Shown: positions 1 through 64,000, counted from the first letter of the stretch. The stretch is DNA of 64,000 bases from Phycisphaerae bacterium (GCA_019636475.1 JAHBXN010000005.1:186001-250000); one strand, 5' to 3'. Notes: generated by a model from the letters alone, not told the origin. Numbers and translations: made by a program.

Positions 1-3000
1 TCGACGATGGACGGCTGGGCCACCGGCAATCCGAATCCCGTATGCAATCGGGATGGCATCATCCAGGCCGACGAAGTCTGCGAAGTGCAAAATCCCGCGA
101 ACGCGCCATTGAACGGATCACTGGGTGACGGGGACGGCGAATGGGACTATCCGGAGCCATTCGAAGATTTCCTGCGCATTTACATTCCCGACGCGACAAC
201 GCCTGAAGGCCGGTGGGTCAAGCTGGATCCAAGCTTCAAGAATACCAACGAAGGCGATCCGACCACGGTCGGTTCGCGCCAGTGGGCGGTCGCCTATATC
301 ACCCGAAATTATCCCGGAGACGTGGGTACACCGAACTTCCCGGAAGGAACAACCGGCACCGGCTTCATGGCTCGCTTCGGCAATAACAAGTATGACGGCC
401 CCGATCAATGGACCGAAGTCGGCAACAACAAGCTCCAGATGCAAGGCGGGAATCAGATGTTCCGCGGCCTGGGCAGCGTGCGATCGCCGGAGCCGAGCAC
501 AGGCCCGGGCGCGCTGTACCCCCCGGCATACCCGCGGTGGAATTACAATCTCTGGTGGGAGAACTACTGGGCTGACAAGCACATCAACGCCATGGTCAAC
601 CCGCCGGCCGCGCCGGCCGCTCCCGCCTGGCCGCCGACTCAACCGACAGCTGGTGGCGGTGGTACGCCGAACATTCCGAACATGCGGCCGTTTAATCCCG
701 CGTCCCCCTCGATCGGTCTTCTGCCCAACCCGTTCGATCTTCGGCTTTTTGAGCCGAATTGCGGCGGGACCAACGCCCGCTCCGGCATTCGGTGTGTAGA
801 CGGCGCGCCCAACGAACCGACGATGCGTCCGGATCCGCCGGAGGCAGGCGATCCACCGGTTATCCAGTGCATGGATGCCGCGGCGCAGCCGCCTGGTGCC
901 GAATTCTGCCCGGACGGCGATCCAACCACGCCGGATGCCGAGGAGTGGAATCCGACATACACCGGCAATGAATGCCGAGAGTGCTACAACAACCTGACGC
1001 TGTGCGTTGACCGATTCAGTTTCGGCAACGGTGAAGTGGACCCGCGTGCCTCGGGCGGCGTGGACCTCTTCAACGGCCAAGTACCCGTCTTCCCGGATCG
1101 GCTCGATTCGAACAACGACGGCATCTTCGATTACTATGACGGTCCCGCCGAATTCGACGATTTGCCTTCGTCGATCTATCACGCTCGAAGCATCTCCGGT
1201 GTGGGATACGGTGGCGATCTCGCCTTTGGTGAAGTCACCTCCACCCGCAACAATTCGATCTACGGAGAGGACATCGGCACCGGGAACCCCAGCGGCGCGT
1301 CGACCGGCGGCGACCAGGTCGTTCCGGCATCTGGTCCGCTCGCGTTCGGCATCCACGGCGCCAACGGCTACGACGCAGGCAATCAGGTCACGATCGAGTG
1401 GCTGACGTGGTGCAAGGACGGTCAGGATACGACACCGGTCGACATCCTGAAGCGCGACTTCAATCTTGACGGTCTGCTTGACCAAGGTGAAGTGCGCAAG
1501 GCAGGCACGGAAAACTACGCGATCGATCTGAACCCCGGCTCGCCGAACGACGGCGGTGACGGCAGCGACTATCCGTTCAACCGGACCCGTCTGGTGGAAG
1601 ATACGGTCGAGGCACTGGATCGCAGCGTGGACTGGGACGAAGTAATCATGCAGACTCGCCCCATCTGTGCGGCCCATGAAGGCCTTGCCATTTCCTTCAT
1701 TCCGGACCTTCTCACCGCATCGGAGCCTCGGCCGAATGGAAGCCGAATCAACCTCCTGCCAGGCTTCCGAACCGGCACGGCGGCTGTGAGCCTCGGTCTG
1801 GGCAACGTCGGAAACGGTTTCCCGTCGGTCAACGGCCTGGCATTCAACGCCAATCTCCTGGTCTGGTACGCGACGGATACCGCGACTGACAAACTGCTCG
1901 AGTTGTCGCTTGACGCCGATTTCAACCTGGTTGTCACGGAGATCGGGCCGCTTGGCTTCGACAACGTGGACGGACTCGATTTCGATCCGAACACCAACAC
2001 GCTCTACGGTTCGGACACCACCACCGATCAGCTTCTGAGAATCGACATCGACACGGGCGTTGCGACCGTCATCGGGCCAATCGGATTCACGGATGTACAG
2101 GGCCTGGGGTATGACTCCAATGCGAACATCCTCTACGGTATCGACAACAACGCACGCAAGTTGATCCGAATCAACACGACGACCGGCGCCGGAACGGCCG
2201 TCGGCACGCAGACGACAGGCACGCCGGAAATCAAGGGTCTGGCATTTGATCCGACATCAAACACCTTGTACGGTGTCTCGACGATCGGTAGCGGCGTCCT
2301 GGTTCGCATCAACACGACGACCGGTCGCGCGTCGCTGCTGAACAATACGGTTAATTACCTCCACGGGACCGTCTTCGTTCCGGGCGGCCTCTATCAGGAC
2401 GGACTCGCACCGGGTGGTCGCGGCCTGTTCCAGTTGGCCGCTCCGGGTATGGATGTGCCGATTCAGATCGTCGAGGATGACGATCCGAACACGGCTCCCA
2501 TTTCTCCAATCTTCTTCTCCGATTTTGCCACGGCGCTCGATGCGCGCGGCGAGAACGGCGAATTCGCCGCCACCGAGGATTTCGCGATTGGATTGATGGC
2601 ACACGAGTGGCTGCACGTCTGGGAAGGATATCCCGACTTGTATGACTATGACGTGTACATCAACGGTATCGAGAACCGCCCCGTTGGTTTCTGGGATATC
2701 ATGGCGGGCGGCCTAGTGCACCCGTCGCCGTTCCTCAAGGAATTCGGCGAGGGCATCTGCTCTCTCGGAACGGAACACAAGCCATGGATCAGGGCGACTG
2801 ACGTCACCGAGATTATTGAGCCCTTCCGCGTCAACAACGTGACACTGACGGATTTCGCATTCAATCCTGACGACTCGGTGTTCTACTTCTCAAATCGCAA
2901 CAACCTGGGTGAACGCTTCTATTTCTGGCGGCTGACTCGCTTCCAGTACACCCAACCGCGAATCAACTTCTCTCGATCATTGCCGAGCGACGGTATCATG

Positions 3001-5616
3001 ATCATGCACACCGACTTCGGTCAGAATTTTGGCGGATTCGGCGGCAACCTCGAAGCGTTCCCGCTCCAGCAGCGAATCGGCACGCACTTTGCGTATCAGA
3101 TCGTGCAGGCCGACGGACTTTCACAGCTTGAAAACGGCGTCAATTCCGGCGACGGCGGCGATCCGTTCCCAGGCACCACTGGAAACAGGCGGTGGACCGA
3201 GGACACGACGCCCAATTCTCGCTGGTATGGCCAGATTCGCAGTGGTATCGAGATTCGTGATATCGTCACGAATCCGACCTTCTCAGTTGTTTCGTTCTAC
3301 TGGAGTCCGCGCGTCGTTCCCGAGCTTGAATTCCTCCGGCCACCGGGAGGCAACGTCGTGTCCGGCAACTATCTCATCGGCTACAAGGCGTGGGATAAGG
3401 ACGGCGGCACGCGCATCGAGTTCTACTGGGACAACAACGACGAAGGCTACGAAACCGTGAGCCCCGACGGCACCTCGCGCCTGATCGGCAATCCCGCAAT
3501 CAAGGCGCCGGGCTACGTTGAACAGCAGCACCCCGTTCCGCTGAACCAACTGGCTGACGGTCAGTACTTCTTCTTCGCTCGACTTGTTCCCGGCGAAGGG
3601 CTTGATGGTCGCATCGATCCCGATGTCTCCGCGGTCCGCGCTGATCTTGACAATCGCGGCCGAGGTCATTTCAAGCTCGACCCGACGAACTCGGGCCTCG
3701 CGCAGAATCTGAATCGCGAAGTGCTCGTCAATCTCGAAACGTCGAAGCTCGAAATCTGGACCACGACGTGTCTTGATGACACTGTCGCAGGCGCCGAGGC
3801 ATGGGAAGTCCGAGGCTCGCTGTCCGGCGTCCAGCAGAACATCGCGGTTACCGGCCAGGTCTATACCTCCGATGACGGCGAGGTGACATTCCGAATCCTT
3901 CCGGATGTGCTCACCGGCGTGGCGACCATCAGCGTCAATCCCGCCGGCAAGGTCGAACTGGTCGATCTGAATGCGAACTTCGATGCGACCACGTTCAAGG
4001 CCACGGACCGCGTTCGAGTCACCGTCAACGGCAACACCTCGTTCCCGGTGATTCAATCCGTGCCGGATAATCACACTCTGATTCTCGTATCGAATCCCGG
4101 CATCGGAACCAATATCCCATACCGGATTCACAGCTTCTTCGACGACAACGGCAACAATCCCGATCGCTTCTCATTCATCACGACCGGCAAGACCGCTTAC
4201 AGCAAGCCGATCCAGGTGATCAATGGAACAATCGTGCCGCAGTTGTCGCCCACGATCACGGTCATCTATCCGGATGATGATCCGAACAGCCCGACGTTTA
4301 ATCCGAAACGGCGTGTTCCGCTTCGGGTGACGTTCGATGCGTCCCAGACCCGCGATGAAAACGGCAATCTGAACAACCCGAACATCACCTACCAGTGGGA
4401 ATTCGGCGACGGCGACATTGCGGCAGGCACGCAGGTGCAACACACCTATCTGCTCCAGCAGCCTTGCCCGCAAACCGCAGGCTTCACCGTCAGACTCTCG
4501 GCGGTGAATCCGGGCGCCAGTCCGACCGGAGGCGATATCTCAGGCTCGGCCACGGTACAAGTCTGTGTCGATCCGCCCGATTCTGACGGCGACGACGTAG
4601 ACGACGAGTTGGACAACTGCCCCGCCATTGCCAATCCATCGCAATTGGACAGCGATTCGGACGGGCTTGGCGACGCCTGTGATAATTGTCCGTTCAACGC
4701 CAATCCCAACCAGGAGGACTTCGACGGCGACGGCATCGGCGACATTTGCGATCCAGACTACGATGGCGACGGCCATCCGAACGTGGTCGACAATTGTCCG
4801 CTGATCCCGAATGCAAACCAGCTGGATACCGACGGAGATGGCGTTGGCGACGTCTGCGACAACTGTCCGACCACCTTCAACCCGGATCAGGGCGGAGATT
4901 CGGACGGCGATGGCGTTCCCGATGTGTGCGACAACTGTCCGAGCATTCCTAATCCCAACCAAAGTGATCGAGACGGCGACGGCATCGGTGATGTCTGCGA
5001 CGTCTGCCCGGATCATGTGAGCATACTGAATGAGCCGGATTCCGATGGCGACGGCATCGGCGATGCATGCGACAACTGTCCGAACACGCCGAATTCAAAT
5101 CAGGCCAACGCCGACAGTGATCCCTTTGGCGATGCGTGCGACAATTGCCCGAATGATCCGGGCAAGAAGGAGCCAGGAGTCTGCGGTTGCGGCATTGCGG
5201 ATCAGGATCGGGACGGCGACGGAGAGCCGGACTGCGTGATCTTCGGGCCTCGCCCGCCGGATACGGATGGCGACGGAGTCGACGACACACTGGACGGATG
5301 TCCGTTCGACGCGACCAAGATTGCCCCCGGCATTTGCGGATGCAACATCCCCGACGACGACCGCGACAATGACGGCGTCATCGATTGCATCGACAACTGT
5401 CCGGATAAGGCGAATCCGGGGCAGGAAGACTCCAACGGAAACGGAATCGGCGATGTATGCGATCCGTCATCCGGCGGTGTCAGCCCCGGCCCCGGACCAT
5501 TCCCCGGTTGTGGTGATCAGGCCATGTGCCCCGCCGCTCCGGCCGCCGCGATGATGCCTTTCGCGATGATCGGAATCGCAATGATCCGAACGCGCTACCG
5601 ACGGAAGCGGTCATAA
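1..5616 (+). CDS. Exported M6-like metalloprotease with propeller, PKD and thrombospondin type 3 repeats (5' partial)
   Basis: The frame is open to the left edge, so the true start lies outside and at least 1870 residues are present. Numbering from the ATG at base 7, residues about 590-790 hold short repeats typical of a beta-propeller (phrases like [13 protein letters not shown]). A zinc-protease motif HEWLH follows at about 866-870, then YPDLYDYD and GFWDIMAGG, which match the M6 (immune inhibitor A) pattern HExxHxxGxPDLYD ... WDxMxxG. A PKD-like domain (WEFGDGD) sits near 1460. About ten Asp-rich thrombospondin type 3 repeats (DSDGDGxxDxCDNCP) run through bases 4580-5470 and should bind calcium. 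The C-terminus is a Cys-Gly motif, a hydrophobic stretch and a basic tail, i.e. a sorting or anchor signal. Likely a secreted or cell-surface protease; the substrate cannot be told. A terminator follows. Confidence 0.8.
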
Positions 5617-5656
5617 GACCTGCCGCACCGGTTGTTCGTGGCAGCAGATCAAATCA

Positions 5657-5697
5657 AAACGCCCTGGTTCGCTCAACGCGTGCCGGGGCGTTTGTTT
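5657..5697 (+). terminator. Rho-independent terminator after the M6-like protease gene
   Basis: The arms AAACGCCC (5657-5664) and GGGCGTTT (5686-5693) are complementary and are followed by TTTGTTT. It lies 40 bases after the stop of the protease gene and before the convergent uvrA-like gene, so it may serve either direction. Confidence 0.65.
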
Positions 5698-5778
5698 GGG
5701 AATCGGGATCGTTCGGTCAGCATGTTTCGAGGGCGGATGCGATTACGCCGCCGGCGATTCGACAGACGGCCCAAATAT

Positions 5779-7797
5779 TCATCTGCTTGACTTGCCTTGG
5801 CGCCGGCGGGGCTTCGAGACCGGTCCGCGACTCTTCACCGGCCTTCGAGAGGCGGGAACCGCGATTGATTCCTCGCCGGAAAGGAATTTGCCTGTGAGTG
5901 ATCGCGGGTTGCCAACGATCGCTTCATACACACCGGATGCGACGACCTCCCCGCCGCGTACGCCGGGGCCCGGTCCGAAATCCACGATGTGATCAGCCGC
6001 TCGCATTGTTTCCTCATCATGCTCAACAACGATCACGGTATTGCCCATGTCGCGAAGCCGGATGAGACTTTCGAGCAGTTTCCGATTGTCTCGCGGATGC
6101 AGCCCGATCGACGGTTCATCGAGGACATAGAGCACGCCGGTCAAGCCGGATCCGATCTGACCAGCCAGGCGGATGCGCTGCAACTCGCCTCCGCTCAGCG
6201 ACGGCGCAGTTCGATCGAGAGCGAGATAATGCAACCCCACGTTGAGCAGGAACTCCAATCGGGTGCGCACCTCCTTGAGCACGTCCTCCGCGATGAGAGC
6301 TTGAACCGGCGTCAGTGAAAGCCGGTTCAATGCCCCGTATGCTTCCGCCACCGACATGGCACACAATTCGACCATGTTCGGCCCCGCGGCGGGTTTCGCC
6401 GCTTTCTCGCTTGCCGCCGACGAAACCGCCAGACGCACACCGACCGCCTGCGGATTGAGCCGGCTACCGTTACAGGCGGTGCATGGGCCGCGGCGCATGA
6501 ATTTCTCATAATAATCGCGAATGAAGGTTGCCTTCGCCTTGCGGTGCTTCTCCCGCAGCTCCGCGATGACGCCGCCGAAGGTGTCGCCGTGCTTCCACGA
6601 TCCGCCCGACCAACGCCATTCGAAGGTGATATGCCGATCACCCGTGCCGTAAAGCAGCGCGTCGCGCGCCTTCCTGGGCAGATCCTTCCACGGCGTCTTC
6701 AGATCGAACCCGATCGCTCGAGCGACTCCCTCGTAAATATGTCGACGCCATTTCCCCGGAGGCGATTTCATGGGGGCGATGCACGGCGTCAAAAAGTTCA
6801 GCGACGGATCCGGAACGAGCAACTCCGGATCGAAATCAAACATCTCACCCAATCCGTCGCAGGTCATGCACATTCCGGCCGGCGAATTAAAGGAGAAAAG
6901 CTGCGGGGTCGGCGGCTCAAACGAAATGCCACAATGGATGCACGCATACTTCGACGAATAGACTCGCTCGTCGCCACGACCGGCCGCTTCCGGCCCACGG
7001 TCAGCGTCGAGCGGCGCACGGCGGCTTGATCCGGCACCCCGTGAATCCGGCGGAGGCGCATCCATGGCTGCCACGATCAGCGTACCCTTCCCAACGCGGA
7101 TTGCGGTTGCAATGGCCTCGCTCAGGCGCGATCGCGACTCGGCCCTCAGTGCCAATCGATCGATGACAACCTCGATGTCGTGGCGCTGGTTCTTCTCGAG
7201 CGAGAGCTGATCGGTCAATGAGACGACTTCCCCGTCCACTCGCGCCCGTATAAATCCGGCTCGGACCAGGTCGTCGAATAAGTCGCGAAACTCACCCTTC
7301 TGCCCGCGCGCCACTGGAGCCAGCAGCATGATTCGACGGCCGGCCTCCGAATCGGCCCCGCCGAAATAGGCATAGATGCTGCCGATGATCTGCTCCACTG
7401 TCTGCGCGCTAATCGGTCGCCCGCAATCGGTGCAGTGCTGAACACCGATACGCGCATAGAGCACGCGGAGAAAATCGTGGATTGCCGTCACGGTTCCGAC
7501 GGTTGATCGCGGATTCCAACCGGTGGTTTTCTGCTGAATGGCAATCGATGGCGACAGCCCGGTGATCAGATCGCAATCCGGTTTCTGCAACTGCCCCATG
7601 AACTGGCGGGCATAGCTCGATAGCGATTCAATGTATCGGCGCTGGCCTTCGGCATAGAGTGTGTCAAACGCCAGCGAGCTTTTGCCGCTGCCCGAGACGC
7701 CGGTAAAGCAGATGAGCGCGTTGCGCGGAAGCGAGAGCGACACGCTCTTCAGATTGTGCTCGCGCGCCCCCTTGATCTCGATCGTTTCGGGTTCCAT
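5779..7797 (-). CDS. Half-size UvrA: a single ABC-I type module
   Basis: Encodes 672 residues; UvrA is normally about 940 with two ATPase modules. Only the first (type I) module is present: Walker A GVSGSGKSS at about 34-42, the SSYARQFMGQ segment, CTDCGRPI, a Cys-rich insertion (CIHCG ... CMTCDGLGE), zinc motif CTACNGSR, signature LSGGELQRIRLAGQ, Walker B LYVLDEPSIGLHPRDN and H-loop VVEHDEE. After the H-loop it ends with a short basic tail, so module II is absent. The start is MEPETIEIKGAREHN, where homology begins; the frame extends 30 residues upstream without family similarity. UvrA recognises DNA damage in nucleotide excision repair. A type I module alone would have to pair with another UvrA chain, plausibly the 1727-residue protein at 43523-48706, which starts with an unpaired type II module. 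Confidence 0.85.
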   Translation of the reverse strand: MEPETIEIKGAREHNLKSVSLSLPRNALICFTGVSGSGKSSLAFDTLYAEGQRRYIESLSSYARQFMGQLQKPDCDLITGLSPSIAIQQKTTGWNPRSTVGTVTAIHDFLRVLYARIGVQHCTDCGRPISAQTVEQIIGSIYAYFGGADSEAGRRIMLLAPVARGQKGEFRDLFDDLVRAGFIRARVDGEVVSLTDQLSLEKNQRHDIEVVIDRLALRAESRSRLSEAIATAIRVGKGTLIVAAMDAPPPDSRGAGSSRRAPLDADRGPEAAGRGDERVYSSKYACIHCGISFEPPTPQLFSFNSPAGMCMTCDGLGEMFDFDPELLVPDPSLNFLTPCIAPMKSPPGKWRRHIYEGVARAIGFDLKTPWKDLPRKARDALLYGTGDRHITFEWRWSGGSWKHGDTFGGVIAELREKHRKAKATFIRDYYEKFMRRGPCTACNGSRLNPQAVGVRLAVSSAASEKAAKPAAGPNMVELCAMSVAEAYGALNRLSLTPVQALIAEDVLKEVRTRLEFLLNVGLHYLALDRTAPSLSGGELQRIRLAGQIGSGLTGVLYVLDEPSIGLHPRDNRKLLESLIRLRDMGNTVIVVEHDEETMRAADHIVDFGPGPGVRGGEVVASGVYEAIVGNPRSLTGKFLSGEESIAVPASRRPVKSRGPVSKPRRRQGKSSR

Positions 7798-7943
7798 CGT
7801 GCGGACACATCCCCTCGCGCCGCGAGAGCGTGCATACGCAAAGCGGCCGATGCCGATGGAAGTGTACCCGGGGATCGAAACTCGCAAAAGTCAGGAACGC
7901 GGTATGGCCGGCGTGCGACGAGTCATTGAAACCGACACCGCGG

Positions 7944-8534
7944 TTACTCTTCGCCTTGAAGGGAGAATTCGTCGCCGCCAGTGGACGATGAATCGCCCGG
8001 CTCCATCACGGCGACGAACTTCTCCGCCAGCCGCTGATAGGCCGTCACGATATCGTTGCAGATCAGATCGACGCGCTTTCGCATTTCGCGACGATCCTTG
8101 ACAAGCCGCGACGACAGCCGCCGCAGACGTTTTGTCCGGATGAGTTCCTGCCGCCCCATGTGACGCTGCCGCACGATTCGGCGCACCGAATCCACCAGGT
8201 AGCCGTAATCAATCGGCGTCGCGAGTACGTCGGCGGCGCCGCTTCGCAGGGCCTGAACCAACCGATCGGCCGCGAGTTCATCGTCGATCAGTACGACAGG
8301 CGCGTCGATCCGGCCCGCTTCCGGGTCAAGCAGTTCGACCCCGTTGCCGTCCGGAAGTTCTGACATCGCAATCACGACGTCATAATCGCCGGAGTCAGCC
8401 GCTTCGCGGGCTTCCTCAATTGAACCGACGTGTGCGAAGTCGGCATCGATGTTCATGATCAGATTGGAGATGAGTTCGGCGGTGTCCGGTCCATCCTCCG
8501 CCAATACCAGAATACGCGTGTCCTTGCGTGTCAT
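7944..8534 (-). CDS. Receiver-like protein lacking the phospho-acceptor Asp, with C-terminal helical tail
   Basis: Encodes 196 residues. Residues about 6-125 follow the CheY receiver plan (ILVLAEDGPD at beta1, DYDVVIAMSELPDGNG at beta3/alpha3), but the position of the phosphorylated Asp is Met (VVIAMSELP where VLLDxxLP is usual). The K of the usual KP motif is also missing (ATPIDYG). The last 70 residues are a basic, heptad-like helix and an acidic end, probably a coiled coil. Start MTRKDTRILV is supported by GAAGGA upstream. It precedes a histidine kinase on the same strand, so it may be a phosphorylation-independent output or scaffold for that pathway. The exact role is unknown. Confidence 0.65.
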   Translation of the reverse strand: MTRKDTRILVLAEDGPDTAELISNLIMNIDADFAHVGSIEEAREAADSGDYDVVIAMSELPDGNGVELLDPEAGRIDAPVVLIDDELAADRLVQALRSGAADVLATPIDYGYLVDSVRRIVRQRHMGRQELIRTKRLRRLSSRLVKDRREMRKRVDLICNDIVTAYQRLAEKFVAVMEPGDSSSTGGDEFSLQGEE

Positions 8535-8729
8535 AGCTTGAGCTTCCTTCTCAAACGCTCCGTTGTGACATCCTGTCAAATCGACTGTTCGCGTCGAGAC
8601 AAACCCCGTACATTGCGCGGTCACCCGGCGATTGCTCGCCGGTTCGTCTGCCGCAGCCGCAACCCTCACTATTGACTTTCTTGAAACCCCCGCGGCATCC
8701 TGCTGCCGAGCAATGCCACATATGTGACA

Positions 8730-11009
8730 TTACTGATCGACGCAGGCCCGGAATCGCAACTCCACGATCGTCCCTTTGCCTGGCTCGCTATCGAGACGGA
8801 TGCGGCCTCCGCCCTGCTGCAACCAGCGTCGCACCCGGGCCAACCCCAATCCGCGCCCGCGGCCGGCCGGGCGGACGGAGAAGAACGGTTCCATCGCTCG
8901 ATCAAGCACGTCCGTCGTCATGCCCCGACCGTTATCGATCAGGTGCATCACGACTTCATCTTCGGACGAATCCGTCGCGTCCTTGATGGACAAACGACGG
9001 CTCGTGGGATCAGTGGCCTCGATGGCGTTCTTCAGAAGCTCGCGAAAAATCCCCCTGAGGTGATCCGCGTCGAAGTGAATGAACCGTGTATCGGACGAGA
9101 TGTCCACCCGAATCTGGCCTTCTTCCAATAATCCGGCACTCGCCAATTCTGCGACAACCTGATCGACGCACGAGCGCATATCGATTCGGTCCGGCTTTGG
9201 TGTCGCCGACCGCGCGAATTCCATCAGCTCGGTCACGATCCCGCTGCAGGCATGCGACTGACGAGCGATAATCTCCAACGATTCTCGGACATCCGGCCGA
9301 TCTTCGCGGCGCAGGAGCCCCTGGGCACGACCCGAAATGACCGCAAGCGGATTGTTCAATTCGTGCGCTGCCCCCGCGGCAAAGCTCACGATCGCTTCCA
9401 GATTCCTCGCCGCGACCAGTTCGCTTTCGACCGTGCCGAGCCTGCGGTTCACCTCGGCCAGTTCATCGCTGAGCCGGACCGCGGCGGCTCGCGACTGGGC
9501 CTGCTCGACGGCCAATCCAATTGCGCCGCTCAGAGACTCCAACTCGTTGACTTCAACCCGAAGCGCGCCGATTTCCGCGGAAGACGCTGTGAAAAGCGCG
9601 CCGGCCACCCACCGGCGCTCCCGGACTATCGGAAAAAGCCAGACTGGACCGGTTCCGATCATCGAACGGGAGCGCTCCGCCAGACGAAGAACCGTCCCCA
9701 CCGGCGGCGCCAGCCAGACGCCGGCCGAGCTTAATTCGACCGCCGCCGCCAGATCGGCATGGGCGACCCGAAGCACCTCGGTGCATTCTTCCAATCCCGA
9801 CTGGATTCGAGCGCCTGCCGACGCCCATTCAATCCAGCGGCCGTCCTCGCTCAGTGCAAAAACATACGCGGATTGTCGATCCAGCACATCGCGCAGCGCG
9901 GCAGCACCGACGCCGCAGACATCCGATACGCGGGATTTCGGCGTCACATTGCGGCTGAGCCGGCCCACTGCCGAGAAATAGACGCGCTCTCGCTCCAGCC
10001 GACGGCGCTGTTCGCCGAGTTCGGCGTTTGCCGCGGCAAGCTCTTCGTTCGTCTGCATCAGGGCGTGCAAATAGACGGCGCGTGTGTTAAGCGATTCCTC
10101 GCCGATCCATGCCGCACGCTCCGCGATTTCGTCCACAAGAGACTCCGCGATTTCCGCGAGAGCCGACTCGGAAAGGCCCAGTCGCGACCCCAGTGTCCGC
10201 GAACTGATGGCAACCTGATAATTGCCTGAATAGCCGATTCGCTGTTCTCTTGCGATGGTATCCGCCAGCTGAACGATCTGGACGTGCCCCTTCGCGGCAA
10301 TCGAGGCCGGCAAGCCTTCCGGGTGTTGATGATGGAGCCAGATGCACTCGGCCAACGGCGCCGGCAGATTCCACTTGTCCGCCAGGCGATGTCCGACCAC
10401 TGCATGATCCACCCCGAGCAAGGCCCGCTCCACGTCCGCAATATCAGCCCGCTCGCGATCCGCCTGTCGCACGATGCGCTCAAACGCCTTTGGCATCGCG
10501 GTCTCAATGGCGATCTTGCCGATATCGTGCAATAGACCGCCGACAAACGCCTCTTCCGAATGCCAGAGGTTTGGCAGTTTCATCGCGATCCGTCGCGCCG
10601 CGCAGGCCGCGGCCAGGCAGTGCTTCCAGAATTCGGATCGGTCGAATGCCGGCGCTTCCTCGGGCTGCGTCCCGGCACGATCCGGGCCGGAGCCGAACGC
10701 ATCCATTACCTTGAGCGTCAGCGTTATCTGACGGATCGCCTTGAAACCCAGCATCTTGACGGCCGTGTCGATCGTCACGGACTTCGCGCGGAACCCGTGT
10801 TCGGCTTTGCCGACGATGGACAGCACGCGAGCCGTCAATGCCGGATCGGCGCTGACAAGCTCGATAATCTGCCGTGCATGGGTGTTGGAATCGTCCGCCA
10901 ACGCGAGAATGCGCGCAGCGATCGGAGCCAGCGGCGGCAGGGCGTCGAGCTGCGCCAGCACCAACTCAGCTTTGCGAGCATCCGAGCTGTCGACGGCCAT
11001 CGACGTCAT
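8730..11009 (-). CDS. HDOD-GAF histidine kinase
   Basis: Encodes 759 residues. Residues 15-300 are an HDOD/HD-like domain (LPPLAPIAARIL, then LLHDIGKIAIE at about 159-169, and a second cluster VDHAVVGHRLADKW). A coiled coil follows at about 315-345, then a GAF-like sensor at about 350-505. The phospho-transfer helix is AAGAAHELNNPLAVISG, with His549 as expected acceptor, and the HATPase domain shows the N box ELLKNAIEA, G1 DNGRGM, F box EPFFSVRP and G2 GRGLGLARV. All kinase boxes are intact. No membrane segment is seen, so the sensor is probably cytoplasmic. It lies 50 bases downstream of a MerR-HTH/receiver regulator on the same strand, its most likely partner. Confidence 0.88.
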   Translation of the reverse strand: MTSMAVDSSDARKAELVLAQLDALPPLAPIAARILALADDSNTHARQIIELVSADPALTARVLSIVGKAEHGFRAKSVTIDTAVKMLGFKAIRQITLTLKVMDAFGSGPDRAGTQPEEAPAFDRSEFWKHCLAAACAARRIAMKLPNLWHSEEAFVGGLLHDIGKIAIETAMPKAFERIVRQADRERADIADVERALLGVDHAVVGHRLADKWNLPAPLAECIWLHHQHPEGLPASIAAKGHVQIVQLADTIAREQRIGYSGNYQVAISSRTLGSRLGLSESALAEIAESLVDEIAERAAWIGEESLNTRAVYLHALMQTNEELAAANAELGEQRRRLERERVYFSAVGRLSRNVTPKSRVSDVCGVGAAALRDVLDRQSAYVFALSEDGRWIEWASAGARIQSGLEECTEVLRVAHADLAAAVELSSAGVWLAPPVGTVLRLAERSRSMIGTGPVWLFPIVRERRWVAGALFTASSAEIGALRVEVNELESLSGAIGLAVEQAQSRAAAVRLSDELAEVNRRLGTVESELVAARNLEAIVSFAAGAAHELNNPLAVISGRAQGLLRREDRPDVRESLEIIARQSHACSGIVTELMEFARSATPKPDRIDMRSCVDQVVAELASAGLLEEGQIRVDISSDTRFIHFDADHLRGIFRELLKNAIEATDPTSRRLSIKDATDSSEDEVVMHLIDNGRGMTTDVLDRAMEPFFSVRPAGRGRGLGLARVRRWLQQGGGRIRLDSEPGKGTIVELRFRACVDQ

Positions 11010-11059
11010 GGCGAACCAGGATCCCCCTCATCGTCGGCCGGGGCTCCGACCAACCTCGG

Positions 11060-11665
11060 TCACGCAGAAAGCAGTTCCACCATGCGCGCAATCAGGTGAT
11101 CGATTTCGAATGGTTTCTTGATGAAATCGTCCGCACCGGCCGCTTTGAGATTCTCAATCTCCACGGGATCGACCGCGCCCGACACGATGATGATACGAGT
11201 CTCACTCAGTTGCGGATCGGATCGGATGCGGCGGCAGACGACGTTGCCGTTGATGTCCGGAAGCATGTAATCCAATAAGACGATATCCGGCGCAAACTCC
11301 TTGGTCTGTGCTCCGGCATCAAAGCCGTTTGATGCCGAGCGAACCTCGAAGCGACCCTCGCGCGTCAGGATATCGACAAGCATGTCGACAATCTCGCGAT
11401 CGTCATCCACCACCAGCACCTTGGACTTGCCGGAGCTGAGATTCTCCACCGGAATCTGATGCTCCTGCATGAACTCCATCAACGATTCACGCGGAATCCG
11501 GCGGAACCGCGAACCCGGCACCCGGAAACCGCGCAGCTTGCCGCTGTCAAAGCAGCGAATAACCGTCTGCTGGCTGATCCGGCAAATCTCCGCGACCTCC
11601 CCCGTTGTGAAGATGCTTTTCGTGCGCCAATCCAGTTGTTCGGTGGTGTTGGTTGTGTCGGCCAC
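11060..11665 (-). CDS. Response regulator: MerR/excisionase-type HTH followed by receiver domain
   Basis: Starting at the GTG at 11665 (weak GAGG upstream) the protein has 201 residues. Residues 18-70 form an excisionase/MerR-type DNA-binding domain (FTTGEVAEICRISQQTVIR, then a basic FRVPGSRFRRIP wing). Residues 80-200 are a complete receiver: acidic DDD pocket (VLVVDDDRE), phospho-acceptor Asp132 in LLDYMLPD, Ser162 and the KP pair (FIKKPFE). The frame stays open 86 residues further upstream, but that part looks non-coding, so I prefer the GTG. An HTH in front of the receiver is the reverse of the usual order. It is followed by the HDOD histidine kinase, suggesting a two-component pair. Target genes are unknown. 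Confidence 0.8.
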   Translation of the reverse strand: MADTTNTTEQLDWRTKSIFTTGEVAEICRISQQTVIRCFDSGKLRGFRVPGSRFRRIPRESLMEFMQEHQIPVENLSSGKSKVLVVDDDREIVDMLVDILTREGRFEVRSASNGFDAGAQTKEFAPDIVLLDYMLPDINGNVVCRRIRSDPQLSETRIIIVSGAVDPVEIENLKAAGADDFIKKPFEIDHLIARMVELLSA

Positions 11666-12017
11666 GATTGCCTCGCTTGGTCTGATAACTAGTTGTCGCA
11701 CTTTACCCAGTTCGCCCAAATTCACAAGCCTGATTCCATATCGATCGGCAATTCCGGCGACTTGCGGCTCATTCGATTTGCCCTGCAACCTCAACTCGAT
11801 AGAGGACGCACGAAACGGCCGATTCGAGGCCAGCGAGGGGGCAAACTCCGTTGCCGCGGCCACCGCCTGGAAATTGAGACACCCGCCTCTCGCGACGTGA
11901 AAAGCGGGTGTCAGATACGCCAATAGGCGGATTTGATGGATGATTAATCGAGGGCGACTTGCCGGGCCCCGGCACCGCCTCAGGTACTCGAAGAGTTAAT
12001 CCCGTTCGGGAGTTGAG
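11666..12017. other. Gene-poor stretch between the MerR-receiver gene and the surface-protein gene
   Basis: I see no convincing gene. The regulator frame continues through it but with unlikely protein content. It holds the inverted repeat at 11878-11912 and presumably the promoter of the regulator. Confidence 0.4.
11878..11912 (-). terminator. Inverted repeat, possible terminator of the fibronectin-repeat protein gene
   Basis: GACACCCGC (11878-11886) and GCGGGTGTC (11904-11912) are perfect 9-bp complements with a 17-base loop. On the minus strand the hairpin is followed by TCAATTT, a weak U tract. It lies 105 bases after the stop of the minus-strand gene at 12018. The long loop and weak tail leave the terminator role uncertain. 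Confidence 0.35.
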
Positions 12018-14252
12018 TCATTTAGCTGTCAAAGGCGTGCGCTGCGGTGGCCGCCGATCGGTGCGGCGACGCTTCATGCCGCAGAGGAGCACACCCGCCA
12101 TCAGCCACTGCGCGGCAGACGATGCTCCGCAGAGCATGCCGCACTCTCCTGTCGAGATGATCTGCCCTATCACATCAATCGCCTCGATTGCTCCGGATTC
12201 ACCCGATACCTCAGCCGTCATGCCCGAGCCGTTCGCCGTCGCCGTCACTTTGATCACACCCGCCGAGATCACGTGCAATTTCAGCAACATCGCGATGACC
12301 TGACCCGGATCAATTTTTCCAAGCTCAGTGCTGACGGCACCGTCGGCAATTGCGACATCCATCGGCGCATGCGACGCGCCCTCAAGGAGGTTGAGTGAAA
12401 CAAACGACGTGTTACCCGGTACGGCAAAGTTCAACGTGCAGTCGTTCGCGACGCCCGCGCCGTCATTCCTGACATCGATCTCAAACTCGATCTCGTCGCC
12501 CACCATCGCACCATCCACCCTCGCCGTAATCTCGACGTGGATATCCGGGCCGGTCGCAGTGCCAATTGCTTGCGTCGTGAAACTGCGCTGCATGCCGTAG
12601 GCGGTTCCAGCCGAATTGGTCGCGTAAGCGCGAACGTAATAGGTAGTGTCCGCGCTGAGACCCGTGAGCGTGCTGACAAAGCCGCCCGTGCCGGAACCGT
12701 CGATCGTTCGATCTCCGGAAACTGTCGGGCCGGAGCTGGTCCCCCAGCACACGCCGCGCGCCGTGACGCTGCCGCCGCCGTTGGATGTCACCGTCCCGCC
12801 GCACAACGCCGATGTCGTCGAGACCGCGGAAACGGTCGCAGTCGTCACGGTCGGAACGGCTGGCGATGAGGCGGTCGTCAACGACCGTTCATCACCGTAA
12901 GCGGTTCCGGCCGAATTCGTCGCATAGGCTCGAATGTAATAGGTCGTGCCCTGGTTGAGGCCCGTGAGTTCACTCGCGAAGCTTCCGATTCCCGCGCCAT
13001 TCGAGGTGTGACCATCCGCGATTGTCGGCAAATGCGATGTGCTCCAGCAGACGCCCCGCGCTGAGACGGCCGCACCACCGTCCGCAGTCACTTCACCGCC
13101 GGCGCTCGCGGAGCTTGACGTCACATTTGAAGCCGCGGTCGTTGCGACGGTGGGGGCCATGGCTGGCGCGAAGAAGGACTGCGGAAATGACGGCAGTCCA
13201 TAGGCGCAGGTACCATCGATGCTCACAGCCGCATTCTCAAAATCGCACCCCGCACCAAGCGTTTCCGGCGAGTGAATCACCGCCAGCGCGGTCTGCCCGC
13301 TTCGAGCGCAGTAAATCTTCCCGTCCGGGCCGAGTTGAAGGGCCCCGCAGGAGACGTTGCCGATCTGGACCTTTGATGCGGCGATGTCCGCGGCTTCCAG
13401 ATCAAACTGGAAGACTGCGTTGCTGAGGGTGCTGACGTACAAACGCGATCCATCCCGGGAGAATTCCACGCCATACGGATTCAGCAATCCCCCAAGGTCC
13501 ACGGCGTCCGAAACGACGCCCGTCGATGGATCGACTTGGTAATACTCGGCTGAACCGTCGGAGTAGTAGGCCATCGCAAGTTTCGTTCCGTCAGTCGACG
13601 GCTTCATGTAGCCGAACTCGCCGACGGCTCCGGTTGATACGCCCACATTGGAGATCACTGCCGTATGATTGACACCGACGGAGGTGACTTCGAACGCATG
13701 GATAGCATTCGAGTTGATTGCCCGGGCGAAAACCCAGTAGCCGCTGCCGTCGGCATTCCGTATCGCAGCCAGTTGCTCCGAGCAGGTCGCCATGAGGTTG
13801 ACATTCTTCTGGCTCGTGACGACATCTCCGTTGCCGCCGTAGAGCGTCAAGTCAACCACCGTGTAATTCATGCCGTTCACGCCGCCCGGAGCGGCATCCG
13901 CCGTGAAGATGTAATAGATGTCTTCGGAAGCCGGACTGGGAATGACGATGGCCGACTGCGTCGATGCAGGGTGTCCCAGCAGACCCGAGCCATTCGGCAT
14001 CACAACATGCGAGGCATTCAGAACCACGGACCCGTCTGTGTAGAAAAGCAAATTCCCATCCGAATCGGAGATCGTCGCGCAGCCTTCGCTGGCGGAAATC
14101 TGGCCACCCGTCAACGGCTGGGGGCTGCCGGATGCGAACGTCAGTCCGCCGTCAAATCCGAAGTACCAGTTGTTGCCATGCTTCTCTGCGCCCTCTACCG
14201 TTGCACATGCAGTGAGCAGCAGAAGCGCCGCGGCCAGTCGATTAATAAACAT
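12018..14252 (-). CDS. Exported surface protein: propeller, two fibronectin III-like repeats, DUF11-like domain, C-terminal anchor
   Basis: Encodes 744 residues. The N-terminal signal has a hydrophobic core followed by LTAC (possible lipobox) or a VEGA cut site. Residues about 25-360 resemble the N-terminal propeller of Bacteroidota gliding/T9SS-type proteins (NNWYFGFDGGLTF, EGCATISDSDGNLLFYTDG). Two near-identical repeats at about 370-462 and 470-560 share ARGVCW and TYYxRAYATNSAGTAYG and look like fibronectin type III units. Residues 568-680 resemble a DUF11 repeat. The end is ECGMLC, a hydrophobic run and KRRR, a sorting-signal layout like that of the 1-5616 protein. Upstream GGGGA supports the start. 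Probably an adhesive or structural surface protein; no enzyme motif is seen. Confidence 0.78.
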   Translation of the reverse strand: MFINRLAAALLLLTACATVEGAEKHGNNWYFGFDGGLTFASGSPQPLTGGQISASEGCATISDSDGNLLFYTDGSVVLNASHVVMPNGSGLLGHPASTQSAIVIPSPASEDIYYIFTADAAPGGVNGMNYTVVDLTLYGGNGDVVTSQKNVNLMATCSEQLAAIRNADGSGYWVFARAINSNAIHAFEVTSVGVNHTAVISNVGVSTGAVGEFGYMKPSTDGTKLAMAYYSDGSAEYYQVDPSTGVVSDAVDLGGLLNPYGVEFSRDGSRLYVSTLSNAVFQFDLEAADIAASKVQIGNVSCGALQLGPDGKIYCARSGQTALAVIHSPETLGAGCDFENAAVSIDGTCAYGLPSFPQSFFAPAMAPTVATTAASNVTSSSASAGGEVTADGGAAVSARGVCWSTSHLPTIADGHTSNGAGIGSFASELTGLNQGTTYYIRAYATNSAGTAYGDERSLTTASSPAVPTVTTATVSAVSTTSALCGGTVTSNGGGSVTARGVCWGTSSGPTVSGDRTIDGSGTGGFVSTLTGLSADTTYYVRAYATNSAGTAYGMQRSFTTQAIGTATGPDIHVEITARVDGAMVGDEIEFEIDVRNDGAGVANDCTLNFAVPGNTSFVSLNLLEGASHAPMDVAIADGAVSTELGKIDPGQVIAMLLKLHVISAGVIKVTATANGSGMTAEVSGESGAIEAIDVIGQIISTGECGMLCGASSAAQWLMAGVLLCGMKRRRTDRRPPQRTPLTAK

Positions 14253-14287
14253 GCTCTTCCCCCGTCCGTCCGAGCGGATTCAACTCC

Positions 14288-14311
14288 ATGACCGAATAGT
14301 GCATCGGTCAT
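14288..14311. repeat. 8-bp inverted repeat upstream of the surface-protein gene
   Basis: ATGACCGA (14288-14295) and TCGGTCAT (14304-14311) are perfect complements with an 8-base spacer. The site is centred about 47 bases upstream of the minus-strand start codon at 14252, where an operator could sit. No regulator is assigned. Confidence 0.35.
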
Positions 14312-14629
14312 CGCAACCAAATCGCAATAGGTCCGCATGGACGTCCCGCAACAGACGCCGCTGGACATAGCCGAAGTTCGACCCCGGACCTGGTTGGCAA
14401 ATCCTGCGATACATCGAACATAAAATAAGTCGTGCGGACCGAGCGGCCGCATGAACATCCGGTTCAGCTAATCAGTCGGATTCCGCCGGCGGCGGATTCC
14501 AATAACCCGGCGCGAACGGATCGGCTGAAACAGGGCTGGGTTTATGGGAATTGCAGCGCCCGCGTCGGAGAAACCCGTTCGCAGGTCCGAATGCGCGTCT
14601 CTCGACGGTTGCGGCGACACCAATCGAAC

Positions 14630-14667
14630 AAAAAACCGCGGCTGCATCCGAAGACGCAGACCGCGGC
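14630..14667 (-). terminator. Rho-independent terminator of the SPFH gene
   Basis: Read on the minus strand: CCGCGG and CTGC pair with GCAG and CCGCGG around a TTCG tetraloop, followed by six T. The stable tetraloop and U tract make this a textbook terminator. It lies about 75 bases after the SPFH stop codon. Confidence 0.85.
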
Positions 14668-14740
14668 TCTATTAAGGTTCAATCTTCTCGCAGGGACGTC
14701 ACGCCCCGAATTCGACGTACGCCGAATGACACCCGACCGA

Positions 14741-15724
14741 TCAGGCGTGCTCACTCGATCCACCGGCATGGCGCGTTAGGATCGGCGGAGTATGTCGTTC
14801 GCTTGACCGGGTCGGCTTCTGGGGGACGCCGTTTTCACCAGTGACGATCAATGCCTGCATAATCTGATCGCTGACCTGGCTCATGCCGTCCGGTGAATAG
14901 GGCAGCATCATCACGGTGGCCTTGTTGTTCGCCCCGACGGCCGTCACGGTATCGTAATGCTGGGTGAGCAGAACCATGCGCGTCGCCTCTTCGGGGGAGA
15001 TGCCCGCCTCTGAACATGCCGCGACCGATTCCTTCAAGCCGTTGGCGATGGCCAGTCGCTGCCGTGCGATACCGACGCCTTGCAGTTCCTTTGCACGGGC
15101 TTCTGCCTCGGCCTCCGCGATCACGCGGATCTTCTTGGCATCGGCCTCATTGCGAGCGGCTTCGCGAAGGCGGGCCGACGCATTGACCATGTTCATCGCT
15201 TCCTTCACCTTGGCGTCGGGCTGAATGTCATTGACCAGCGCCTGCAGAATCGTGTACCCGAACTGCGACATGATGTCATCGAGGCGTTCCTTCACCGCCG
15301 CCGCGATTCGCTCCTTTTCGGAGAATACGTTGTCGATCGGCATTTCGGGGACGAGCGCACGCACCGTATCGAAGACGTACGAGCTGATCTGCTGGGCGGG
15401 ATTCATCAACTTGTAATGCGCTGCCAGAACAGCGTCATCATCCTCCCGGACAAAAAACTGCACTGCGATCTTCAAATCAACGAATACGTCATCCCTGCTC
15501 TTCGACTCGACGCCGATTTCCAACTCTCGCACGCGGTGCGTAATTCGGCCGGCGACGCGATCGAAGATCGGCAGTTTGAAGTTCAGCCCCGGATGCGCCA
15601 CCGCATTGAACTTGCCGAAGCGTTCGACAATGGCGCGGGTTTGCTGCTCCACGGTGAACAGGCCGCTGAAAACCACGATCATCGCAAACAGCCCAAGAAT
15701 GATAGCCGCAATCAAGTATCCCAT
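14741..15724 (-). CDS. SPFH/Band 7 (stomatin-like) membrane protein
   Basis: Encodes 327 residues from MGYLIAAIILG; AGAGGA stands just upstream. A membrane segment at about 4-25 is followed by a complete SPFH domain (TVEQQTRAIVERFGKF, HPGLNFKLPIFDRV) to about 180. Then comes a long Ala/Glu-rich helical region (NEADAKKIRVIAEAEAEA) that drives oligomerisation in stomatins and HflK/C-like proteins. A variable C-terminal tail follows. Such proteins form ring or cage assemblies on the inner membrane and organise membrane microdomains or proteases. No NfeD-like partner gene is adjacent. A zinc-ribbon protein gene lies 46 bases upstream, probably in the same transcript. Confidence 0.9.
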   Translation of the reverse strand: MGYLIAAIILGLFAMIVVFSGLFTVEQQTRAIVERFGKFNAVAHPGLNFKLPIFDRVAGRITHRVRELEIGVESKSRDDVFVDLKIAVQFFVREDDDAVLAAHYKLMNPAQQISSYVFDTVRALVPEMPIDNVFSEKERIAAAVKERLDDIMSQFGYTILQALVNDIQPDAKVKEAMNMVNASARLREAARNEADAKKIRVIAEAEAEARAKELQGVGIARQRLAIANGLKESVAACSEAGISPEEATRMVLLTQHYDTVTAVGANNKATVMMLPYSPDGMSQVSDQIMQALIVTGENGVPQKPTRSSERHTPPILTRHAGGSSEHA

Positions 15725-15770
15725 CGTTCCTCTACCTTTCTCCCGCGACCGGCGGGCCGAACGACCCCGA

Positions 15771-16217
15771 TCAGACAAACTCAGCCGACACCAGTGAAAC
15801 CCGATGGCTCTTCACCGGCAATTCGATATCATAGGAAGGAACCTCAATTCGCACTTCCTGTCCACGAGCGACGGTGGTCACAGATTTCTCGACATCGACC
15901 GCCAATTGCCAGGCCTCATCCCGCCCGATGACGCGAATCACGACATCGCGCAGCGCATACCCCGCATTCCACAGGACGACTCTCATCGATTCGGTTCCGA
16001 TCAAGGTCGGCCCGCCGGACACCGACTCCATGCGATAGTGCAGATCTGCCGCGCATTCGACCGGGCAGAAGCCATCCGGAGGCCTAATCGGATTCGGATG
16101 GCTCGCACGGCCGGCGCTGCTCACCGCGGCATCGAGCGACCTGCCGCAATATCGACAAAACTGGGCTGTCGCCGCGTTTCGTTCGTTGCACTCGGCACAT
16201 ATTCGCTCCTGCGGCAT
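15771..16217 (-). CDS. Zinc-ribbon protein of unknown function
   Basis: Encodes 148 residues from MPQERICAEC. The N-terminus has a treble-clef-like ribbon, C-x2-C-x3-N-x6-C-x2-C (CAEC ... FCRYCGRSL), about residues 7-24. The remaining 100 residues look like a beta-sandwich with several strands (RVVLWNAGYALRDVVIRVIG) and no membrane segment. The function is not recognised. It sits just upstream of the SPFH gene on the same strand and could be a soluble partner. The ribbon spacing equals that of the finger at 26425-26733 except that the leading Trp is absent. Confidence 0.6.
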   Translation of the reverse strand: MPQERICAECNERNAATAQFCRYCGRSLDAAVSSAGRASHPNPIRPPDGFCPVECAADLHYRMESVSGGPTLIGTESMRVVLWNAGYALRDVVIRVIGRDEAWQLAVDVEKSVTTVARGQEVRIEVPSYDIELPVKSHRVSLVSAEFV

Positions 16218-16426
16218 CGCGCAAGCTCCCCGCCAAACTTCGGCCACACACATAGCGGGCGCCCTGCACAACGTCACAGGGTCCGGTATTACCATGCACT
16301 CCGCTACGTCAGTCGGCCTCAGACACCGAATAAAGTGTAGTCGATAAAAGTGCACAGGCTACTATAAAACCGCGCCGAGCTTCTACGGGGGCGGTACGCT
16401 GAATCGACGGCCGTTCCACAAGGTGA

Positions 16427-17737
16427 CTAACGGCCTCCCATGCGATTCGTTTCGCCTTCCGCGATTAATAGCTCTCTGGCCAGGGCCGGTCCCACGATCG
16501 ACGCCGCCAGCTCAAATCCGCGAGCGGTCGGGTGAACCGCGTCGAAAAGTACACCCGCGTTGACGGCCCCGGTCGAATGGGCCGCTGACCTGAACACCGG
16601 CGTCAAATCGACCATTTCGATCCCCTGACGCGCCGCCCAATTCGCCAGTCTTCGCTGTGGATAGTCAATTGACGCTGCCGGTTCCAATTGATCCCGAAAC
16701 GGGAAATACACAATCAGGAATCGGGCATTGATCCGCCGACACTCGTCCAACATTTCGCCAAGGTCGTCAAGCGCCCGTTGCCAGGCGGCCTCGATATCCG
16801 GCCGCAAGGGTTCGGTAAAGAGCACCGAGTGATCCCAGAACGGATCGTCACCGTCGCGCGTGGCAATCGGCTGTCCCCAAAGATTCCAGTCGCGCCACCG
16901 CGAGACGCGGGCCTCGGTCACGATGGAATCAACGAATCGGTATAGACCGCTCCAATGGGTCGATCGCAATGTGAATTCGGGAAAGACCGCCGCGCGCGTC
17001 TGGCCCGGTTCGACTCCCAGCACGTCAGACACATCGTTAATGCAAAACTGCGCGACAACAACCGTCGGCTGCACCGCCGCACCGATCTCCCGAAGAAGGT
17101 CGCCCCCCTGCCATGCGGCATAACCGGCGACGCCGCCGTTGATGCAGTCCCAGTCTTGTCCGCCGTCCATGTCACTGAGGGCTCGCCGAACCTGTTCGGA
17201 GAAGGTCTGCCGGAAGGAGACGCCGTAGCCGTATGTGACGGAGTCCCCGAGAAACAGGATGCGTCGCCCCGTCGCTCGGCGCGGCGGAGCGGCCGGGGCA
17301 ACGCGCAGCCCGAACGCATCCGTGGAAACCGGCTCACCGGCAAATGTACCGGAGGCTCGAGCCATCGGGCGGTGATACCACCCGCGCCGCGCGTGAGGCG
17401 TGTAAACCGTGTCGGTCTCGATTGCGGGCGGATAAAAGAGTCCCACTCCCTGATCGAGCGAAATCGTGAAAAGCAGCGCGGCGGCCATCGCGGCGATTCG
17501 TGGGGTGCGCATCGAGCCGATCGGCAGCCGCCGGGCAAGAATCCAGACGACCGTGCAAAGAAGCAATGATGCTCCGTGGGTGTACATTGAAGCAAAGAGA
17601 AGTGGGATGTACCGCGGCCCCAGTCCGGTATGCGCCGTGTCGATCCGGATCAGCGCCAGGAGCAGCGCTGTCGCGAAGGCAAAATAAATGCAGCCCGCGC
17701 CGGCCATAAACCGGAGCAGGCGGTTGGCACGTCCCAT
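16427..17737 (-). CDS. Membrane-anchored SGNH/GDSL hydrolase
   Basis: Encodes 436 residues from MGRANRLLRF, with GGGAG upstream. Three membrane segments lie at about 10-30, 42-66 and 80-100. The SGNH domain follows: block I FLGDSVTYGYG (Ser at about 166), a Gly block (NGGVAGYAAWQGG), block III CINDVSD and block V FDAVHPTARG with the catalytic Asp and His. Such proteins remove acyl or acetyl groups from glycans or lipids, often on the outer face of the inner membrane. The substrate cannot be told here. No glycan cluster surrounds it. Confidence 0.82.
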   Translation of the reverse strand: MGRANRLLRFMAGAGCIYFAFATALLLALIRIDTAHTGLGPRYIPLLFASMYTHGASLLLCTVVWILARRLPIGSMRTPRIAAMAAALLFTISLDQGVGLFYPPAIETDTVYTPHARRGWYHRPMARASGTFAGEPVSTDAFGLRVAPAAPPRRATGRRILFLGDSVTYGYGVSFRQTFSEQVRRALSDMDGGQDWDCINGGVAGYAAWQGGDLLREIGAAVQPTVVVAQFCINDVSDVLGVEPGQTRAAVFPEFTLRSTHWSGLYRFVDSIVTEARVSRWRDWNLWGQPIATRDGDDPFWDHSVLFTEPLRPDIEAAWQRALDDLGEMLDECRRINARFLIVYFPFRDQLEPAASIDYPQRRLANWAARQGIEMVDLTPVFRSAAHSTGAVNAGVLFDAVHPTARGFELAASIVGPALARELLIAEGETNRMGGR

Positions 17738-17917
17738 GAATGACTCCCATTTCAATAAATGGTATCGGAGGCGGATCGTTTTTTCAAACCGAAGCGGGGC
17801 TGATCCGCCAGGCATTGGTGCCAATTATATGACACATCGCGATCGGGATGGATTTTGCGGCGACTGCACGGAACGGTCTGGACTCCTCGACGGCAGGCAG
17901 CGGCCGCGCGGAAGGAA

Positions 17918-19453
<1,536 letters not shown>

Positions 19454-19495
19454 TGTGTGTTTCCATCCATGTCGGCATCGGCGACGAGCCGCGCC

Positions 19496-20596
19496 TTACT
19501 TGCCCTTGCCGAAAAACGTCTTGAGCGAATCGTAGATGTCGTCCTTCGTATTCACCCGGCTTGTGATGACGTTTTCGTGTTTGTCCATGTACTCGTGTAT
19601 GACGTTGATGAAATTGCCGCTGCCGTAGGCGCTGGCGACCTGGCAGTAGCCGAATAGGTTGATGTACGGCAGCAGGTGCTCCTGCATGATTTTGCAGCAC
19701 TCGCGCGAATCGCTCTCGCTTGAATTGTCGCCATCCGAAAAGTGGAAGATGTATACGTTCCACTCCGAAGGCGAGTAATTCGACTCGAGGATCTGCCGAC
19801 ACACATGAAACGCGCTGGAGATTTTCGTGCCTCCGTCCTCACGAATGCGGAAAAACGTCTGCCGATCAACCTCCGCAGCCCGGACGTCGTGCACAATGTA
19901 GCGGCTGTCAATGCCTTCGTAGTTTTTTCGAAGCCATGTATCAATCCAGAAGGCCTCAAGCCTGACGAGTTCCTTCTGCTCGTCCCCCATCGAGCCCGAT
20001 ACGTCCATCATGTAGCAGATCACCGCGTTGGACTGCGGCTTCTTCACCGTCTTCCAACTGCGGAATCGCATGTCGGTGCGCATCGGTATGATGATCGGCT
20101 TGTCAGGGTCATAAAGACCGGACATCAGTTGCCGGCGCATCGCGGCGCGGAAAGTCCGCTTGAAGTGCCGCAACGAGTTCGGCCCGGTCGAGCGAATGCC
20201 GCTGTAACGGTCCTTTTCGCTCGTGATGGTGTGCTTTCCCTTGGGCTGGATGCGAGGCAGCTTCAACTGATCGCCGAGGATCTCCGCAAGTTCGTCAAGC
20301 GAAACCTCAACCTCCAGAATGTGGCGACCCGGATCGGTGCCGGCCGCTCCCTTGCCGCCGTCCTGCGAATCGACGGGGTCGCCCGCCTTTCCGTCGCCGG
20401 CGCCGACGCCGCCGTCGTTGTTGTCGCCATACCGGAAATGCGGCAGTTCGATGCCGCGAATCGGGATGCTGATGGTCTTCTGCCCCTCGCGCCCCAGCAG
20501 TTCACCGCGGGTGAGAAACTTCCGAAGGTCATCTCGGATCTTCCCCTTGACGATCTGACGGAAGCGCTGGTGGTCTTTTTCGATCTTCAGAGCCAT
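19496..20596 (-). CDS. DUF444 (YeaH/YhbH) family protein with VWA-like fold
   Basis: Encodes 366 residues. The N-terminus (DHQRFRQIVKGKIRDDLRKF) and a Gly/Asp-rich linker near 80-110 are typical of the family. Residues about 180-360 resemble a von Willebrand A domain: metal-site motif MDVSGSMGD, then DDG-type positions (REDGGTKISSAF) and FHFSDGDN. In other bacteria these genes form prkA-yeaH-spoVR operons induced by starvation or nitrogen stress. Here only the last two occur; 343 gene-free bases precede this gene. Start ATG at 20596 agrees with the conserved N-terminus. Confidence 0.9.
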   Translation of the reverse strand: MALKIEKDHQRFRQIVKGKIRDDLRKFLTRGELLGREGQKTISIPIRGIELPHFRYGDNNDGGVGAGDGKAGDPVDSQDGGKGAAGTDPGRHILEVEVSLDELAEILGDQLKLPRIQPKGKHTITSEKDRYSGIRSTGPNSLRHFKRTFRAAMRRQLMSGLYDPDKPIIIPMRTDMRFRSWKTVKKPQSNAVICYMMDVSGSMGDEQKELVRLEAFWIDTWLRKNYEGIDSRYIVHDVRAAEVDRQTFFRIREDGGTKISSAFHVCRQILESNYSPSEWNVYIFHFSDGDNSSESDSRECCKIMQEHLLPYINLFGYCQVASAYGSGNFINVIHEYMDKHENVITSRVNTKDDIYDSLKTFFGKGK

Positions 20597-20939
20597 GCCT
20601 GTCCTCGCCCATCCGGGTCTTGGAAATATACGATGGGCACAATTTCATCGGCTACGCGGGTCGTTGCGTTGCCTCTTTGCCGCAAACGATTTTATCCGGC
20701 ACGCGAAACGACATTGCCGATCCTCCCACGATCGGCGGGGTACCCCGTTTCCGCCGGTGCTCACTGAATCATATCGGACCGGCGCAAGAATCGCCGCTTT
20801 TTTTGAATGTCAGCGCGCTGCATCCGCCGAGCGTGCGTTTGCGCATTGGCTGGGCAATCCGTCGAATTGCCGGGAGGGTTGACCATCCGGACGGCGTTTT
20901 TTCGCCAAGCGCACCTGGCGATGAAAGAACGACCCGGCA
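20597..20939. other. Intergenic region upstream of the DUF444-spoVR pair
   Basis: No gene is supported here. It lies between the DUF444 start and the accC stop and must hold the promoter of the DUF444-spoVR pair. A TATATT resembling a -10 box is readable on the minus strand about 40 bases before the DUF444 start, without a clear -35. Confidence 0.4.
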
Positions 20940-22298
20940 TCACTTCTTCGTGAAGGTGCGCTCGATGAAGCCGGTATCGACTTTGCCTGTGGAGAAATCT
21001 GAATGCGCGAAGATCTGACGGTGAAGTGGAATCGTGGTTTTGATCGGCCCGATCTCGAACTCGTCCAGACACCGCCGCATGCAGGCGATGGCTTCATCCC
21101 GCGTCGGGCGATGGACAATCAGCTTGGCGATCATTGAGTCGTAATATGGCGGAATCGTCGCACCTGCGTGCACATGCGAATCAAACCGCACGCCCGGGCC
21201 GCCCGGCGCGATGAACGTTTCAATCCTCCCCGGACAGGGACGGAAATTGTGTTCGGGGTCCTCCGCATTGATTCGGACTTCGATGGCCGATCCGTTTTGC
21301 TGAATATCTTTCTGACGCAGCGCGAGCTTCTGCCCGGCGGCGACGAGAATCATCGACTGAATCAGGTCGATGCCGGTCACCAGCTCAGTGACGGGATGCT
21401 CGACCTGTATTCGCGTATTGACCTCAAGGAAATAGAAGTTCTCGTCCTTGTCCATGACGAACTCGACCGTGCCGGCCGAAAAATAATTCGCGGCCTGAAC
21501 CAGCCTCAGCGCCGACTTGCAGACAGCGTCGCGGGTCTTCTCGCTCAGGAGAGCGGACGGCGACTCCTCCACCAGTTTCTGATGACGGCGCTGGAGCGAG
21601 CAGTCTCGCTCCCATAAGTGGAAGTAGTTCCCGTGCTGGTCCGCAAGAACCTGGATCTCAATATGCCGCGGCTCGAGAATGAGCTTTTCAACGTAGACGC
21701 GATCGTCCTTGAAGGCTGCGAGCGCTTCGGTCTTCGCATTCTTGATCTGCGTCCGGAGCGCCGCCTCGTTGTGGACGACGCGCATGCCCTTGCCGCCGCC
21801 ACCCGCCACGGCCTTGATGATGACCGGATAACCGATCTCGCGGCTGACTTTGACGGCTTCCTCAACATCCTCCACCTCGCCGTCGCTGCCAGGCACCGTC
21901 GGCACACGAGCTTTCCTGGCCAGTTTCTTTGCGGCGGCCTTGTCCCCCAGAAGCCGGATTGACTCCGCGCTGGGGCCGATGAACTCAATTTTTGCGGCCC
22001 GGCATTGCTCGGCAAAGCTCGCGTTCTCCGCAAGAAAGCCGTAGCCGGGATGGATCGCGTCGACGTCCATGATCTCCGCCGCTGCAATGAGGCGGTCGGC
22101 CCGAAGATAGCTCAGTGAAGAGGCGTTTTCGCCAATGCAGACGGTCTTGTCGGCAAGTCGAAGATACGACGCGTCCTTGTCGGCCATCGAATGGACGGCG
22201 ACCGTCTCAATGCCCATCTCCTTGCAGGCGCGGATGATCCGCAGCGCGATCTCACCGCGATTGGCTATCAGGATTCGTGAAAACATGCGATTGTTCAT
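20940..22298 (-). CDS. accC: Acetyl-CoA carboxylase, biotin carboxylase subunit
   Basis: About 452 residues from [20 protein letters not shown] (the start could also be the Met four residues later). All landmarks of biotin carboxylase are present: [14 protein letters not shown], the ATP-grasp loop [17 protein letters not shown]-type segment [35 protein letters not shown] and the [16 protein letters not shown] segment. It carboxylates biotin on AccB using ATP and bicarbonate, the first step of fatty-acid synthesis. It lies about 100 bases downstream of accB on the same strand. AccA and AccD are not in the window. Confidence 0.96.
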
Positions 22299-22398
22299 GC
22301 TGGCGATCGAGTGATGAATCGGCATCGAATCGGCGGTTTGCGGCACCCGGGCCGGGCCCGCGTGTCTTGACCCGCCGACCGCTTCGTGCCGGGACCAA

Positions 22399-22890
22399 CT
22401 ATGCCGGGCGCACCCGCATCAGAACCTGGTTGAATTCAACAGGCGAGCCGTTTTGCACCTCGATGGATTCGATCACGCCGGCGACCTCTGCCTTAATTTC
22501 ATTGAAGACCTTCATCGCCTCGATGATGCACACGACCGATTCCGGATTGACCCGGTCACCGATTCTTACAAAAGGCGGTGATTCAGGATTGGCGGAGGCA
22601 TAAAACGTACCGACCATCGGCGATGCAATCCTTAGCAGGCTCGAATCGGCGGCTGCCGCCCCCCCGGCCGTCGGAGCCGGAGCCGGTGCCGGCGCCGGGA
22701 CCGTCGCGGTTGGAGTTTGCATCATGGCCGGCATCGAATAGGGCTGAATCGGCTGCATCGCCGGTAGTTGCTCGATGCCCGCCCCCCGCCGACGAAGCAT
22801 GATTCGCTTATCGCCGTCTCTGATGATGATTTCAGCAAGGTCGTTGTCAACCATCAACTGCGTGAGCGTCTTGATTTCGTCTATGTCCAT
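22399..22890 (-). CDS. accB: Biotin carboxyl carrier protein of acetyl-CoA carboxylase
   Basis: Encodes 163 residues. The N-terminal helix region (1-40) is followed by a Pro/Ala-rich swinging linker at about 60-80. The lipoyl/biotinyl domain at 86-163 has the biotin motif EAMKVFNEI (Lys127) and [12 protein letters not shown]. It carries carboxybiotin between AccC and the transcarboxylase. Encoded just before accC, downstream of efp and an alpha/beta hydrolase on the same strand; efp-accB-accC is a common bacterial order. Confidence 0.96.
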
Positions 22891-23048
22891 TCAAATCGCT
22901 TTCGGATCGCCGAGGCCGGCCCGCATCGGACTCACACGGACTGCTGCTCATGGCACCAAACCCATTGCGGCGAGTGCCTTGCCGCCGACAGTGCGACGAA
23001 CACTGTCGTCGCCCATTCGCCGCCTCGCTTTCGAGGACTGGGGCGATT

Positions 23049-23897
23049 CTAGCCCTGTGTCACGGAGACGGTCAAGGCGGCGCCCGCCCCATCGAGTCCC
23101 GTACGCGCAAGAACCGCGCTTCTGAGTAATTGCGGCGCCAGGACGCGCCGAATGAATCGGGCCGAGGTGCTTGTCGTGTGATTGCCCATGTATCCGAAGC
23201 GGAGCCATTCCGGATGCCAGCGGGCATCAATGAACCGCGGATGTTGATGGTGCCAGCCCACCAGACCGGCGGACGGCGTGAACTTGCGATCAGACGTGCC
23301 GAAGAGCAGCGTCCCGAGGCCAAGAAAAAAGAAATCGCCAGCGCTGCCCACGGAGATCAGTGAATCCTCGCAACGATTCGCCGCGGCACGAATGTCATAG
23401 CCCGGCGAGACCGACGGCGCGATCAACAAGGCCGACCGAATGCGAACGTCGGACGGCAGCGATTCCAGAACGCGAAGGGTGATCCAAGTGCCGCCGGACT
23501 GCGAAATGATATGCACCGGCGAATCGGGATGCGCGCGACGGTAAGACGAAAGGAATTCAACGATTCGAGCAACCTGCCGTTCCTGATGCGGCGGCCACAT
23601 GAGATTGACAATCGACCGCCAGAACGGAATCCCATCGTTCCAGTCCAGTCGAATAACTGCGCCGCGAAAACGTGAAGCAAGAATACCGAGTGCCATGCTC
23701 CGATTGTACGGACTCGGTCCCTCGATGCCGCCGAGCACGAGCACGAGGCCGCGTCGCCGACGGCGAAGCGAATCACACCTCGGCGGCACAGCGGCGCGCC
23801 AGAATACCAGGGACACCTTGCAAGCCAGTCCGTAAAGGGGATCGACGATGCCGGCAATTAGCAGAAAGAGCAGCCACCACGGCGAGTAGGGTCGCAT
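23049..23897 (-). CDS. Alpha/beta-hydrolase-like protein with N-terminal membrane segment
   Basis: Encodes 282 residues. A hydrophobic N-terminus at about 6-28 suggests a membrane anchor. The rest fits an alpha/beta hydrolase: beta strand LVLVLGGIEGPSPYN, nucleophile elbow IISQSGGTW (S-x-S-x-G variant of GxSxG; the second Ser is the expected nucleophile), and YMGNHTT near 240 for the catalytic His. A phrase SAGDFFFLGLGTLLFG links to the acid region. The substrate is unknown. It is set between efp and accB on the same strand, 30 bases after efp, so it is probably co-transcribed with fatty-acid genes; a lipid esterase role is possible but unproven. Confidence 0.6.
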   Translation of the reverse strand: MRPYSPWWLLFLLIAGIVDPLYGLACKVSLVFWRAAVPPRCDSLRRRRRGLVLVLGGIEGPSPYNRSMALGILASRFRGAVIRLDWNDGIPFWRSIVNLMWPPHQERQVARIVEFLSSYRRAHPDSPVHIISQSGGTWITLRVLESLPSDVRIRSALLIAPSVSPGYDIRAAANRCEDSLISVGSAGDFFFLGLGTLLFGTSDRKFTPSAGLVGWHHQHPRFIDARWHPEWLRFGYMGNHTTSTSARFIRRVLAPQLLRSAVLARTGLDGAGAALTVSVTQG

Positions 23898-23927
23898 AAC
23901 GATCTGCCCGCGAGGACGGCGCCGGCG

Positions 23928-24491
23928 TCAGACGCGCGACATGTATTCGCCGGTGCGCGTATCGATTCTGATCTTTTCGCCAATCGTGATGAACGGCGGG
24001 GCCCGAAGCTTGTAACCCGTCTCGACGACGATTTCCTTCGTCTGGTTCGTCGCGGTAGCCCCTTTGACGACCGGCGGCGCGTCTGTCACCTCCAACTCGA
24101 CGGTATTGGGCAGATCGACGCCGACGATTTCGCCGTTGAGCAACTTGCACATGACGGTCTCGTTGCCCTTTAGGAAATGGTCCGCATCCGGCATGAGGTC
24201 GCGCGACACGGGAATCTGATCGTACGTGTCCGTATTCATCAGGATGTATGAATCGCCGTCGCGATAAAGAAACTCGAACGGCCGGTCCTCGACAAACGGC
24301 ACTTCAAACTGGTCATCCATGTTGAAGCGGTTGTCGATGATTTTTCCGGTTCGGAAGTTCTTCAGCTTGACGTTCATGTAGCTGCGCCAGTTGCCTTTGG
24401 CGACCCGGTCAGACTCATGAACAATCCAGAGATCGTTCTCGTGGACCAGCGTCAGCCCTTTTCGAATATCGATTGCCTTAATCTTGCTCAT
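23928..24491 (-). CDS. efp: Elongation factor P, atypical tip loop
   Basis: Encodes 187 residues, the normal EF-P length, with three OB/KOW-like domains. The C-terminus matches strongly (ETGYKLRAPPFITIGEKIRI, DTRTGEYMSR). EF-P enters the ribosome E site and relieves stalling at polyproline. The loop that carries the modified Lys34 in E. coli (PGKGGA) reads VAKGNWRSYMNVKLKN here: counted from KLKN the usual position is Asn, the Lys is two residues early and an Arg two residues late. Which residue is modified, if any, is unclear. No epmA/epmB, earP or ymfI-type modification gene is visible. It heads the efp-accB-accC run. Confidence 0.93.
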   Translation of the reverse strand: MSKIKAIDIRKGLTLVHENDLWIVHESDRVAKGNWRSYMNVKLKNFRTGKIIDNRFNMDDQFEVPFVEDRPFEFLYRDGDSYILMNTDTYDQIPVSRDLMPDADHFLKGNETVMCKLLNGEIVGVDLPNTVELEVTDAPPVVKGATATNQTKEIVVETGYKLRAPPFITIGEKIRIDTRTGEYMSRV

Positions 24492-24679
24492 CCGAGATGA
24501 ATCCTCTGCTTTCCAACGACCTGCAAACAGCCGGACCTGCCGACCTGAGTCGAGTCAAATCTTCGTCTAACGTACTGTATGAACAGACCTTAAAGTGTCC
24601 CGGAAACCGCTGGAATCGTCAAGCGCTGCCGATTCCAAAGGCCGCGCCCGTTTGGAACCCACGACGCAACGCCGTCGAT

Positions 24680-24685
24680 TATACT
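24680..24685 (+). promoter_or_regulatory. Candidate -10 box ahead of the 24750-31008 gene run
   Basis: TATACT matches the sigma70 -10 consensus at five of six positions and lies 65 bases before the GTG of the first plus-strand gene. No good -35 hexamer stands at the proper distance, so this is a weak call. Confidence 0.3.
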
Positions 24686-24749
24686 TTTACCGGAATGAAC
24701 AAACTGTCGAACACCGACAAGGTGACTTTCGGGATGAAAGGAATCGATT

Positions 24750-25175
24750 GTGTGGCTCTCTGAGATCGGAAAATTTGTCGGAGCCAAGGTCGCCGGAGCG
24801 ATCATCACCGTCGCGGTGCTCGCGGGCGGATTCTGGTGCTATCGCAACTGGGATCAGGTCGAAGCATTCGGACGCATCGTCAAGCTGGTCCTCGCATGGC
24901 TTGTCGTCGTCGCCGTGCTGCCATGGACAAGTTTCTTCTTCATGCGGCAGTTTCTCGAGTATCAGTCGTCGCTCACCAGCGCGCGTTTCGCACATTTTGC
25001 GAGCGTCGCGATCATCGCAGCCTATTGGATCGTAGACATCTTCGCAGCGCTCTGGCTGGCGGACTGGAGCATCGCGGGCGGCTTCACCTGGTGCGTTGTT
25101 TTGCTTGGTTTCATCGCAGCCGGGGCCTACAATTATGTAATCTGCGAGTCGTTGGCGAGACGAATCGACTCGTAA
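24750..25175 (+). CDS. Small four-helix membrane protein of unknown function
   Basis: Encodes 141 residues from a GTG preceded by AAAGGA. Hydrophobic segments lie at about 10-30, 44-66, 82-103 and 108-130, so it should be an inner-membrane protein with little outside the bilayer. No family is recognised. It is the first gene of the same-strand run that continues with the Ser/Thr kinase 43 bases later, so it may be a membrane partner of that system. Confidence 0.65.
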   Translation: MWLSEIGKFVGAKVAGAIITVAVLAGGFWCYRNWDQVEAFGRIVKLVLAWLVVVAVLPWTSFFFMRQFLEYQSSLTSARFAHFASVAIIAAYWIVDIFAALWLADWSIAGGFTWCVVLLGFIAAGAYNYVICESLARRIDS

Positions 25176-25218
25176 TCGCCTTGATCGTATCACTCCATTC
25201 ACGAGCGAAGGAATCGCC

Positions 25219-26358
25219 ATGAACGGACCGAAGGCCGGAGATCGAATCAGCGAGTACATCCTTGATCGCATGGTCGGAGCCGGCAGCTTTGGCCAAGTCT
25301 GGAAAGCGCGCCATCATATCTGGAAAGACAACGTCGTTGCGGTCAAAGTACCGACTGATTCCCAGTACGTGCGAAATCTTCAGAAAGAGGGCACGGTCAT
25401 CCATGGCCTGCGCCACGCGAATATCGTGCGAGCGATCGGTCTCGATCCCTATGCCGAAACTCCATACCTCATTATGGAGTTCGTCGAAGGCTGCTCACTG
25501 AGGGAATTGATCAACGCCCATCCCCGCGGCATGCCGATCCGGGCCGCCCAGAACGTCGTCTGCGCTCTGCTCGCCGCTCTCGATCATGCCCATTCCGCCG
25601 GCGTCGTACACCGGGATATCAAGCCCGCGAACATTCTCATTGTTGGCGGCGATGCCAAGGACGCCGAACAATTGACGACAGCCGATGTCAAAGTCACCGA
25701 TTTCGGCCTCGGACATATCGGCGAGATTACCACGCAGAGCATCATGCAATCGGGCAGTATGCTCGCGGAGGATGGCCGGAGTATTTCCGGCACGCTCGCC
25801 TACATGTCTCCGGAGCAGCGAGACGGCCAGGCAATCGATGGCCGCAGCGATCTGTATGCCGTTGGCATCGTCCTGTTCGAAATGATCACCGGCGAACGAC
25901 CAAGCGGCAGCGACATGCCCTCCGAGCTTCGCGCCGGGCTGCCCACGTGGGTCGACCGGATTTACTCCCGAATGTACACGCGTCGGGAGCGCCGGTTCGA
26001 GACCGCCTCACAGGCATTGAGCGAAATCCTGTCGAGCAGCGTTCCGCCGATTGCCCGCGGGCACCTGTCGCCTGTTTCCCCGGGCGCGACACCTTCGAAC
26101 GAGCTGCCCGGCAGTGCGACGGTTTATCACCCAAGCGGCAGCGCCGCGCCTCCGGTCCTGACCGGGCGGGGCATCGGCACTGTGAGCTGTCCCGCGTGTG
26201 GCACGAAGCTCGACGCGGGAGACAACTTCTGCATCATGTGCGGCACCCAGGTCGTCGCCCAACCTCGCCGGTGTTCCCACTGCGCGTCGTATCCCGGCCC
26301 GGACGACAAGTACTGCGTGTTCTGCGGCACGCCTTTGCCTGACGATGCGGGAATTTGA
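25219..26358 (+). CDS. Hanks-type Ser/Thr protein kinase with two C-terminal zinc ribbons
   Basis: Encodes 379 residues; GAAGGA precedes the ATG. The kinase domain (about 11-271) is complete: Gly loop VGAGSFGQVW, Lys43 in AVKV, catalytic VHRDIKPANIL (Asp133), DFGLG at 161-165, activation segment ending GTLAYMSPEQ, and SDLYAVGIVLFEM. A Pro/Ser-rich linker leads to two zinc ribbons, CPAC ... CIMCG (about 324-342) and CSHC ... CVFCG (about 353-370). No membrane segment is present, unlike PknB-type sensors. The ribbons may bind partners. It sits in the run of genes encoding ESCRT-III-like and PspC proteins and is a candidate regulator of them. Confidence 0.9.
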   Translation: MNGPKAGDRISEYILDRMVGAGSFGQVWKARHHIWKDNVVAVKVPTDSQYVRNLQKEGTVIHGLRHANIVRAIGLDPYAETPYLIMEFVEGCSLRELINAHPRGMPIRAAQNVVCALLAALDHAHSAGVVHRDIKPANILIVGGDAKDAEQLTTADVKVTDFGLGHIGEITTQSIMQSGSMLAEDGRSISGTLAYMSPEQRDGQAIDGRSDLYAVGIVLFEMITGERPSGSDMPSELRAGLPTWVDRIYSRMYTRRERRFETASQALSEILSSSVPPIARGHLSPVSPGATPSNELPGSATVYHPSGSAAPPVLTGRGIGTVSCPACGTKLDAGDNFCIMCGTQVVAQPRRCSHCASYPGPDDKYCVFCGTPLPDDAGI

Positions 26359-26424
26359 GCGCCACCGGCCCGGCTCCCCAGGGTCGAGGCCGGCATGATG
26401 CGCATCAGGAAAGGGGAGCGTACG

Positions 26425-26733
26425 ATGGTCTTCATCGGCACCGGGCATGGCACGCTTGCTACGCTGGGTTTTATGCTCTTCGCAATGTTCGTCTTGATGG
26501 CATTCGTTGTCATCGGCCGGGCCGTCGCACGCTGCAATCAATCAGATGCCTTCAAAGACGCAAAGCCAGATTTTTTTCTCGACAAATACGTCTCTCCGTT
26601 CGCCAGCGGATCCGCGGTTGAATCGGGCGCGGAGTGGACGTGCAACGACCCCATGTGCCGGGCGTCAAATTCGGCTCACGCCCGTTTCTGCCGACTCTGC
26701 GGCACACCGCGGAACGGGGCCGACTCACGGTGA
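26425..26733 (+). CDS. Single-span membrane protein with RanBP2/NZF-type zinc finger
   Basis: Encodes 102 residues; GGGGAG eight bases upstream favours this ATG over the one at 26395. A membrane helix runs about 9-31. The C-terminal soluble part contains W-x-C-x4-C-x3-N-x6-C-x2-C (Trp71, Cys73, Cys78, Asn82, Cys89, Cys92), an exact match to the RanBP2/Npl4 zinc-finger consensus. In eukaryotes this fold binds ubiquitin, RNA or proteins; in bacteria its partners are mostly unknown. It lies between the kinase and the winged-helix/ESCRT-III-like gene. A role as membrane-bound adaptor is inference. Confidence 0.7.
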   Translation: MVFIGTGHGTLATLGFMLFAMFVLMAFVVIGRAVARCNQSDAFKDAKPDFFLDKYVSPFASGSAVESGAEWTCNDPMCRASNSAHARFCRLCGTPRNGADSR

Positions 26734-26923
26734 ATCAATCGAACTTCGCCCGAGGACGACCCCCGCCCGTGCCGACGCAGGTCCGAATGTTCGTTTTCCA
26801 CGATTTCGGCCTCGATATTTCCAACGCATTTGACAACACTATCCAAGGGACAGGCGGATAGGTAGGAAGGACAAGCCGGGCGCGGTAGAGTAGCTTTCTG
26901 GACATTTGGCTGATACTTGCAAC

Positions 26924-28345
26924 ATGAAGAACGCCGCACAAATCGCCAGGGAAGTTGAGTCGAGCTATCTCGGCGGGGTCTCCGCCAACCTGAAGACCAC
27001 CGGCAGCCGTTTCATTGCGGGTCAGTGGTTTCGGCGTGAGGAGACCGACAACGGCGAGCGCGTCCGGGCCGCGATGGTCGATCGGCGAATCTACGATCGC
27101 GAGAAGTTCAATGAACTGCCGCACGGGAGAACCGTCACCGTACGCGGCTATGAGCGCCGCTGGATCTTCGGCCGTCGCATCAAGAGCGTGACCGTGGCGA
27201 CCGTTATGGCGCCACCCGGGCCGCTGCTGGATGAAGGGCAATCCGGCTCGCCCCCCCCGCCGATCACGAAATCGCAGTTGCTCGACCATATCAGCCGACT
27301 GATCACCGACGGCAAGGCCGTTCACCTGGTCGGCGTATGCAGCCCGAGCGGCTTTGAGGATGATGTATGGAATCATCCGCCGCAATTGCCGAATGTGAAA
27401 TTGATCCTCGTCGCACCGCGACCGGACGGCGGCTGGCGAGTCGTCCCCGCCGATTCCCGGATCGATGCGCGCCTGGTCAAGCTGTTCGACCCCGAGGAAA
27501 ACTCGCAGAAGCTCAATCGAATCCGGCAGGAGATCGAGGCCCGTCGAATCGATCTTCTGACCGGCAGCCTCTCTGCGACCCAACTCGCGCGGGAACTGGA
27601 TTTGCCAGTCCCGCTCGTCAACAATGCATTTGAGGCCATCGCCCGCACCGATCCGGAGTTGCGGGTCTCCAAGCGCGGCGGAGAGGCCGTGATGTATCGC
27701 GGCGCGACCAAAACATCGGCCGAGGAGGACCGTTCGATGTCTCTTGCGGAATGGATACGCGGTCTCTTCTCAAAAGAAGGAGAAGAACTCAAAAAGATCA
27801 ACGTGCTGTCTGAGAAACGGGCGTCGCTCTCGACCCGCCTTGACAGAATGTACGAAGACATCGGCGCACTGGAAAAACGCGAAGCCAGGCTGATGGAGGA
27901 AGGAAAGGCCGCAAATTCGACCGTGACCAAGCGCCGAGTGGCTGCCCAGGTCGCTCGATTGCGAAAAGACATCAGCCGCTACAACACGAGTGCGTCAATT
28001 CTCAGCAAGCAGATCAACGTCATCAGCACACACATCCATAACCTCGAACTGGCACAGACCGGCAGTCTCGCATCACTGCCGTCCACGGACGAATTGACCG
28101 AAGCGGCCGTCAATGCCGAAGAAATTCTCGAACAGCTCGGCGCCAGCGATGCACTGGTGAGCAGCCTTGAAGTGAGCATGGCTGATACGGCGATGTCGGA
28201 CGATGAAGCGGACATTCTGAACGAGCTTCTTGGGGAGGCCGAGGACGCGGCCAAAGTCTCGCCGGAGAAATCTGCCGCCAGCCGGCCGCAGAAGTCCGCG
28301 CCGTCGAAGGAGAAATCCGCCGGCGATCCCGCAGCGGAAGGATAA
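26924..28345 (+). CDS. Winged-helix plus ESCRT-III/Snf7-like helical protein
   Basis: Encodes 473 residues from MKNAAQIAREV; a TTG 18 bases earlier is possible. Residues 1-100 form a small beta-rich domain (HGRTVTVRGYERRW). Residues 115-190 are an alpha/beta domain (AVHLVGVCSPSGFEDD). About 200-260 reads as a winged helix (SATQLARELDLPVPLVNNAF, then a basic wing with MYR). From about 270 begins an ESCRT-III-like plan: amphipathic MSLAEWIRGLFSK, a charged coiled coil (LSTRLDRMYEDIGALEKREA), a basic segment TKRRVAAQVARLRKDISRY, more helices, then acidic SDDEADILNELL and a Lys/Ser/Pro tail. The order winged helix then Snf7-like domain recalls eukaryotic CHMP7. The assignment rests on pattern only; a PspA-like helical protein is the alternative. 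Confidence 0.6.
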   Translation: MKNAAQIAREVESSYLGGVSANLKTTGSRFIAGQWFRREETDNGERVRAAMVDRRIYDREKFNELPHGRTVTVRGYERRWIFGRRIKSVTVATVMAPPGPLLDEGQSGSPPPPITKSQLLDHISRLITDGKAVHLVGVCSPSGFEDDVWNHPPQLPNVKLILVAPRPDGGWRVVPADSRIDARLVKLFDPEENSQKLNRIRQEIEARRIDLLTGSLSATQLARELDLPVPLVNNAFEAIARTDPELRVSKRGGEAVMYRGATKTSAEEDRSMSLAEWIRGLFSKEGEELKKINVLSEKRASLSTRLDRMYEDIGALEKREARLMEEGKAANSTVTKRRVAAQVARLRKDISRYNTSASILSKQINVISTHIHNLELAQTGSLASLPSTDELTEAAVNAEEILEQLGASDALVSSLEVSMADTAMSDDEADILNELLGEAEDAAKVSPEKSAASRPQKSAPSKEKSAGDPAAEG

Positions 28346-28496
28346 ACGGGGCGATCGGAAAGTCTGCGCGATGAATGCAGGCGGGACGACAGGCTCAGGA
28401 AAATAGATTTGCGGAACGATGTGGTCTTATTCAGCGGACGGCATTTCAGGCGGCTGCTGCGTTCTACCGGATCAGCTCGATCTTGATTGGTGACGA

Positions 28497-29102
28497 ATGG
28501 GTTTATTCGATTGGCTGACAAAATCCTCCAAATCGCTCTCGCAGATGACGCGCAGTGAGCTGCGCCGGCAGGAACTGCTGCTGCAGCGCGAACGCGACCA
28601 GCTCATCAAGCGCATCTCCGATCTGGCCATCCAGAAGCAGGAGGTTTTTGAACGCGGTCGCGGCGAGAAATCGCCGGAAGTGCGACGCGTTCTGGCGCAG
28701 GAATTCGACCTGAAAACCACTGAACAGCTTATGGCCTCGCGACAGTTGAATATCCGCAGCAAGGAAGCGGTCACCGTCACGCGCATGAGAATGCTTCGTG
28801 AAAACGCCGAACGCGCCAAGGCCCGCGGCAGCAAGCTCGGCCTGATCAGCGAAAAAGACCTGATCGCTCTGGAAAAAATGATCGAGAACGACAACGTCAC
28901 CGCCGAGATGTATCAGGAGCGGCTCGATGATATGCTCAGAACCGGCCTTGAAGAGGGCGAGAGCATGTTGACGCCCGGCACGCAGCAGGTGCTGGATATC
29001 TGGGACCAGATGGACACGGGGCTGGTCAAGGACAAGGATCAGGCATTCGAAGAGGCCGACCGCCGCGTGCGAGAACGCCACAAGGCATCGGAGGGCGGCT
29101 AG
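28497..29102 (+). CDS. ESCRT-III/PspA-like helical protein
   Basis: Encodes 201 residues. It starts MGLFDWLTKS, an amphipathic anchor like those at the N-termini of PspA/Vipp1 and Snf7. A long charged helical hairpin follows at about 18-110 (RRQELLLQRERDQLIKRISD; then RVLAQEFDLKTTEQLMAS), and shorter helices to 150 (DLIALEKMIENDN). There is no Cys, no membrane span and no enzyme motif. Length and plan fit ESCRT-III superfamily members, which polymerise on membranes. It lies 150 bases after the winged-helix gene on the same strand, with two further helical or PspC members downstream. Confidence 0.55.
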   Translation: MGLFDWLTKSSKSLSQMTRSELRRQELLLQRERDQLIKRISDLAIQKQEVFERGRGEKSPEVRRVLAQEFDLKTTEQLMASRQLNIRSKEAVTVTRMRMLRENAERAKARGSKLGLISEKDLIALEKMIENDNVTAEMYQERLDDMLRTGLEEGESMLTPGTQQVLDIWDQMDTGLVKDKDQAFEEADRRVRERHKASEGG

Positions 29103-29201
29103 TCGCGCGACCGCTCGTTGCTCGCCCGGACAATGACGGTTCAGCGGAATTCGGCGTCAGGGAATGTCACCCCATTCGGTCCTCGCCGATTGAGAGTCTG
29201 A

Positions 29202-30080
29202 ATGCTTGAGATCTTCGTACAACGCCCGAAGGAAGACGTGGATTCATCGCTCGTCCAGTTTGCCGCGCGGCGTTCGTATCGAATCAGCAAGCCGTGGTAT
29301 CTGGACAGCATACGCATCGAAACCCCCTCCCCCACCCACGGCGCCTCAAACGTCCGCCGATTCTGGGCGGCCATGTTCGACTCGCCTCTGGAACCGCGAA
29401 TTGATGTGGAAACGCGCCGAAAGCGAAGCGGCACGCGGGTCCGCGTGGTCATCGCCAACACACCGGAAAGCACTCGCTTGGCCTATGAGCTGCACTCCTT
29501 CCTGCTGGATGACCGGTCGTTTGACCGCAACTTGCCTACCATCTGTCCCCGTTGTTCGACACCCATCTCGAATCTCACGTCCCGCTACTGTGGCCGTTGC
29601 GGACACAAGCTCGTCGCCAACGGCCTCGAACCTCGAATTCGTGAATTCCCCGGAATTGTGCCGCCCGTTCCCGAGGAAATGACTTCACGTGTCCGATTGG
29701 AGCGCGACGCCAGTCCGCCGAAAATCGAACAGCCGGCGACAAACATCATGGAGCAATCCTTTGAACGGCCGGTTCGCGCGATGCAGATGCCGCCGGTTAC
29801 TGCCGAATCGAGCGATAACGCCAATACACGAGAAGCTGATTCGCCGGAATCCGAATCGGCCAATCCGGAGTCACCGAATTCGGATGATTCCGGAAAGGAA
29901 TCTCTCCCGGAGGATGAAACCGGAATCGAGAAAAATAAACCCGAACCTGAACGCCAATCCGAAACCGAAGGCCATGCGCCAGAGCAAGTCTCCGCTGAAC
30001 CACAGGCCGAAGCGGAGGCCGAATCGGACAGTGACGAATCACACGGGCGGCCCGACCGGCGAGCACTCGCCGAGGAGTAA
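29202..30080 (+). CDS. Zinc-ribbon protein with long acidic, Pro/Glu/Ser-rich tail
   Basis: Encodes 292 residues. Residues 1-110 form a compact alpha/beta region (MLEIFVQRPKEDVDSSL; RVRVVIANTPESTRLAYELH) that I do not recognise. A zinc ribbon follows (CPRC ... YCGRCGHKL; Cys115, 118, 130, 133). From about 200 to the end it is a low-complexity tail rich in Glu, Ser, Pro and Asp, probably disordered. Its terminal GAGGAG doubles as the ribosome site of the pspC-like gene, so the two are translationally close. The acidic tail could bind basic helical proteins of the cluster; that is speculation. Confidence 0.6.
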   Translation: MLEIFVQRPKEDVDSSLVQFAARRSYRISKPWYLDSIRIETPSPTHGASNVRRFWAAMFDSPLEPRIDVETRRKRSGTRVRVVIANTPESTRLAYELHSFLLDDRSFDRNLPTICPRCSTPISNLTSRYCGRCGHKLVANGLEPRIREFPGIVPPVPEEMTSRVRLERDASPPKIEQPATNIMEQSFERPVRAMQMPPVTAESSDNANTREADSPESESANPESPNSDDSGKESLPEDETGIEKNKPEPERQSETEGHAPEQVSAEPQAEAEAESDSDESHGRPDRRALAEE

Positions 30081-30085
30081 TCAAC

Positions 30086-30280
30086 ATGGGTTTGGGCAGA
30101 CAGCTTCGGCGATCGCGCCATAACAGAATGATCGGGGGCGTCGTGGGCGGCCTCGCGGAGTATTTCGGCATCGGTCCGACGCTCGCCAGAGTGGGTTATG
30201 TCATACTTTCGATCTGTTCTGCGGCGTTTCCGGGTATATTGGTCTATGTGATCTGCTGGCTGGTGATCCCGGAGGAATAG
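30086..30280 (+). CDS. PspC-domain small membrane protein
   Basis: Encodes 64 residues, the whole of a PspC domain: RSRHNRMIGGVVGGLAEYFG, then PTLARVGYVIL and a hydrophobic stretch ending YVICWLVIPEE. PspC is an inner-membrane component of the phage-shock response, where it cooperates with PspA, a bacterial ESCRT-III relative. It begins five bases after the zinc-ribbon gene and 119 bases before a third ESCRT-III-like gene. This link to PspA-type biology is the strongest independent support for a membrane-remodelling role of the locus. Confidence 0.9.
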   Translation: MGLGRQLRRSRHNRMIGGVVGGLAEYFGIGPTLARVGYVILSICSAAFPGILVYVICWLVIPEE

Positions 30281-30399
30281 CGATCGCATCGCATTGAGCC
30301 CGGTGTCGATTCCTTCGCCGGAGCGTACAATCGTATGACCCTGAAAAATGCGATTCCGGCGACCTTGATCCACTCCGGCACTCAGAAAGGCTGAAAACG

Positions 30400-31008
30400 A
30401 TGAGCTTGTTCAAATCATCCGAGGAGCGCCGCATCGAGCGCGATATCAAAATTCGCCAGGGCATCCGGCGCATCGAAAAGGCCATTTCCGAGCAGAACAA
30501 GTTCACCAGCGATTTCATTCGAAACGCCCGCCGCGCGAAGGACATCGGCGACGCAAACCAATACAACTTCATTCGCAATTCGCTCAAGAAAACCGCCACG
30601 GTCAAGAAGATGCTCGAGCGCCAGCTCCTGGCCGTGAAGAGCGCCCTGATCATCAAGCGGCAGGCCGAGGCATCAACTGATTTTGCGCAGGCAATGGGCA
30701 CGATGGCGCGCGAGATCAGCCGGATGTTCGGCGAAACCGATCTCGTCAAGACACAGATGGACTGGGAAAAAGCCATGGCCCAATCGCAGACCATGGAAGA
30801 GCGAACGACGATGTTCCTCGAAACCATTGAATCCGCCGCGATGAGCGACACGGCTGACACGCCTGCCGAAGTCATCACGGATGCCGAGATTGACGCCATG
30901 ATCGAAGCGGAGGCGGAATCGGCCCATGCCAAGGATGTCGACGAACTCGATGCACTTCGCGCCGAGCTCAACGCAGTGAAGGACAGCGGCCAGAAAGAAT
31001 CGAAGTAG
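30400..31008 (+). CDS. ESCRT-III-like protein resembling CHMP2/Vps2
   Basis: Encodes 202 residues, close to the size of eukaryotic CHMP proteins. Start MSLFKSSEERRIERDIKIRQ gives a short anchor and basic helix 1. Helices 1-2 (IRRIEKAISEQNKF; FIRNARRAKDIGD; FIRNSLKKTATVKKMLERQL) form a charged hairpin. Next comes FAQAMGTMAREISRMF and a Met-rich helix ending TMEERTTMFLETIESAAMSD. The order resembles the CHMP2 pattern of an AMxxxxxAMxxM helix, a Met/Glu-rich helix and an acidic tail. The tail (EIDAMIEAEAES; DELDALRAEL) is acidic with a Leu-rich last helix where MIT-interacting motifs lie in ESCRT-III, but it is not an exact MIM1 match. AAAGG precedes the start. It is the last gene of the run. 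Confidence 0.62.
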   Translation: MSLFKSSEERRIERDIKIRQGIRRIEKAISEQNKFTSDFIRNARRAKDIGDANQYNFIRNSLKKTATVKKMLERQLLAVKSALIIKRQAEASTDFAQAMGTMAREISRMFGETDLVKTQMDWEKAMAQSQTMEERTTMFLETIESAAMSDTADTPAEVITDAEIDAMIEAEAESAHAKDVDELDALRAELNAVKDSGQKESK

Positions 31009-31052
31009 CCGTTTGAAGAATGCATGCGCTGCAACCCGCTGTTAACGACCGA

Positions 31053-32633
31053 TCAATCCCGCTCCGGCCGATGCCGGTCTTTTTCACGAGTCGTCCGGCA
31101 GTCGGTATCATCAAGCCGCTTTCGAGATCGCGCGGATGGTGCTGCCGCACGCGAATTATCCGGATGCTGTAGCGGATACTCACCCTCCCGATCCCACAGA
31201 TAATAAACCGGTGGCCTGCCGATCAGATGGCGAAACGATTGTGTCAATTGCGCGGCACCCCAACCGGCGATCTTGTCGCGCATCGGGCCGTGCATCGCGC
31301 CCGCCCACGAGCGCACCGTTTCCCGGATCAGCCTCTGAACGCGCGGAGTGCGTGCGACGCGTCGCTCAAAATCCGGCGAGAAAGGATCCAGCTTCCACAT
31401 TCGGAGGCGTTCGAGCAGTGAAAGCCGCCCCTTCGGCAGCGGGCACTCCCCCACACGCATCATGCCCGCCCGCTCGAAGACCGGATTTACCATCCCCATT
31501 GCCGCGAGACACTCAATGAACCGCACCCCCACTCTCGGCAGCGTTTTTCGCACAAACCAGTGCCCCAGGCCGCAACCCCGGACATCGGGATGCATCACCA
31601 GCCGCCGCAGAATGCGAAGTTCGCGGTTGATGCGCGGAAGATTTCGTGCGAAACGGCCGCCGGTCGAGGCATTCCGCAACGACAGCTCCATCGGAGCATG
31701 GGCAAAGACGAGGATGCCGAGCGGATCTCGCGTGGATTGCTCGCGCAGCAGAAACACCTTGTCCACGAAGCCCAAACCGTCGCGATGGCGGTAGTGCATC
31801 GGCGCGAAAGCCTGATAGTCCCGGACGCCGCCGGGCTCTATGACCACTCTGCGTCGAAGCCAGACCGCGCGAGATCGCACGGGACGCCGCACAACGACCG
31901 CCGGCCGATCGGCCGCAGCGAGGCGAACAACCTGATCGGCCTGAAGGTCGCGTAAAATGTCGTCGTGGGTCCCGGCGACGATCAGAATCAACCGGTGCCG
32001 GGTGATCAGCTTTCGCAGATTGTATGCCACGGCGCCCGCCAGTCGACGATGCAGAATGGCGGTGAATTCGTCACAGCAGACGACCGCCGGCGGCGTCGCG
32101 CTGAGTGCCTTTCCTATGGCACCTGCGAGGCTCGCGCGGAAACGCTCTCCGTCGGACAAGTCGCTGAACGCGCGCCCCCAGAGCCGAGGCTCGCCCAGGC
32201 CGCAGGCCGTCAGAATTTCGAGCGCGGTGGCAAGCGGTCGGCGCGGTGCGACATGATCGACGATCGAACGGCCCGATCGCGGCCGACTGCCGTTGACCCA
32301 CACGACGGGCCCGGCCTTCTCCGCGATCGCCCGGAGCAGGGAGCTTTTTCCGCTGCCCGAGGGACCGGTCAACAGCAGGATTGAGCCGGGACGAAGCGTC
32401 AATGTCAGGCGGTCGGCCACTGCAAACGGCGCTTCACGCGTTGGGATGCCGTAGTTCCAGCAGATTTCCCGCTTTCGCTCCGTCATCGGCGTCACGGCAG
32501 GTTCACGAATGACATGAACCTCGACTCGCACCTCCGCCTGTTCGGCAGACTCGCAACGAACCGAAGCCGGCCCGTCACCGCTCGAGAGACTCACTCGCGA
32601 TTTACATTTGTCACGACCCGGGAATTCCGCCAT
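31053..32633 (-). CDS. ABC-type ATPase fused to GNAT acetyltransferase-like domain
   Basis: Encodes 526 residues from MAEFPGRDK. The ATPase half (about 65-260) has Walker A LTGPSGSGKSSLLRA, signature FSDLSDGERFRASL, Walker B AVVCCDEFTAIL and an H-loop-like AGTHDD. The C-terminal half has a GNAT-like acetyl-CoA loop, MHPDVRGCGLGHWFVRK, followed by FERAGM. This matches the uncharacterised COG2401 family (ABC ATPase fused to predicted acetyltransferase). The substrate is unknown. It lies downstream of an S24-type repressor gene on the same strand, with an AT-rich block containing repeats in between, so it may be under that repressor's control. Confidence 0.8.
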   Translation of the reverse strand: MAEFPGRDKCKSRVSLSSGDGPASVRCESAEQAEVRVEVHVIREPAVTPMTERKREICWNYGIPTREAPFAVADRLTLTLRPGSILLLTGPSGSGKSSLLRAIAEKAGPVVWVNGSRPRSGRSIVDHVAPRRPLATALEILTACGLGEPRLWGRAFSDLSDGERFRASLAGAIGKALSATPPAVVCCDEFTAILHRRLAGAVAYNLRKLITRHRLILIVAGTHDDILRDLQADQVVRLAAADRPAVVVRRPVRSRAVWLRRRVVIEPGGVRDYQAFAPMHYRHRDGLGFVDKVFLLREQSTRDPLGILVFAHAPMELSLRNASTGGRFARNLPRINRELRILRRLVMHPDVRGCGLGHWFVRKTLPRVGVRFIECLAAMGMVNPVFERAGMMRVGECPLPKGRLSLLERLRMWKLDPFSPDFERRVARTPRVQRLIRETVRSWAGAMHGPMRDKIAGWGAAQLTQSFRHLIGRPPVYYLWDREGEYPLQHPDNSRAAAPSARSRKRLDDTDCRTTREKDRHRPERD

Positions 32634-32651
32634 CACTCGCCTCCATACCAT

Positions 32652-32670
32652 CCAAACATATACCAAACAT
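32652..32670. repeat. Direct repeat CCAAACAT spaced 11 bp
   Basis: CCAAACAT occurs at 32652-32659 and 32663-32670, one helical turn apart, just upstream of the ABC-GNAT start codon. With the adjacent inverted repeat it forms an AT-rich regulatory block. A protein-binding role is inferred. Confidence 0.4.
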
Positions 32671-32685
32671 TTGCAGAATAGCCCG

Positions 32686-32717
32686 AATATTGCTAAAAGT
32701 CAATTTTTAGCAATATT
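32686..32717. promoter_or_regulatory. Perfect 13-bp inverted repeat, candidate operator
   Basis: AATATTGCTAAAA (32686-32698) and TTTTAGCAATATT (32705-32717) are perfect complements around a 6-base centre. The block is far more AT-rich than its surroundings. It lies between the S24-type repressor gene (ends 32758) and the ABC-GNAT gene (starts 32633). No U tract follows on the minus strand, so an operator is more likely than a terminator. Repressors of the XRE/S24 type bind such dyads. Confidence 0.55.
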
Positions 32718-32757
32718 TCAATCGGCAGAATCCGCCTGGACATGCGTACCACGATTT

Positions 32758-33423
32758 CTAAAGTTCGCGGCTAACAAGACATACGGCGATGCCTTGAATT
32801 GAAAATTCGCGAGTTGAATCGATGATCATCGGCGACGTGTGCGGATTATCGCCTCGAAGAATGACCAGCCGATCGCCCCCCCGTTGTTCGACGCTCACGC
32901 GCTTCAATGTCGGTCGTCCATCAACCAGGCAGGCGCAGATGCGGCCCTGCACGAATTCCGCGTCCACACCCGGCCGGTAGTCCACAAGAATGATGTCACC
33001 GCGCTTCAGCGTCGGCTCCATGGAATCAAATTCGCAGCGCAAACAGTATCTGCTGGGATGCCACAAGTGCCGCAGCACAGGAAACATTTCGAGTTGTTCC
33101 TGCGAATCGGCCGGAGGGCCGTTGGGAATCGCGCCGAAGAGCGGTAACTCACACGTGACAAGGGCCTGCGGCGCATCGTGACCGTCGCCACCGCCGAGGA
33201 TGATGCCCTCGGGAACCCCCAACGCGACCGCGAGCGCTTTGATCGTCGACCGTCGGGGCTGCCGACGATCCCGTTCGATGGATGAGAGGTAGCCCTGATT
33301 GACATTTGCCTCAACGGCCAGTTGCACTTGCGTCAACCCGCGCTCCCGGCGAATCGCACGAATTCGGCGCCCCACCGAATCTCCGTACGAGTGAACGCGG
33401 GATGGATCCGTCGGTCGTGGCAT
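32758..33423 (-). CDS. XRE-HTH / S24 peptidase-type repressor (LexA/CI-like)
   Basis: Encodes 221 residues from MPRPTDPSRV. An N-terminal XRE helix-turn-helix (about 15-72: RIRAIRRERGLTQVQLAVEA; NQGYLSSIERDRRQP) is followed by an S24 domain. The catalytic dyad appears complete: Ser in CEFDSMEPTLKRGDIILVD and Lys in GRPTLKRVSV. I do not see a clear Ala-Gly cleavage site in the linker. Such proteins repress DNA-damage, prophage or stress genes and may self-cleave when RecA is activated. It is neighbour to the AT-rich inverted repeat and the ABC-GNAT gene, its probable target. Confidence 0.85.
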   Translation of the reverse strand: MPRPTDPSRVHSYGDSVGRRIRAIRRERGLTQVQLAVEANVNQGYLSSIERDRRQPRRSTIKALAVALGVPEGIILGGGDGHDAPQALVTCELPLFGAIPNGPPADSQEQLEMFPVLRHLWHPSRYCLRCEFDSMEPTLKRGDIILVDYRPGVDAEFVQGRICACLVDGRPTLKRVSVEQRGGDRLVILRGDNPHTSPMIIDSTREFSIQGIAVCLVSREL

Positions 33424-33566
33424 GCCGCCATTGTATCGCGCAGTACACCGACGTCCTGCCGTCTGCACCCAAGCGAACGGATCGAATCACAACACCCAGC
33501 CGGTCCGTGCGGCACGTCGGTGCCGTCGATATTGTCACGACCAGTTGGGGGCGATAATGTCCCGAC

Positions 33567-35357
33567 ATGCCCGCCGCGGCAAATGAACAACTGCCCGTAA
33601 ACGACCATGCCCAGCGCCCCACGCGGTCGCTCGATGTTTCGCGGCCGGACGGTGTTTTACGCCGGTTGGCAGTCGGATTCGCGCTCATTGCCGTCGCCAG
33701 CGCGCTATGCCGCAAGGCAAACGGATCAAGCGTTTTACCGACCGCAATCGAATTGACAATTCAACTGTCGGCCGCGGTCGGCTGGCTTATCGCGATCGGG
33801 AAAGCCGGGCAACACGCGCGGGGCGACACCTTCATTGCTGGCCTGGCGACGATCGCGGGCGTCACAGCCGCGACGCTGAGCGGTCGCGTTGAAATAATCG
33901 GCTTGACCGTGACAGGCTATGTCGCACTGCGCAGCCTCGTCGATTGGCTTGTTGATCGGCTGGCGATGATCGAGACGACGCTGCACCACCCGAGGCGACT
34001 CCTGCGGGCCATCATGCCGCACTGGTTCGGCATGGTTCTGTTTAATGGTATTCTTCTCGCTCTGCCCATCGCGACCCAGTCCGGCGTGCCGGACTATCGG
34101 CACAATTTCCTGAATCATGTGCTTGACAGTCTCTTTGCGTCCGTGAGCGCCGCCTGCCTGGTGGGGACGACCATCCAGAGTTTCGCCGAGGACTACACCC
34201 TGTTTGGACAAGCCGTTCTCGTTGCGACGACCCAGATCGCGGGCATGGCCTTCGCGCTTCTCGGACTGTCCATCGCCCGACCGTTTCTGTCTCGGCCGCT
34301 GTCCGCTCTCACAATTCTCTGGGCGGCGGTTCTCTGTCAGATCGCCGCGATCGTCATGATGGCGTCGGCATGGCACCTCGACGACGCGTCGAGCGTTCCG
34401 TCGCGAATCTGGTGGAGCATCGTTTACGCCGGCAGCGCACTGTGGAACTCCGGACTCGCGGCCCGAACCGATGGACTGGCGGCGTATTTCGCCGATTTTC
34501 GCATCCTGGTTACTGTGACGACGCTGGCAATCGTCGGCTCGCTCGGCCTGCCGTTCCTGCTCGATCTGATTCTGCCTCAGCCGCGTGCGGACAGCCCAAA
34601 GGATTCGGGCACATCGGGCCCCACTCAGGGCGAAGCGAACCTGAGCGCCCGACTGCGACGACTGCCGGAGTTCGAAACGCTCGCGGCAACCTTTCTTCTC
34701 GCAACCGGTGCAATTCTTCTGTGGTACTTCGAGCATCCTTTGTCGAAGACGGCCGCTGTCGCGCCGGCACGCGCGATGGAATCAATGGAGGATCGGGTTT
34801 CGTTAAGCGATGCGCCCGCATCGCAGCGATGGGCGATTTCATTGCTGGTTTCGTCGATGCTTCGCTCGGCCGGCATTCAGAGCGTGCCGGTCTCAATCGG
34901 ATCGATTTCATGGTTCACGTTCTCGCTGATGCTCGTCCTGATGTTCATCGGCGGGTCCGCGGCGGGCGTCGGCGGTGGCGTGCGGACCGGCATCGGAACC
35001 CTGTGGTGGCTGATGCGCGGCACGGCGCGTACGGACACCGCAGCGATCGCTCTTCGGCGAACGCTCCAATCGCAGATTGCCAAGTTCGTTTGTGCGGCTG
35101 TGGTCATTAACGCGGCGGCAGTCGGCGCATGCGTGCTTGTCACAGGATCGACCTGGTATGAATCGGGCATTGAAGCGACAGCCGCTGTCGGCAATGTCGG
35201 CTTTTCGACCGGCTTATCGCTTCATTTGACGCCGACCGGTCGATTCATGATGATCGGGTTGTACATGGTTGGCCGGTTTGGACCGGTCATATTCTGGTTG
35301 TCAGTCTCGGACACTGTACGGCGTGCAACGACGCGCGACCCCGACCGATCGGCATGA
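33567..35357 (+). CDS. TrkH/KtrB-like potassium transporter subunit
   Basis: Encodes 596 residues with about ten hydrophobic segments. Four pore loops can be followed: the second SALWNSGLA, the third FIGGSAAGVGGGVRTG and the fourth AVGNVGFSTGL with GRFGPVIFW after it, all like TrkH/KtrB. The first loop reads VGTTIQSFAEDYTLFGQ, where the usual filter Gly is not evident. The family moves potassium inward together with a cytoplasmic TrkA/KtrA ring; no such gene is adjacent. An extra hydrophobic region at about 35-110 precedes the core. Confidence 0.75.
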   Translation: MPAAANEQLPVNDHAQRPTRSLDVSRPDGVLRRLAVGFALIAVASALCRKANGSSVLPTAIELTIQLSAAVGWLIAIGKAGQHARGDTFIAGLATIAGVTAATLSGRVEIIGLTVTGYVALRSLVDWLVDRLAMIETTLHHPRRLLRAIMPHWFGMVLFNGILLALPIATQSGVPDYRHNFLNHVLDSLFASVSAACLVGTTIQSFAEDYTLFGQAVLVATTQIAGMAFALLGLSIARPFLSRPLSALTILWAAVLCQIAAIVMMASAWHLDDASSVPSRIWWSIVYAGSALWNSGLAARTDGLAAYFADFRILVTVTTLAIVGSLGLPFLLDLILPQPRADSPKDSGTSGPTQGEANLSARLRRLPEFETLAATFLLATGAILLWYFEHPLSKTAAVAPARAMESMEDRVSLSDAPASQRWAISLLVSSMLRSAGIQSVPVSIGSISWFTFSLMLVLMFIGGSAAGVGGGVRTGIGTLWWLMRGTARTDTAAIALRRTLQSQIAKFVCAAVVINAAAVGACVLVTGSTWYESGIEATAAVGNVGFSTGLSLHLTPTGRFMMIGLYMVGRFGPVIFWLSVSDTVRRATTRDPDRSA

Positions 35358-35449
35358 CGCATCGCCACTCGACAGCAAGGCTTTCCCGCCGGTGCGATAC
35401 CGGCGAACCTCCGAATGGGCCTGCGCATGCGAAGCGCCCCCGCCGCGTC

Positions 35450-36526
35450 ATGCGCCGGATTGCAATCGTTCCCGCCTTATTCGTGCTCCTGCGGTTGGCG
35501 GCCTGCGCCAGTCCGAGTCCAAAGCCGGTCGAACTTCTTCCGGAGCGTGCGAGGATCACGCGAATCAGCGAGCAGCCCGGCTCGGTACGACTCGATGGGC
35601 TGTCGCCACTCGTTGGATTTGCGCATGGGAAGGACTGCACTTTCATTCATTGTCTGGAGGTCGTGACCGAAGGACTGGGACGTCCGTTCGGATATGACGA
35701 ATTGATGGGTGTCAGCGGAATGGCATTCCGCCTTCAATTCCGTGTGGACCGCTGGGACGTGGGAAACTCCGATCCGCTGGTTGGCGAGTCCAATCTGGAC
35801 CTGCTGTTCGAGGCGGTCGGCTGGGAATACGAAGTCCGCATCGTACGCCGCGACCAGATGTCGGAGGCGGCCGCATTGCGCGGACAGATCGCCCAGAGTC
35901 TCGACCGGAGCGTCCCCGTGCTTGCCGCGAATATCATCCGACCGGAGGATTGGGGGATTGTCGTGGGTTATCGGGCCGATCAGCAGTGGCTTTGCCGTTC
36001 ATACAACAACGGGGCCTTGTCCACGGACGCCGTTGCGAACGGGTGGCCGACGGCCGTGGTGCTGCTCAATCGGCGAACAGCGCCAGCGGCTCGGCAAAAC
36101 GTTTTAAGGGCCTCCATTCGCCAGGCGGTGGATCTGTTTCAGCGACGGCAATCCGGGCGATATGCGCTCGGATCACAGGCGTTCGATGCGTGGAGCCGCG
36201 GTCTGCGTTCAGCATCGGATCGAAGCTACCTTCATCCGAACGCATGGACGTATGTCTGTCTGATGGATGCGCGCGCCGCCGCAGCGAGGTACTTGCGATC
36301 GATTGCCCGCGAGTTCGGAGCCCAGGGCAAGCATCTGGAAGCTGCGGCGATTATCTACGAAGAGGAGCTGCGGATTCTTCGCGAGGGCTATCGCTACGTG
36401 CCATCGGAGAGCAGCTTTCCTGATTCGATGCCGCCGCAGGAAATGCGCGACCGTCAGATTGATACGCTGCAGCGTGCAAAATCTCACGAAGAACAGGCAA
36501 TCGCCGAGCTCGAACGCGCCATGTGA
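35450..36526 (+). CDS. Lipoprotein with BtrH/C39-peptidase-like domain
   Basis: Encodes 358 residues from MRRIAIVPALF. The signal ends in LAAC, a lipobox, so a lipid-anchored periplasmic or surface protein is expected. The central part has the pattern CTFIHCLEVVTEGLGRPF and WGIVVGYRADQQWLCRSYNN, reminiscent of the papain-like fold of C39/BtrH-N domains, with Cys and His/Asn candidates. The C-terminal third is helical (LEAAAIIYEEELRILREGYR), TPR-like. Activity is not proven. It begins 93 bases after the Trk-like gene on the same strand. Confidence 0.55.
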   Translation: MRRIAIVPALFVLLRLAACASPSPKPVELLPERARITRISEQPGSVRLDGLSPLVGFAHGKDCTFIHCLEVVTEGLGRPFGYDELMGVSGMAFRLQFRVDRWDVGNSDPLVGESNLDLLFEAVGWEYEVRIVRRDQMSEAAALRGQIAQSLDRSVPVLAANIIRPEDWGIVVGYRADQQWLCRSYNNGALSTDAVANGWPTAVVLLNRRTAPAARQNVLRASIRQAVDLFQRRQSGRYALGSQAFDAWSRGLRSASDRSYLHPNAWTYVCLMDARAAAARYLRSIAREFGAQGKHLEAAAIIYEEELRILREGYRYVPSESSFPDSMPPQEMRDRQIDTLQRAKSHEEQAIAELERAM

Positions 36527-36713
36527 ATCTTCTGCCGCACCGAGAATTCGCGACACTCGCAACGCGCGCAAACCACAAGCATTTCGAAGGTCGTGCGATT
36601 TTTCCCGATCGGCGAGAATTTCTCCATGCCGAATCAACCGAGAATTTGAATACGGACCAGGCGGTTTGAGGAAAATAACGTGGAAATTACGCGGTCCATC
36701 ATGCTGGTTGTTC

Positions 36714-36731
36714 AGACAAAATAGACAAAAT
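36714..36731. repeat. Tandem 9-bp repeat AGACAAAAT
   Basis: AGACAAAAT occurs twice head-to-tail (36714-36722, 36723-36731), directly upstream of the candidate promoter at 36744-36772. It may be an activator site or chance. Confidence 0.4.
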
Positions 36732-36743
36732 GAAAATTGGGGG

Positions 36744-36772
36744 TTGAACCGAATTCAAGAATGTGCTAAAAG
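36744..36772 (+). promoter_or_regulatory. Sigma70-type promoter with extended -10
   Basis: TTGAAC (36744-36749), a 17-base spacer and TAAAAG (36767-36772) preceded by TGC form a fair promoter with extended -10. Transcription would start near 36779 and reach the terminator at 36841-36870 without passing a gene. Confidence 0.45.
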
Positions 36773-36778
36773 TAATCC

Positions 36779-36870
36779 GGCTTCCGATTAGAGACTTCCT
36801 TTCCTTTCTCTACTCTCCGGCCCGAGAGTCGGGAGCTGGAAACCCGCACTTGCTGCGGGTTTTCTATTTT
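36779..36870 (+). ncRNA. Candidate small RNA of about 90 nt
   Basis: The stretch lies in a 452-base gene-free gap (36527-36978), bounded by a promoter-like element and a strong terminator. It starts with a pyrimidine-rich run, then holds a possible hairpin (CTCTC/GAGAG around 36812-36830) and ends in the terminator stem. No open frame with a ribosome site is seen. No known RNA family is recognised. The rest of the gap, on either side, shows nothing else. Confidence 0.4.
36841..36870 (+). terminator. Rho-independent terminator
   Basis: AACCCGCA (36841-36848) pairs with TGCGGGTT (36854-36861) around CTTGC, followed by TTCTATTTTTT. It is 315 bases past the nearest upstream stop, too far to be an ordinary gene end, and supports a small transcript. 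Confidence 0.8.
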
Positions 36871-36978
36871 TTACGCATTGGACGACACCACCTGCGCCGC
36901 ATCTCGGTCGGGCGATCCCAGAAGCACGCTGGAGCGGACGTTGCGGAAATTCGCCGGGGTTCGCAGGGAGCCCGGCAT

Positions 36979-37437
36979 TTATTTCTGGCGGCCGGCCGGG
37001 ATGATGACCTGCGTCTCCTTGGGCGGAATGACAATGGCGTTTCCGATGGCGACGTCCACGCCATTCTGATTGACACAGGCGACGAACATTCGAACGCGCT
37101 TGGGATTGATGATTTCCTGGACCATCGCCGTGGCGGTGATCGTGTCATTGATGAAGACGGGCTTGAGGAACTTGATGTTCAACTCCGCGAAAATGGTCCC
37201 GAGCCCCGGAATTTCGCTGGCGAGCACCGTCGATATGATTCCAGCGGTGAGAATGCCGTGGACAATCCTGCGGCCGAACACGGTGCATTTGGCGTATGCG
37301 TCGTCAATGTGCAGCGGGTTGTAATCGCCGGAGGCATCGGCGAAACGGAAGACATCGCGATCGGTGATGGTCTTGGTAAATCGGCCTTCGTCACAAAGCT
37401 CAAGCGTGGCGCGGGGCTTGGGATATTCGATAGGCAT
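36979..37437 (-). CDS. MaoC-like (R)-specific enoyl-CoA hydratase
   Basis: Encodes 152 residues; GGAGG eight bases upstream fixes the start MPIEYPKPRA. The hot-dog hydratase motif FADASGDYNPLHIDDAYA carries the catalytic Asp and His, followed by VFGRRIVHGILTAG. It should hydrate trans-2-enoyl-CoA to (R)-3-hydroxyacyl-CoA, linking beta-oxidation to other acyl pathways such as polyester synthesis. No PHA synthase is nearby. It is divergent from the PfpI gene. Confidence 0.88.
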   Translation of the reverse strand: MPIEYPKPRATLELCDEGRFTKTITDRDVFRFADASGDYNPLHIDDAYAKCTVFGRRIVHGILTAGIISTVLASEIPGLGTIFAELNIKFLKPVFINDTITATAMVQEIINPKRVRMFVACVNQNGVDVAIGNAIVIPPKETQVIIPAGRQK

Positions 37438-37526
37438 CGGTCGGCCTCCGTGGATGGATGGGATAATCAACCATCATAAGGCCAATGCGCCAAGTGTGGC
37501 AGGGCCCGCATGAACAGGAGAGAATA

Positions 37527-38048
37527 ATGGACCGGAAAAAGCGGCTGCTGGTTTTTGTCGGCGACGATTACGAAGATCTCGAGCTCTGGTATCCGATGCT
37601 TCGGGTTTCCGAAGCGGGCGCCGAGGTCGTGGTTGCGGGCCAGAAATCACATCATCTGTATCGCGGCAAGCACGGCTATCCCTGCGAGAGCACGGCGGCC
37701 GTGAGCGAGGTCGGATCGGCGCAATTCGATGGCGTCCTGATTCCCGGCGGGTGGATGCCGGACAGGCTGCGTCGTGACGAGCACGTCCTGCGACTCGTAC
37801 GGGAATTCAACGACGCGGGAAAACTTGTTGCTTCGATCTGTCATGGCCCCTGGATCAACATCAGCGCGGGAATCGTGCGTGGCGTGAGAATGACCAGCAC
37901 GCCGGGAATCCGCGATGATCTTGTCAACGCGGGCGCCGAATGGATCGATGCGCCAGTCGTCGTCGATCGACATCATGTCTCGAGCCGACGGCCTCCGGAC
38001 CTTCCGGAGTTCGCGGCGGCCATGGTGAGATTCCTTCAACTGAAATAA
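37527..38048 (+). CDS. DJ-1/PfpI family protein
   Basis: Encodes 173 residues; AGGAG upstream. It has the family's Rossmann-like fold with acidic residue in EDLELWYPMLR, the nucleophile-elbow Cys in SICHGPWI, and GVLIPGGWMPDRLR. Members act as glyoxalases, deglycases or stress proteins; PfpI-type peptidase function is doubtful. It stands alone on the plus strand. Confidence 0.9.
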   Translation: MDRKKRLLVFVGDDYEDLELWYPMLRVSEAGAEVVVAGQKSHHLYRGKHGYPCESTAAVSEVGSAQFDGVLIPGGWMPDRLRRDEHVLRLVREFNDAGKLVASICHGPWINISAGIVRGVRMTSTPGIRDDLVNAGAEWIDAPVVVDRHHVSSRRPPDLPEFAAAMVRFLQLK

Positions 38049-38120
38049 GAAGCTGAGCGCCCCAGTCCCGAGCGGATGGAGCGATTGAACCTGCGCGCGC
38101 CGGCGGTCCGGAAGAGGACA

Positions 38121-40271
38121 CTAGGACGCGGCGGAGGCCGCGACTTCATCCGGCGAGACGGATTGCCACAGTATTTCGGCGATATCCATCTGCTGCACGT
38201 CCTCGCGATTTTTCGAGCCGAGTCCGTCTATTAGCATCCGCTGACAGAACGGACAGTTTGATGCGATCATGTCCGGCCTGGTTTCGAGTAGTTGATCCGT
38301 ACGGCGTTCGTTCACGCGTTCAGCGCCGTGCTCTTCCTCTTTGAACATCTGTGCGCCGCCTGCGCCGCAACACATGCCGCGGTCTCGCGTCTGGACCGGC
38401 TCCAGAACAGTTAGGCCCGGGATCTTCCGGAGTGTTTCGCGAGGCGGTTCGTACACGTCGTTGTAACGGCCCATGTAGCAGGAGTCATGATAGGCGACTC
38501 GGGCGTTGATCGGTCTTCGTGGTGTGAGTCTGCCCTCTTTGAGCAGGCGTTCGAGATAGACCGAGTGGTGGACGACATTCAACTTCGCGCCGAAATCAGG
38601 GTACTCATTCAGCAGGGTGTTGAAACAGTGCGGGCAGGTTGTCACCACGGTCTTCGGGTTGTATCGATTCAGTGTCTCGGCGTTCATCGTGGCGAGCATC
38701 TGAAAGAGGAATTCATTGCCTGCACGGCGAGCCGGGTCCCCGGTGCACTGCTCCTCCTCGGCCAGAATCGCGAAATTCACTCCAGCGGCCTTAAGGAGAT
38801 TTGCCATGGCGCGGGCGATCTTCTTAGCGCGATCATCGAACGATGCGGAACAACCCACCCAGAACAGGACGTCCGCATCGGGATTTTCCGCCATGCGCGG
38901 GACATCAAGGCCACTGGTCCAGCCACCGCGATCCGACGCCGGGAAGCTCCACGGATTGCTGTTTTGCTCCATTCCACGAAATGCATTCTGCAATTCGGGC
39001 GGAAACTCGCTCTTTTCCATGACGAGATGCCGCCGCATGTCAACAATCTTGTCCACGTAGGTGATGAAGACGGGGCATTCCGTCTCGCATGCGCCGCAGG
39101 TCGTGCAGGCCCACAGCACTTCCGGCTTGATGAACGCTGGGGCCAGATCATCGGCGACTGAGATGGGCCTGTGGCTGGTGTCATGGGCATGGCTCGTTTC
39201 CTCGGATTGCCCATCGTCCGCCGACAAGGCTGCGTGGCCGTTGCCATTGCCGGCGGCGCGGCCGCTGAATTTGGCCGTGACAAGCTTATTCTCATTTGCG
39301 TAGAGATAGTCTCGCAGATCGAGCGTGAGCTGCTTGGGGCTTAGCAGCTTGCCAGTGTTTGCGGCCGGGCATTGGTCGGTGCATCGGCCGCATTCCGTGC
39401 AGGTGTATAGATCGAGTATGCCCTTCCAGCTGAGTTGATCGACACGCGCCAGGCCGAGCGTTTCCTCCCGCTCGATCTTCCCTTCGATGTCCTCGACATT
39501 GGGCAAACGGCCACGAGGCTCCAAGCTCTGGAAGAATACGTTTGGAATCGCGGTGATGACATGGAAGTGCTTGGAGTTCGGCAGGAGGTTCAGGAAGAGA
39601 AACACGAGCGACACATGTGTCCAGAAGCCGAGATGGGCGAGGACAGACGCCGTGGTATCGCTGACGCCGCCGAGCAGGATTCCCATGATCGAACCGGCCG
39701 GCTCATACCATGCGAAGGACGGCATCGCGTCGCCCGCAGCGTAAAATGCCCTTCCGGCACCGTCATAGAGGATGTCGGCCCACATCATCGTTTCAATAAT
39801 CAGGATAATCAGGATGCCCTCGAACGAGAGCGTCATGCGCTTCGGCTTCGCGACGAGGCGGTAATAGAGAAAGACGCCGCCGGCAAGGATGACGAGCAGC
39901 GCGAAGACATCCTTCACAAGCGAATATAAATTGCCGAGCACCGTTCCATGATTGAAAATCCAGAAGCCGAATAGATCGTGCGACGTCGTGGGCAGCACGC
40001 CGGTGAAGCCTCGTGCGAACAGGATCAACGATCGCAGCAGCAGCACGATGAATCCGAGGAAGATCAGCTTGTGGGCATAGCCCGCCCACTTGTAACGCGG
40101 CATGCGCTTCTGCACGAATGCGTATTCGTAAGTTCGCTTCAGCCGCTCACCGATCCGGTCGAAGCGGTTCTCACCCACGCCAATCCACATGAGCCGCCAG
40201 CGACGATAAGCCTGCAAGGCGAAGTAACCCCACGCGCCGAGCAGGAGAAGGGACATGAAAAGAGCGCTCAT
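38121..40271 (-). CDS. Membrane-bound Fe-S oxidoreductase (HdrD/GlpC-like, EMO-type)
   Basis: Encodes 716 residues. The N-terminal 250 residues hold about six membrane spans of the NarI/cytochrome-b type. Then come two [4Fe-4S] ferredoxin motifs, CTECGRCTDQCP and CTTCGACETECP, and two CCG domains (TTCPHCFNTLLNEYPDFG; GMCCGAGGAQMF). This layout matches the family proposed to pass electrons from electron-transfer flavoprotein to membrane quinone (ETF:menaquinone oxidoreductase, EMO). An EtfA gene lies 81 bases upstream on the same strand, which fits. Ala/Ser tail DEVAASAAS ends the protein. Confidence 0.88.
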   Translation of the reverse strand: MSALFMSLLLLGAWGYFALQAYRRWRLMWIGVGENRFDRIGERLKRTYEYAFVQKRMPRYKWAGYAHKLIFLGFIVLLLRSLILFARGFTGVLPTTSHDLFGFWIFNHGTVLGNLYSLVKDVFALLVILAGGVFLYYRLVAKPKRMTLSFEGILIILIIETMMWADILYDGAGRAFYAAGDAMPSFAWYEPAGSIMGILLGGVSDTTASVLAHLGFWTHVSLVFLFLNLLPNSKHFHVITAIPNVFFQSLEPRGRLPNVEDIEGKIEREETLGLARVDQLSWKGILDLYTCTECGRCTDQCPAANTGKLLSPKQLTLDLRDYLYANENKLVTAKFSGRAAGNGNGHAALSADDGQSEETSHAHDTSHRPISVADDLAPAFIKPEVLWACTTCGACETECPVFITYVDKIVDMRRHLVMEKSEFPPELQNAFRGMEQNSNPWSFPASDRGGWTSGLDVPRMAENPDADVLFWVGCSASFDDRAKKIARAMANLLKAAGVNFAILAEEEQCTGDPARRAGNEFLFQMLATMNAETLNRYNPKTVVTTCPHCFNTLLNEYPDFGAKLNVVHHSVYLERLLKEGRLTPRRPINARVAYHDSCYMGRYNDVYEPPRETLRKIPGLTVLEPVQTRDRGMCCGAGGAQMFKEEEHGAERVNERRTDQLLETRPDMIASNCPFCQRMLIDGLGSKNREDVQQMDIAEILWQSVSPDEVAASAAS

Positions 40272-40352
40272 TCCACTCTCGCTTCTGGTAATGTCAGATT
40301 CGCTTCCAGTCGCCCGCGCCGAGCGACCCCGTCGATTCCATCGATGCCAACA

Positions 40353-41336
40353 CTAGCTCCGTGCCTTCTGGATTTCCGCTGTCAGCGCTGGAACGACCTT
40401 GAAGAGATCCCCCACGATGCCGATATCGGCGACTTTGAAGATCGGGGCTTCGGCGTCGGTGTTGATCGCCACGATTCGGCGACTGCCTCTCATGCCGGCG
40501 AGGTGCTGAATCGCCCCGCTGATGCCGCAGGCGATATACAGATTCGGCGTCACGGTCTTGCCCGTCAGTCCCACCTGCTTCGAGTGAGGCTGATAGCCCG
40601 CATCGCAGGCCGCTCGGCTGGCGCCAACGGCGCCGTCCAGGGCGTGTGCCAGATCGTAGAGAATCTTGAAGTTCTCCGCGCTCTTTAGACTGCGGCCGCC
40701 GGACACGACGATCGACGCTTCGGTCACATCCTTTTCGTTTCCGCCGGTGCGGGCCACCTCCCGCGTGATGCTGCGTGAATCGGCTGTGTCAGCCGTGAAC
40801 GCAACACTGATGATTTCGGCCGGCCCCGTCGAAGAAGGCGAGGCGAAGGTGTTCGGTCGAACCGTCGCGATCTGAATCCTCGCGGGATTGAAGTGGACCT
40901 GATTGAATGCCTTGCCGTTGAAGATTGGTCGTTTGACGCGGAGCGCGCCATTGGCATCCAGATCAAACTCCGTGCAATCGGTGGCGAGGCCGCCGTTGAC
41001 GCGGACCGCGACCCGCGGGCTGAGATCGCGGCCCATGGAGGTTGCGGCAAGCAGAACAATCTGCGGATCGGCCTGCTTGATGACATCAGCCAGCGCCCGG
41101 GCATACGGCCCGGCGTTGTATTTAGCCAATCCGTCCGCGTCGACAGTGAATACCGTCGCCACGCCGGATTTTGCGACTGCATCAGCCGGCTCCGAGAGAT
41201 TGGCGCCGATGATTACGGCCAAGCACCGACCGCCAGTTTTTGCGGCCAACTCATTGCCGACCGTCACGGCTTGAAGCCCAGCGGGGAGAACGGCGCCGCC
41301 GCGTTGCTCGACGAAGACGAGGATGTCCTTGGTCAT
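40353..41336 (-). CDS. etfA: Electron transfer flavoprotein alpha subunit
   Basis: Encodes 327 residues from MTKDILVFVEQRGG, with GAGG upstream. The C-terminal FAD domain is typical: VVSGGRSLKSAENF, GYQPHSKQVGLTGKTVTPNLY, IACGISGAIQHLAGM and IVAINTDAEAPIFKVADIGIVGD. EtfA/B accepts electrons from acyl-CoA dehydrogenases. Its usual neighbour etfB is not next to it: upstream lies a nucleoside transporter. The membrane Fe-S oxidoreductase downstream is its probable electron acceptor. Confidence 0.93.
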   Translation of the reverse strand: MTKDILVFVEQRGGAVLPAGLQAVTVGNELAAKTGGRCLAVIIGANLSEPADAVAKSGVATVFTVDADGLAKYNAGPYARALADVIKQADPQIVLLAATSMGRDLSPRVAVRVNGGLATDCTEFDLDANGALRVKRPIFNGKAFNQVHFNPARIQIATVRPNTFASPSSTGPAEIISVAFTADTADSRSITREVARTGGNEKDVTEASIVVSGGRSLKSAENFKILYDLAHALDGAVGASRAACDAGYQPHSKQVGLTGKTVTPNLYIACGISGAIQHLAGMRGSRRIVAINTDAEAPIFKVADIGIVGDLFKVVPALTAEIQKARS

Positions 41337-41537
41337 TGGAACCTCATAGGATCGCGGACTATTCGAAGTCAGACCTTTCAATCCGGCCGGCGAATCTGAA
41401 AGCAGTGCCCGGCCAAGCGCGTCCGATCGCACTCGCCCGTAGCTTAGCACGATGGCCGGGTTGTCGCCAACGGCCGCAGCGGCAGACTGAGGTGACGCTC
41501 GTGTGCAAAAAATCGAAACCGGCGCGACCGATGCACG

Positions 41538-42839
41538 TCAGCCGATCAGCATTCCAGCGATGGCGCCGGTCATCCAGCAGGCCATCGCCCCGCCGAGCAT
41601 GGCCCGGCCGCCCAGGCGTACCAGGTCGCCCCGCCGCATCGGGACGAGGCTTCCGATTCCGCCGATCTGAATGCCGATTGATCCGAGATTGGCAAAACCG
41701 CAGAGCGAGTAGGTCGCCATGATGATCGATCGTTCAGACAGGGTCTGATCTCGAATGATCTGCGCCATCGAGCCGTAAGCGATCATTTCATTGGTGGCCA
41801 TCGCCTTGCCCAACAGCGATCCGAACACGCGGCAATCGCCGGACTCGACGCCGTTGCACCACGCAACCGGCGCAAAAGCCAGGCCAAGCAGTCCGTCGAG
41901 GTCCAACCGCGCTAAACCGAGTTTCGCGATAAATGAACTCACCGATTCGATTCGACCCACGGCAGCCAGAACGGAGTTGAGTATTGCAATGAGCGCGATG
42001 AAACCGATCAGCATTGCGATCACGTTGATCGCCAACTTCATTCCCTCGGATGCCCCGTGGGTCGCGGCGTCGAGACCATTTCGGGTTTCGCGCGGCGGGA
42101 GCGCAAGGGGCCCAACCTGTTTTCTGGCTTCGTCTCCCGGCGGGACCATGATCTTGGCCATGACGAAGGCGGCAGGTGCTGACATGATAGACGCAGTTAG
42201 CAGATGCCGCGCCATCAGCACCTCACGGACCGGGTCCGGATTCCCTTCGTGATCGATCCCCAGCACGCTGACATAATAGGCCATGACGCCGGCAGAAATG
42301 GTTGCGAAACCACCCGTCATGACGGCCATCAGCTCTGATTGGGTCAATGTCGGCAAGAACGGGCGCACCAGGAAAGGCGCCTCGGTCTGCCCCACGAATA
42401 CATTGGCAGCGCCGGACAGACTCTCCGGCCCCGTCACGCCCAGAACGCGCGTCATGAGCCACGCGAGCGCTCGTATGACCCGCTGGAGAATGCCGTAGTG
42501 ATAGCCGAGTGACGCGAGCGTCGCCACGACGATGATCGTTGACATGATCTTGATGCCGGCGATGGCCTTCCATTCGACAAACGGATGATCTCCGGCGAGC
42601 GGGCCGAAAACGAACTGCGCCCCCTGATCGGCGCCTTTCAGGACTGCGGTGACGCCCGTCGCGATGCCCTCGAAGAAGGCCCGGCCCCACTCGGTCTTCA
42701 GCACAAGCATCGCGACAAGCCATTGGAGCGCCAAACCGCCGATGACCGTCTTCCAGGGTATCCGTCGACGATCCGAGGACAACATCCATGCGAGGAAACA
42801 CAGGACGACAACACCAAGCAGTCCGCGTGCCTCATTCAT
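41538..42839 (-). CDS. Concentrative nucleoside transporter (NupC/CNT family)
   Basis: Encodes 433 residues from MNEARGLLG. About ten hydrophobic segments; CNT landmarks include FVGQTEAPFLVRPFL, ELMAVMTGGFATISAGVMA and SLCGFANLGSIGIQIGG. It imports nucleosides with sodium or protons. The start codon lies one base after the stop of the thymidine kinase gene, so the two are translated together as a nucleoside-salvage operon. Confidence 0.93.
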   Translation of the reverse strand: MNEARGLLGVVVLCFLAWMLSSDRRRIPWKTVIGGLALQWLVAMLVLKTEWGRAFFEGIATGVTAVLKGADQGAQFVFGPLAGDHPFVEWKAIAGIKIMSTIIVVATLASLGYHYGILQRVIRALAWLMTRVLGVTGPESLSGAANVFVGQTEAPFLVRPFLPTLTQSELMAVMTGGFATISAGVMAYYVSVLGIDHEGNPDPVREVLMARHLLTASIMSAPAAFVMAKIMVPPGDEARKQVGPLALPPRETRNGLDAATHGASEGMKLAINVIAMLIGFIALIAILNSVLAAVGRIESVSSFIAKLGLARLDLDGLLGLAFAPVAWCNGVESGDCRVFGSLLGKAMATNEMIAYGSMAQIIRDQTLSERSIIMATYSLCGFANLGSIGIQIGGIGSLVPMRRGDLVRLGGRAMLGGAMACWMTGAIAGMLIG

Positions 42840-42840
42840 G

Positions 42841-43437
42841 TCATCTGGACTCCGGCGGCCCCGGCAGCGGGGTGAAATGATCGGCACATCGCGGCTCATA
42901 GTCGGCCAAACCGCCCACCATGTGAAGTGTGTTGACGGCCGTGATGCGCTGTGTGAACTCCGCCGGCTTTCCGCAAACGACGCACGGCGCCTGCTTGATC
43001 ACGACCCGATCAGCCATCGCAGCAAGTTCGGGCATCGGCTCAAACGGCCGCCCCCAGGCGTCGTTGCTAATACCCGCGACGATCACAGAGACTCCGCGCT
43101 CCAGCAGCCTGCGGACGACCGGCACGAGAGCCCGCTTGAAGAAATGGCCCTCGTCGATCGCGACGAGATCGACAGCGGGCTGCGACGGTGAAGACTGATT
43201 CAGGACGGCCGTCAGGATTTCCTCGGCGCACGAGACGCGAACGGCCTCGAACATTTCGTTTCGATGCGTCACCAGATGTTCGGCATCGTATCGGTTGTCG
43301 ATGATGTGCTTGAACGCAATCGCGCGGCGGCCTTCGGATTCCGCGGCGCGCAATACAGCGATCATCCGTTCGGTCTTGCCTCCGAACATGGAACCGTGGA
43401 CGACCTCGAGCGTGCCTCTTTTTTCTGAATGAGACAT
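42841..43437 (-). CDS. tdk: Thymidine kinase
   Basis: Encodes 198 residues. P-loop HGSMFGGKTERM at about 14-25, catalytic/Mg segment AIDEGHFF and zinc-binding Cys pairs (CVVCG; C near 186). It phosphorylates thymidine for DNA synthesis (salvage). Directly followed by the CNT transporter gene at a one-base gap. Confidence 0.95.
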   Translation of the reverse strand: MSHSEKRGTLEVVHGSMFGGKTERMIAVLRAAESEGRRAIAFKHIIDNRYDAEHLVTHRNEMFEAVRVSCAEEILTAVLNQSSPSQPAVDLVAIDEGHFFKRALVPVVRRLLERGVSVIVAGISNDAWGRPFEPMPELAAMADRVVIKQAPCVVCGKPAEFTQRITAVNTLHMVGGLADYEPRCADHFTPLPGPPESR

Positions 43438-43522
43438 TGAAGGGCGGATTTTGGCGGCTTCCGGTGAAATCGCAAGCTCACAAATCCGGAACCGGTCAAT
43501 TCACAGCACAAATACCTGACGC

Positions 43523-46500
43523 TCAGACTTCGCCCTGCCACGCGGCCCGCATGACAGCTTTCAACTCTCCAGCGTCCACCTCGTCGATCGATCGAAACCA
43601 GAACGACATCGTCGCGCCACTGGTGCCGGGTCGCGAGAATTCCTGTTTGAAGCCCAGATGCTCGACCTGGGTCGGCGTGAATCGGCCTGGCGGCAAATAG
43701 ACGTCTATTCGAATCGCGTCACCCTTATTCGTAATTATCTTCGCGACTCGTCGCCCATCGGGCGTTGCCAACTCCACGAAGACTTTACCGCTCCAGTCGA
43801 CCACGACGCCGGGCAGGACCTTGCTCACCTGCCCGATGAACAAAGTGAGTGAAAGTGGTTTCCATTCTCGCTGCTGCGATTTGGGAATCTGCGTCTGCGA
43901 CAGATGCCACGTTTTGCCGTCCTTCTTCCACGGCTCAGCGCCCGACTTGCTGCTGCCAAGCGAATTCACATGCTTCATGTACGACGTAAACGCCTTCGAC
44001 AGGAATTCGCGGAAAGCCGGCGTGTTAATCTCTTTTCGGTCATGCACCATCACGCGCACCTGCTCGAACTCGTTGTTCGCGGGGCGGATCTGCACACGAG
44101 CGGTCTGACCATATGCCTGAATGTCGTCACGCTCATCGAGCGGCTTGAGCGCCAACGACGCCGCCAAGGGCGCTCCCTTAAACGTCCCGCTGGGGACTCG
44201 AAACAGCAAATCGAGCAGCCACCGGCCGGCGGTGAGTGCGTGCAAGAACCATGGCACCGCACTTTGGGCCACGCCGTCCGGCGCCTGGGCCGCGATCTCG
44301 ACTCGAGCCCGATCATTCCAATCCGTCGGGCGAAGCTGGCGCTTTCCCAGCTTTTCGATCGAATCCACGACGTAGACGAGGGCCGAACCTTCCCATTCCA
44401 CCGGCTTGGCGTCCCGCGAGAGCCTGTCCTGCGTGTGCCATTTGCGCCCGTCTCGCTGCCAGGGCATCCGGACTTCGTGACCTTCTGCAATCGCAATGGC
44501 GCGTTCGCCAGGATTCGGCTCGGCGTGGGCTCGCTCCGAATCGAGCGATTGGGCGGCAGCCTTCTTCGGATCAAACGGTGTGCGCTCCCGATGCGGACCG
44601 GCATCAAGCACCCCCTTCAACAGGCGGCCCGTGTGCGACGATCCCTCGTTTGCAACCCTTTCAGGCGGACCTTCTGCGACGATTCGCCCGCCCTCGTCCC
44701 CGGCGTCGGGACCCAGGTCGATGACCCAGTCCGCCGTTTTGATCACGTCCAGATTGTGCTCGATGCAGACGACGGTGTTCCCCATGTCGACGAGACGATG
44801 AAGCACGTCGAGCAGCTTCCGCAAGTCGTCGAAATGCAGGCCGGTCGTCGGCTCGTCCAGAACGTACATTGTGCGGCCGGTGCTGGGTCGGCCGAGTTCG
44901 CCCGCCAACTTGACACGCTGGGCCTCGCCGCCGGAGAGCGTCGGGGCACTCTGACCGAGCGGCACATAGCCGAGCCCGACATCCGCGAGTGTCTGCAGCA
45001 TTCGACGGATTTTGGGAACATTGACGAAATGCACGAGGGCGTCGTCGACGGTCATCTCAAGCACATCGGCGATGTTCTTCCCCTTGTAGCGTATTTCAAG
45101 TGTATCCCGCTGATACCGTTTTCCGCCGCAGTCTTCGCACGGAACCCAGACATCGGGCAGAAAGTGCATTTCGTGGCAGACCTGGCCGAGTCCTTCGCAG
45201 GCTTCACAACGCCCGCCCGGCCGGTTGAAGCTGAATTTGTTCGCAGTGAACCCGCGCACCTTGCTCTCCGGCAGACGGGCGAATACCTCTCTCGTGAGAT
45301 CGAAGACGCCGGTGTAGGTTGCGGGATTTGACGACGGCGTCACGCCGATGGGCTGTTGATCGACGTTGATGACCTTGTCGATGAACTCCACCCCCTTCAG
45401 GCCGCGGTGCAAACCAGGTGTCACTCCGGCGCGATGAATTCTCGACGCCAGCGCCGGATAGAGGATGTCTGTGACAAGAGAGCTCTTGCCGGAGCCGGAC
45501 ACGCCGGTGACACATACAAAACGTCCGAGCGGGAACACGGCGTCAAGACCTCGAAGATTATTCTGGCTCGCGCCGAGAATCGTCAACACCGGTCGCTCGG
45601 CGTCGTGATGATCGATCGTTTCTCCGACAGCAATGGTCTCGCGAAATCCGCGGATCGGTCGGCGATTCGTCGGGACCGCGATTGCGTCGACTCCCGAGAG
45701 ATATCGCCCCGTGAGCGATTCGTGATTCTTTCCGAGTTGCCGCGGTGAGCCGAATCCGACGACGTGACCGCCACGCGAGCCTGCGCCGGGTCCGAAGTCG
45801 ATCAGATGATCGGCCGCCCGGAGAATCTCGTCGTCGTGTTCAACCATGAGCAGTGTGTTGCCGAGATCTCGCAGCTTCTTCAGCGCGCCGACAAGACGCT
45901 GATTGTCCCGCGGGTGCAGGCCAATCGTCGGTTCATCGAGCACATACAGCACGCCCGTCAGTCCGCTTCCGATCTGCGATGCCAGCCGGATCCGCTGTGA
46001 TTCACCGCCCGAGAGAGTTGGAGCGGAGCGGCCGAGCGTCACATAGCCGAGCCCGACGTCGATCAGGAATTGCAGTCGGGAGTGTATCTCATGAAGCAAT
46101 TCGCCGGCCAGCCGGGACTGACGACGGTCGAACTTCAGCGAGGAGAAGAACTCGAGCGCGGTCGTTAACTCCATGCCGCACACTTCGACAATGCGCCGGC
46201 TGCCCAACCGAACCGCATTGGCCTCGGGACGCACGCGACCGCCGCCACAGGACTGACAGGGAATCTCGGTCACGAGGTCGGCAAGTCTATGTCGGTAGAT
46301 GAAGGAATTTCGAGTGGCCTCGTCGATGGCAGGAAAGAAGCCCTTCCATTGAAAACGTAAGCCGCTGATGCCGGCGGTCTTGTCAATCTCAATCCACTGA
46401 TCGCCAAGGCCGAATAGTATGGCCCGCCGATGTTCGTCCGACAGCCTGCCCACCGGGAGATAGGGATCGAAGCCGATGGCGCGGGCCAGCGCGATCAACA

Positions 46501-48706
46501 TGCCGCGCAGCATGGGGTTGGCATCCACGTTCTGCCAGACGGAGATTGCTCCATCGAGAATCGAGGAATGGGGTGCAATAATGATGGCATCATGGCTGGT
46601 CCCGCGCTGAACACCCAGGCCTTCACATGCGGTGCACCAGCCCATCCGCGAGTTGAAGCTGAAATGGTGCGGCGTGATTTCGTCGTAGCTTGTTGCGCAC
46701 TGATCACAGGAAAAGTGCTGGGAGAATCGCAGTACGCGGTCGGCGCGCGATTCGTCCGATTCGTCGGCCCCCGGCGCATCCAGCACGTCGACCACCATCA
46801 CGCCTTTTCCGAGAGACAACGCGTGTTCGATCGAATCACCGAGCCGGCCCCGACCACCGGAACGCACCACGGCGCGATCAACCACCAGTTCGACTCGGTG
46901 CGCGCGGCGGGCATCGATCTTCGGTTTGGAAGACAGTTCCACGACTTTGCCGTCGATGCGGGCGCGAACGTAGCCCTGGGCCTCGCAGCGGGCGAGCAAC
47001 GATTCCCATGACTCTCCCGGAGAACGGTCAATCGGTGCACAAAGCAGCAGCCGTGTGCCTTCCGGCATCGCGGCGATTCGGTCGATGATCTCCTCGCTCG
47101 ACTGCGTTCCGATCGGTCGATCGCAGGTCGGACAATGCGGCTGGCCAACGCGCGCCCAGAGGACTCGCATGTAATCGTAAATCTCCGTGACGGTCCCGAC
47201 GGTTGAGCGCGGCGTGTTGCCCGCGGCCTTCTGCTCGATGGCGATCGCGGGGGACAGGCCGTAGACGTGGTCAACCTTCGGCTTCTGAAATTGGCCAAGG
47301 AACTGCCTTGCATAGGACGACAGCGACTCGACATATCGGCGCTGGCCTTCGACATAGACGGTGTCCATGGCGAAGCTGGTCTTGCCGCTGCCTGAGACGC
47401 CGCTGCAGACTGTCATCCCGCCGCGCGGAACACGCACCGTGATGTCCTTCAGATTGTGCTCACGCGCGCCGACGACAACGATGTCATTGTTGACGGCAAA
47501 CGGCTTTCGATTCCCATGTCGGGTCTGCTTCGAACCGGCGGCCCGCCGCGCGGCCGCGGGGGCGGTCTTCTTCGATGATTGTCCTGTCAACACGGACGTG
47601 AGCGCCTGACCGGTGAATGATTCGGCGCATGCCGCGACAGCCTCAGGCGAACCGGCCGCGACGATCCGACCGCCGCCGCTACCGCCTTCCGGCCCGAGAT
47701 CGATAATCCAGTCGGCCGTCTTGATGACGTCAAGATTGTGTTCGATCACGATCACGCTGTTGCCTGAATCGACGAACCCATGCAGCACCGCCAGCAACTT
47801 TCGAATGTCCTCAAAATGCAGGCCGGTCGTCGGTTCATCGAGAATGTACAGCGTTCGGCCGGTTGACTGACGAACCAGTTCCTTCGCGAGCTTGATGCGC
47901 TGCGCTTCGCCGCCCGAGAGCGTCGTGCTGGCCTGTCCCAGCTTGATGTAGTCGAGACCGACATCGTGCAGCGTGGCCAGCATTCTTCGAATCTTCGGAA
48001 TGGCATCGAAGTGCTGCATCGCCTGCTGCACGTCCATTTCGAGGACATCGTGAATGCTCTTGCCGCGGAAGTGAATCTGCAGCGTCTCGTGGTTAAAGCG
48101 CCGCCCCTCGCAGACGGGGCAGGTGGTCCAGACATCCGCGAGAAAGTCCATCTCCACCCGATTTTGTCCGTTTCCTTCGCAGGCATCGCAACGCCCGCCC
48201 CCCTGCTCACCGGTGGATACGTTGAAGCTGAATCGACCTGGCGAGTAGCCACGGACCTTGCTGTCCGGCAATTTGGCGAACAGGTCACGAACTTCATCGA
48301 ACAGCTTGATATAGGTGGCGGGATTGCTGCGCGGCGTGCGACCGATGGGCGATTGATCGATGTCGATCACCTTGTCGAGGTGCCGCACGCCCTCAATTCC
48401 CCCATGGCGGCCCGGATTGGCGGTTTCGGAGCCGTTCAATTCCCTCAGAAGCTGTTCGCGCAGGATGTCATTGACAAGCGACGATTTTCCGGAGCCGGAG
48501 ACGCCGGTGACACAAACAAAGCGACTCAGCGGTATCTCGACGTCGATGTGCTTCAGGTTGTTATGCGCGGCGCCACGGATCACCAGCCAATCAAGGTTGT
48601 CCGCCGATTTCTTCGCGTCTGCGCCGGATTTCGCATCCTTCCGCGTGGCGGCGCCTGGGGGCTTCTGTTGCCGGGGACTGACTGCCATATTCTTGTTCGA
48701 CGACAT
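43523..48706 (-). CDS. uvrA: Three-module UvrA fusion (type II, type I, type II) with novel C-terminal domain
   Basis: Encodes 1727 residues. Module order: type II at about 38-375 (Walker A GVSGSGKSS near 68, LSGGEAQRIKLA near 264, DEPTTGLHFED), a linker, type I at about 405-1010 (SSYARQFLGQ, CPTCDRPIG, LSGGESQRIRLA, DEPTIGLHPRD) and a second type II at 1040-1370 (CEACEGLG, CEDCGGKR, LSGGEAQRVKLA). The last two make a full standard UvrA; the first is an extra unpaired half. Residues 1410-1727 are not part of UvrA: two related segments (PWQRDGRKWH ... EW at 1415-1438; PWKKDGKTWH ... EW at 1592-1615) suggest a duplicated domain. UvrA recognises DNA lesions for excision repair. Tandem UvrA of four modules occurs in other PVC bacteria; here the missing type I module appears to be encoded at 5779-7797. 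Confidence 0.9.
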   Translation of the reverse strand: MSSNKNMAVSPRQQKPPGAATRKDAKSGADAKKSADNLDWLVIRGAAHNNLKHIDVEIPLSRFVCVTGVSGSGKSSLVNDILREQLLRELNGSETANPGRHGGIEGVRHLDKVIDIDQSPIGRTPRSNPATYIKLFDEVRDLFAKLPDSKVRGYSPGRFSFNVSTGEQGGGRCDACEGNGQNRVEMDFLADVWTTCPVCEGRRFNHETLQIHFRGKSIHDVLEMDVQQAMQHFDAIPKIRRMLATLHDVGLDYIKLGQASTTLSGGEAQRIKLAKELVRQSTGRTLYILDEPTTGLHFEDIRKLLAVLHGFVDSGNSVIVIEHNLDVIKTADWIIDLGPEGGSGGGRIVAAGSPEAVAACAESFTGQALTSVLTGQSSKKTAPAAARRAAGSKQTRHGNRKPFAVNNDIVVVGAREHNLKDITVRVPRGGMTVCSGVSGSGKTSFAMDTVYVEGQRRYVESLSSYARQFLGQFQKPKVDHVYGLSPAIAIEQKAAGNTPRSTVGTVTEIYDYMRVLWARVGQPHCPTCDRPIGTQSSEEIIDRIAAMPEGTRLLLCAPIDRSPGESWESLLARCEAQGYVRARIDGKVVELSSKPKIDARRAHRVELVVDRAVVRSGGRGRLGDSIEHALSLGKGVMVVDVLDAPGADESDESRADRVLRFSQHFSCDQCATSYDEITPHHFSFNSRMGWCTACEGLGVQRGTSHDAIIIAPHSSILDGAISVWQNVDANPMLRGMLIALARAIGFDPYLPVGRLSDEHRRAILFGLGDQWIEIDKTAGISGLRFQWKGFFPAIDEATRNSFIYRHRLADLVTEIPCQSCGGGRVRPEANAVRLGSRRIVEVCGMELTTALEFFSSLKFDRRQSRLAGELLHEIHSRLQFLIDVGLGYVTLGRSAPTLSGGESQRIRLASQIGSGLTGVLYVLDEPTIGLHPRDNQRLVGALKKLRDLGNTLLMVEHDDEILRAADHLIDFGPGAGSRGGHVVGFGSPRQLGKNHESLTGRYLSGVDAIAVPTNRRPIRGFRETIAVGETIDHHDAERPVLTILGASQNNLRGLDAVFPLGRFVCVTGVSGSGKSSLVTDILYPALASRIHRAGVTPGLHRGLKGVEFIDKVINVDQQPIGVTPSSNPATYTGVFDLTREVFARLPESKVRGFTANKFSFNRPGGRCEACEGLGQVCHEMHFLPDVWVPCEDCGGKRYQRDTLEIRYKGKNIADVLEMTVDDALVHFVNVPKIRRMLQTLADVGLGYVPLGQSAPTLSGGEAQRVKLAGELGRPSTGRTMYVLDEPTTGLHFDDLRKLLDVLHRLVDMGNTVVCIEHNLDVIKTADWVIDLGPDAGDEGGRIVAEGPPERVANEGSSHTGRLLKGVLDAGPHRERTPFDPKKAAAQSLDSERAHAEPNPGERAIAIAEGHEVRMPWQRDGRKWHTQDRLSRDAKPVEWEGSALVYVVDSIEKLGKRQLRPTDWNDRARVEIAAQAPDGVAQSAVPWFLHALTAGRWLLDLLFRVPSGTFKGAPLAASLALKPLDERDDIQAYGQTARVQIRPANNEFEQVRVMVHDRKEINTPAFREFLSKAFTSYMKHVNSLGSSKSGAEPWKKDGKTWHLSQTQIPKSQQREWKPLSLTLFIGQVSKVLPGVVVDWSGKVFVELATPDGRRVAKIITNKGDAIRIDVYLPPGRFTPTQVEHLGFKQEFSRPGTSGATMSFWFRSIDEVDAGELKAVMRAAWQGEV

Positions 48707-48968
48707 TCCTGTTCGTGGGAGCTGTTCGATATCGGTCTTGCCCGAATGTTAACCGAACCTGTTCCGAAGCGACACGGGCAATGACAAACGCCCGCTGTTA
48801 TCAATGTCGAATAATCAGGACCCCATAACTCCGATGCACCACGGCCTGAACGCCATTCCTGGACCCTGGCGCGTTCGCGATTGACTGATATCAAGCCAGT
48901 CGGCGCGTTCGGCGATGTAGGGACATGTTGACCGGGGTTTCCGGTTGGGCTATTTACAAGGAGATCAC

Positions 48969-50312
48969 ATGTCTGCGCACGTCGCGACGCGAAACAAAAC
49001 CGGCAAAGGCGAACCGAACATGCCAAAAAGCAAAACGAAGTCCGATGTCTCCCATGAGGCACACGAAACGACCGCCGCGGCGCACATGAATTTCAACCGC
49101 ATCACCGACGAACAGTTCCAGGCCGCTGCGGATCATCTCAGGCTCGAACCGGATATTCAGTTGGTCTTGCGGACGCCCTACCGCGAGTTGATCGTTCAGA
49201 TCCCCGTGCGCATGGACGATGGGCATCTCGAATTGTTCCATGGCTATCGCGTGCAGCATAACGCCGTCCGCGGACCCTACAAAGGCGGGCTCCGATTTCA
49301 CCCCGAGGTCGATCTCAACGAGGTCCGATCGCTTGCGGCACTCATGACCTGGAAAACGGCGCTCGTGGACATCCCGTTCGGCGGCGCAAAAGGCGGCGTG
49401 ACCTGCGATCCGACAAAGATGTCGCGCGACGAGTTGCAGCGACTCACGCGCGAGTTCACCCGCAAGATCGACATGGCTCTCGGCGTGTATCGCGACATTC
49501 CTGCGCCCGACGTCAACACCAATCCACAGGTCATGGCATGGATCATGGATGAATACGGTAAAAAACACGGCTACTCGCCGGCAATCGTAACGGGCAAGCC
49601 GATCAGCCTCGGCGGATCGCTCGGCCGCGAGCAAGCCACCGGTCGCGGCACGGTGATCATCGCTCGCGAAGCGTGCAATGCGATGAAGATCAATTTGCAC
49701 GGAGCGACCGTCGCGATTCAGGGATTCGGCAACGTCGGATCGTGGACGGCAAGGCTGATCGCAGAACTGGGCGCGAAGGTCGTCGCCGTGTCGGACGTCA
49801 ACGGCGGTATCCACTGCGAAAAAGGCATCGATGTGCCGGCGCTCTTCGAGCACGTGAAACGTGAAAGGACCGTGCAGGGTTTTCCCGGATCGAACGCGAT
49901 CAGTAACGAGGACCTGCTCTGCCTGAAAGTCGATCTGCTGATCCCCGCGGCGCTCGGCGGTGCGATCAGTCGCGAGAACGCCGACAGCATTCAGGCCAGG
50001 CTCATCATCGAAGCCGCGAATTCGCCCGTGACGCCGCGAGCCGACGAGATGCTTCGGGCACGCGGGATCACGGTCATCCCGGATATCCTTGTGAATGCCG
50101 GCGGCGTGACGGTGTCGTACTTCGAATGGGTACAGAATCTCCAGCAGTTCCGCTGGGATCTTGACCGAGTGAATTCGGAGCTCGAGCGAAGAATGGTCGA
50201 TGCGTGGAACCATGTGCATCGAATCGCCATCGAGCAGAAGCTCTCATACCGCGTGGCGGCCTTCTGCGTAGCGCTCGAAAAGGTCGCAGAGGCGACGCGA
50301 CAGCGATTCTGA
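48969..50312 (+). CDS. gdhA: Glutamate dehydrogenase
   Basis: Encodes 447 residues; AAGGAG stands before the ATG. Family landmarks: substrate Lys in GPYKGGLRFHP (Lys105), MTWKTALVDIPFGGAKGG, catalytic Asp in APDVNTN, and Rossmann loop GFGNVGSW near 245. It interconverts glutamate with 2-oxoglutarate and ammonia. The N-terminal 40 residues are an extra polar extension; an internal Met at 40 could be an alternative start. Cofactor preference cannot be judged. Confidence 0.94.
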   Translation: MSAHVATRNKTGKGEPNMPKSKTKSDVSHEAHETTAAAHMNFNRITDEQFQAAADHLRLEPDIQLVLRTPYRELIVQIPVRMDDGHLELFHGYRVQHNAVRGPYKGGLRFHPEVDLNEVRSLAALMTWKTALVDIPFGGAKGGVTCDPTKMSRDELQRLTREFTRKIDMALGVYRDIPAPDVNTNPQVMAWIMDEYGKKHGYSPAIVTGKPISLGGSLGREQATGRGTVIIAREACNAMKINLHGATVAIQGFGNVGSWTARLIAELGAKVVAVSDVNGGIHCEKGIDVPALFEHVKRERTVQGFPGSNAISNEDLLCLKVDLLIPAALGGAISRENADSIQARLIIEAANSPVTPRADEMLRARGITVIPDILVNAGGVTVSYFEWVQNLQQFRWDLDRVNSELERRMVDAWNHVHRIAIEQKLSYRVAAFCVALEKVAEATRQRF

Positions 50313-50368
50313 TCGTACAACGCACGACATCAATCGCAGGGTTGCGAAAAAAAAGCGGAGACTGTCAT

Positions 50369-52330
50369 TCACTTCGGTGCGGCATTGAGTTCGTGCCGTA
50401 GATGTGACACCGCGCGTTCGATCTGCGTAACATCGCGGCCGGATGCCCGAGCAAGACGCAAAAAAACGTCATACTCCGTCAGCGCCTCCATCGCGCGGCC
50501 GCAGATCCGAAGGCGCTCAGCCAGCGCATAGCGAAGGCCGACGTCGCCCGGAGCCAGCTCGACGGCGTGCCGGCTGAATTGCACGGCGTCATCACAGTGT
50601 CCTCCGCTCATCATCGCTGCATCGCCGATCTCGGAAATCAGAACCGGATTCGTCCAGCCGGTTTCCTCAGCCTGCGCGAGCCGCGATCGAGCCGCGTCCA
50701 TCTCGCCGAGCGCCGCGTGCGCCTGCGCCGAAATCATCATCGCGAATCCGCGCCGATTCCCCAATTCGCCGGACAGCACCCGATCCACAAGAGACTTCGC
50801 TTCGGCTGCCGCGCCGGTCTTGGTCAACACGCGCGCCAGCGTCAGTTGGTAGTTCGCATTGGCGGGCTCGGCCGCCGCCGCTTGACGAGCCGGTGGCAGC
50901 GCCGCCTTCGGATTCATGTCCTCAAGGAAAAACGTGGCAACATGATAGTTGGCCATCGGCAATTCCGGAGCGATTTCGTGGATGTGAGTCCAAAGCACTC
51001 GTGAATCCACCCAGATTCGCTGCTGCGCGAGCGTGAACCGGACACAGCCCATGACCATACCGGCCGCGAGCATCGCGGGCAGGAGTAATCCCGTCCGGCG
51101 TGCGGCGTCCTTCGACGGAAATTCGCGACAAGGGTTCACGTCCCCACCGGCCGGCGTCATCTTGCAACGCGAAACCCATCGATCCAGTCCAATCGTGAGC
51201 GGAATCAACAGAAAGACGAGCGGCAGATAGAGAAACCGGTCGGCCACGCAGGTCGCGGTGAAGTGGACGCCGCCAAGCCCCGGGCTCAGGAGCACGGCGA
51301 AACCCACCAGCCCGACGAACAACGAACGGCATCGTCGGTACGAAAGTGCCGTCATCATGACATACCATCCAACAACCATCGCGCAGAGAAAGCCCGTCCA
51401 GGACATCCATGACCCGTCGGACGGTATCGACCTGAACGGACTCAACGCGGTCGGCCAGACCACATTTCCGAGGTAGAGCGTGAAATTATAGGCGACCAGA
51501 AAGCACCAGTTCACCGCGCGCTCAAAGCTGTCGACGCGCGGCAGACCCAGAACAGCGGTCTGTGCCTGCGACCGCCACGCAACATACGCCGCGAACGCGA
51601 CAACCGGCAGAAAAGACAGCTTCTCCAGGACGGTCCTCGCACTGAATCGCCTCAACGGATGGATATCGAGCAACATCATCGCGATCGGCAGCGGTAAGAC
51701 GATCGGTTTGGCCAGCGCGGCCAGCGTCATGAGCACGACACTGACCACCAGTGAGCCTCGCCCCCCCGTGCGACCGTACCATAGATAGGCAATCATCGCC
51801 GACAGGCCGAAGAATGCGGCGAGAACCGTCTTGCGCTGGGAGATCCACGCAACGGACTCCACCTGGGCGGGATGCAGCAGAAAAACGAGTGCTGCCGCGG
51901 CCGCGGCCCATCGACCCGCGAGGCACAATCGCATGAAGCCGAAAACGAGCATGCCGTTCAGGCCGTGTAAGATGACGTTGGTCAGATGGTAATAGAACGG
52001 ATCCAGTCCGTCGCCGCCGGCCACTGCGGCATCCAACATGAGTGAAAGCATGGTCAGCGGTTGGTAGTATCCCTCGACCGTCGTCGGATGAAACACTTCG
52101 GAAAAGAATCGCCGCACGGAATCGAAGCTTGGCGTGCGAACCGCGTCGTTATCAACGACATACATGTAGTCATCGAGCGTGACAAACCGCCCCGCCAGGG
52201 CCGGCTCATACACCCAAAGCGCGATCATCAACAGGCCGACCATGATCGCAAGATCGAGCAGCCGGCGCGGTTTCGTTTCGCCGGTGCCGCCGGGACGATT
52301 CTCTTTTGCTTCGAGACTGCGAGGCATCAT
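50369..52330 (-). CDS. TMTC-like GT-C membrane protein with TPR repeats (first copy)
   Basis: Encodes about 653 residues from MMPRSLEAKENR; the longer frame would overlap the upstream gene. About ten membrane spans cover 25-440. The first large loop begins FVTLDDYMYVVDND, containing the acidic pair typical of GT-C glycosyltransferases; YYQPLTMLSLMLD and HPAQVESVAWISQRKT match the TMTC/DUF1736 pattern. The last 200 residues are TPR repeats facing the periplasm. TMTC enzymes in animals O-mannosylate cadherins; bacterial homologues are poorly known. A close paralogue is directly upstream. Confidence 0.75.
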   Translation of the reverse strand: MMPRSLEAKENRPGGTGETKPRRLLDLAIMVGLLMIALWVYEPALAGRFVTLDDYMYVVDNDAVRTPSFDSVRRFFSEVFHPTTVEGYYQPLTMLSLMLDAAVAGGDGLDPFYYHLTNVILHGLNGMLVFGFMRLCLAGRWAAAAAALVFLLHPAQVESVAWISQRKTVLAAFFGLSAMIAYLWYGRTGGRGSLVVSVVLMTLAALAKPIVLPLPIAMMLLDIHPLRRFSARTVLEKLSFLPVVAFAAYVAWRSQAQTAVLGLPRVDSFERAVNWCFLVAYNFTLYLGNVVWPTALSPFRSIPSDGSWMSWTGFLCAMVVGWYVMMTALSYRRCRSLFVGLVGFAVLLSPGLGGVHFTATCVADRFLYLPLVFLLIPLTIGLDRWVSRCKMTPAGGDVNPCREFPSKDAARRTGLLLPAMLAAGMVMGCVRFTLAQQRIWVDSRVLWTHIHEIAPELPMANYHVATFFLEDMNPKAALPPARQAAAAEPANANYQLTLARVLTKTGAAAEAKSLVDRVLSGELGNRRGFAMMISAQAHAALGEMDAARSRLAQAEETGWTNPVLISEIGDAAMMSGGHCDDAVQFSRHAVELAPGDVGLRYALAERLRICGRAMEALTEYDVFLRLARASGRDVTQIERAVSHLRHELNAAPK

Positions 52331-52391
52331 CAAGGAAAAACCTGAACCGCCCGCGCCGCGCCGAAGACGCCGAAGCGGCAGAGCCGGGAAA

Positions 52392-54338
52392 TCACAATCC
52401 GTGAGCCCGCGTCGCGGCGGGCGCCTCAGTCGCATGCAGATCTTCGGGCGACGAATCCGCTGGCGATTCAATCAAATTGCCGAAGCCGGGAAAGTCGCGA
52501 AGCCTCAACAACTCCGGAGAGCGCCCGGCACGACGGGCATAGTTCGGATCTTTTGCGACAGCAGCCTCAAGATGTCGACGCGCGAATTCCATTTCGTCAT
52601 TCGCAGCCCAGGCAATTGCCAGGCCGAGATGGGCCATCGGATCATTTCGGCGACGCAATGCCTCCTGAAATTCGGCGCGTGCCGAAGCAAAGCGCTGCAC
52701 CTTCAGATAGGCGTGCCCAAGACCAAGTCGAATGCCGCTCGAAGCCGGCTGGAGGTCGCGCGCCCGTTCAAGATACTTGATCGCCTCCTCATTCTGACCG
52801 GAACGGGCCATCGCCACGCCAAGATTTTGCAGACACTCGATCCAATCCGGATTCGATTTCAGAGCGGCGCGGAGCATCTCAGCCGCTTCGCCGGCCCGAC
52901 TGTCGTTGTTCAATAACAGGATGGTGCCGAGGTAGAACTGAACCGACGGATGATCCGGATTGCGCTGCGCCGCCCTTCGCGCCGCAACCAGCGCCGCGTC
53001 GAACTCATTCTCCTGAATCAGGGATTCAACTAGTCCCAGATGGGCGTGAATCCAGTTCGGATAGATGCGAACCGTGTGCTCATGCAGATCGCGACTGCTC
53101 TGCCATACCCATGTTTGCGCATGGGAATGCACGGCGAAAATCAGCACAAACGCAGCCGTGCCGATAGCGGTCCAGCGGCCCCACCACCATTGCCAGACCG
53201 GCCCGCGACGCCCCAGCCAGGCGGCCAACACGATCAGCGGCACGATCAATACGGCGTAGAGATACTGATCGCTCAACAGGAGACGGGCATAAGGCCATTC
53301 AAGCAGCGCGGGAGCAACAAACAGCACGCCGCCTGACAGCGCAACGAAAAAAGGTTTGCTCCGACGAAAGGCGATCACCGCGGCAACCAGCACCGCGACC
53401 ACGACAAGAACATCAAACCACGCGCCCAGTTGAATACCACCGACCGACGCTGACGCAGGATTGTACGGAGTCAGGTTGATCGGCCAGAACAGCCGCGCGA
53501 CCAGCGATGCAAACGCATGCGCCGGGCCGAAGGCGACCGCGGCGTCCCTTGCCGGTGGAATGCCTGCATCCGCCCGCGCGATGACCTGCATCGCGCCGGA
53601 CAGGAGCGAGACAGTCAGCATCGGCAGCTTTTCCATCAGCGGAACCCAGCCCGTTCGGCGATACGGCCACACATCCAGTGTCAGCATGATGACAGGAAGC
53701 GCGATGAAAATGGGGCGACTCAACATGGCGGCCGCGTAGAGGATCGTCGCGAGCCCGATCCAGGCGCTTCTCTGTTGCGTTGCGAATGATCGAAGATAGC
53801 ACCACAAGGACAGAAGCGCGAAGAACCCGCCAAGCAAGGTCATGCGCTGGGCGATCCATGTGACGGACTCCACCTGCACAGGATGAAAAGCGAATACACA
53901 GCTCAGCAGGATTGGCCAGATCACCGAGCCGGATAACCGCCGAACGATTACGAAGATGAGCAGCGTGTTCAGTATGTGCAGCACCATGTTCGTCAAATGA
54001 AATTGAAACGCCCGTGATGCCCAGCCGTGTGCCGCATCCACATCGACCTGCTCCGATGTCTTCACGGCGATCCAACCATCCAATCGAATTGAGAGTGCCG
54101 TCAGCGGCTGGTAATAACCTCCGGATTCGTCCGGTCGGTGAATGCGATCACGCGAAAATGTCCGACCCGCATCCGCCCAGCTCCACTCCGGCGACCAGAT
54201 CGAGCCGGCCTCATACAGGTAAAGGTGATCCGTCTGATTCGCGAAACCGGCGGTCAACACGGGGAAATAGACGGTGCCCGCCGCGACCACGAGGGCAATG
54301 GCCGAACAAATCGAGATCATTGCAGGCGAAGGTTTCAT
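52392..54338 (-). CDS. TMTC-like GT-C membrane protein with TPR repeats (second copy)
   Basis: Encodes 648 residues from MKPSPAMISIC, AAGG upstream. Same plan as its downstream neighbour: membrane spans to about 430, then TPR repeats (ECLQNLGVAMARSGQNEEAI). Shared phrases are YYQPLTALSIRLD and HPVQVESVTWIAQRMT. The first loop reads FANQTDHLYLYE, so the DD pair of the other copy is reduced to one Asp. The gap to the next gene is about 60 bases; the pair is likely one operon. Divergent from surE. Confidence 0.75.
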   Translation of the reverse strand: MKPSPAMISICSAIALVVAAGTVYFPVLTAGFANQTDHLYLYEAGSIWSPEWSWADAGRTFSRDRIHRPDESGGYYQPLTALSIRLDGWIAVKTSEQVDVDAAHGWASRAFQFHLTNMVLHILNTLLIFVIVRRLSGSVIWPILLSCVFAFHPVQVESVTWIAQRMTLLGGFFALLSLWCYLRSFATQQRSAWIGLATILYAAAMLSRPIFIALPVIMLTLDVWPYRRTGWVPLMEKLPMLTVSLLSGAMQVIARADAGIPPARDAAVAFGPAHAFASLVARLFWPINLTPYNPASASVGGIQLGAWFDVLVVVAVLVAAVIAFRRSKPFFVALSGGVLFVAPALLEWPYARLLLSDQYLYAVLIVPLIVLAAWLGRRGPVWQWWWGRWTAIGTAAFVLIFAVHSHAQTWVWQSSRDLHEHTVRIYPNWIHAHLGLVESLIQENEFDAALVAARRAAQRNPDHPSVQFYLGTILLLNNDSRAGEAAEMLRAALKSNPDWIECLQNLGVAMARSGQNEEAIKYLERARDLQPASSGIRLGLGHAYLKVQRFASARAEFQEALRRRNDPMAHLGLAIAWAANDEMEFARRHLEAAVAKDPNYARRAGRSPELLRLRDFPGFGNLIESPADSSPEDLHATEAPAATRAHGL

Positions 54339-54504
54339 ACGCTGCCTTGGGCGCACAGGGGGTGCCGGATGCGGAATTGCAGCCGGCAATGGAACGCAGA
54401 CGGCGAAGCCGCGGAGCGGGTCTCCGGAACAATACTCAACCGGCGGCGATTCACCGCTGTGGTAATTGTACGTCTCGTGCGGAGTCCCTACAATTCGTCG
54501 CCCT

Positions 54505-55269
54505 ATGCGAATTCTGCTTACGAACGACGACGGCATTTACGCACCCGGCATTCTGACCATGTACAACGCGCTGGCGGGCCTCGGCAGCGTCGATGTCGTT
54601 GCACCGGAAACGGTGCAATCCGGCGGTTCTCATGCCATCACGATTCGCCACCCGGTGCTCTGGCGAAGCGTGCAGGTCGGGGACAAGTTCCGTGGGACGA
54701 GCGTCGAGGGCACGCCCGCGGACTGTGTGAAACTCGCGATCAACTCGCTGCTGCCGGAGCCGCCTGATCTCATCGTCTCCGGAATCAACGCCGGACTGAA
54801 CACTGGGATTCACGTGCTCTATTCGGGAACGGTGGCCGCCGCGATCGAAGGTGCGATCCTCGGTCGCCCCGCTGTCGCCGTCTCCTTTGAGCTGTATCGC
54901 GACATGGATTTCATCGCGGCCGGTCGCATTGCTCGACGCATCATCGAACGCATCAAGGCCGAGGGTTTCCTGCCGGGCACCGTTTACAATATCAATATCC
55001 CGGAGTTGAAACCGGGCGTGCCGCGCGGCATCCGCGTCGCTCCCCAATCAATCCAGGCAATGGACGAACGCATCGAGCGGCGCAGTGATCCCTACGGCCG
55101 CGAGTATTACTGGCTGACGGGCGACTTCAAGAACATCGGCGAAGAAATGCACACCGACCGATACGCCCTCAGGGAGGGATATGTCTGTGTGACGCCGCTG
55201 CATTTCAATCTCACCGACCGCGCGCTGCTTGAAAAAATGAACGGCTGGTCGTGGCCCGACGATGAATAG
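54505..55269 (+). CDS. surE: 5'/3'-nucleotidase SurE
   Basis: Encodes 254 residues from MRILLTNDDGIYAPG, with the metal-binding DD pair (residues 8-9), VVAPETVQSGGSHAIT and SGINAGLNTG. SurE dephosphorylates nucleoside monophosphates and is a stationary-phase survival protein, often near pcm and rpoS, which are absent here. The start was set at the conserved N-terminus; there is no clear ribosome site. Confidence 0.95.
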   Translation: MRILLTNDDGIYAPGILTMYNALAGLGSVDVVAPETVQSGGSHAITIRHPVLWRSVQVGDKFRGTSVEGTPADCVKLAINSLLPEPPDLIVSGINAGLNTGIHVLYSGTVAAAIEGAILGRPAVAVSFELYRDMDFIAAGRIARRIIERIKAEGFLPGTVYNINIPELKPGVPRGIRVAPQSIQAMDERIERRSDPYGREYYWLTGDFKNIGEEMHTDRYALREGYVCVTPLHFNLTDRALLEKMNGWSWPDDE

Positions 55270-55347
55270 GGGCATCCCCGAAGCGTCGGGCATGATGTTC
55301 AACGCATCGGACCGCATTCACTCGAGCGAACGCATGCCGGTTGCCTT

Positions 55348-55935
55348 TTACCTTGCCAAGCTTCGCAGCTCACGCAGACTCGACACCGGGATCATATCGA
55401 CCGAAACAGGCTGAATCCGGGTGATTTTCCAGACACTGTTCTCACGCCGCCATTCAATGCGCCACACGGCGAAGTGAGTCGCCCCGATCTCCTTGCGGAC
55501 ACTCACGGTTGCGGCCCCGCCCAGCGTCATTATTGCGGCATCCCCTTCCACGCGCACCGTCCGCTGCGTAAACCTCGGATCGCGAATATCGATCAGATCG
55601 AACCAGTCCGCGAGGCTTGCGACGAATTCATCGCGACCAACTCCCTCACTCTGGTAGTTCGGACTGATGCGCACGCCGGCATCGACGGAGTCTTCACGGA
55701 TGATCGACGCGACGAAAGCGTCCATTTGCTCAATGATCCGCTCACGATCGGTCGTCACGAGCATTTGCACAAGAAACAGGACGGCCGTGCCGGCAAGCGT
55801 CATCGGAATGGCACGCCGCTTCGCCCGGGCAGACTCCATTCGCTTGCGCATGAAGAGCACTATTGCAAATGCCGCAAAGCAGAAAAGCCCCAGCCAAAGT
55901 GGACTCTCGAACAGGACTCGGCTGAGGAAATCCAT
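55348..55935 (-). CDS. Membrane protein with SnoaL/NTF2-like domain
   Basis: Encodes 195 residues from MDFLSRVLFE, GAAGGG upstream. Two membrane helices (about 10-30 and 45-65) precede a domain of about 120 residues with the cone-shaped NTF2/SnoaL look (IEQMDAFVASIIREDSV; WRIEWRRENSVWKITRIQ). No catalytic residues can be named. Lies 38 bases downstream of the dus gene on the same strand. Confidence 0.55.
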   Translation of the reverse strand: MDFLSRVLFESPLWLGLFCFAAFAIVLFMRKRMESARAKRRAIPMTLAGTAVLFLVQMLVTTDRERIIEQMDAFVASIIREDSVDAGVRISPNYQSEGVGRDEFVASLADWFDLIDIRDPRFTQRTVRVEGDAAIMTLGGAATVSVRKEIGATHFAVWRIEWRRENSVWKITRIQPVSVDMIPVSSLRELRSLAR

Positions 55936-55973
55936 GACCCTTCGCTCGAATGAGGCGACGTCACGTGTTGAGC

Positions 55974-57140
55974 CTATTCGGCCCCGCAGTTCCACGCCGC
56001 GCCGGCGGCGATGAGCGCTTCCGGTCTGTCTCGCCGCTCAACCGGCGGATACTGCGATTCATCGCCGTACCATTGGTCCAGCATCGCGTGGAAATCGCCC
56101 GGCGACCTCACGCGCAGGAATGCCGACTTGACATCCAGATTCAACGGATGCAACTCGCTGTAACGCACGCCGAATTTGCGAAATTGAAGAACCGAAGCGG
56201 GCTCGCCGTGGTGCGCCGCGAGCAAATGCACGTGACGCTCGATCGCCGCTCGCTGGGCTGAGATGCTGGGCGGCCCTGGCAGTTCCCGTCCGGCCAGCAG
56301 CGCTCGAATTTCGCCGAAGATGAACGGATTGCCGATGGCTCCCCGCGCGATTGACACCCCGTCGATGCCGGTTTCGTTCAGCATGCGCACGCAGTCCCTC
56401 GCCGTGAAAAGGTCGCCGCTGCCGATGATGACGCGATCACCCACGTGTCGCTTGACACGTGCGAGAAACTCCCAGCGGCTCGGACCGACATAACGCTGCT
56501 TGACGGTTCGGCCGTGAACCGTCACAGCGGAACAGCCGATTTCAAATGCGGCGTCAAGAATTTTGAAAAAATTGCGCTCGCTTTCGATGGAATCATCCAG
56601 GCCGCGGCGCATTTTCAGCGTCACGGGCACGCGCCCGGAAACCGCATCGAACACGGCGCGGACGATCGAAATGGCGACGGGCGGATCCGACAGCAGAAAA
56701 CCACCACGGCATCGGCCAAGCACTTTCTTCACCGGACACCCGAAGTTGATGTCGATGGCGTCGTACCCCATCCCGACCATGTCATCGGCCGCTTCCGCGA
56801 ATTGTGACGGCTCGCTTCCCATCAGTTGGCCGCCGACGGGATGCTCCGCGGGATCAATCGACAGCATGCGCTTCATTCGCTTGCCGCCCTGCCCGACCAG
56901 CCGATCGAGCACGACTTCGTTCAGCGAATACGGGCAGCCGTACTCGCGAGCTAGCACGCGCATCGCGACATCGCTGTAACCGGAGAGCGCCGCTTGCGCG
57001 AACGGTGCGTCCAGCGAGATCGGACCGATGGCCAGCGCGGCAGGCGCCCCAACCGCGCACCGGCCGACAGGCACCGGCGCCCGGCGACAGACGTCAACGC
57101 CCGGCGGAATCGCCGGGATACTCTGACATGGATTCGACAT
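55974..57140 (-). CDS. tRNA-dihydrouridine synthase
   Basis: Encodes 388 residues from the ATG at 57140 (a TTG just before is possible). FMN TIM-barrel landmarks: APFAQAALSGYSDVAMR, catalytic Cys in DINFGCPVKKV, TVHGRTVKQRY and IIGSGDLFTA. It reduces uridine in tRNA D-loops. The N-terminal 45 residues are an Ala/Pro-rich extension. Which of DusA/B/C it equals cannot be settled; DusB-like is likely. It starts 15 bases after the alpha/beta hydrolase gene. Confidence 0.9.
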   Translation of the reverse strand: MSNPCQSIPAIPPGVDVCRRAPVPVGRCAVGAPAALAIGPISLDAPFAQAALSGYSDVAMRVLAREYGCPYSLNEVVLDRLVGQGGKRMKRMLSIDPAEHPVGGQLMGSEPSQFAEAADDMVGMGYDAIDINFGCPVKKVLGRCRGGFLLSDPPVAISIVRAVFDAVSGRVPVTLKMRRGLDDSIESERNFFKILDAAFEIGCSAVTVHGRTVKQRYVGPSRWEFLARVKRHVGDRVIIGSGDLFTARDCVRMLNETGIDGVSIARGAIGNPFIFGEIRALLAGRELPGPPSISAQRAAIERHVHLLAAHHGEPASVLQFRKFGVRYSELHPLNLDVKSAFLRVRSPGDFHAMLDQWYGDESQYPPVERRDRPEALIAAGAAWNCGAE

Positions 57141-57155
57141 CAAAATCCCGTTGCG

Positions 57156-58112
57156 TTACTTGGTCGATTCATTGCTTTTCTTCTTGCCGGACTTCTTCGA
57201 CTTTTTCTTTTTGTCCTTCTCTCCCTTCGAGTCGTCGTCGCTTGTCACCTTCTTTTTCTTGTCATCGTCCGACTTTTTCTCGTCTTTGATCTCCAGATTC
57301 TTGACGAGGAACGCCAGAATTCGCTCCCGCACCTTGTCACCAAACGGCGAGGAAAGCATGTTTGTGCCGTGATATTCCTTGCCGCCCGGGTACTTCTCGG
57401 TCTCGACCCTGGCGCCACCGACCTCGGCCAGTTTCTCGACCGCATCGTACTCCGCCTCGGGGGAGATCAGCAGAATCGGCAGATAGGACGCGGCGGTCTT
57501 GATCGTCGCAAGCGAATCCAGGTCAAAATAATTCACGCCGGGCGAGAGGCAGACGATGGCCTTTGCATCGCTCGTTTGATTTGCAAAATCAAGCGATATG
57601 GTGCAGCCGACACTCGCACCGATGAGCGCAACCCGCGAAGTATCGATGTACTCCTGCTGGCGAAGGAAGTCGAAGGCCGCGACCGCGTCAAGCGTCGCGA
57701 GCTGGAACAGCGCGGTGGATCGCGCTTTGTATTGCTCGGTGAGATTCATGGACTCCGGCTTGGTACTGCCGCCGGTGCCGCGAATGTCATATGCCAGCAC
57801 CGCGATCCCCTTTGCTCGCAGATCCGGGACGAATTCCTTCCAGCTCGAGCGATTCTTCGGATACATGTGTATCAGGACCACGGCGGGCGTGCGCTTCGGA
57901 ACCTCGACCTTGACAGGATAGAAATCCGCCTCGATCGTGATGCCGTCGGGCGTGTTGAAGGTCACCTTGCGGTCACTGAAATCGGGCGGCGGGCGCTTTG
58001 ACTTACCGATTTCCATCGTCGGTTTATCCTGTCCCACGGCTCCGCCGACCGCGCCGAACACCCCCACGATCGCGACCATGCCAAACACGAACCCACTTTG
58101 AAATCGTTTCAT
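57156..58112 (-). CDS. Exported alpha/beta hydrolase with Lys/Asp-rich tail
   Basis: Encodes 318 residues from MKRFQSGFVF. A signal peptide runs to about 27 (GGAVGQDK). The hydrolase fold shows VVLIHMYPKNRSSW, YDIRGTGGS, nucleophile elbow LIGASVGCT and EYHGTNM for the His, with DAVEKL near the acid. This resembles dienelactone-hydrolase/S33-type enzymes. The last 50 residues are almost only Lys, Asp, Glu and Ser, a tail that may bind the envelope or nucleic acid. Substrate unknown. Confidence 0.75.
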   Translation of the reverse strand: MKRFQSGFVFGMVAIVGVFGAVGGAVGQDKPTMEIGKSKRPPPDFSDRKVTFNTPDGITIEADFYPVKVEVPKRTPAVVLIHMYPKNRSSWKEFVPDLRAKGIAVLAYDIRGTGGSTKPESMNLTEQYKARSTALFQLATLDAVAAFDFLRQQEYIDTSRVALIGASVGCTISLDFANQTSDAKAIVCLSPGVNYFDLDSLATIKTAASYLPILLISPEAEYDAVEKLAEVGGARVETEKYPGGKEYHGTNMLSSPFGDKVRERILAFLVKNLEIKDEKKSDDDKKKKVTSDDDSKGEKDKKKKSKKSGKKKSNESTK

Positions 58113-58223
58113 GATGAATACTCCCCGAACAGAGCCATCCGGCTCCCCAAGACCACTGTATTGCTCAGCGCTCCGGACTGCATACCGGGAGTTCGCTTTG
58201 TTTTCAGCATGCACATGACGAAG

Positions 58224-59573
58224 CTAGAGGATAAATTTGCTTAAATCGACGTCCCGCGCGATTTCGCCGAGCCGATCACGCACGTATCCGCCGTCAATAG
58301 TGACGTCCCGGCCGCTCATCTCCGGCGCATCAAAGGACATCTTTTCCACGACTTTTTCCATGATGGTCTGAAGCCGGCGGGCGCCGATATTCTCGGTGCG
58401 TTTGTTGACATCAGCAGCGATCGAAGCCATCTCGTCGATCCCGTCGGCAGTGAATTCGACCGCGAGCCCCTCGGTCGCCAACAGGGCGACCTGCTGCTTG
58501 GTCAGCGCGTTCCGAGGCTCGGAAAGGATGCGCACGAAATCCTCTTTCGTGAGGTCATCCAGTTCCACTCGAATCGGCAATCGACCCTGCAACTCCGGCA
58601 TCAGGTCGCTCGGCTTTGAAAGATGAAACGCGCCGGCGGCAATGAACAGGACGTGATCTGTTCGAACGGGGCCGTAGCGCGTCGAGATCGTCGCGCCCTC
58701 GATGATCGGAAGCAGGTCGCGCTGCACGCCCTGGCGGCTGACATCCGGACCGTGACCGCTTCCCTGGGAGCAAAGCTTGTCCATCTCATCCAGAAAGATG
58801 ATGCCGGACTCTTCGGCGCGACGAACGGCCAACTCGATGGTCTTCTCGCGGTCGATCAATTTTTCGCATTCGTCGTCGAAGATGATCCTGCGAGCCTCGC
58901 GGACCGTGACCTTTCGATTTTTCTGGCGCGTGGGCATCAGCCGATCCATGAGATCCTGAATCTCCGGACCGAGTTGTTCGGCGCCGCCGATGGTTGTCGC
59001 CAGCATGCCAACCGGCATCTGCTTCTGTTCGACCTGAAGTTCGATCAGCCGGTCTTCAAAATCGCCGGCGCGAAGCTGTTCGCGCAGTTTCTCGCGTGAC
59101 CGACGGCGACTGCTTTCGGCACCCTCATCGACCACGTGGCCGGATAGTTCAGAGGATGGTCGCGGAAGCAGTTCATCGAGGATGCGCTCCTCGGTCAGTC
59201 GTTCCGCTGATTCGCGGACGACCTCGGTCTGCTCTTTCTTGACCATTCCGATGGAGATTTCGACGAGGTCGCGGACCATCGAATCCACATCGCGGCCCAT
59301 ATAGCCGACTTCCGTGAATTTGGTCGCTTCAATCTTCAGAAAGGGCGCGTTTACCAGCATGGCAAGGCGGCGGGCAATTTCGGTCTTGCCTACGCCGGTG
59401 GGGCCGATCATGAGGATGTTCTTAGGGCCGATCTCCTCGCGCATCGTGTCCGGCAACTGAAGCCGCCGCCAGCGATTTCGAATTGCAATCGCAACGGCCC
59501 GCTTCGCTTCGGCCTGGCCGATGATGTACTTGTCCAGTTCCTCGACGACGCGCCGAGGCGTGAGTTCCTTCAT
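58224..59573 (-). CDS. hslU: ATP-dependent protease ATPase subunit HslU (ClpY)
   Basis: Encodes 449 residues, family length. MKELTPRRVVEELDKYIIGQ, Walker A GPTGVGKTE, VGYMGRDVDSMVRDL and FIAAGAFHLSKPSDL are diagnostic, and the C-terminus DLSKFIL fits HslV docking. HslU unfolds proteins and feeds the HslV peptidase. The hslV gene, normally next to it, is not in the window; rpiB lies upstream. Confidence 0.95.
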   Translation of the reverse strand: MKELTPRRVVEELDKYIIGQAEAKRAVAIAIRNRWRRLQLPDTMREEIGPKNILMIGPTGVGKTEIARRLAMLVNAPFLKIEATKFTEVGYMGRDVDSMVRDLVEISIGMVKKEQTEVVRESAERLTEERILDELLPRPSSELSGHVVDEGAESSRRRSREKLREQLRAGDFEDRLIELQVEQKQMPVGMLATTIGGAEQLGPEIQDLMDRLMPTRQKNRKVTVREARRIIFDDECEKLIDREKTIELAVRRAEESGIIFLDEMDKLCSQGSGHGPDVSRQGVQRDLLPIIEGATISTRYGPVRTDHVLFIAAGAFHLSKPSDLMPELQGRLPIRVELDDLTKEDFVRILSEPRNALTKQQVALLATEGLAVEFTADGIDEMASIAADVNKRTENIGARRLQTIMEKVVEKMSFDAPEMSGRDVTIDGGYVRDRLGEIARDVDLSKFIL

Positions 59574-59681
59574 TCGAAATTCACCTTATCCAAGTGTTCG
59601 CGGGCCGCTTGATGGCTGACGATCTCGCGCGGCGCCGCGTTCCCCCTTCGTTTTCGATCAGCGCCGGCATGGCGCGGTGAC

Positions 59682-60134
59682 TCAGGGCTTGCACTGCTTG
59701 TCTTCGATCTCGCGGATCTTGTCGATTCGTCGCTCGTGGCGGCCGCCTTCGAATTGCGTATTCAGCCACACTTCGACGATGCGCCGCATGAGCGCATCGC
59801 CAATGAGATCGGCCGGCAGGCAGAGGACGTTGGCGTTATTGTGGCGCCGCGCCATCTCCGCGGTAAGCTCATCATGGCACAGCGCGGCCCGGATGCCGTG
59901 CAGCTTGTTCGCCGTGATCGACATGCCGATGCCGGTGCCGCAGAAGAGAATACCCATGTCGCAATCACCGTTTTGAACGGCGCGTGACGCCGCGTACGCA
60001 GGATCGGGATAATCCATCGACCTGGACGAATCGGTCCCGAAATCCTGTGCCTGCTGACCCATCTCCTCGAGCAGCGCCTTCACCCGGGACTTGGCCTCAT
60101 AGCCGCGATGATCGGCACCTAACGCGATTTTCAT
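59682..60134 (-). CDS. rpiB: Ribose-5-phosphate isomerase B
   Basis: Encodes 150 residues: MKIALGADHRGYEAK, catalytic Cys in ILFCGTGIGMSI, and the phosphate loop AEMARRHNNANVL. It interconverts ribose-5-phosphate and ribulose-5-phosphate. The start overlaps the stop of the upstream gene (ATGA). The order Sua5-arginine phosphatase-RpiB equals the ywlC-ywlE-ywlF order of Bacillus. Confidence 0.96.
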   Translation of the reverse strand: MKIALGADHRGYEAKSRVKALLEEMGQQAQDFGTDSSRSMDYPDPAYAASRAVQNGDCDMGILFCGTGIGMSITANKLHGIRAALCHDELTAEMARRHNNANVLCLPADLIGDALMRRIVEVWLNTQFEGGRHERRIDKIREIEDKQCKP

Positions 60135-61255
60135 ACTGTCACCTCATGCAGCCGCTTCCGCAGCGCGAGTTCAATCGCCCGGGCGGTCTCCTCATATTCT
60201 TCCAGCGGACCGCCGACCGGGTCGTTGATTTCCGTGTCAATCGCGATCGGCGCGACGACTGTTGACGGCCGAAGGGGGAACGCGGAAATCGCGTCAACAT
60301 GGCTGCGGGTCATGCCGAAAATGTAGTCGGCGGCCTGAACCAGTTCACTCGACAACCCGCGCGATACATGACCGGAGATATCCACGCCGCGCCGGCGACA
60401 GACCTCAATTGAATATTCGGAGGCGCGACCGCCGCCGTAGGATGCCGCGCCGGCCGACATCACGTTCACGCCGCGTGCAGGAAGCTCGGACTCATCGCAG
60501 CCTATCTTCCGAGCCAGCATATTTCGAAACAATCCCTCCGCGATGGGCGAGCGGCAGGTGTTGCCGGTGCAGACGAACAGGATGTTGACCGCGGCAAGCC
60601 TGCGGATGGTCCGCTCGTCCCAGACGCCCTCGCGAATGATGGAGTAGCCGTCTCCGTTCAATTCAACAATCGTGGAGCCTTTGCGATATCTCGTCGGGCC
60701 GCTGTCGATCACAAAGTCGATCTCGTCGCCAATGGACGAAAGGATCTCGGCCGCCTCGACCGGCGCGGCCTGACCCGCGCGATTGGCGCTTGAGGCAATC
60801 ACCGGAACCCGCGCGCTTGTTAGAAAAGATGCGCAGGCGACATGATCCGGACATCGCACTCCAACGCTCCCGCGAGAGTATATCGCATCGAAGCCCTCGG
60901 AACTCAGCCGCGGCCGAATAGGAACGTCCTCCGATGGATCCACTTTGAAAATGAGCGTGAGCGGCCCGGGCCAGCCCTTTTTGATGAATCGGCGTCCGAT
61001 GTTGGACAGGGTTGGCACGAAAGGCTCGCATTCGTCAATCCGGCCAATGTGAACCGTAAACGGCTGTGTCGCGGCGCGTCCCTTCACGTCGCGAAGCCGA
61101 TTCACGGCTGCCCCGCTGGCGGCATTGGCCGCGAGGCCATATACGGTTTCAGTCGGAAATGCAACGATGGCCCCTTCCGCGAGGGCCTTCGCCACGGCAA
61201 GAATTTCCGGGGCGTCGGTCGCATCGGGGCTGATCGAAATGAGTTGGGCCGTCAT
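60131..61255 (-). CDS. Sua5/YwlC threonylcarbamoyl-AMP synthase fused to YwlE-like phosphatase
   Basis: Encodes 374 residues. Residues 1-215 are the YrdC/Sua5 core (FPTETVYGLAANA; KGRAATQPFTVHI; SSANRAGQAAP), which makes threonylcarbamoyl-AMP for tRNA t6A37. Residues 222-374 are a low-molecular-weight phosphatase: P-loop CTGNTCRSP (Cys229, Arg235) and general acid in NDPVGG (Asp345). The Thr inside CTGNTCR, instead of Ile, is the feature that in Bacillus YwlE gives protein-arginine phosphatase specificity. No McsB kinase is in the window. Start ATG at 61255; ATGA overlap with rpiB. Confidence 0.9.
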   Translation of the reverse strand: MTAQLISISPDATDAPEILAVAKALAEGAIVAFPTETVYGLAANAASGAAVNRLRDVKGRAATQPFTVHIGRIDECEPFVPTLSNIGRRFIKKGWPGPLTLIFKVDPSEDVPIRPRLSSEGFDAIYSRGSVGVRCPDHVACASFLTSARVPVIASSANRAGQAAPVEAAEILSSIGDEIDFVIDSGPTRYRKGSTIVELNGDGYSIIREGVWDERTIRRLAAVNILFVCTGNTCRSPIAEGLFRNMLARKIGCDESELPARGVNVMSAGAASYGGGRASEYSIEVCRRRGVDISGHVSRGLSSELVQAADYIFGMTRSHVDAISAFPLRPSTVVAPIAIDTEINDPVGGPLEEYEETARAIELALRKRLHEVTV

Positions 61256-61374
61256 TTAACCGCTTTGCTCCGCTGAAATTATGAATCGAACGTCGCGGAG
61301 TGTCAAGAATGATTGTCAAGGGTGGGCAGGGTCAGTCCGGCTGTTCGGAACGGGCGAACGGCAGTGCGACGCCG

Positions 61375-61959
61375 TCACGCGCCGGTGCATTCGCCGCTGA
61401 CCACTTCGAGCAATTCGATCGCCGGTTCACCATCACAGTGGATCAACCCGACGCGGCCATAAACCGGAGCGACGTTTGGTCGATCAAACGCCGCGACGAT
61501 CGGTGATGTTCCCTGAAAACGCATAAACCACTTCGGTTCAATGCGACGCAGCACCCGATGGGAAATAAGAATCTCGCCAAGCGGCCGCTCCCGCCGGAGT
61601 ATGGCCTCACGAACCGCGTCGGCGGTATGCTGAAGGTGAATCCGCACGGCCCCCACTTCGACGACGAAACCGGAATTCGCCAATGAGAGCAGGATTTTCC
61701 GTGCGTACACGGAGCCAATCAGCCGATCTTCGACTACTTCCAGTCGGAGTGATTGACCGTGGAATTTTTCGAGCACGGTCGTCATGTGCAATTCATGAAC
61801 CAGAAGAGAATCAAACGGCGGCGGCACCTCGCTCGGTGTGAGAATCTCGGCTTCGGCTGCCAGACGCAAACCGAAGAAATCACCGGCGAGATGATCAACG
61901 GCCACGCGCGGATCACTGATTGATTCGAGGTTTGGCATGTCCGCGTGCGACTCGTGCAT
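61375..61959 (-). CDS. Chorismate lyase-like (UbiC fold) protein
   Basis: Encodes 194 residues (a second Met at 61938 is also possible). The pattern VREAILRRERPLGEILISHR with a basic end RRIEPKWFMRF resembles the UbiC/UTRA fold in which chorismate pyruvate-lyase binds its product. There is no membrane segment. It follows the HemN-like gene on the same strand by about 75 bases. No aromatic or quinone pathway gene is adjacent, so function remains open. Confidence 0.45.
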   Translation of the reverse strand: MHESHADMPNLESISDPRVAVDHLAGDFFGLRLAAEAEILTPSEVPPPFDSLLVHELHMTTVLEKFHGQSLRLEVVEDRLIGSVYARKILLSLANSGFVVEVGAVRIHLQHTADAVREAILRRERPLGEILISHRVLRRIEPKWFMRFQGTSPIVAAFDRPNVAPVYGRVGLIHCDGEPAIELLEVVSGECTGA

Positions 61960-62034
61960 GTAAGCTCTTGAAATGGATTGCAGCGTCAGGCTATCCGATG
62001 ATCGGCCAAGGACATCCGCCCTCGGCGGGGTTCG

Positions 62035-63393
62035 CTATGTATACCTTACATTCCGGAACTGGTCTTCGAAAAATCGCGGCAAGAGCGGATCGACGACCAG
62101 CAGGCCGGCCCGTGTGAGCGTGATGCAGTCGCCATCGATCCTGGCATAGCCATCGGCCACCAACGCGCCAAATGCCTCCAAGAACTGATCGGTGATCGAC
62201 TCGCCGAATTTTTCGCGAAAGTAGGCGTCATCGAGTCGGCCCGTCTTTAACTGCAAAATCAGCTCGCGCGTCAATCTCTGCCTTGGGGTCATCGGAAATG
62301 CGCGATTGATCGGCAACTCTCGGGCCGCACACTTCGCGACATACTCGTCCCATGTGTCCACGTTCTGGAAATGGACGCCGGCAAAATGCGAGAACGAAGC
62401 CACGCCGGTTCCAATCATGTCGGCTCCGTGCCAGAGCGAGTCGCGATAAACAAAACTGCTGCGCTCACTGGGTTTCACCAGCGTGTATGCGCTGGAAATC
62501 GCATAGCCGGCCGATTCAAACCTGCGAAACGCATGATCAACCCAGGCTCGCTTTGTGGGCCAGCCGGCAATCGGCACCGGATCACCGGAAGACTTGCTCT
62601 CACGCGATAAGACCGTGTTGTGCGGCATCTCCATCTGATAGATGGTGAGGCTATCCGGCTGCATCGCCAGCGCCTTTTCAACGGCCGATTCCCACTTCGC
62701 ATCCGTCTCACCCACCATTCCGGCGATGAGGTCGATATTAATCTGCGGGAAGCCGACTTCTCGCGCCCATTCGTATGCCTGAAAAATCTCGGCCGATTGA
62801 TGCGCTCGGCCGTTCTGTTCCAGCAACTGGTCGTCGAAGTGCTCGACACCGAGCGAAAGGCGCGTGACGCCGATCTGTCTAATGGCTTCGAGCTTGTGTT
62901 TTTTCAATGTGCCCGGTTCGCACTCGAAGGTGACCTCGCGTGCCGCGTCCCACCGCCAATGCCGGTTGATTCTCTCGACCAGTTTGAGCAGTTGCTTTTC
63001 GCTGAGAAATGAGGGCGTCCCGCCACCGAAATATACGAATTCAAACTGACGGCCGTCCAGCGCGGGCATCCGTGAGTACAACTCAATTTCGTGGGCGAGC
63101 GCGTCGCAATAGACATCCACCTCGCTCGCGTTCTTGTCGGTGTACACGCGGAAATAGCAGAACTTGCAGCGTTTGCGGCAGAATGGGATGTGCAGATACA
63201 GGCCGAGCGGCGCCGGCGCCCTATCGTGCGGCTCGCCGACCGGTCGGGTGGGAACCGCATTCAGCGCGCTCAACGCGGCCGGCAGGTGGTCGCGCGACCA
63301 GACGGAAAACGGCGGGTAATTGGCGACAAAGTAACTGCCAATATCGGTTTCAGGCTTTTCGCCGGGGGCCGTGATTTGAGGAAGTTCCAACAT
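62035..63393 (-). CDS. Radical SAM enzyme, HemN/coproporphyrinogen oxidase-like
   Basis: Encodes 452 residues. The SAM cluster motif C-x3-C-x2-C is CRKRCKFC (Cys72, 76, 79), followed by YFGGGTPSFL, EVTFECEPGT, RLSLGVEHFDD and INIDLIAGM. The C-terminal half has the HemN winged-helix-like TPRQRLTRELILQLKTGRL and DGDCITLTRAGLLVVD. HemN makes protoporphyrinogen; HemW-like members move heme. The 60-residue leader and absence of other heme genes leave the exact role open. Confidence 0.8.
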   Translation of the reverse strand: MLELPQITAPGEKPETDIGSYFVANYPPFSVWSRDHLPAALSALNAVPTRPVGEPHDRAPAPLGLYLHIPFCRKRCKFCYFRVYTDKNASEVDVYCDALAHEIELYSRMPALDGRQFEFVYFGGGTPSFLSEKQLLKLVERINRHWRWDAAREVTFECEPGTLKKHKLEAIRQIGVTRLSLGVEHFDDQLLEQNGRAHQSAEIFQAYEWAREVGFPQINIDLIAGMVGETDAKWESAVEKALAMQPDSLTIYQMEMPHNTVLSRESKSSGDPVPIAGWPTKRAWVDHAFRRFESAGYAISSAYTLVKPSERSSFVYRDSLWHGADMIGTGVASFSHFAGVHFQNVDTWDEYVAKCAARELPINRAFPMTPRQRLTRELILQLKTGRLDDAYFREKFGESITDQFLEAFGALVADGYARIDGDCITLTRAGLLVVDPLLPRFFEDQFRNVRYT

Positions 63394-63501
63394 CGCTGAA
63401 AGACATCGTAGTCCGATCAGGCGATGGATTCAAATTCGGGGTGATCAATCCGGAGACATCGCGTGCCTTTGGCGGAAAAATCGTGGGTGATGGAGGCTCG
63501 C

Positions 63502-64000
63502 TTACTGGCTTAACAATTCCTCGACAAGGGCCGCCGCGTCCAGATCATCGATCATGCCGTCGTCGTTCATGTCGCCGGCGCAAAACTCCCGGGGCGTCGC
63601 ATTATCGGGATCAAGCCAGGTCGCCACGAACAACGCGAGGTCCTGGCCGTCGATCGCGGAGTCGCCGGTGAGGTCTGCCTTGTCGCAGGTCGCGGGCATG
63701 GTGCTGACACTGGTGAGATATACCCTGTCGAGGGAGTTGGCAAAGTTGTTGTTAATCGCGTTGCCGGCTGCAAAGAAATTGACCTGGCCCATATCGCTGT
63801 CCGGAGCGCGCCACTGAACGTGGTAAAATGCGGTATTGCCCAGACTGGCCCAGTTCGCCACAGCATTGCCGACGCCGGTGGCGGTGTGCGTGATAAAGTT
63901 TGTCCCACCCGTGCCTGACGAATGTCGCGTGTTTACAGCATCGGAAACAATGGGCGTGCCAAGAAACGCGCCGAGCGGACTTTCAGCACTGAACTCGAAA
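63502..64000 (-). CDS. Exported protein with Reeler-like and dockerin-like repeats (5' partial)
   Basis: The frame runs open to the right window edge, so only the last 165 residues are seen. The first 100 contain SSGTGGTNFITHTAT, FYHVQWRAPDSDMGQVNFFA and DRVYLTS, like Reeler/choice-of-anchor V domains. Then two dockerin-type calcium loops (DLTGDSAIDGQDLALF; DMNDDGMIDDLDAAAL) form a C-terminal dockerin-like module, common at the ends of Planctomycetota exported proteins. No anchor follows. Confidence 0.75.
   Translation of the reverse strand, partial: FEFSAESPLGAFLGTPIVSDAVNTRHSSGTGGTNFITHTATGVGNAVANWASLGNTAFYHVQWRAPDSDMGQVNFFAAGNAINNNFANSLDRVYLTSVSTMPATCDKADLTGDSAIDGQDLALFVATWLDPDNATPREFCAGDMNDDGMIDDLDAAALVEELLSQ

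Follow-up and report, generated by a model that had tools for sequence, protein, structure and literature searches.

A gene cluster in a Phycisphaerae bacterium probably encodes the filament-forming part of an ESCRT-III/Vps4 system, here in a bacterium. The cluster lies in a stretch of 64,000 nucleotides (GCA_019636475.1 JAHBXN010000005.1:186001-250000); this whole stretch is called the window, and positions are counted from its first letter. Eight plus-strand open reading frames, separated by gaps of 5-190 bp, span positions 24750-31008 (Table 1). Both flanks are on the minus strand: EF-P at 23928-24491, and an open reading frame at 31053-32666. An earlier sequence-only reading had claimed eight same-strand genes here, all of which were found as open reading frames, and had proposed a bacterial ESCRT-III-like locus. 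That proposal is supported, and is strengthened by the homology of P0008 and by a Vps4-type ATPase.

ESCRT-III proteins sever membranes in animal and archaeal cells. According to PMC10936438 (2024), systems that pair ESCRT-III with Vps4 are found in archaea and eukaryotes alone. Bacteria do have Vps4-like ATPases, but there snf7 is displaced by an unrelated gene; some bacterial Snf7-clade proteins sit with AAA ATPases in transporter operons (PMC11237479). No description of a bacterial ESCRT-III and Vps4 pair was found in the searchable literature, a scope that leaves out bioRxiv and most subscription papers.

Table 1. Features of the locus, in window positions.
Feature	Position	Strand	Basis
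P0001, small membrane protein	24750..25175	+	family present in 36 fetched loci
P0002, Ser/Thr protein kinase with C-terminal double zinc ribbon	25219..26358	+	Pfam Pkinase 4.1e-39, Zn_Ribbon_1 1.9e-8
P0003, membrane protein with weak RanBP/zinc-ribbon finger	26395..26733	+	no homologue in fetched loci; probably accessory
P0004, 473-aa fusion: alpha/beta, winged helix, ESCRT-III-like helical domain	26924..28345	+	47 conserved fusions; AF2; fold matches
AGGAGG Shine-Dalgarno 5' of internal start in P0004	27723..27728	+	sequence
Internal ATG (P0004 residue 272) and predicted 202-aa stand-alone ESCRT-III-like subunit	27737..28345	+	ATG kept in 47/47
P0005, helical protein homologous to P0004 C-terminal domain	28497..29102	+	hhalign P=96.8, E=2.9e-10
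P0006, zinc-ribbon protein with acidic tail	29202..30080	+	no homologue among fetched loci
P0007, PspC-domain membrane protein	30086..30280	+	Pfam PspC 2e-24
P0008, ESCRT-III homologue, 202 aa, core marker of the system	30400..31008	+	profile, Snf7, AF2, Foldseek

P0008 and the ESCRT-III family

As judged from its family profile, P0008 is an ESCRT-III homologue. Compared with all PDB chains, the profile found ESCRT-III proteins as eight of nine matches at E<10 in the first search, and as all six in the other; among these ESCRT-III chains were CHMP3 (0.001) and Snf7 (7e-4). The Pfam family Snf7 (PF03357) was matched by 24 of the 56 P0008 members (best 2.3e-6), and the runner-up family by five. 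The window's own P0008, taken alone, has one Pfam match, to Snf7 at E=0.14, below the cut-off; indeed, the Pfam search of the window returned no accepted match for the own sequence of any of the three helical proteins. The family result is not a generic coiled-coil effect, because the profile of P0005, helical and of equal length, has no ESCRT-III match. Profile searches, the check proposed in the sequence-only reading, assign P0008 to ESCRT-III/Snf7 rather than to an unrelated family of coiled coils.

The AF2 model of P0008 (pLDDT 76) has helices at residues 7-49, 52-109, 116-128, 132-147, and 161-201. The first two form the alpha1-alpha2/3 hairpin of ESCRT-III, and shorter helices follow. 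Foldseek with this model ranked CHMP2A first, followed mostly by CHMP1B, Loki CHMP4-7, Snf7, Vps24, and CdvB, ESCRT-III chains that come from eukaryotes, Asgard archaea, and Sulfolobus. The Foldseek E-values give only weak support, and the fit to Asgard ESCRT-IIIB, with a VIA Z of 10.7, is not much better than helical background. A long helical hairpin resembles many proteins, which keeps the structural scores modest, so the ESCRT-III assignment is carried by the sequence evidence.

A strict MIM1 motif at the C-terminus, suggested by two sequences, did not hold for the family: no member of 56 carries it, and 13 of 56 match a relaxed pattern. The C-terminal helix is conserved.

P0008 occurs in 41 of the 199 Planctomycetota genomes searched, and in 41 of the 150 genomes of the window's class; almost every member sampled from the window's order is among them. 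A scan of GTDB contigs recovered 99 relatives, almost all from Planctomycetota, with one Sumerlaeota and one Hydrogenedentes record. The gene set is widespread yet patchy across the phylum, and core in the window's order.

A distant relative (28.5% over 60%, E=8e-5) is encoded on the Candidatus Chlorohelix plasmid NZ_CP128401.1 (L204, 8941-9519). Its sole Pfam match is Snf7 (0.069), and beta-propeller and FHA-domain genes lie beside it. This suggests, from similarity alone, that the P0008 family reaches beyond Planctomycetota. (A mobile-element origin was considered and rejected: plasmid matches to P0008 come to one distant Chloroflexota protein, and the ATPase matches phage records only in part, with 30-35% identity.)

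P0004, P0005, and a conserved internal start codon

P0004 has three parts: residues 1-180 are an alpha/beta domain, about 191-261 a winged helix, and about 272-445 a helical domain that is ESCRT-III-like. The AF2 model of the fusion (pLDDT 87.5) places helices of the last part at 274-282, 288-329, 333-382, 389-420, and 424-444, so that residues 274-444 form a hairpin plus shorter helices as in ESCRT-III. The best fold matches of this part are Asgard ESCRT-IIIB, Shrub, and CHMP1B, intermixed with BAR domains. The winged helix has fold matches to many winged-helix proteins. The fusion is conserved in 47 loci; in Planctomycetota outside Phycisphaerae, its halves are separate adjacent genes. The alpha/beta domain (26924-27460) has a confident model and no clear relative in Pfam or in fold searches, although the latter barely test the point.

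CHMP7 joins a winged helix and ESCRT-III within a single chain; archaeal CdvB is likewise ESCRT-III plus a winged helix. P0004 also fuses a winged helix to an ESCRT-III-like domain, but its single N-terminal winged helix comes after an alpha/beta domain, and its internal start, which is conserved, is predicted to yield the ESCRT-III part by itself. Whereas ESCRT-II (Vps25/22/36) has tandem winged helices, one was found in P0004, behind the alpha/beta domain (a second was not separately sought).

P0005 and the helical domain of P0004 are homologous (Table 1), and each is homologous to positional counterparts, E3 and E2, in other classes. In these profile-profile comparisons, controls with reversed profiles gave P below 4. 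The link of P0008 to this group is weak (P=18.8, through E3), and profile searches with P0005 for ESCRT-III, including the PDB, gave no direct match. For P0005 and the P0004 C-terminal part, the label ESCRT-III-like therefore reflects mutual homology, fold, and gene context, without a direct ESCRT-III sequence match. The sequence-only reading had treated all three helical proteins as ESCRT-III-like candidates; this holds by sequence for P0008, but P0005 and the P0004 tail lack that direct support.

One short amphipathic start in that reading, MSLAEWIRG, does not begin a separate open reading frame, but corresponds to residue 272 of P0004. Nevertheless, it lies at an internal ATG that has a perfect AGGAGG and is conserved. 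Each of the 47 fusions has a methionine within four columns of the domain junction, 85% of them in the exact column, which is the most Met-conserved column of the P0004 alignment. A Shine-Dalgarno sequence of at least 5 nt precedes the junction ATG in 24 of 47 fusions, versus 8 of 387 other internal Met codons in the same genes. (These counts are not independent, because the loci are related.) An ATG kept at the junction in every fusion, usually after a Shine-Dalgarno sequence, points to a gene that probably makes two products, including a free ESCRT-III-like subunit; use of the internal start is inferred.

Vps4-type ATPases and accessory genes

No Vps4/AAA gene lies inside the window. The sequence-only reading had remarked on this absence of a Vps4/MIT ATPase, correctly for the window, but the genome carries a Vps4-type ATPase on another contig. 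Among 52 adequately flanked loci (those with 4 kb present on both sides of P0008), 40 have a single-AAA ATPase at most 4 kb from P0008. In the window's genome, ATPase 2 and its propeller partner are intact but elsewhere, on contig C8 (ATPase 139300-140430, propeller gene adjoining). This ATPase (371 aa) has an AAA match of 9e-41, and its best single-AAA PDB match is archaeal CdvC/Vps4, which aligns at residues 20-369 (2.1e-56). It shares 51% identity over nearly its full length with the P0008-adjacent ATPase of another locus, L086. Vps4_C was detected in 24 of 28 ATPase relatives (best 1.1e-6), and the window genome's copy scored 20.9 bits against a cut-off of 21.3.

A second protein, ATPase 1, is found in relatives. 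The four best PDB matches of its N-domain are all Vps4 MIT domains; in Pfam, this domain matched TPR_2 in six of 16 cases and MIT in two of 16. The N-domain of ATPase 2, related to that of ATPase 1 (P=93), also is similar to TPR repeats, and TPR-like alternatives to MIT remain possible.

ATPase 2 and P0008 are inherited together. High-scoring ATPase 2 orthologues (at least 305 bits; remaining matches at most 234) were found in 27 of 199 Planctomycetota genomes, 26 of which also carry P0008 (Fisher 6e-21, without correction for phylogeny). ATPase 2 is missing from one family of genomes that have P0008, and there ATPase 1 is found in its place. The sequence-only reading had held that disassembly would need another factor; a Vps4-type AAA protein, usually adjacent in relatives and located elsewhere in this genome, fits that description, with disassembly itself inferred.

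Gene order also proved to be conserved across Planctomycetota, as that reading had asked of its own proposal. Phycisphaerae have the order P0001, kinase, winged helix-ESCRT fusion, P0005, (PspC), P0008, ATPase 2, and propeller. The L086 order is winged-helix gene, gene like the P0004 C-terminal part, P0005-like gene, ATPase 1, P0008, ATPase 2, propeller, P0001-like gene, and kinase.

The propeller protein beside the ATPase (L122, 7504-9249) is WD40-like in its C-terminal half; its N-terminal 260 or so residues have no convincing match. An SPFH/band-7 domain suspected there by eye was supported by neither Pfam nor the PDB, so the protein is named just for its propeller, and its N-domain remains unknown.

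Could the likeness be convergence, an unrelated coiled-coil scaffold having arrived at an ESCRT-like hairpin, while the ATPase is an ordinary unfoldase of Cdc48 type that acts on other substrates? The structural Z scores are within the generic helical-bundle range, P0005 has no ESCRT-III match, and the AAA domains of the ATPases are near Cdc48/p97 as well as Vps4. Yet convergence would require ESCRT-III-only PDB and Pfam matches, the MIT and Vps4_C similarities, the CdvC alignment, and the tight linkage to coincide by chance, and is very unlikely.

Accessory genes are less uniform. The kinase with zinc ribbons and the PspC protein, both named in the sequence-only reading, were confirmed by Pfam (Table 1). 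A kinase lies close to P0008 in 36 of the 52 well-flanked loci, and PspC is present in 13 fetched loci, counting the window. Relatives of P0001 elsewhere in the phylum are about 300 aa long with an extra N-terminal domain, one with a weak LpoB match. No homologue of P0003 or P0006 turned up in any fetched locus, so neither is core. The membrane "NZF" finger, and with it a ubiquitin link, is not supported: the RanBP-type match in P0003 is weak (16.5 bits, cut-off 27), and the protein is in no other fetched locus.

The presence of PspC raises the possibility of a divergent Psp-type envelope-stress system, in which PspA relatives patch damaged membrane with PspC as their partner there, and the ATPase has no real part. 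PspA/Vipp1 do belong to the ESCRT-III superfamily (PMC8281802), a kinship shared at the level of fold, and AAA ATPases accompany some bacterial pspA genes (PMC11237479). However, PspA_IM30 (PF04012) is unmatched anywhere in the genome, by a search that was positive in nine control genomes; on this ground PspA membership was rejected. P0008 members match Snf7, and PspA_IM30 is outside their 25 most-matched families. Moreover, PspC is optional whereas the dedicated Vps4-type ATPase is usually present, and three distinct subunits with a winged-helix recruiter are not a Psp layout. A Psp-type system is therefore an unlikely account of the locus. PspC, present in a genome without a PspA_IM30 match, may serve the ESCRT-III-like set instead of PspA.

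A proposed machine and its cellular role

The favored reading, a filament-forming half of an ESCRT-III/Vps4 system, suggests a working model. Three ESCRT-III-type subunits with membrane-binding N-termini would be made: P0008, P0005, and the P0004 C-terminal part. They would attach to the inner membrane through these amphipathic N-termini, and then polymerize; both membrane binding and co-polymerization are inferred. The winged-helix part of P0004 may recruit or nucleate, and so be comparable to the winged helix of CHMP7 or CdvB, and internal initiation would yield a free subunit beside the recruiter-fused form. The AAA ATPase encoded on contig C8, with its putative MIT domain and partnered with the beta-propeller protein, would grip the C-terminal tails of the subunits and take the polymer apart, although binding of tails by such an MIT domain is likewise inferred, and in this genome the ATPase is unlinked to the locus. 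Finally, the kinase P0002, PspC, and the other membrane proteins may set the time and place of action; kinase control, too, is inference. No experiment exists on any of these steps.

Asgard archaea and eukaryotes provide the closest parallels: several ESCRT-III-type subunits, a locus shared with a winged-helix protein, and a single-AAA ATPase with a Vps4_C-like tail, whose N-domain here resembles MIT but also TPR repeats. The planctomycete set differs in being bacterial, in its very divergent subunits, in the added beta-propeller protein, and in that neither a strict MIM nor a ubiquitin link was seen. In archaeal ESCRT loci, too, ESCRT-III and winged-helix genes are accompanied by a Ser/Thr kinase and by zinc-ribbon proteins (Makarova et al. 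2024, PMC10936438).

What drives binary fission without FtsZ in Phycisphaerae and in the Brocadiales, or anammox bacteria, is a question raised previously (PMC6952346). FtsZ (TIGR00065) was not detected in the window's genome, nor did any of the 199 Planctomycetota genomes sampled give a match above the cut-off. (FtsZ-like matches below the ftsZ cut-off occur in a few Planctomycetota: G157, G041, G114, G145, and others.) It is conceivable, if doubtful at present, that FtsZ-less Planctomycetota (Phycisphaerae, Brocadiia) divide or shed vesicles through an ESCRT-III/Vps4 machine built like archaeal Cdv and eukaryotic abscission, and that the complete pair is not exclusively archaeal and eukaryotic. 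The cellular purpose is inferred: a role in FtsZ-less division is attractive but unproven, and membrane repair or vesicle formation is equally open. Most of the Phycisphaerae sampled lack the set, which rules it out as a general explanation of FtsZ-less fission.

The conserved internal start offers a concrete and quickly testable prediction. The set as a whole is a testable candidate for the driver of FtsZ-less fission in Phycisphaerae and anammox bacteria. Moreover, a widespread bacterial version would alter the account of the place of origin or the spread of this membrane-cutting machine.
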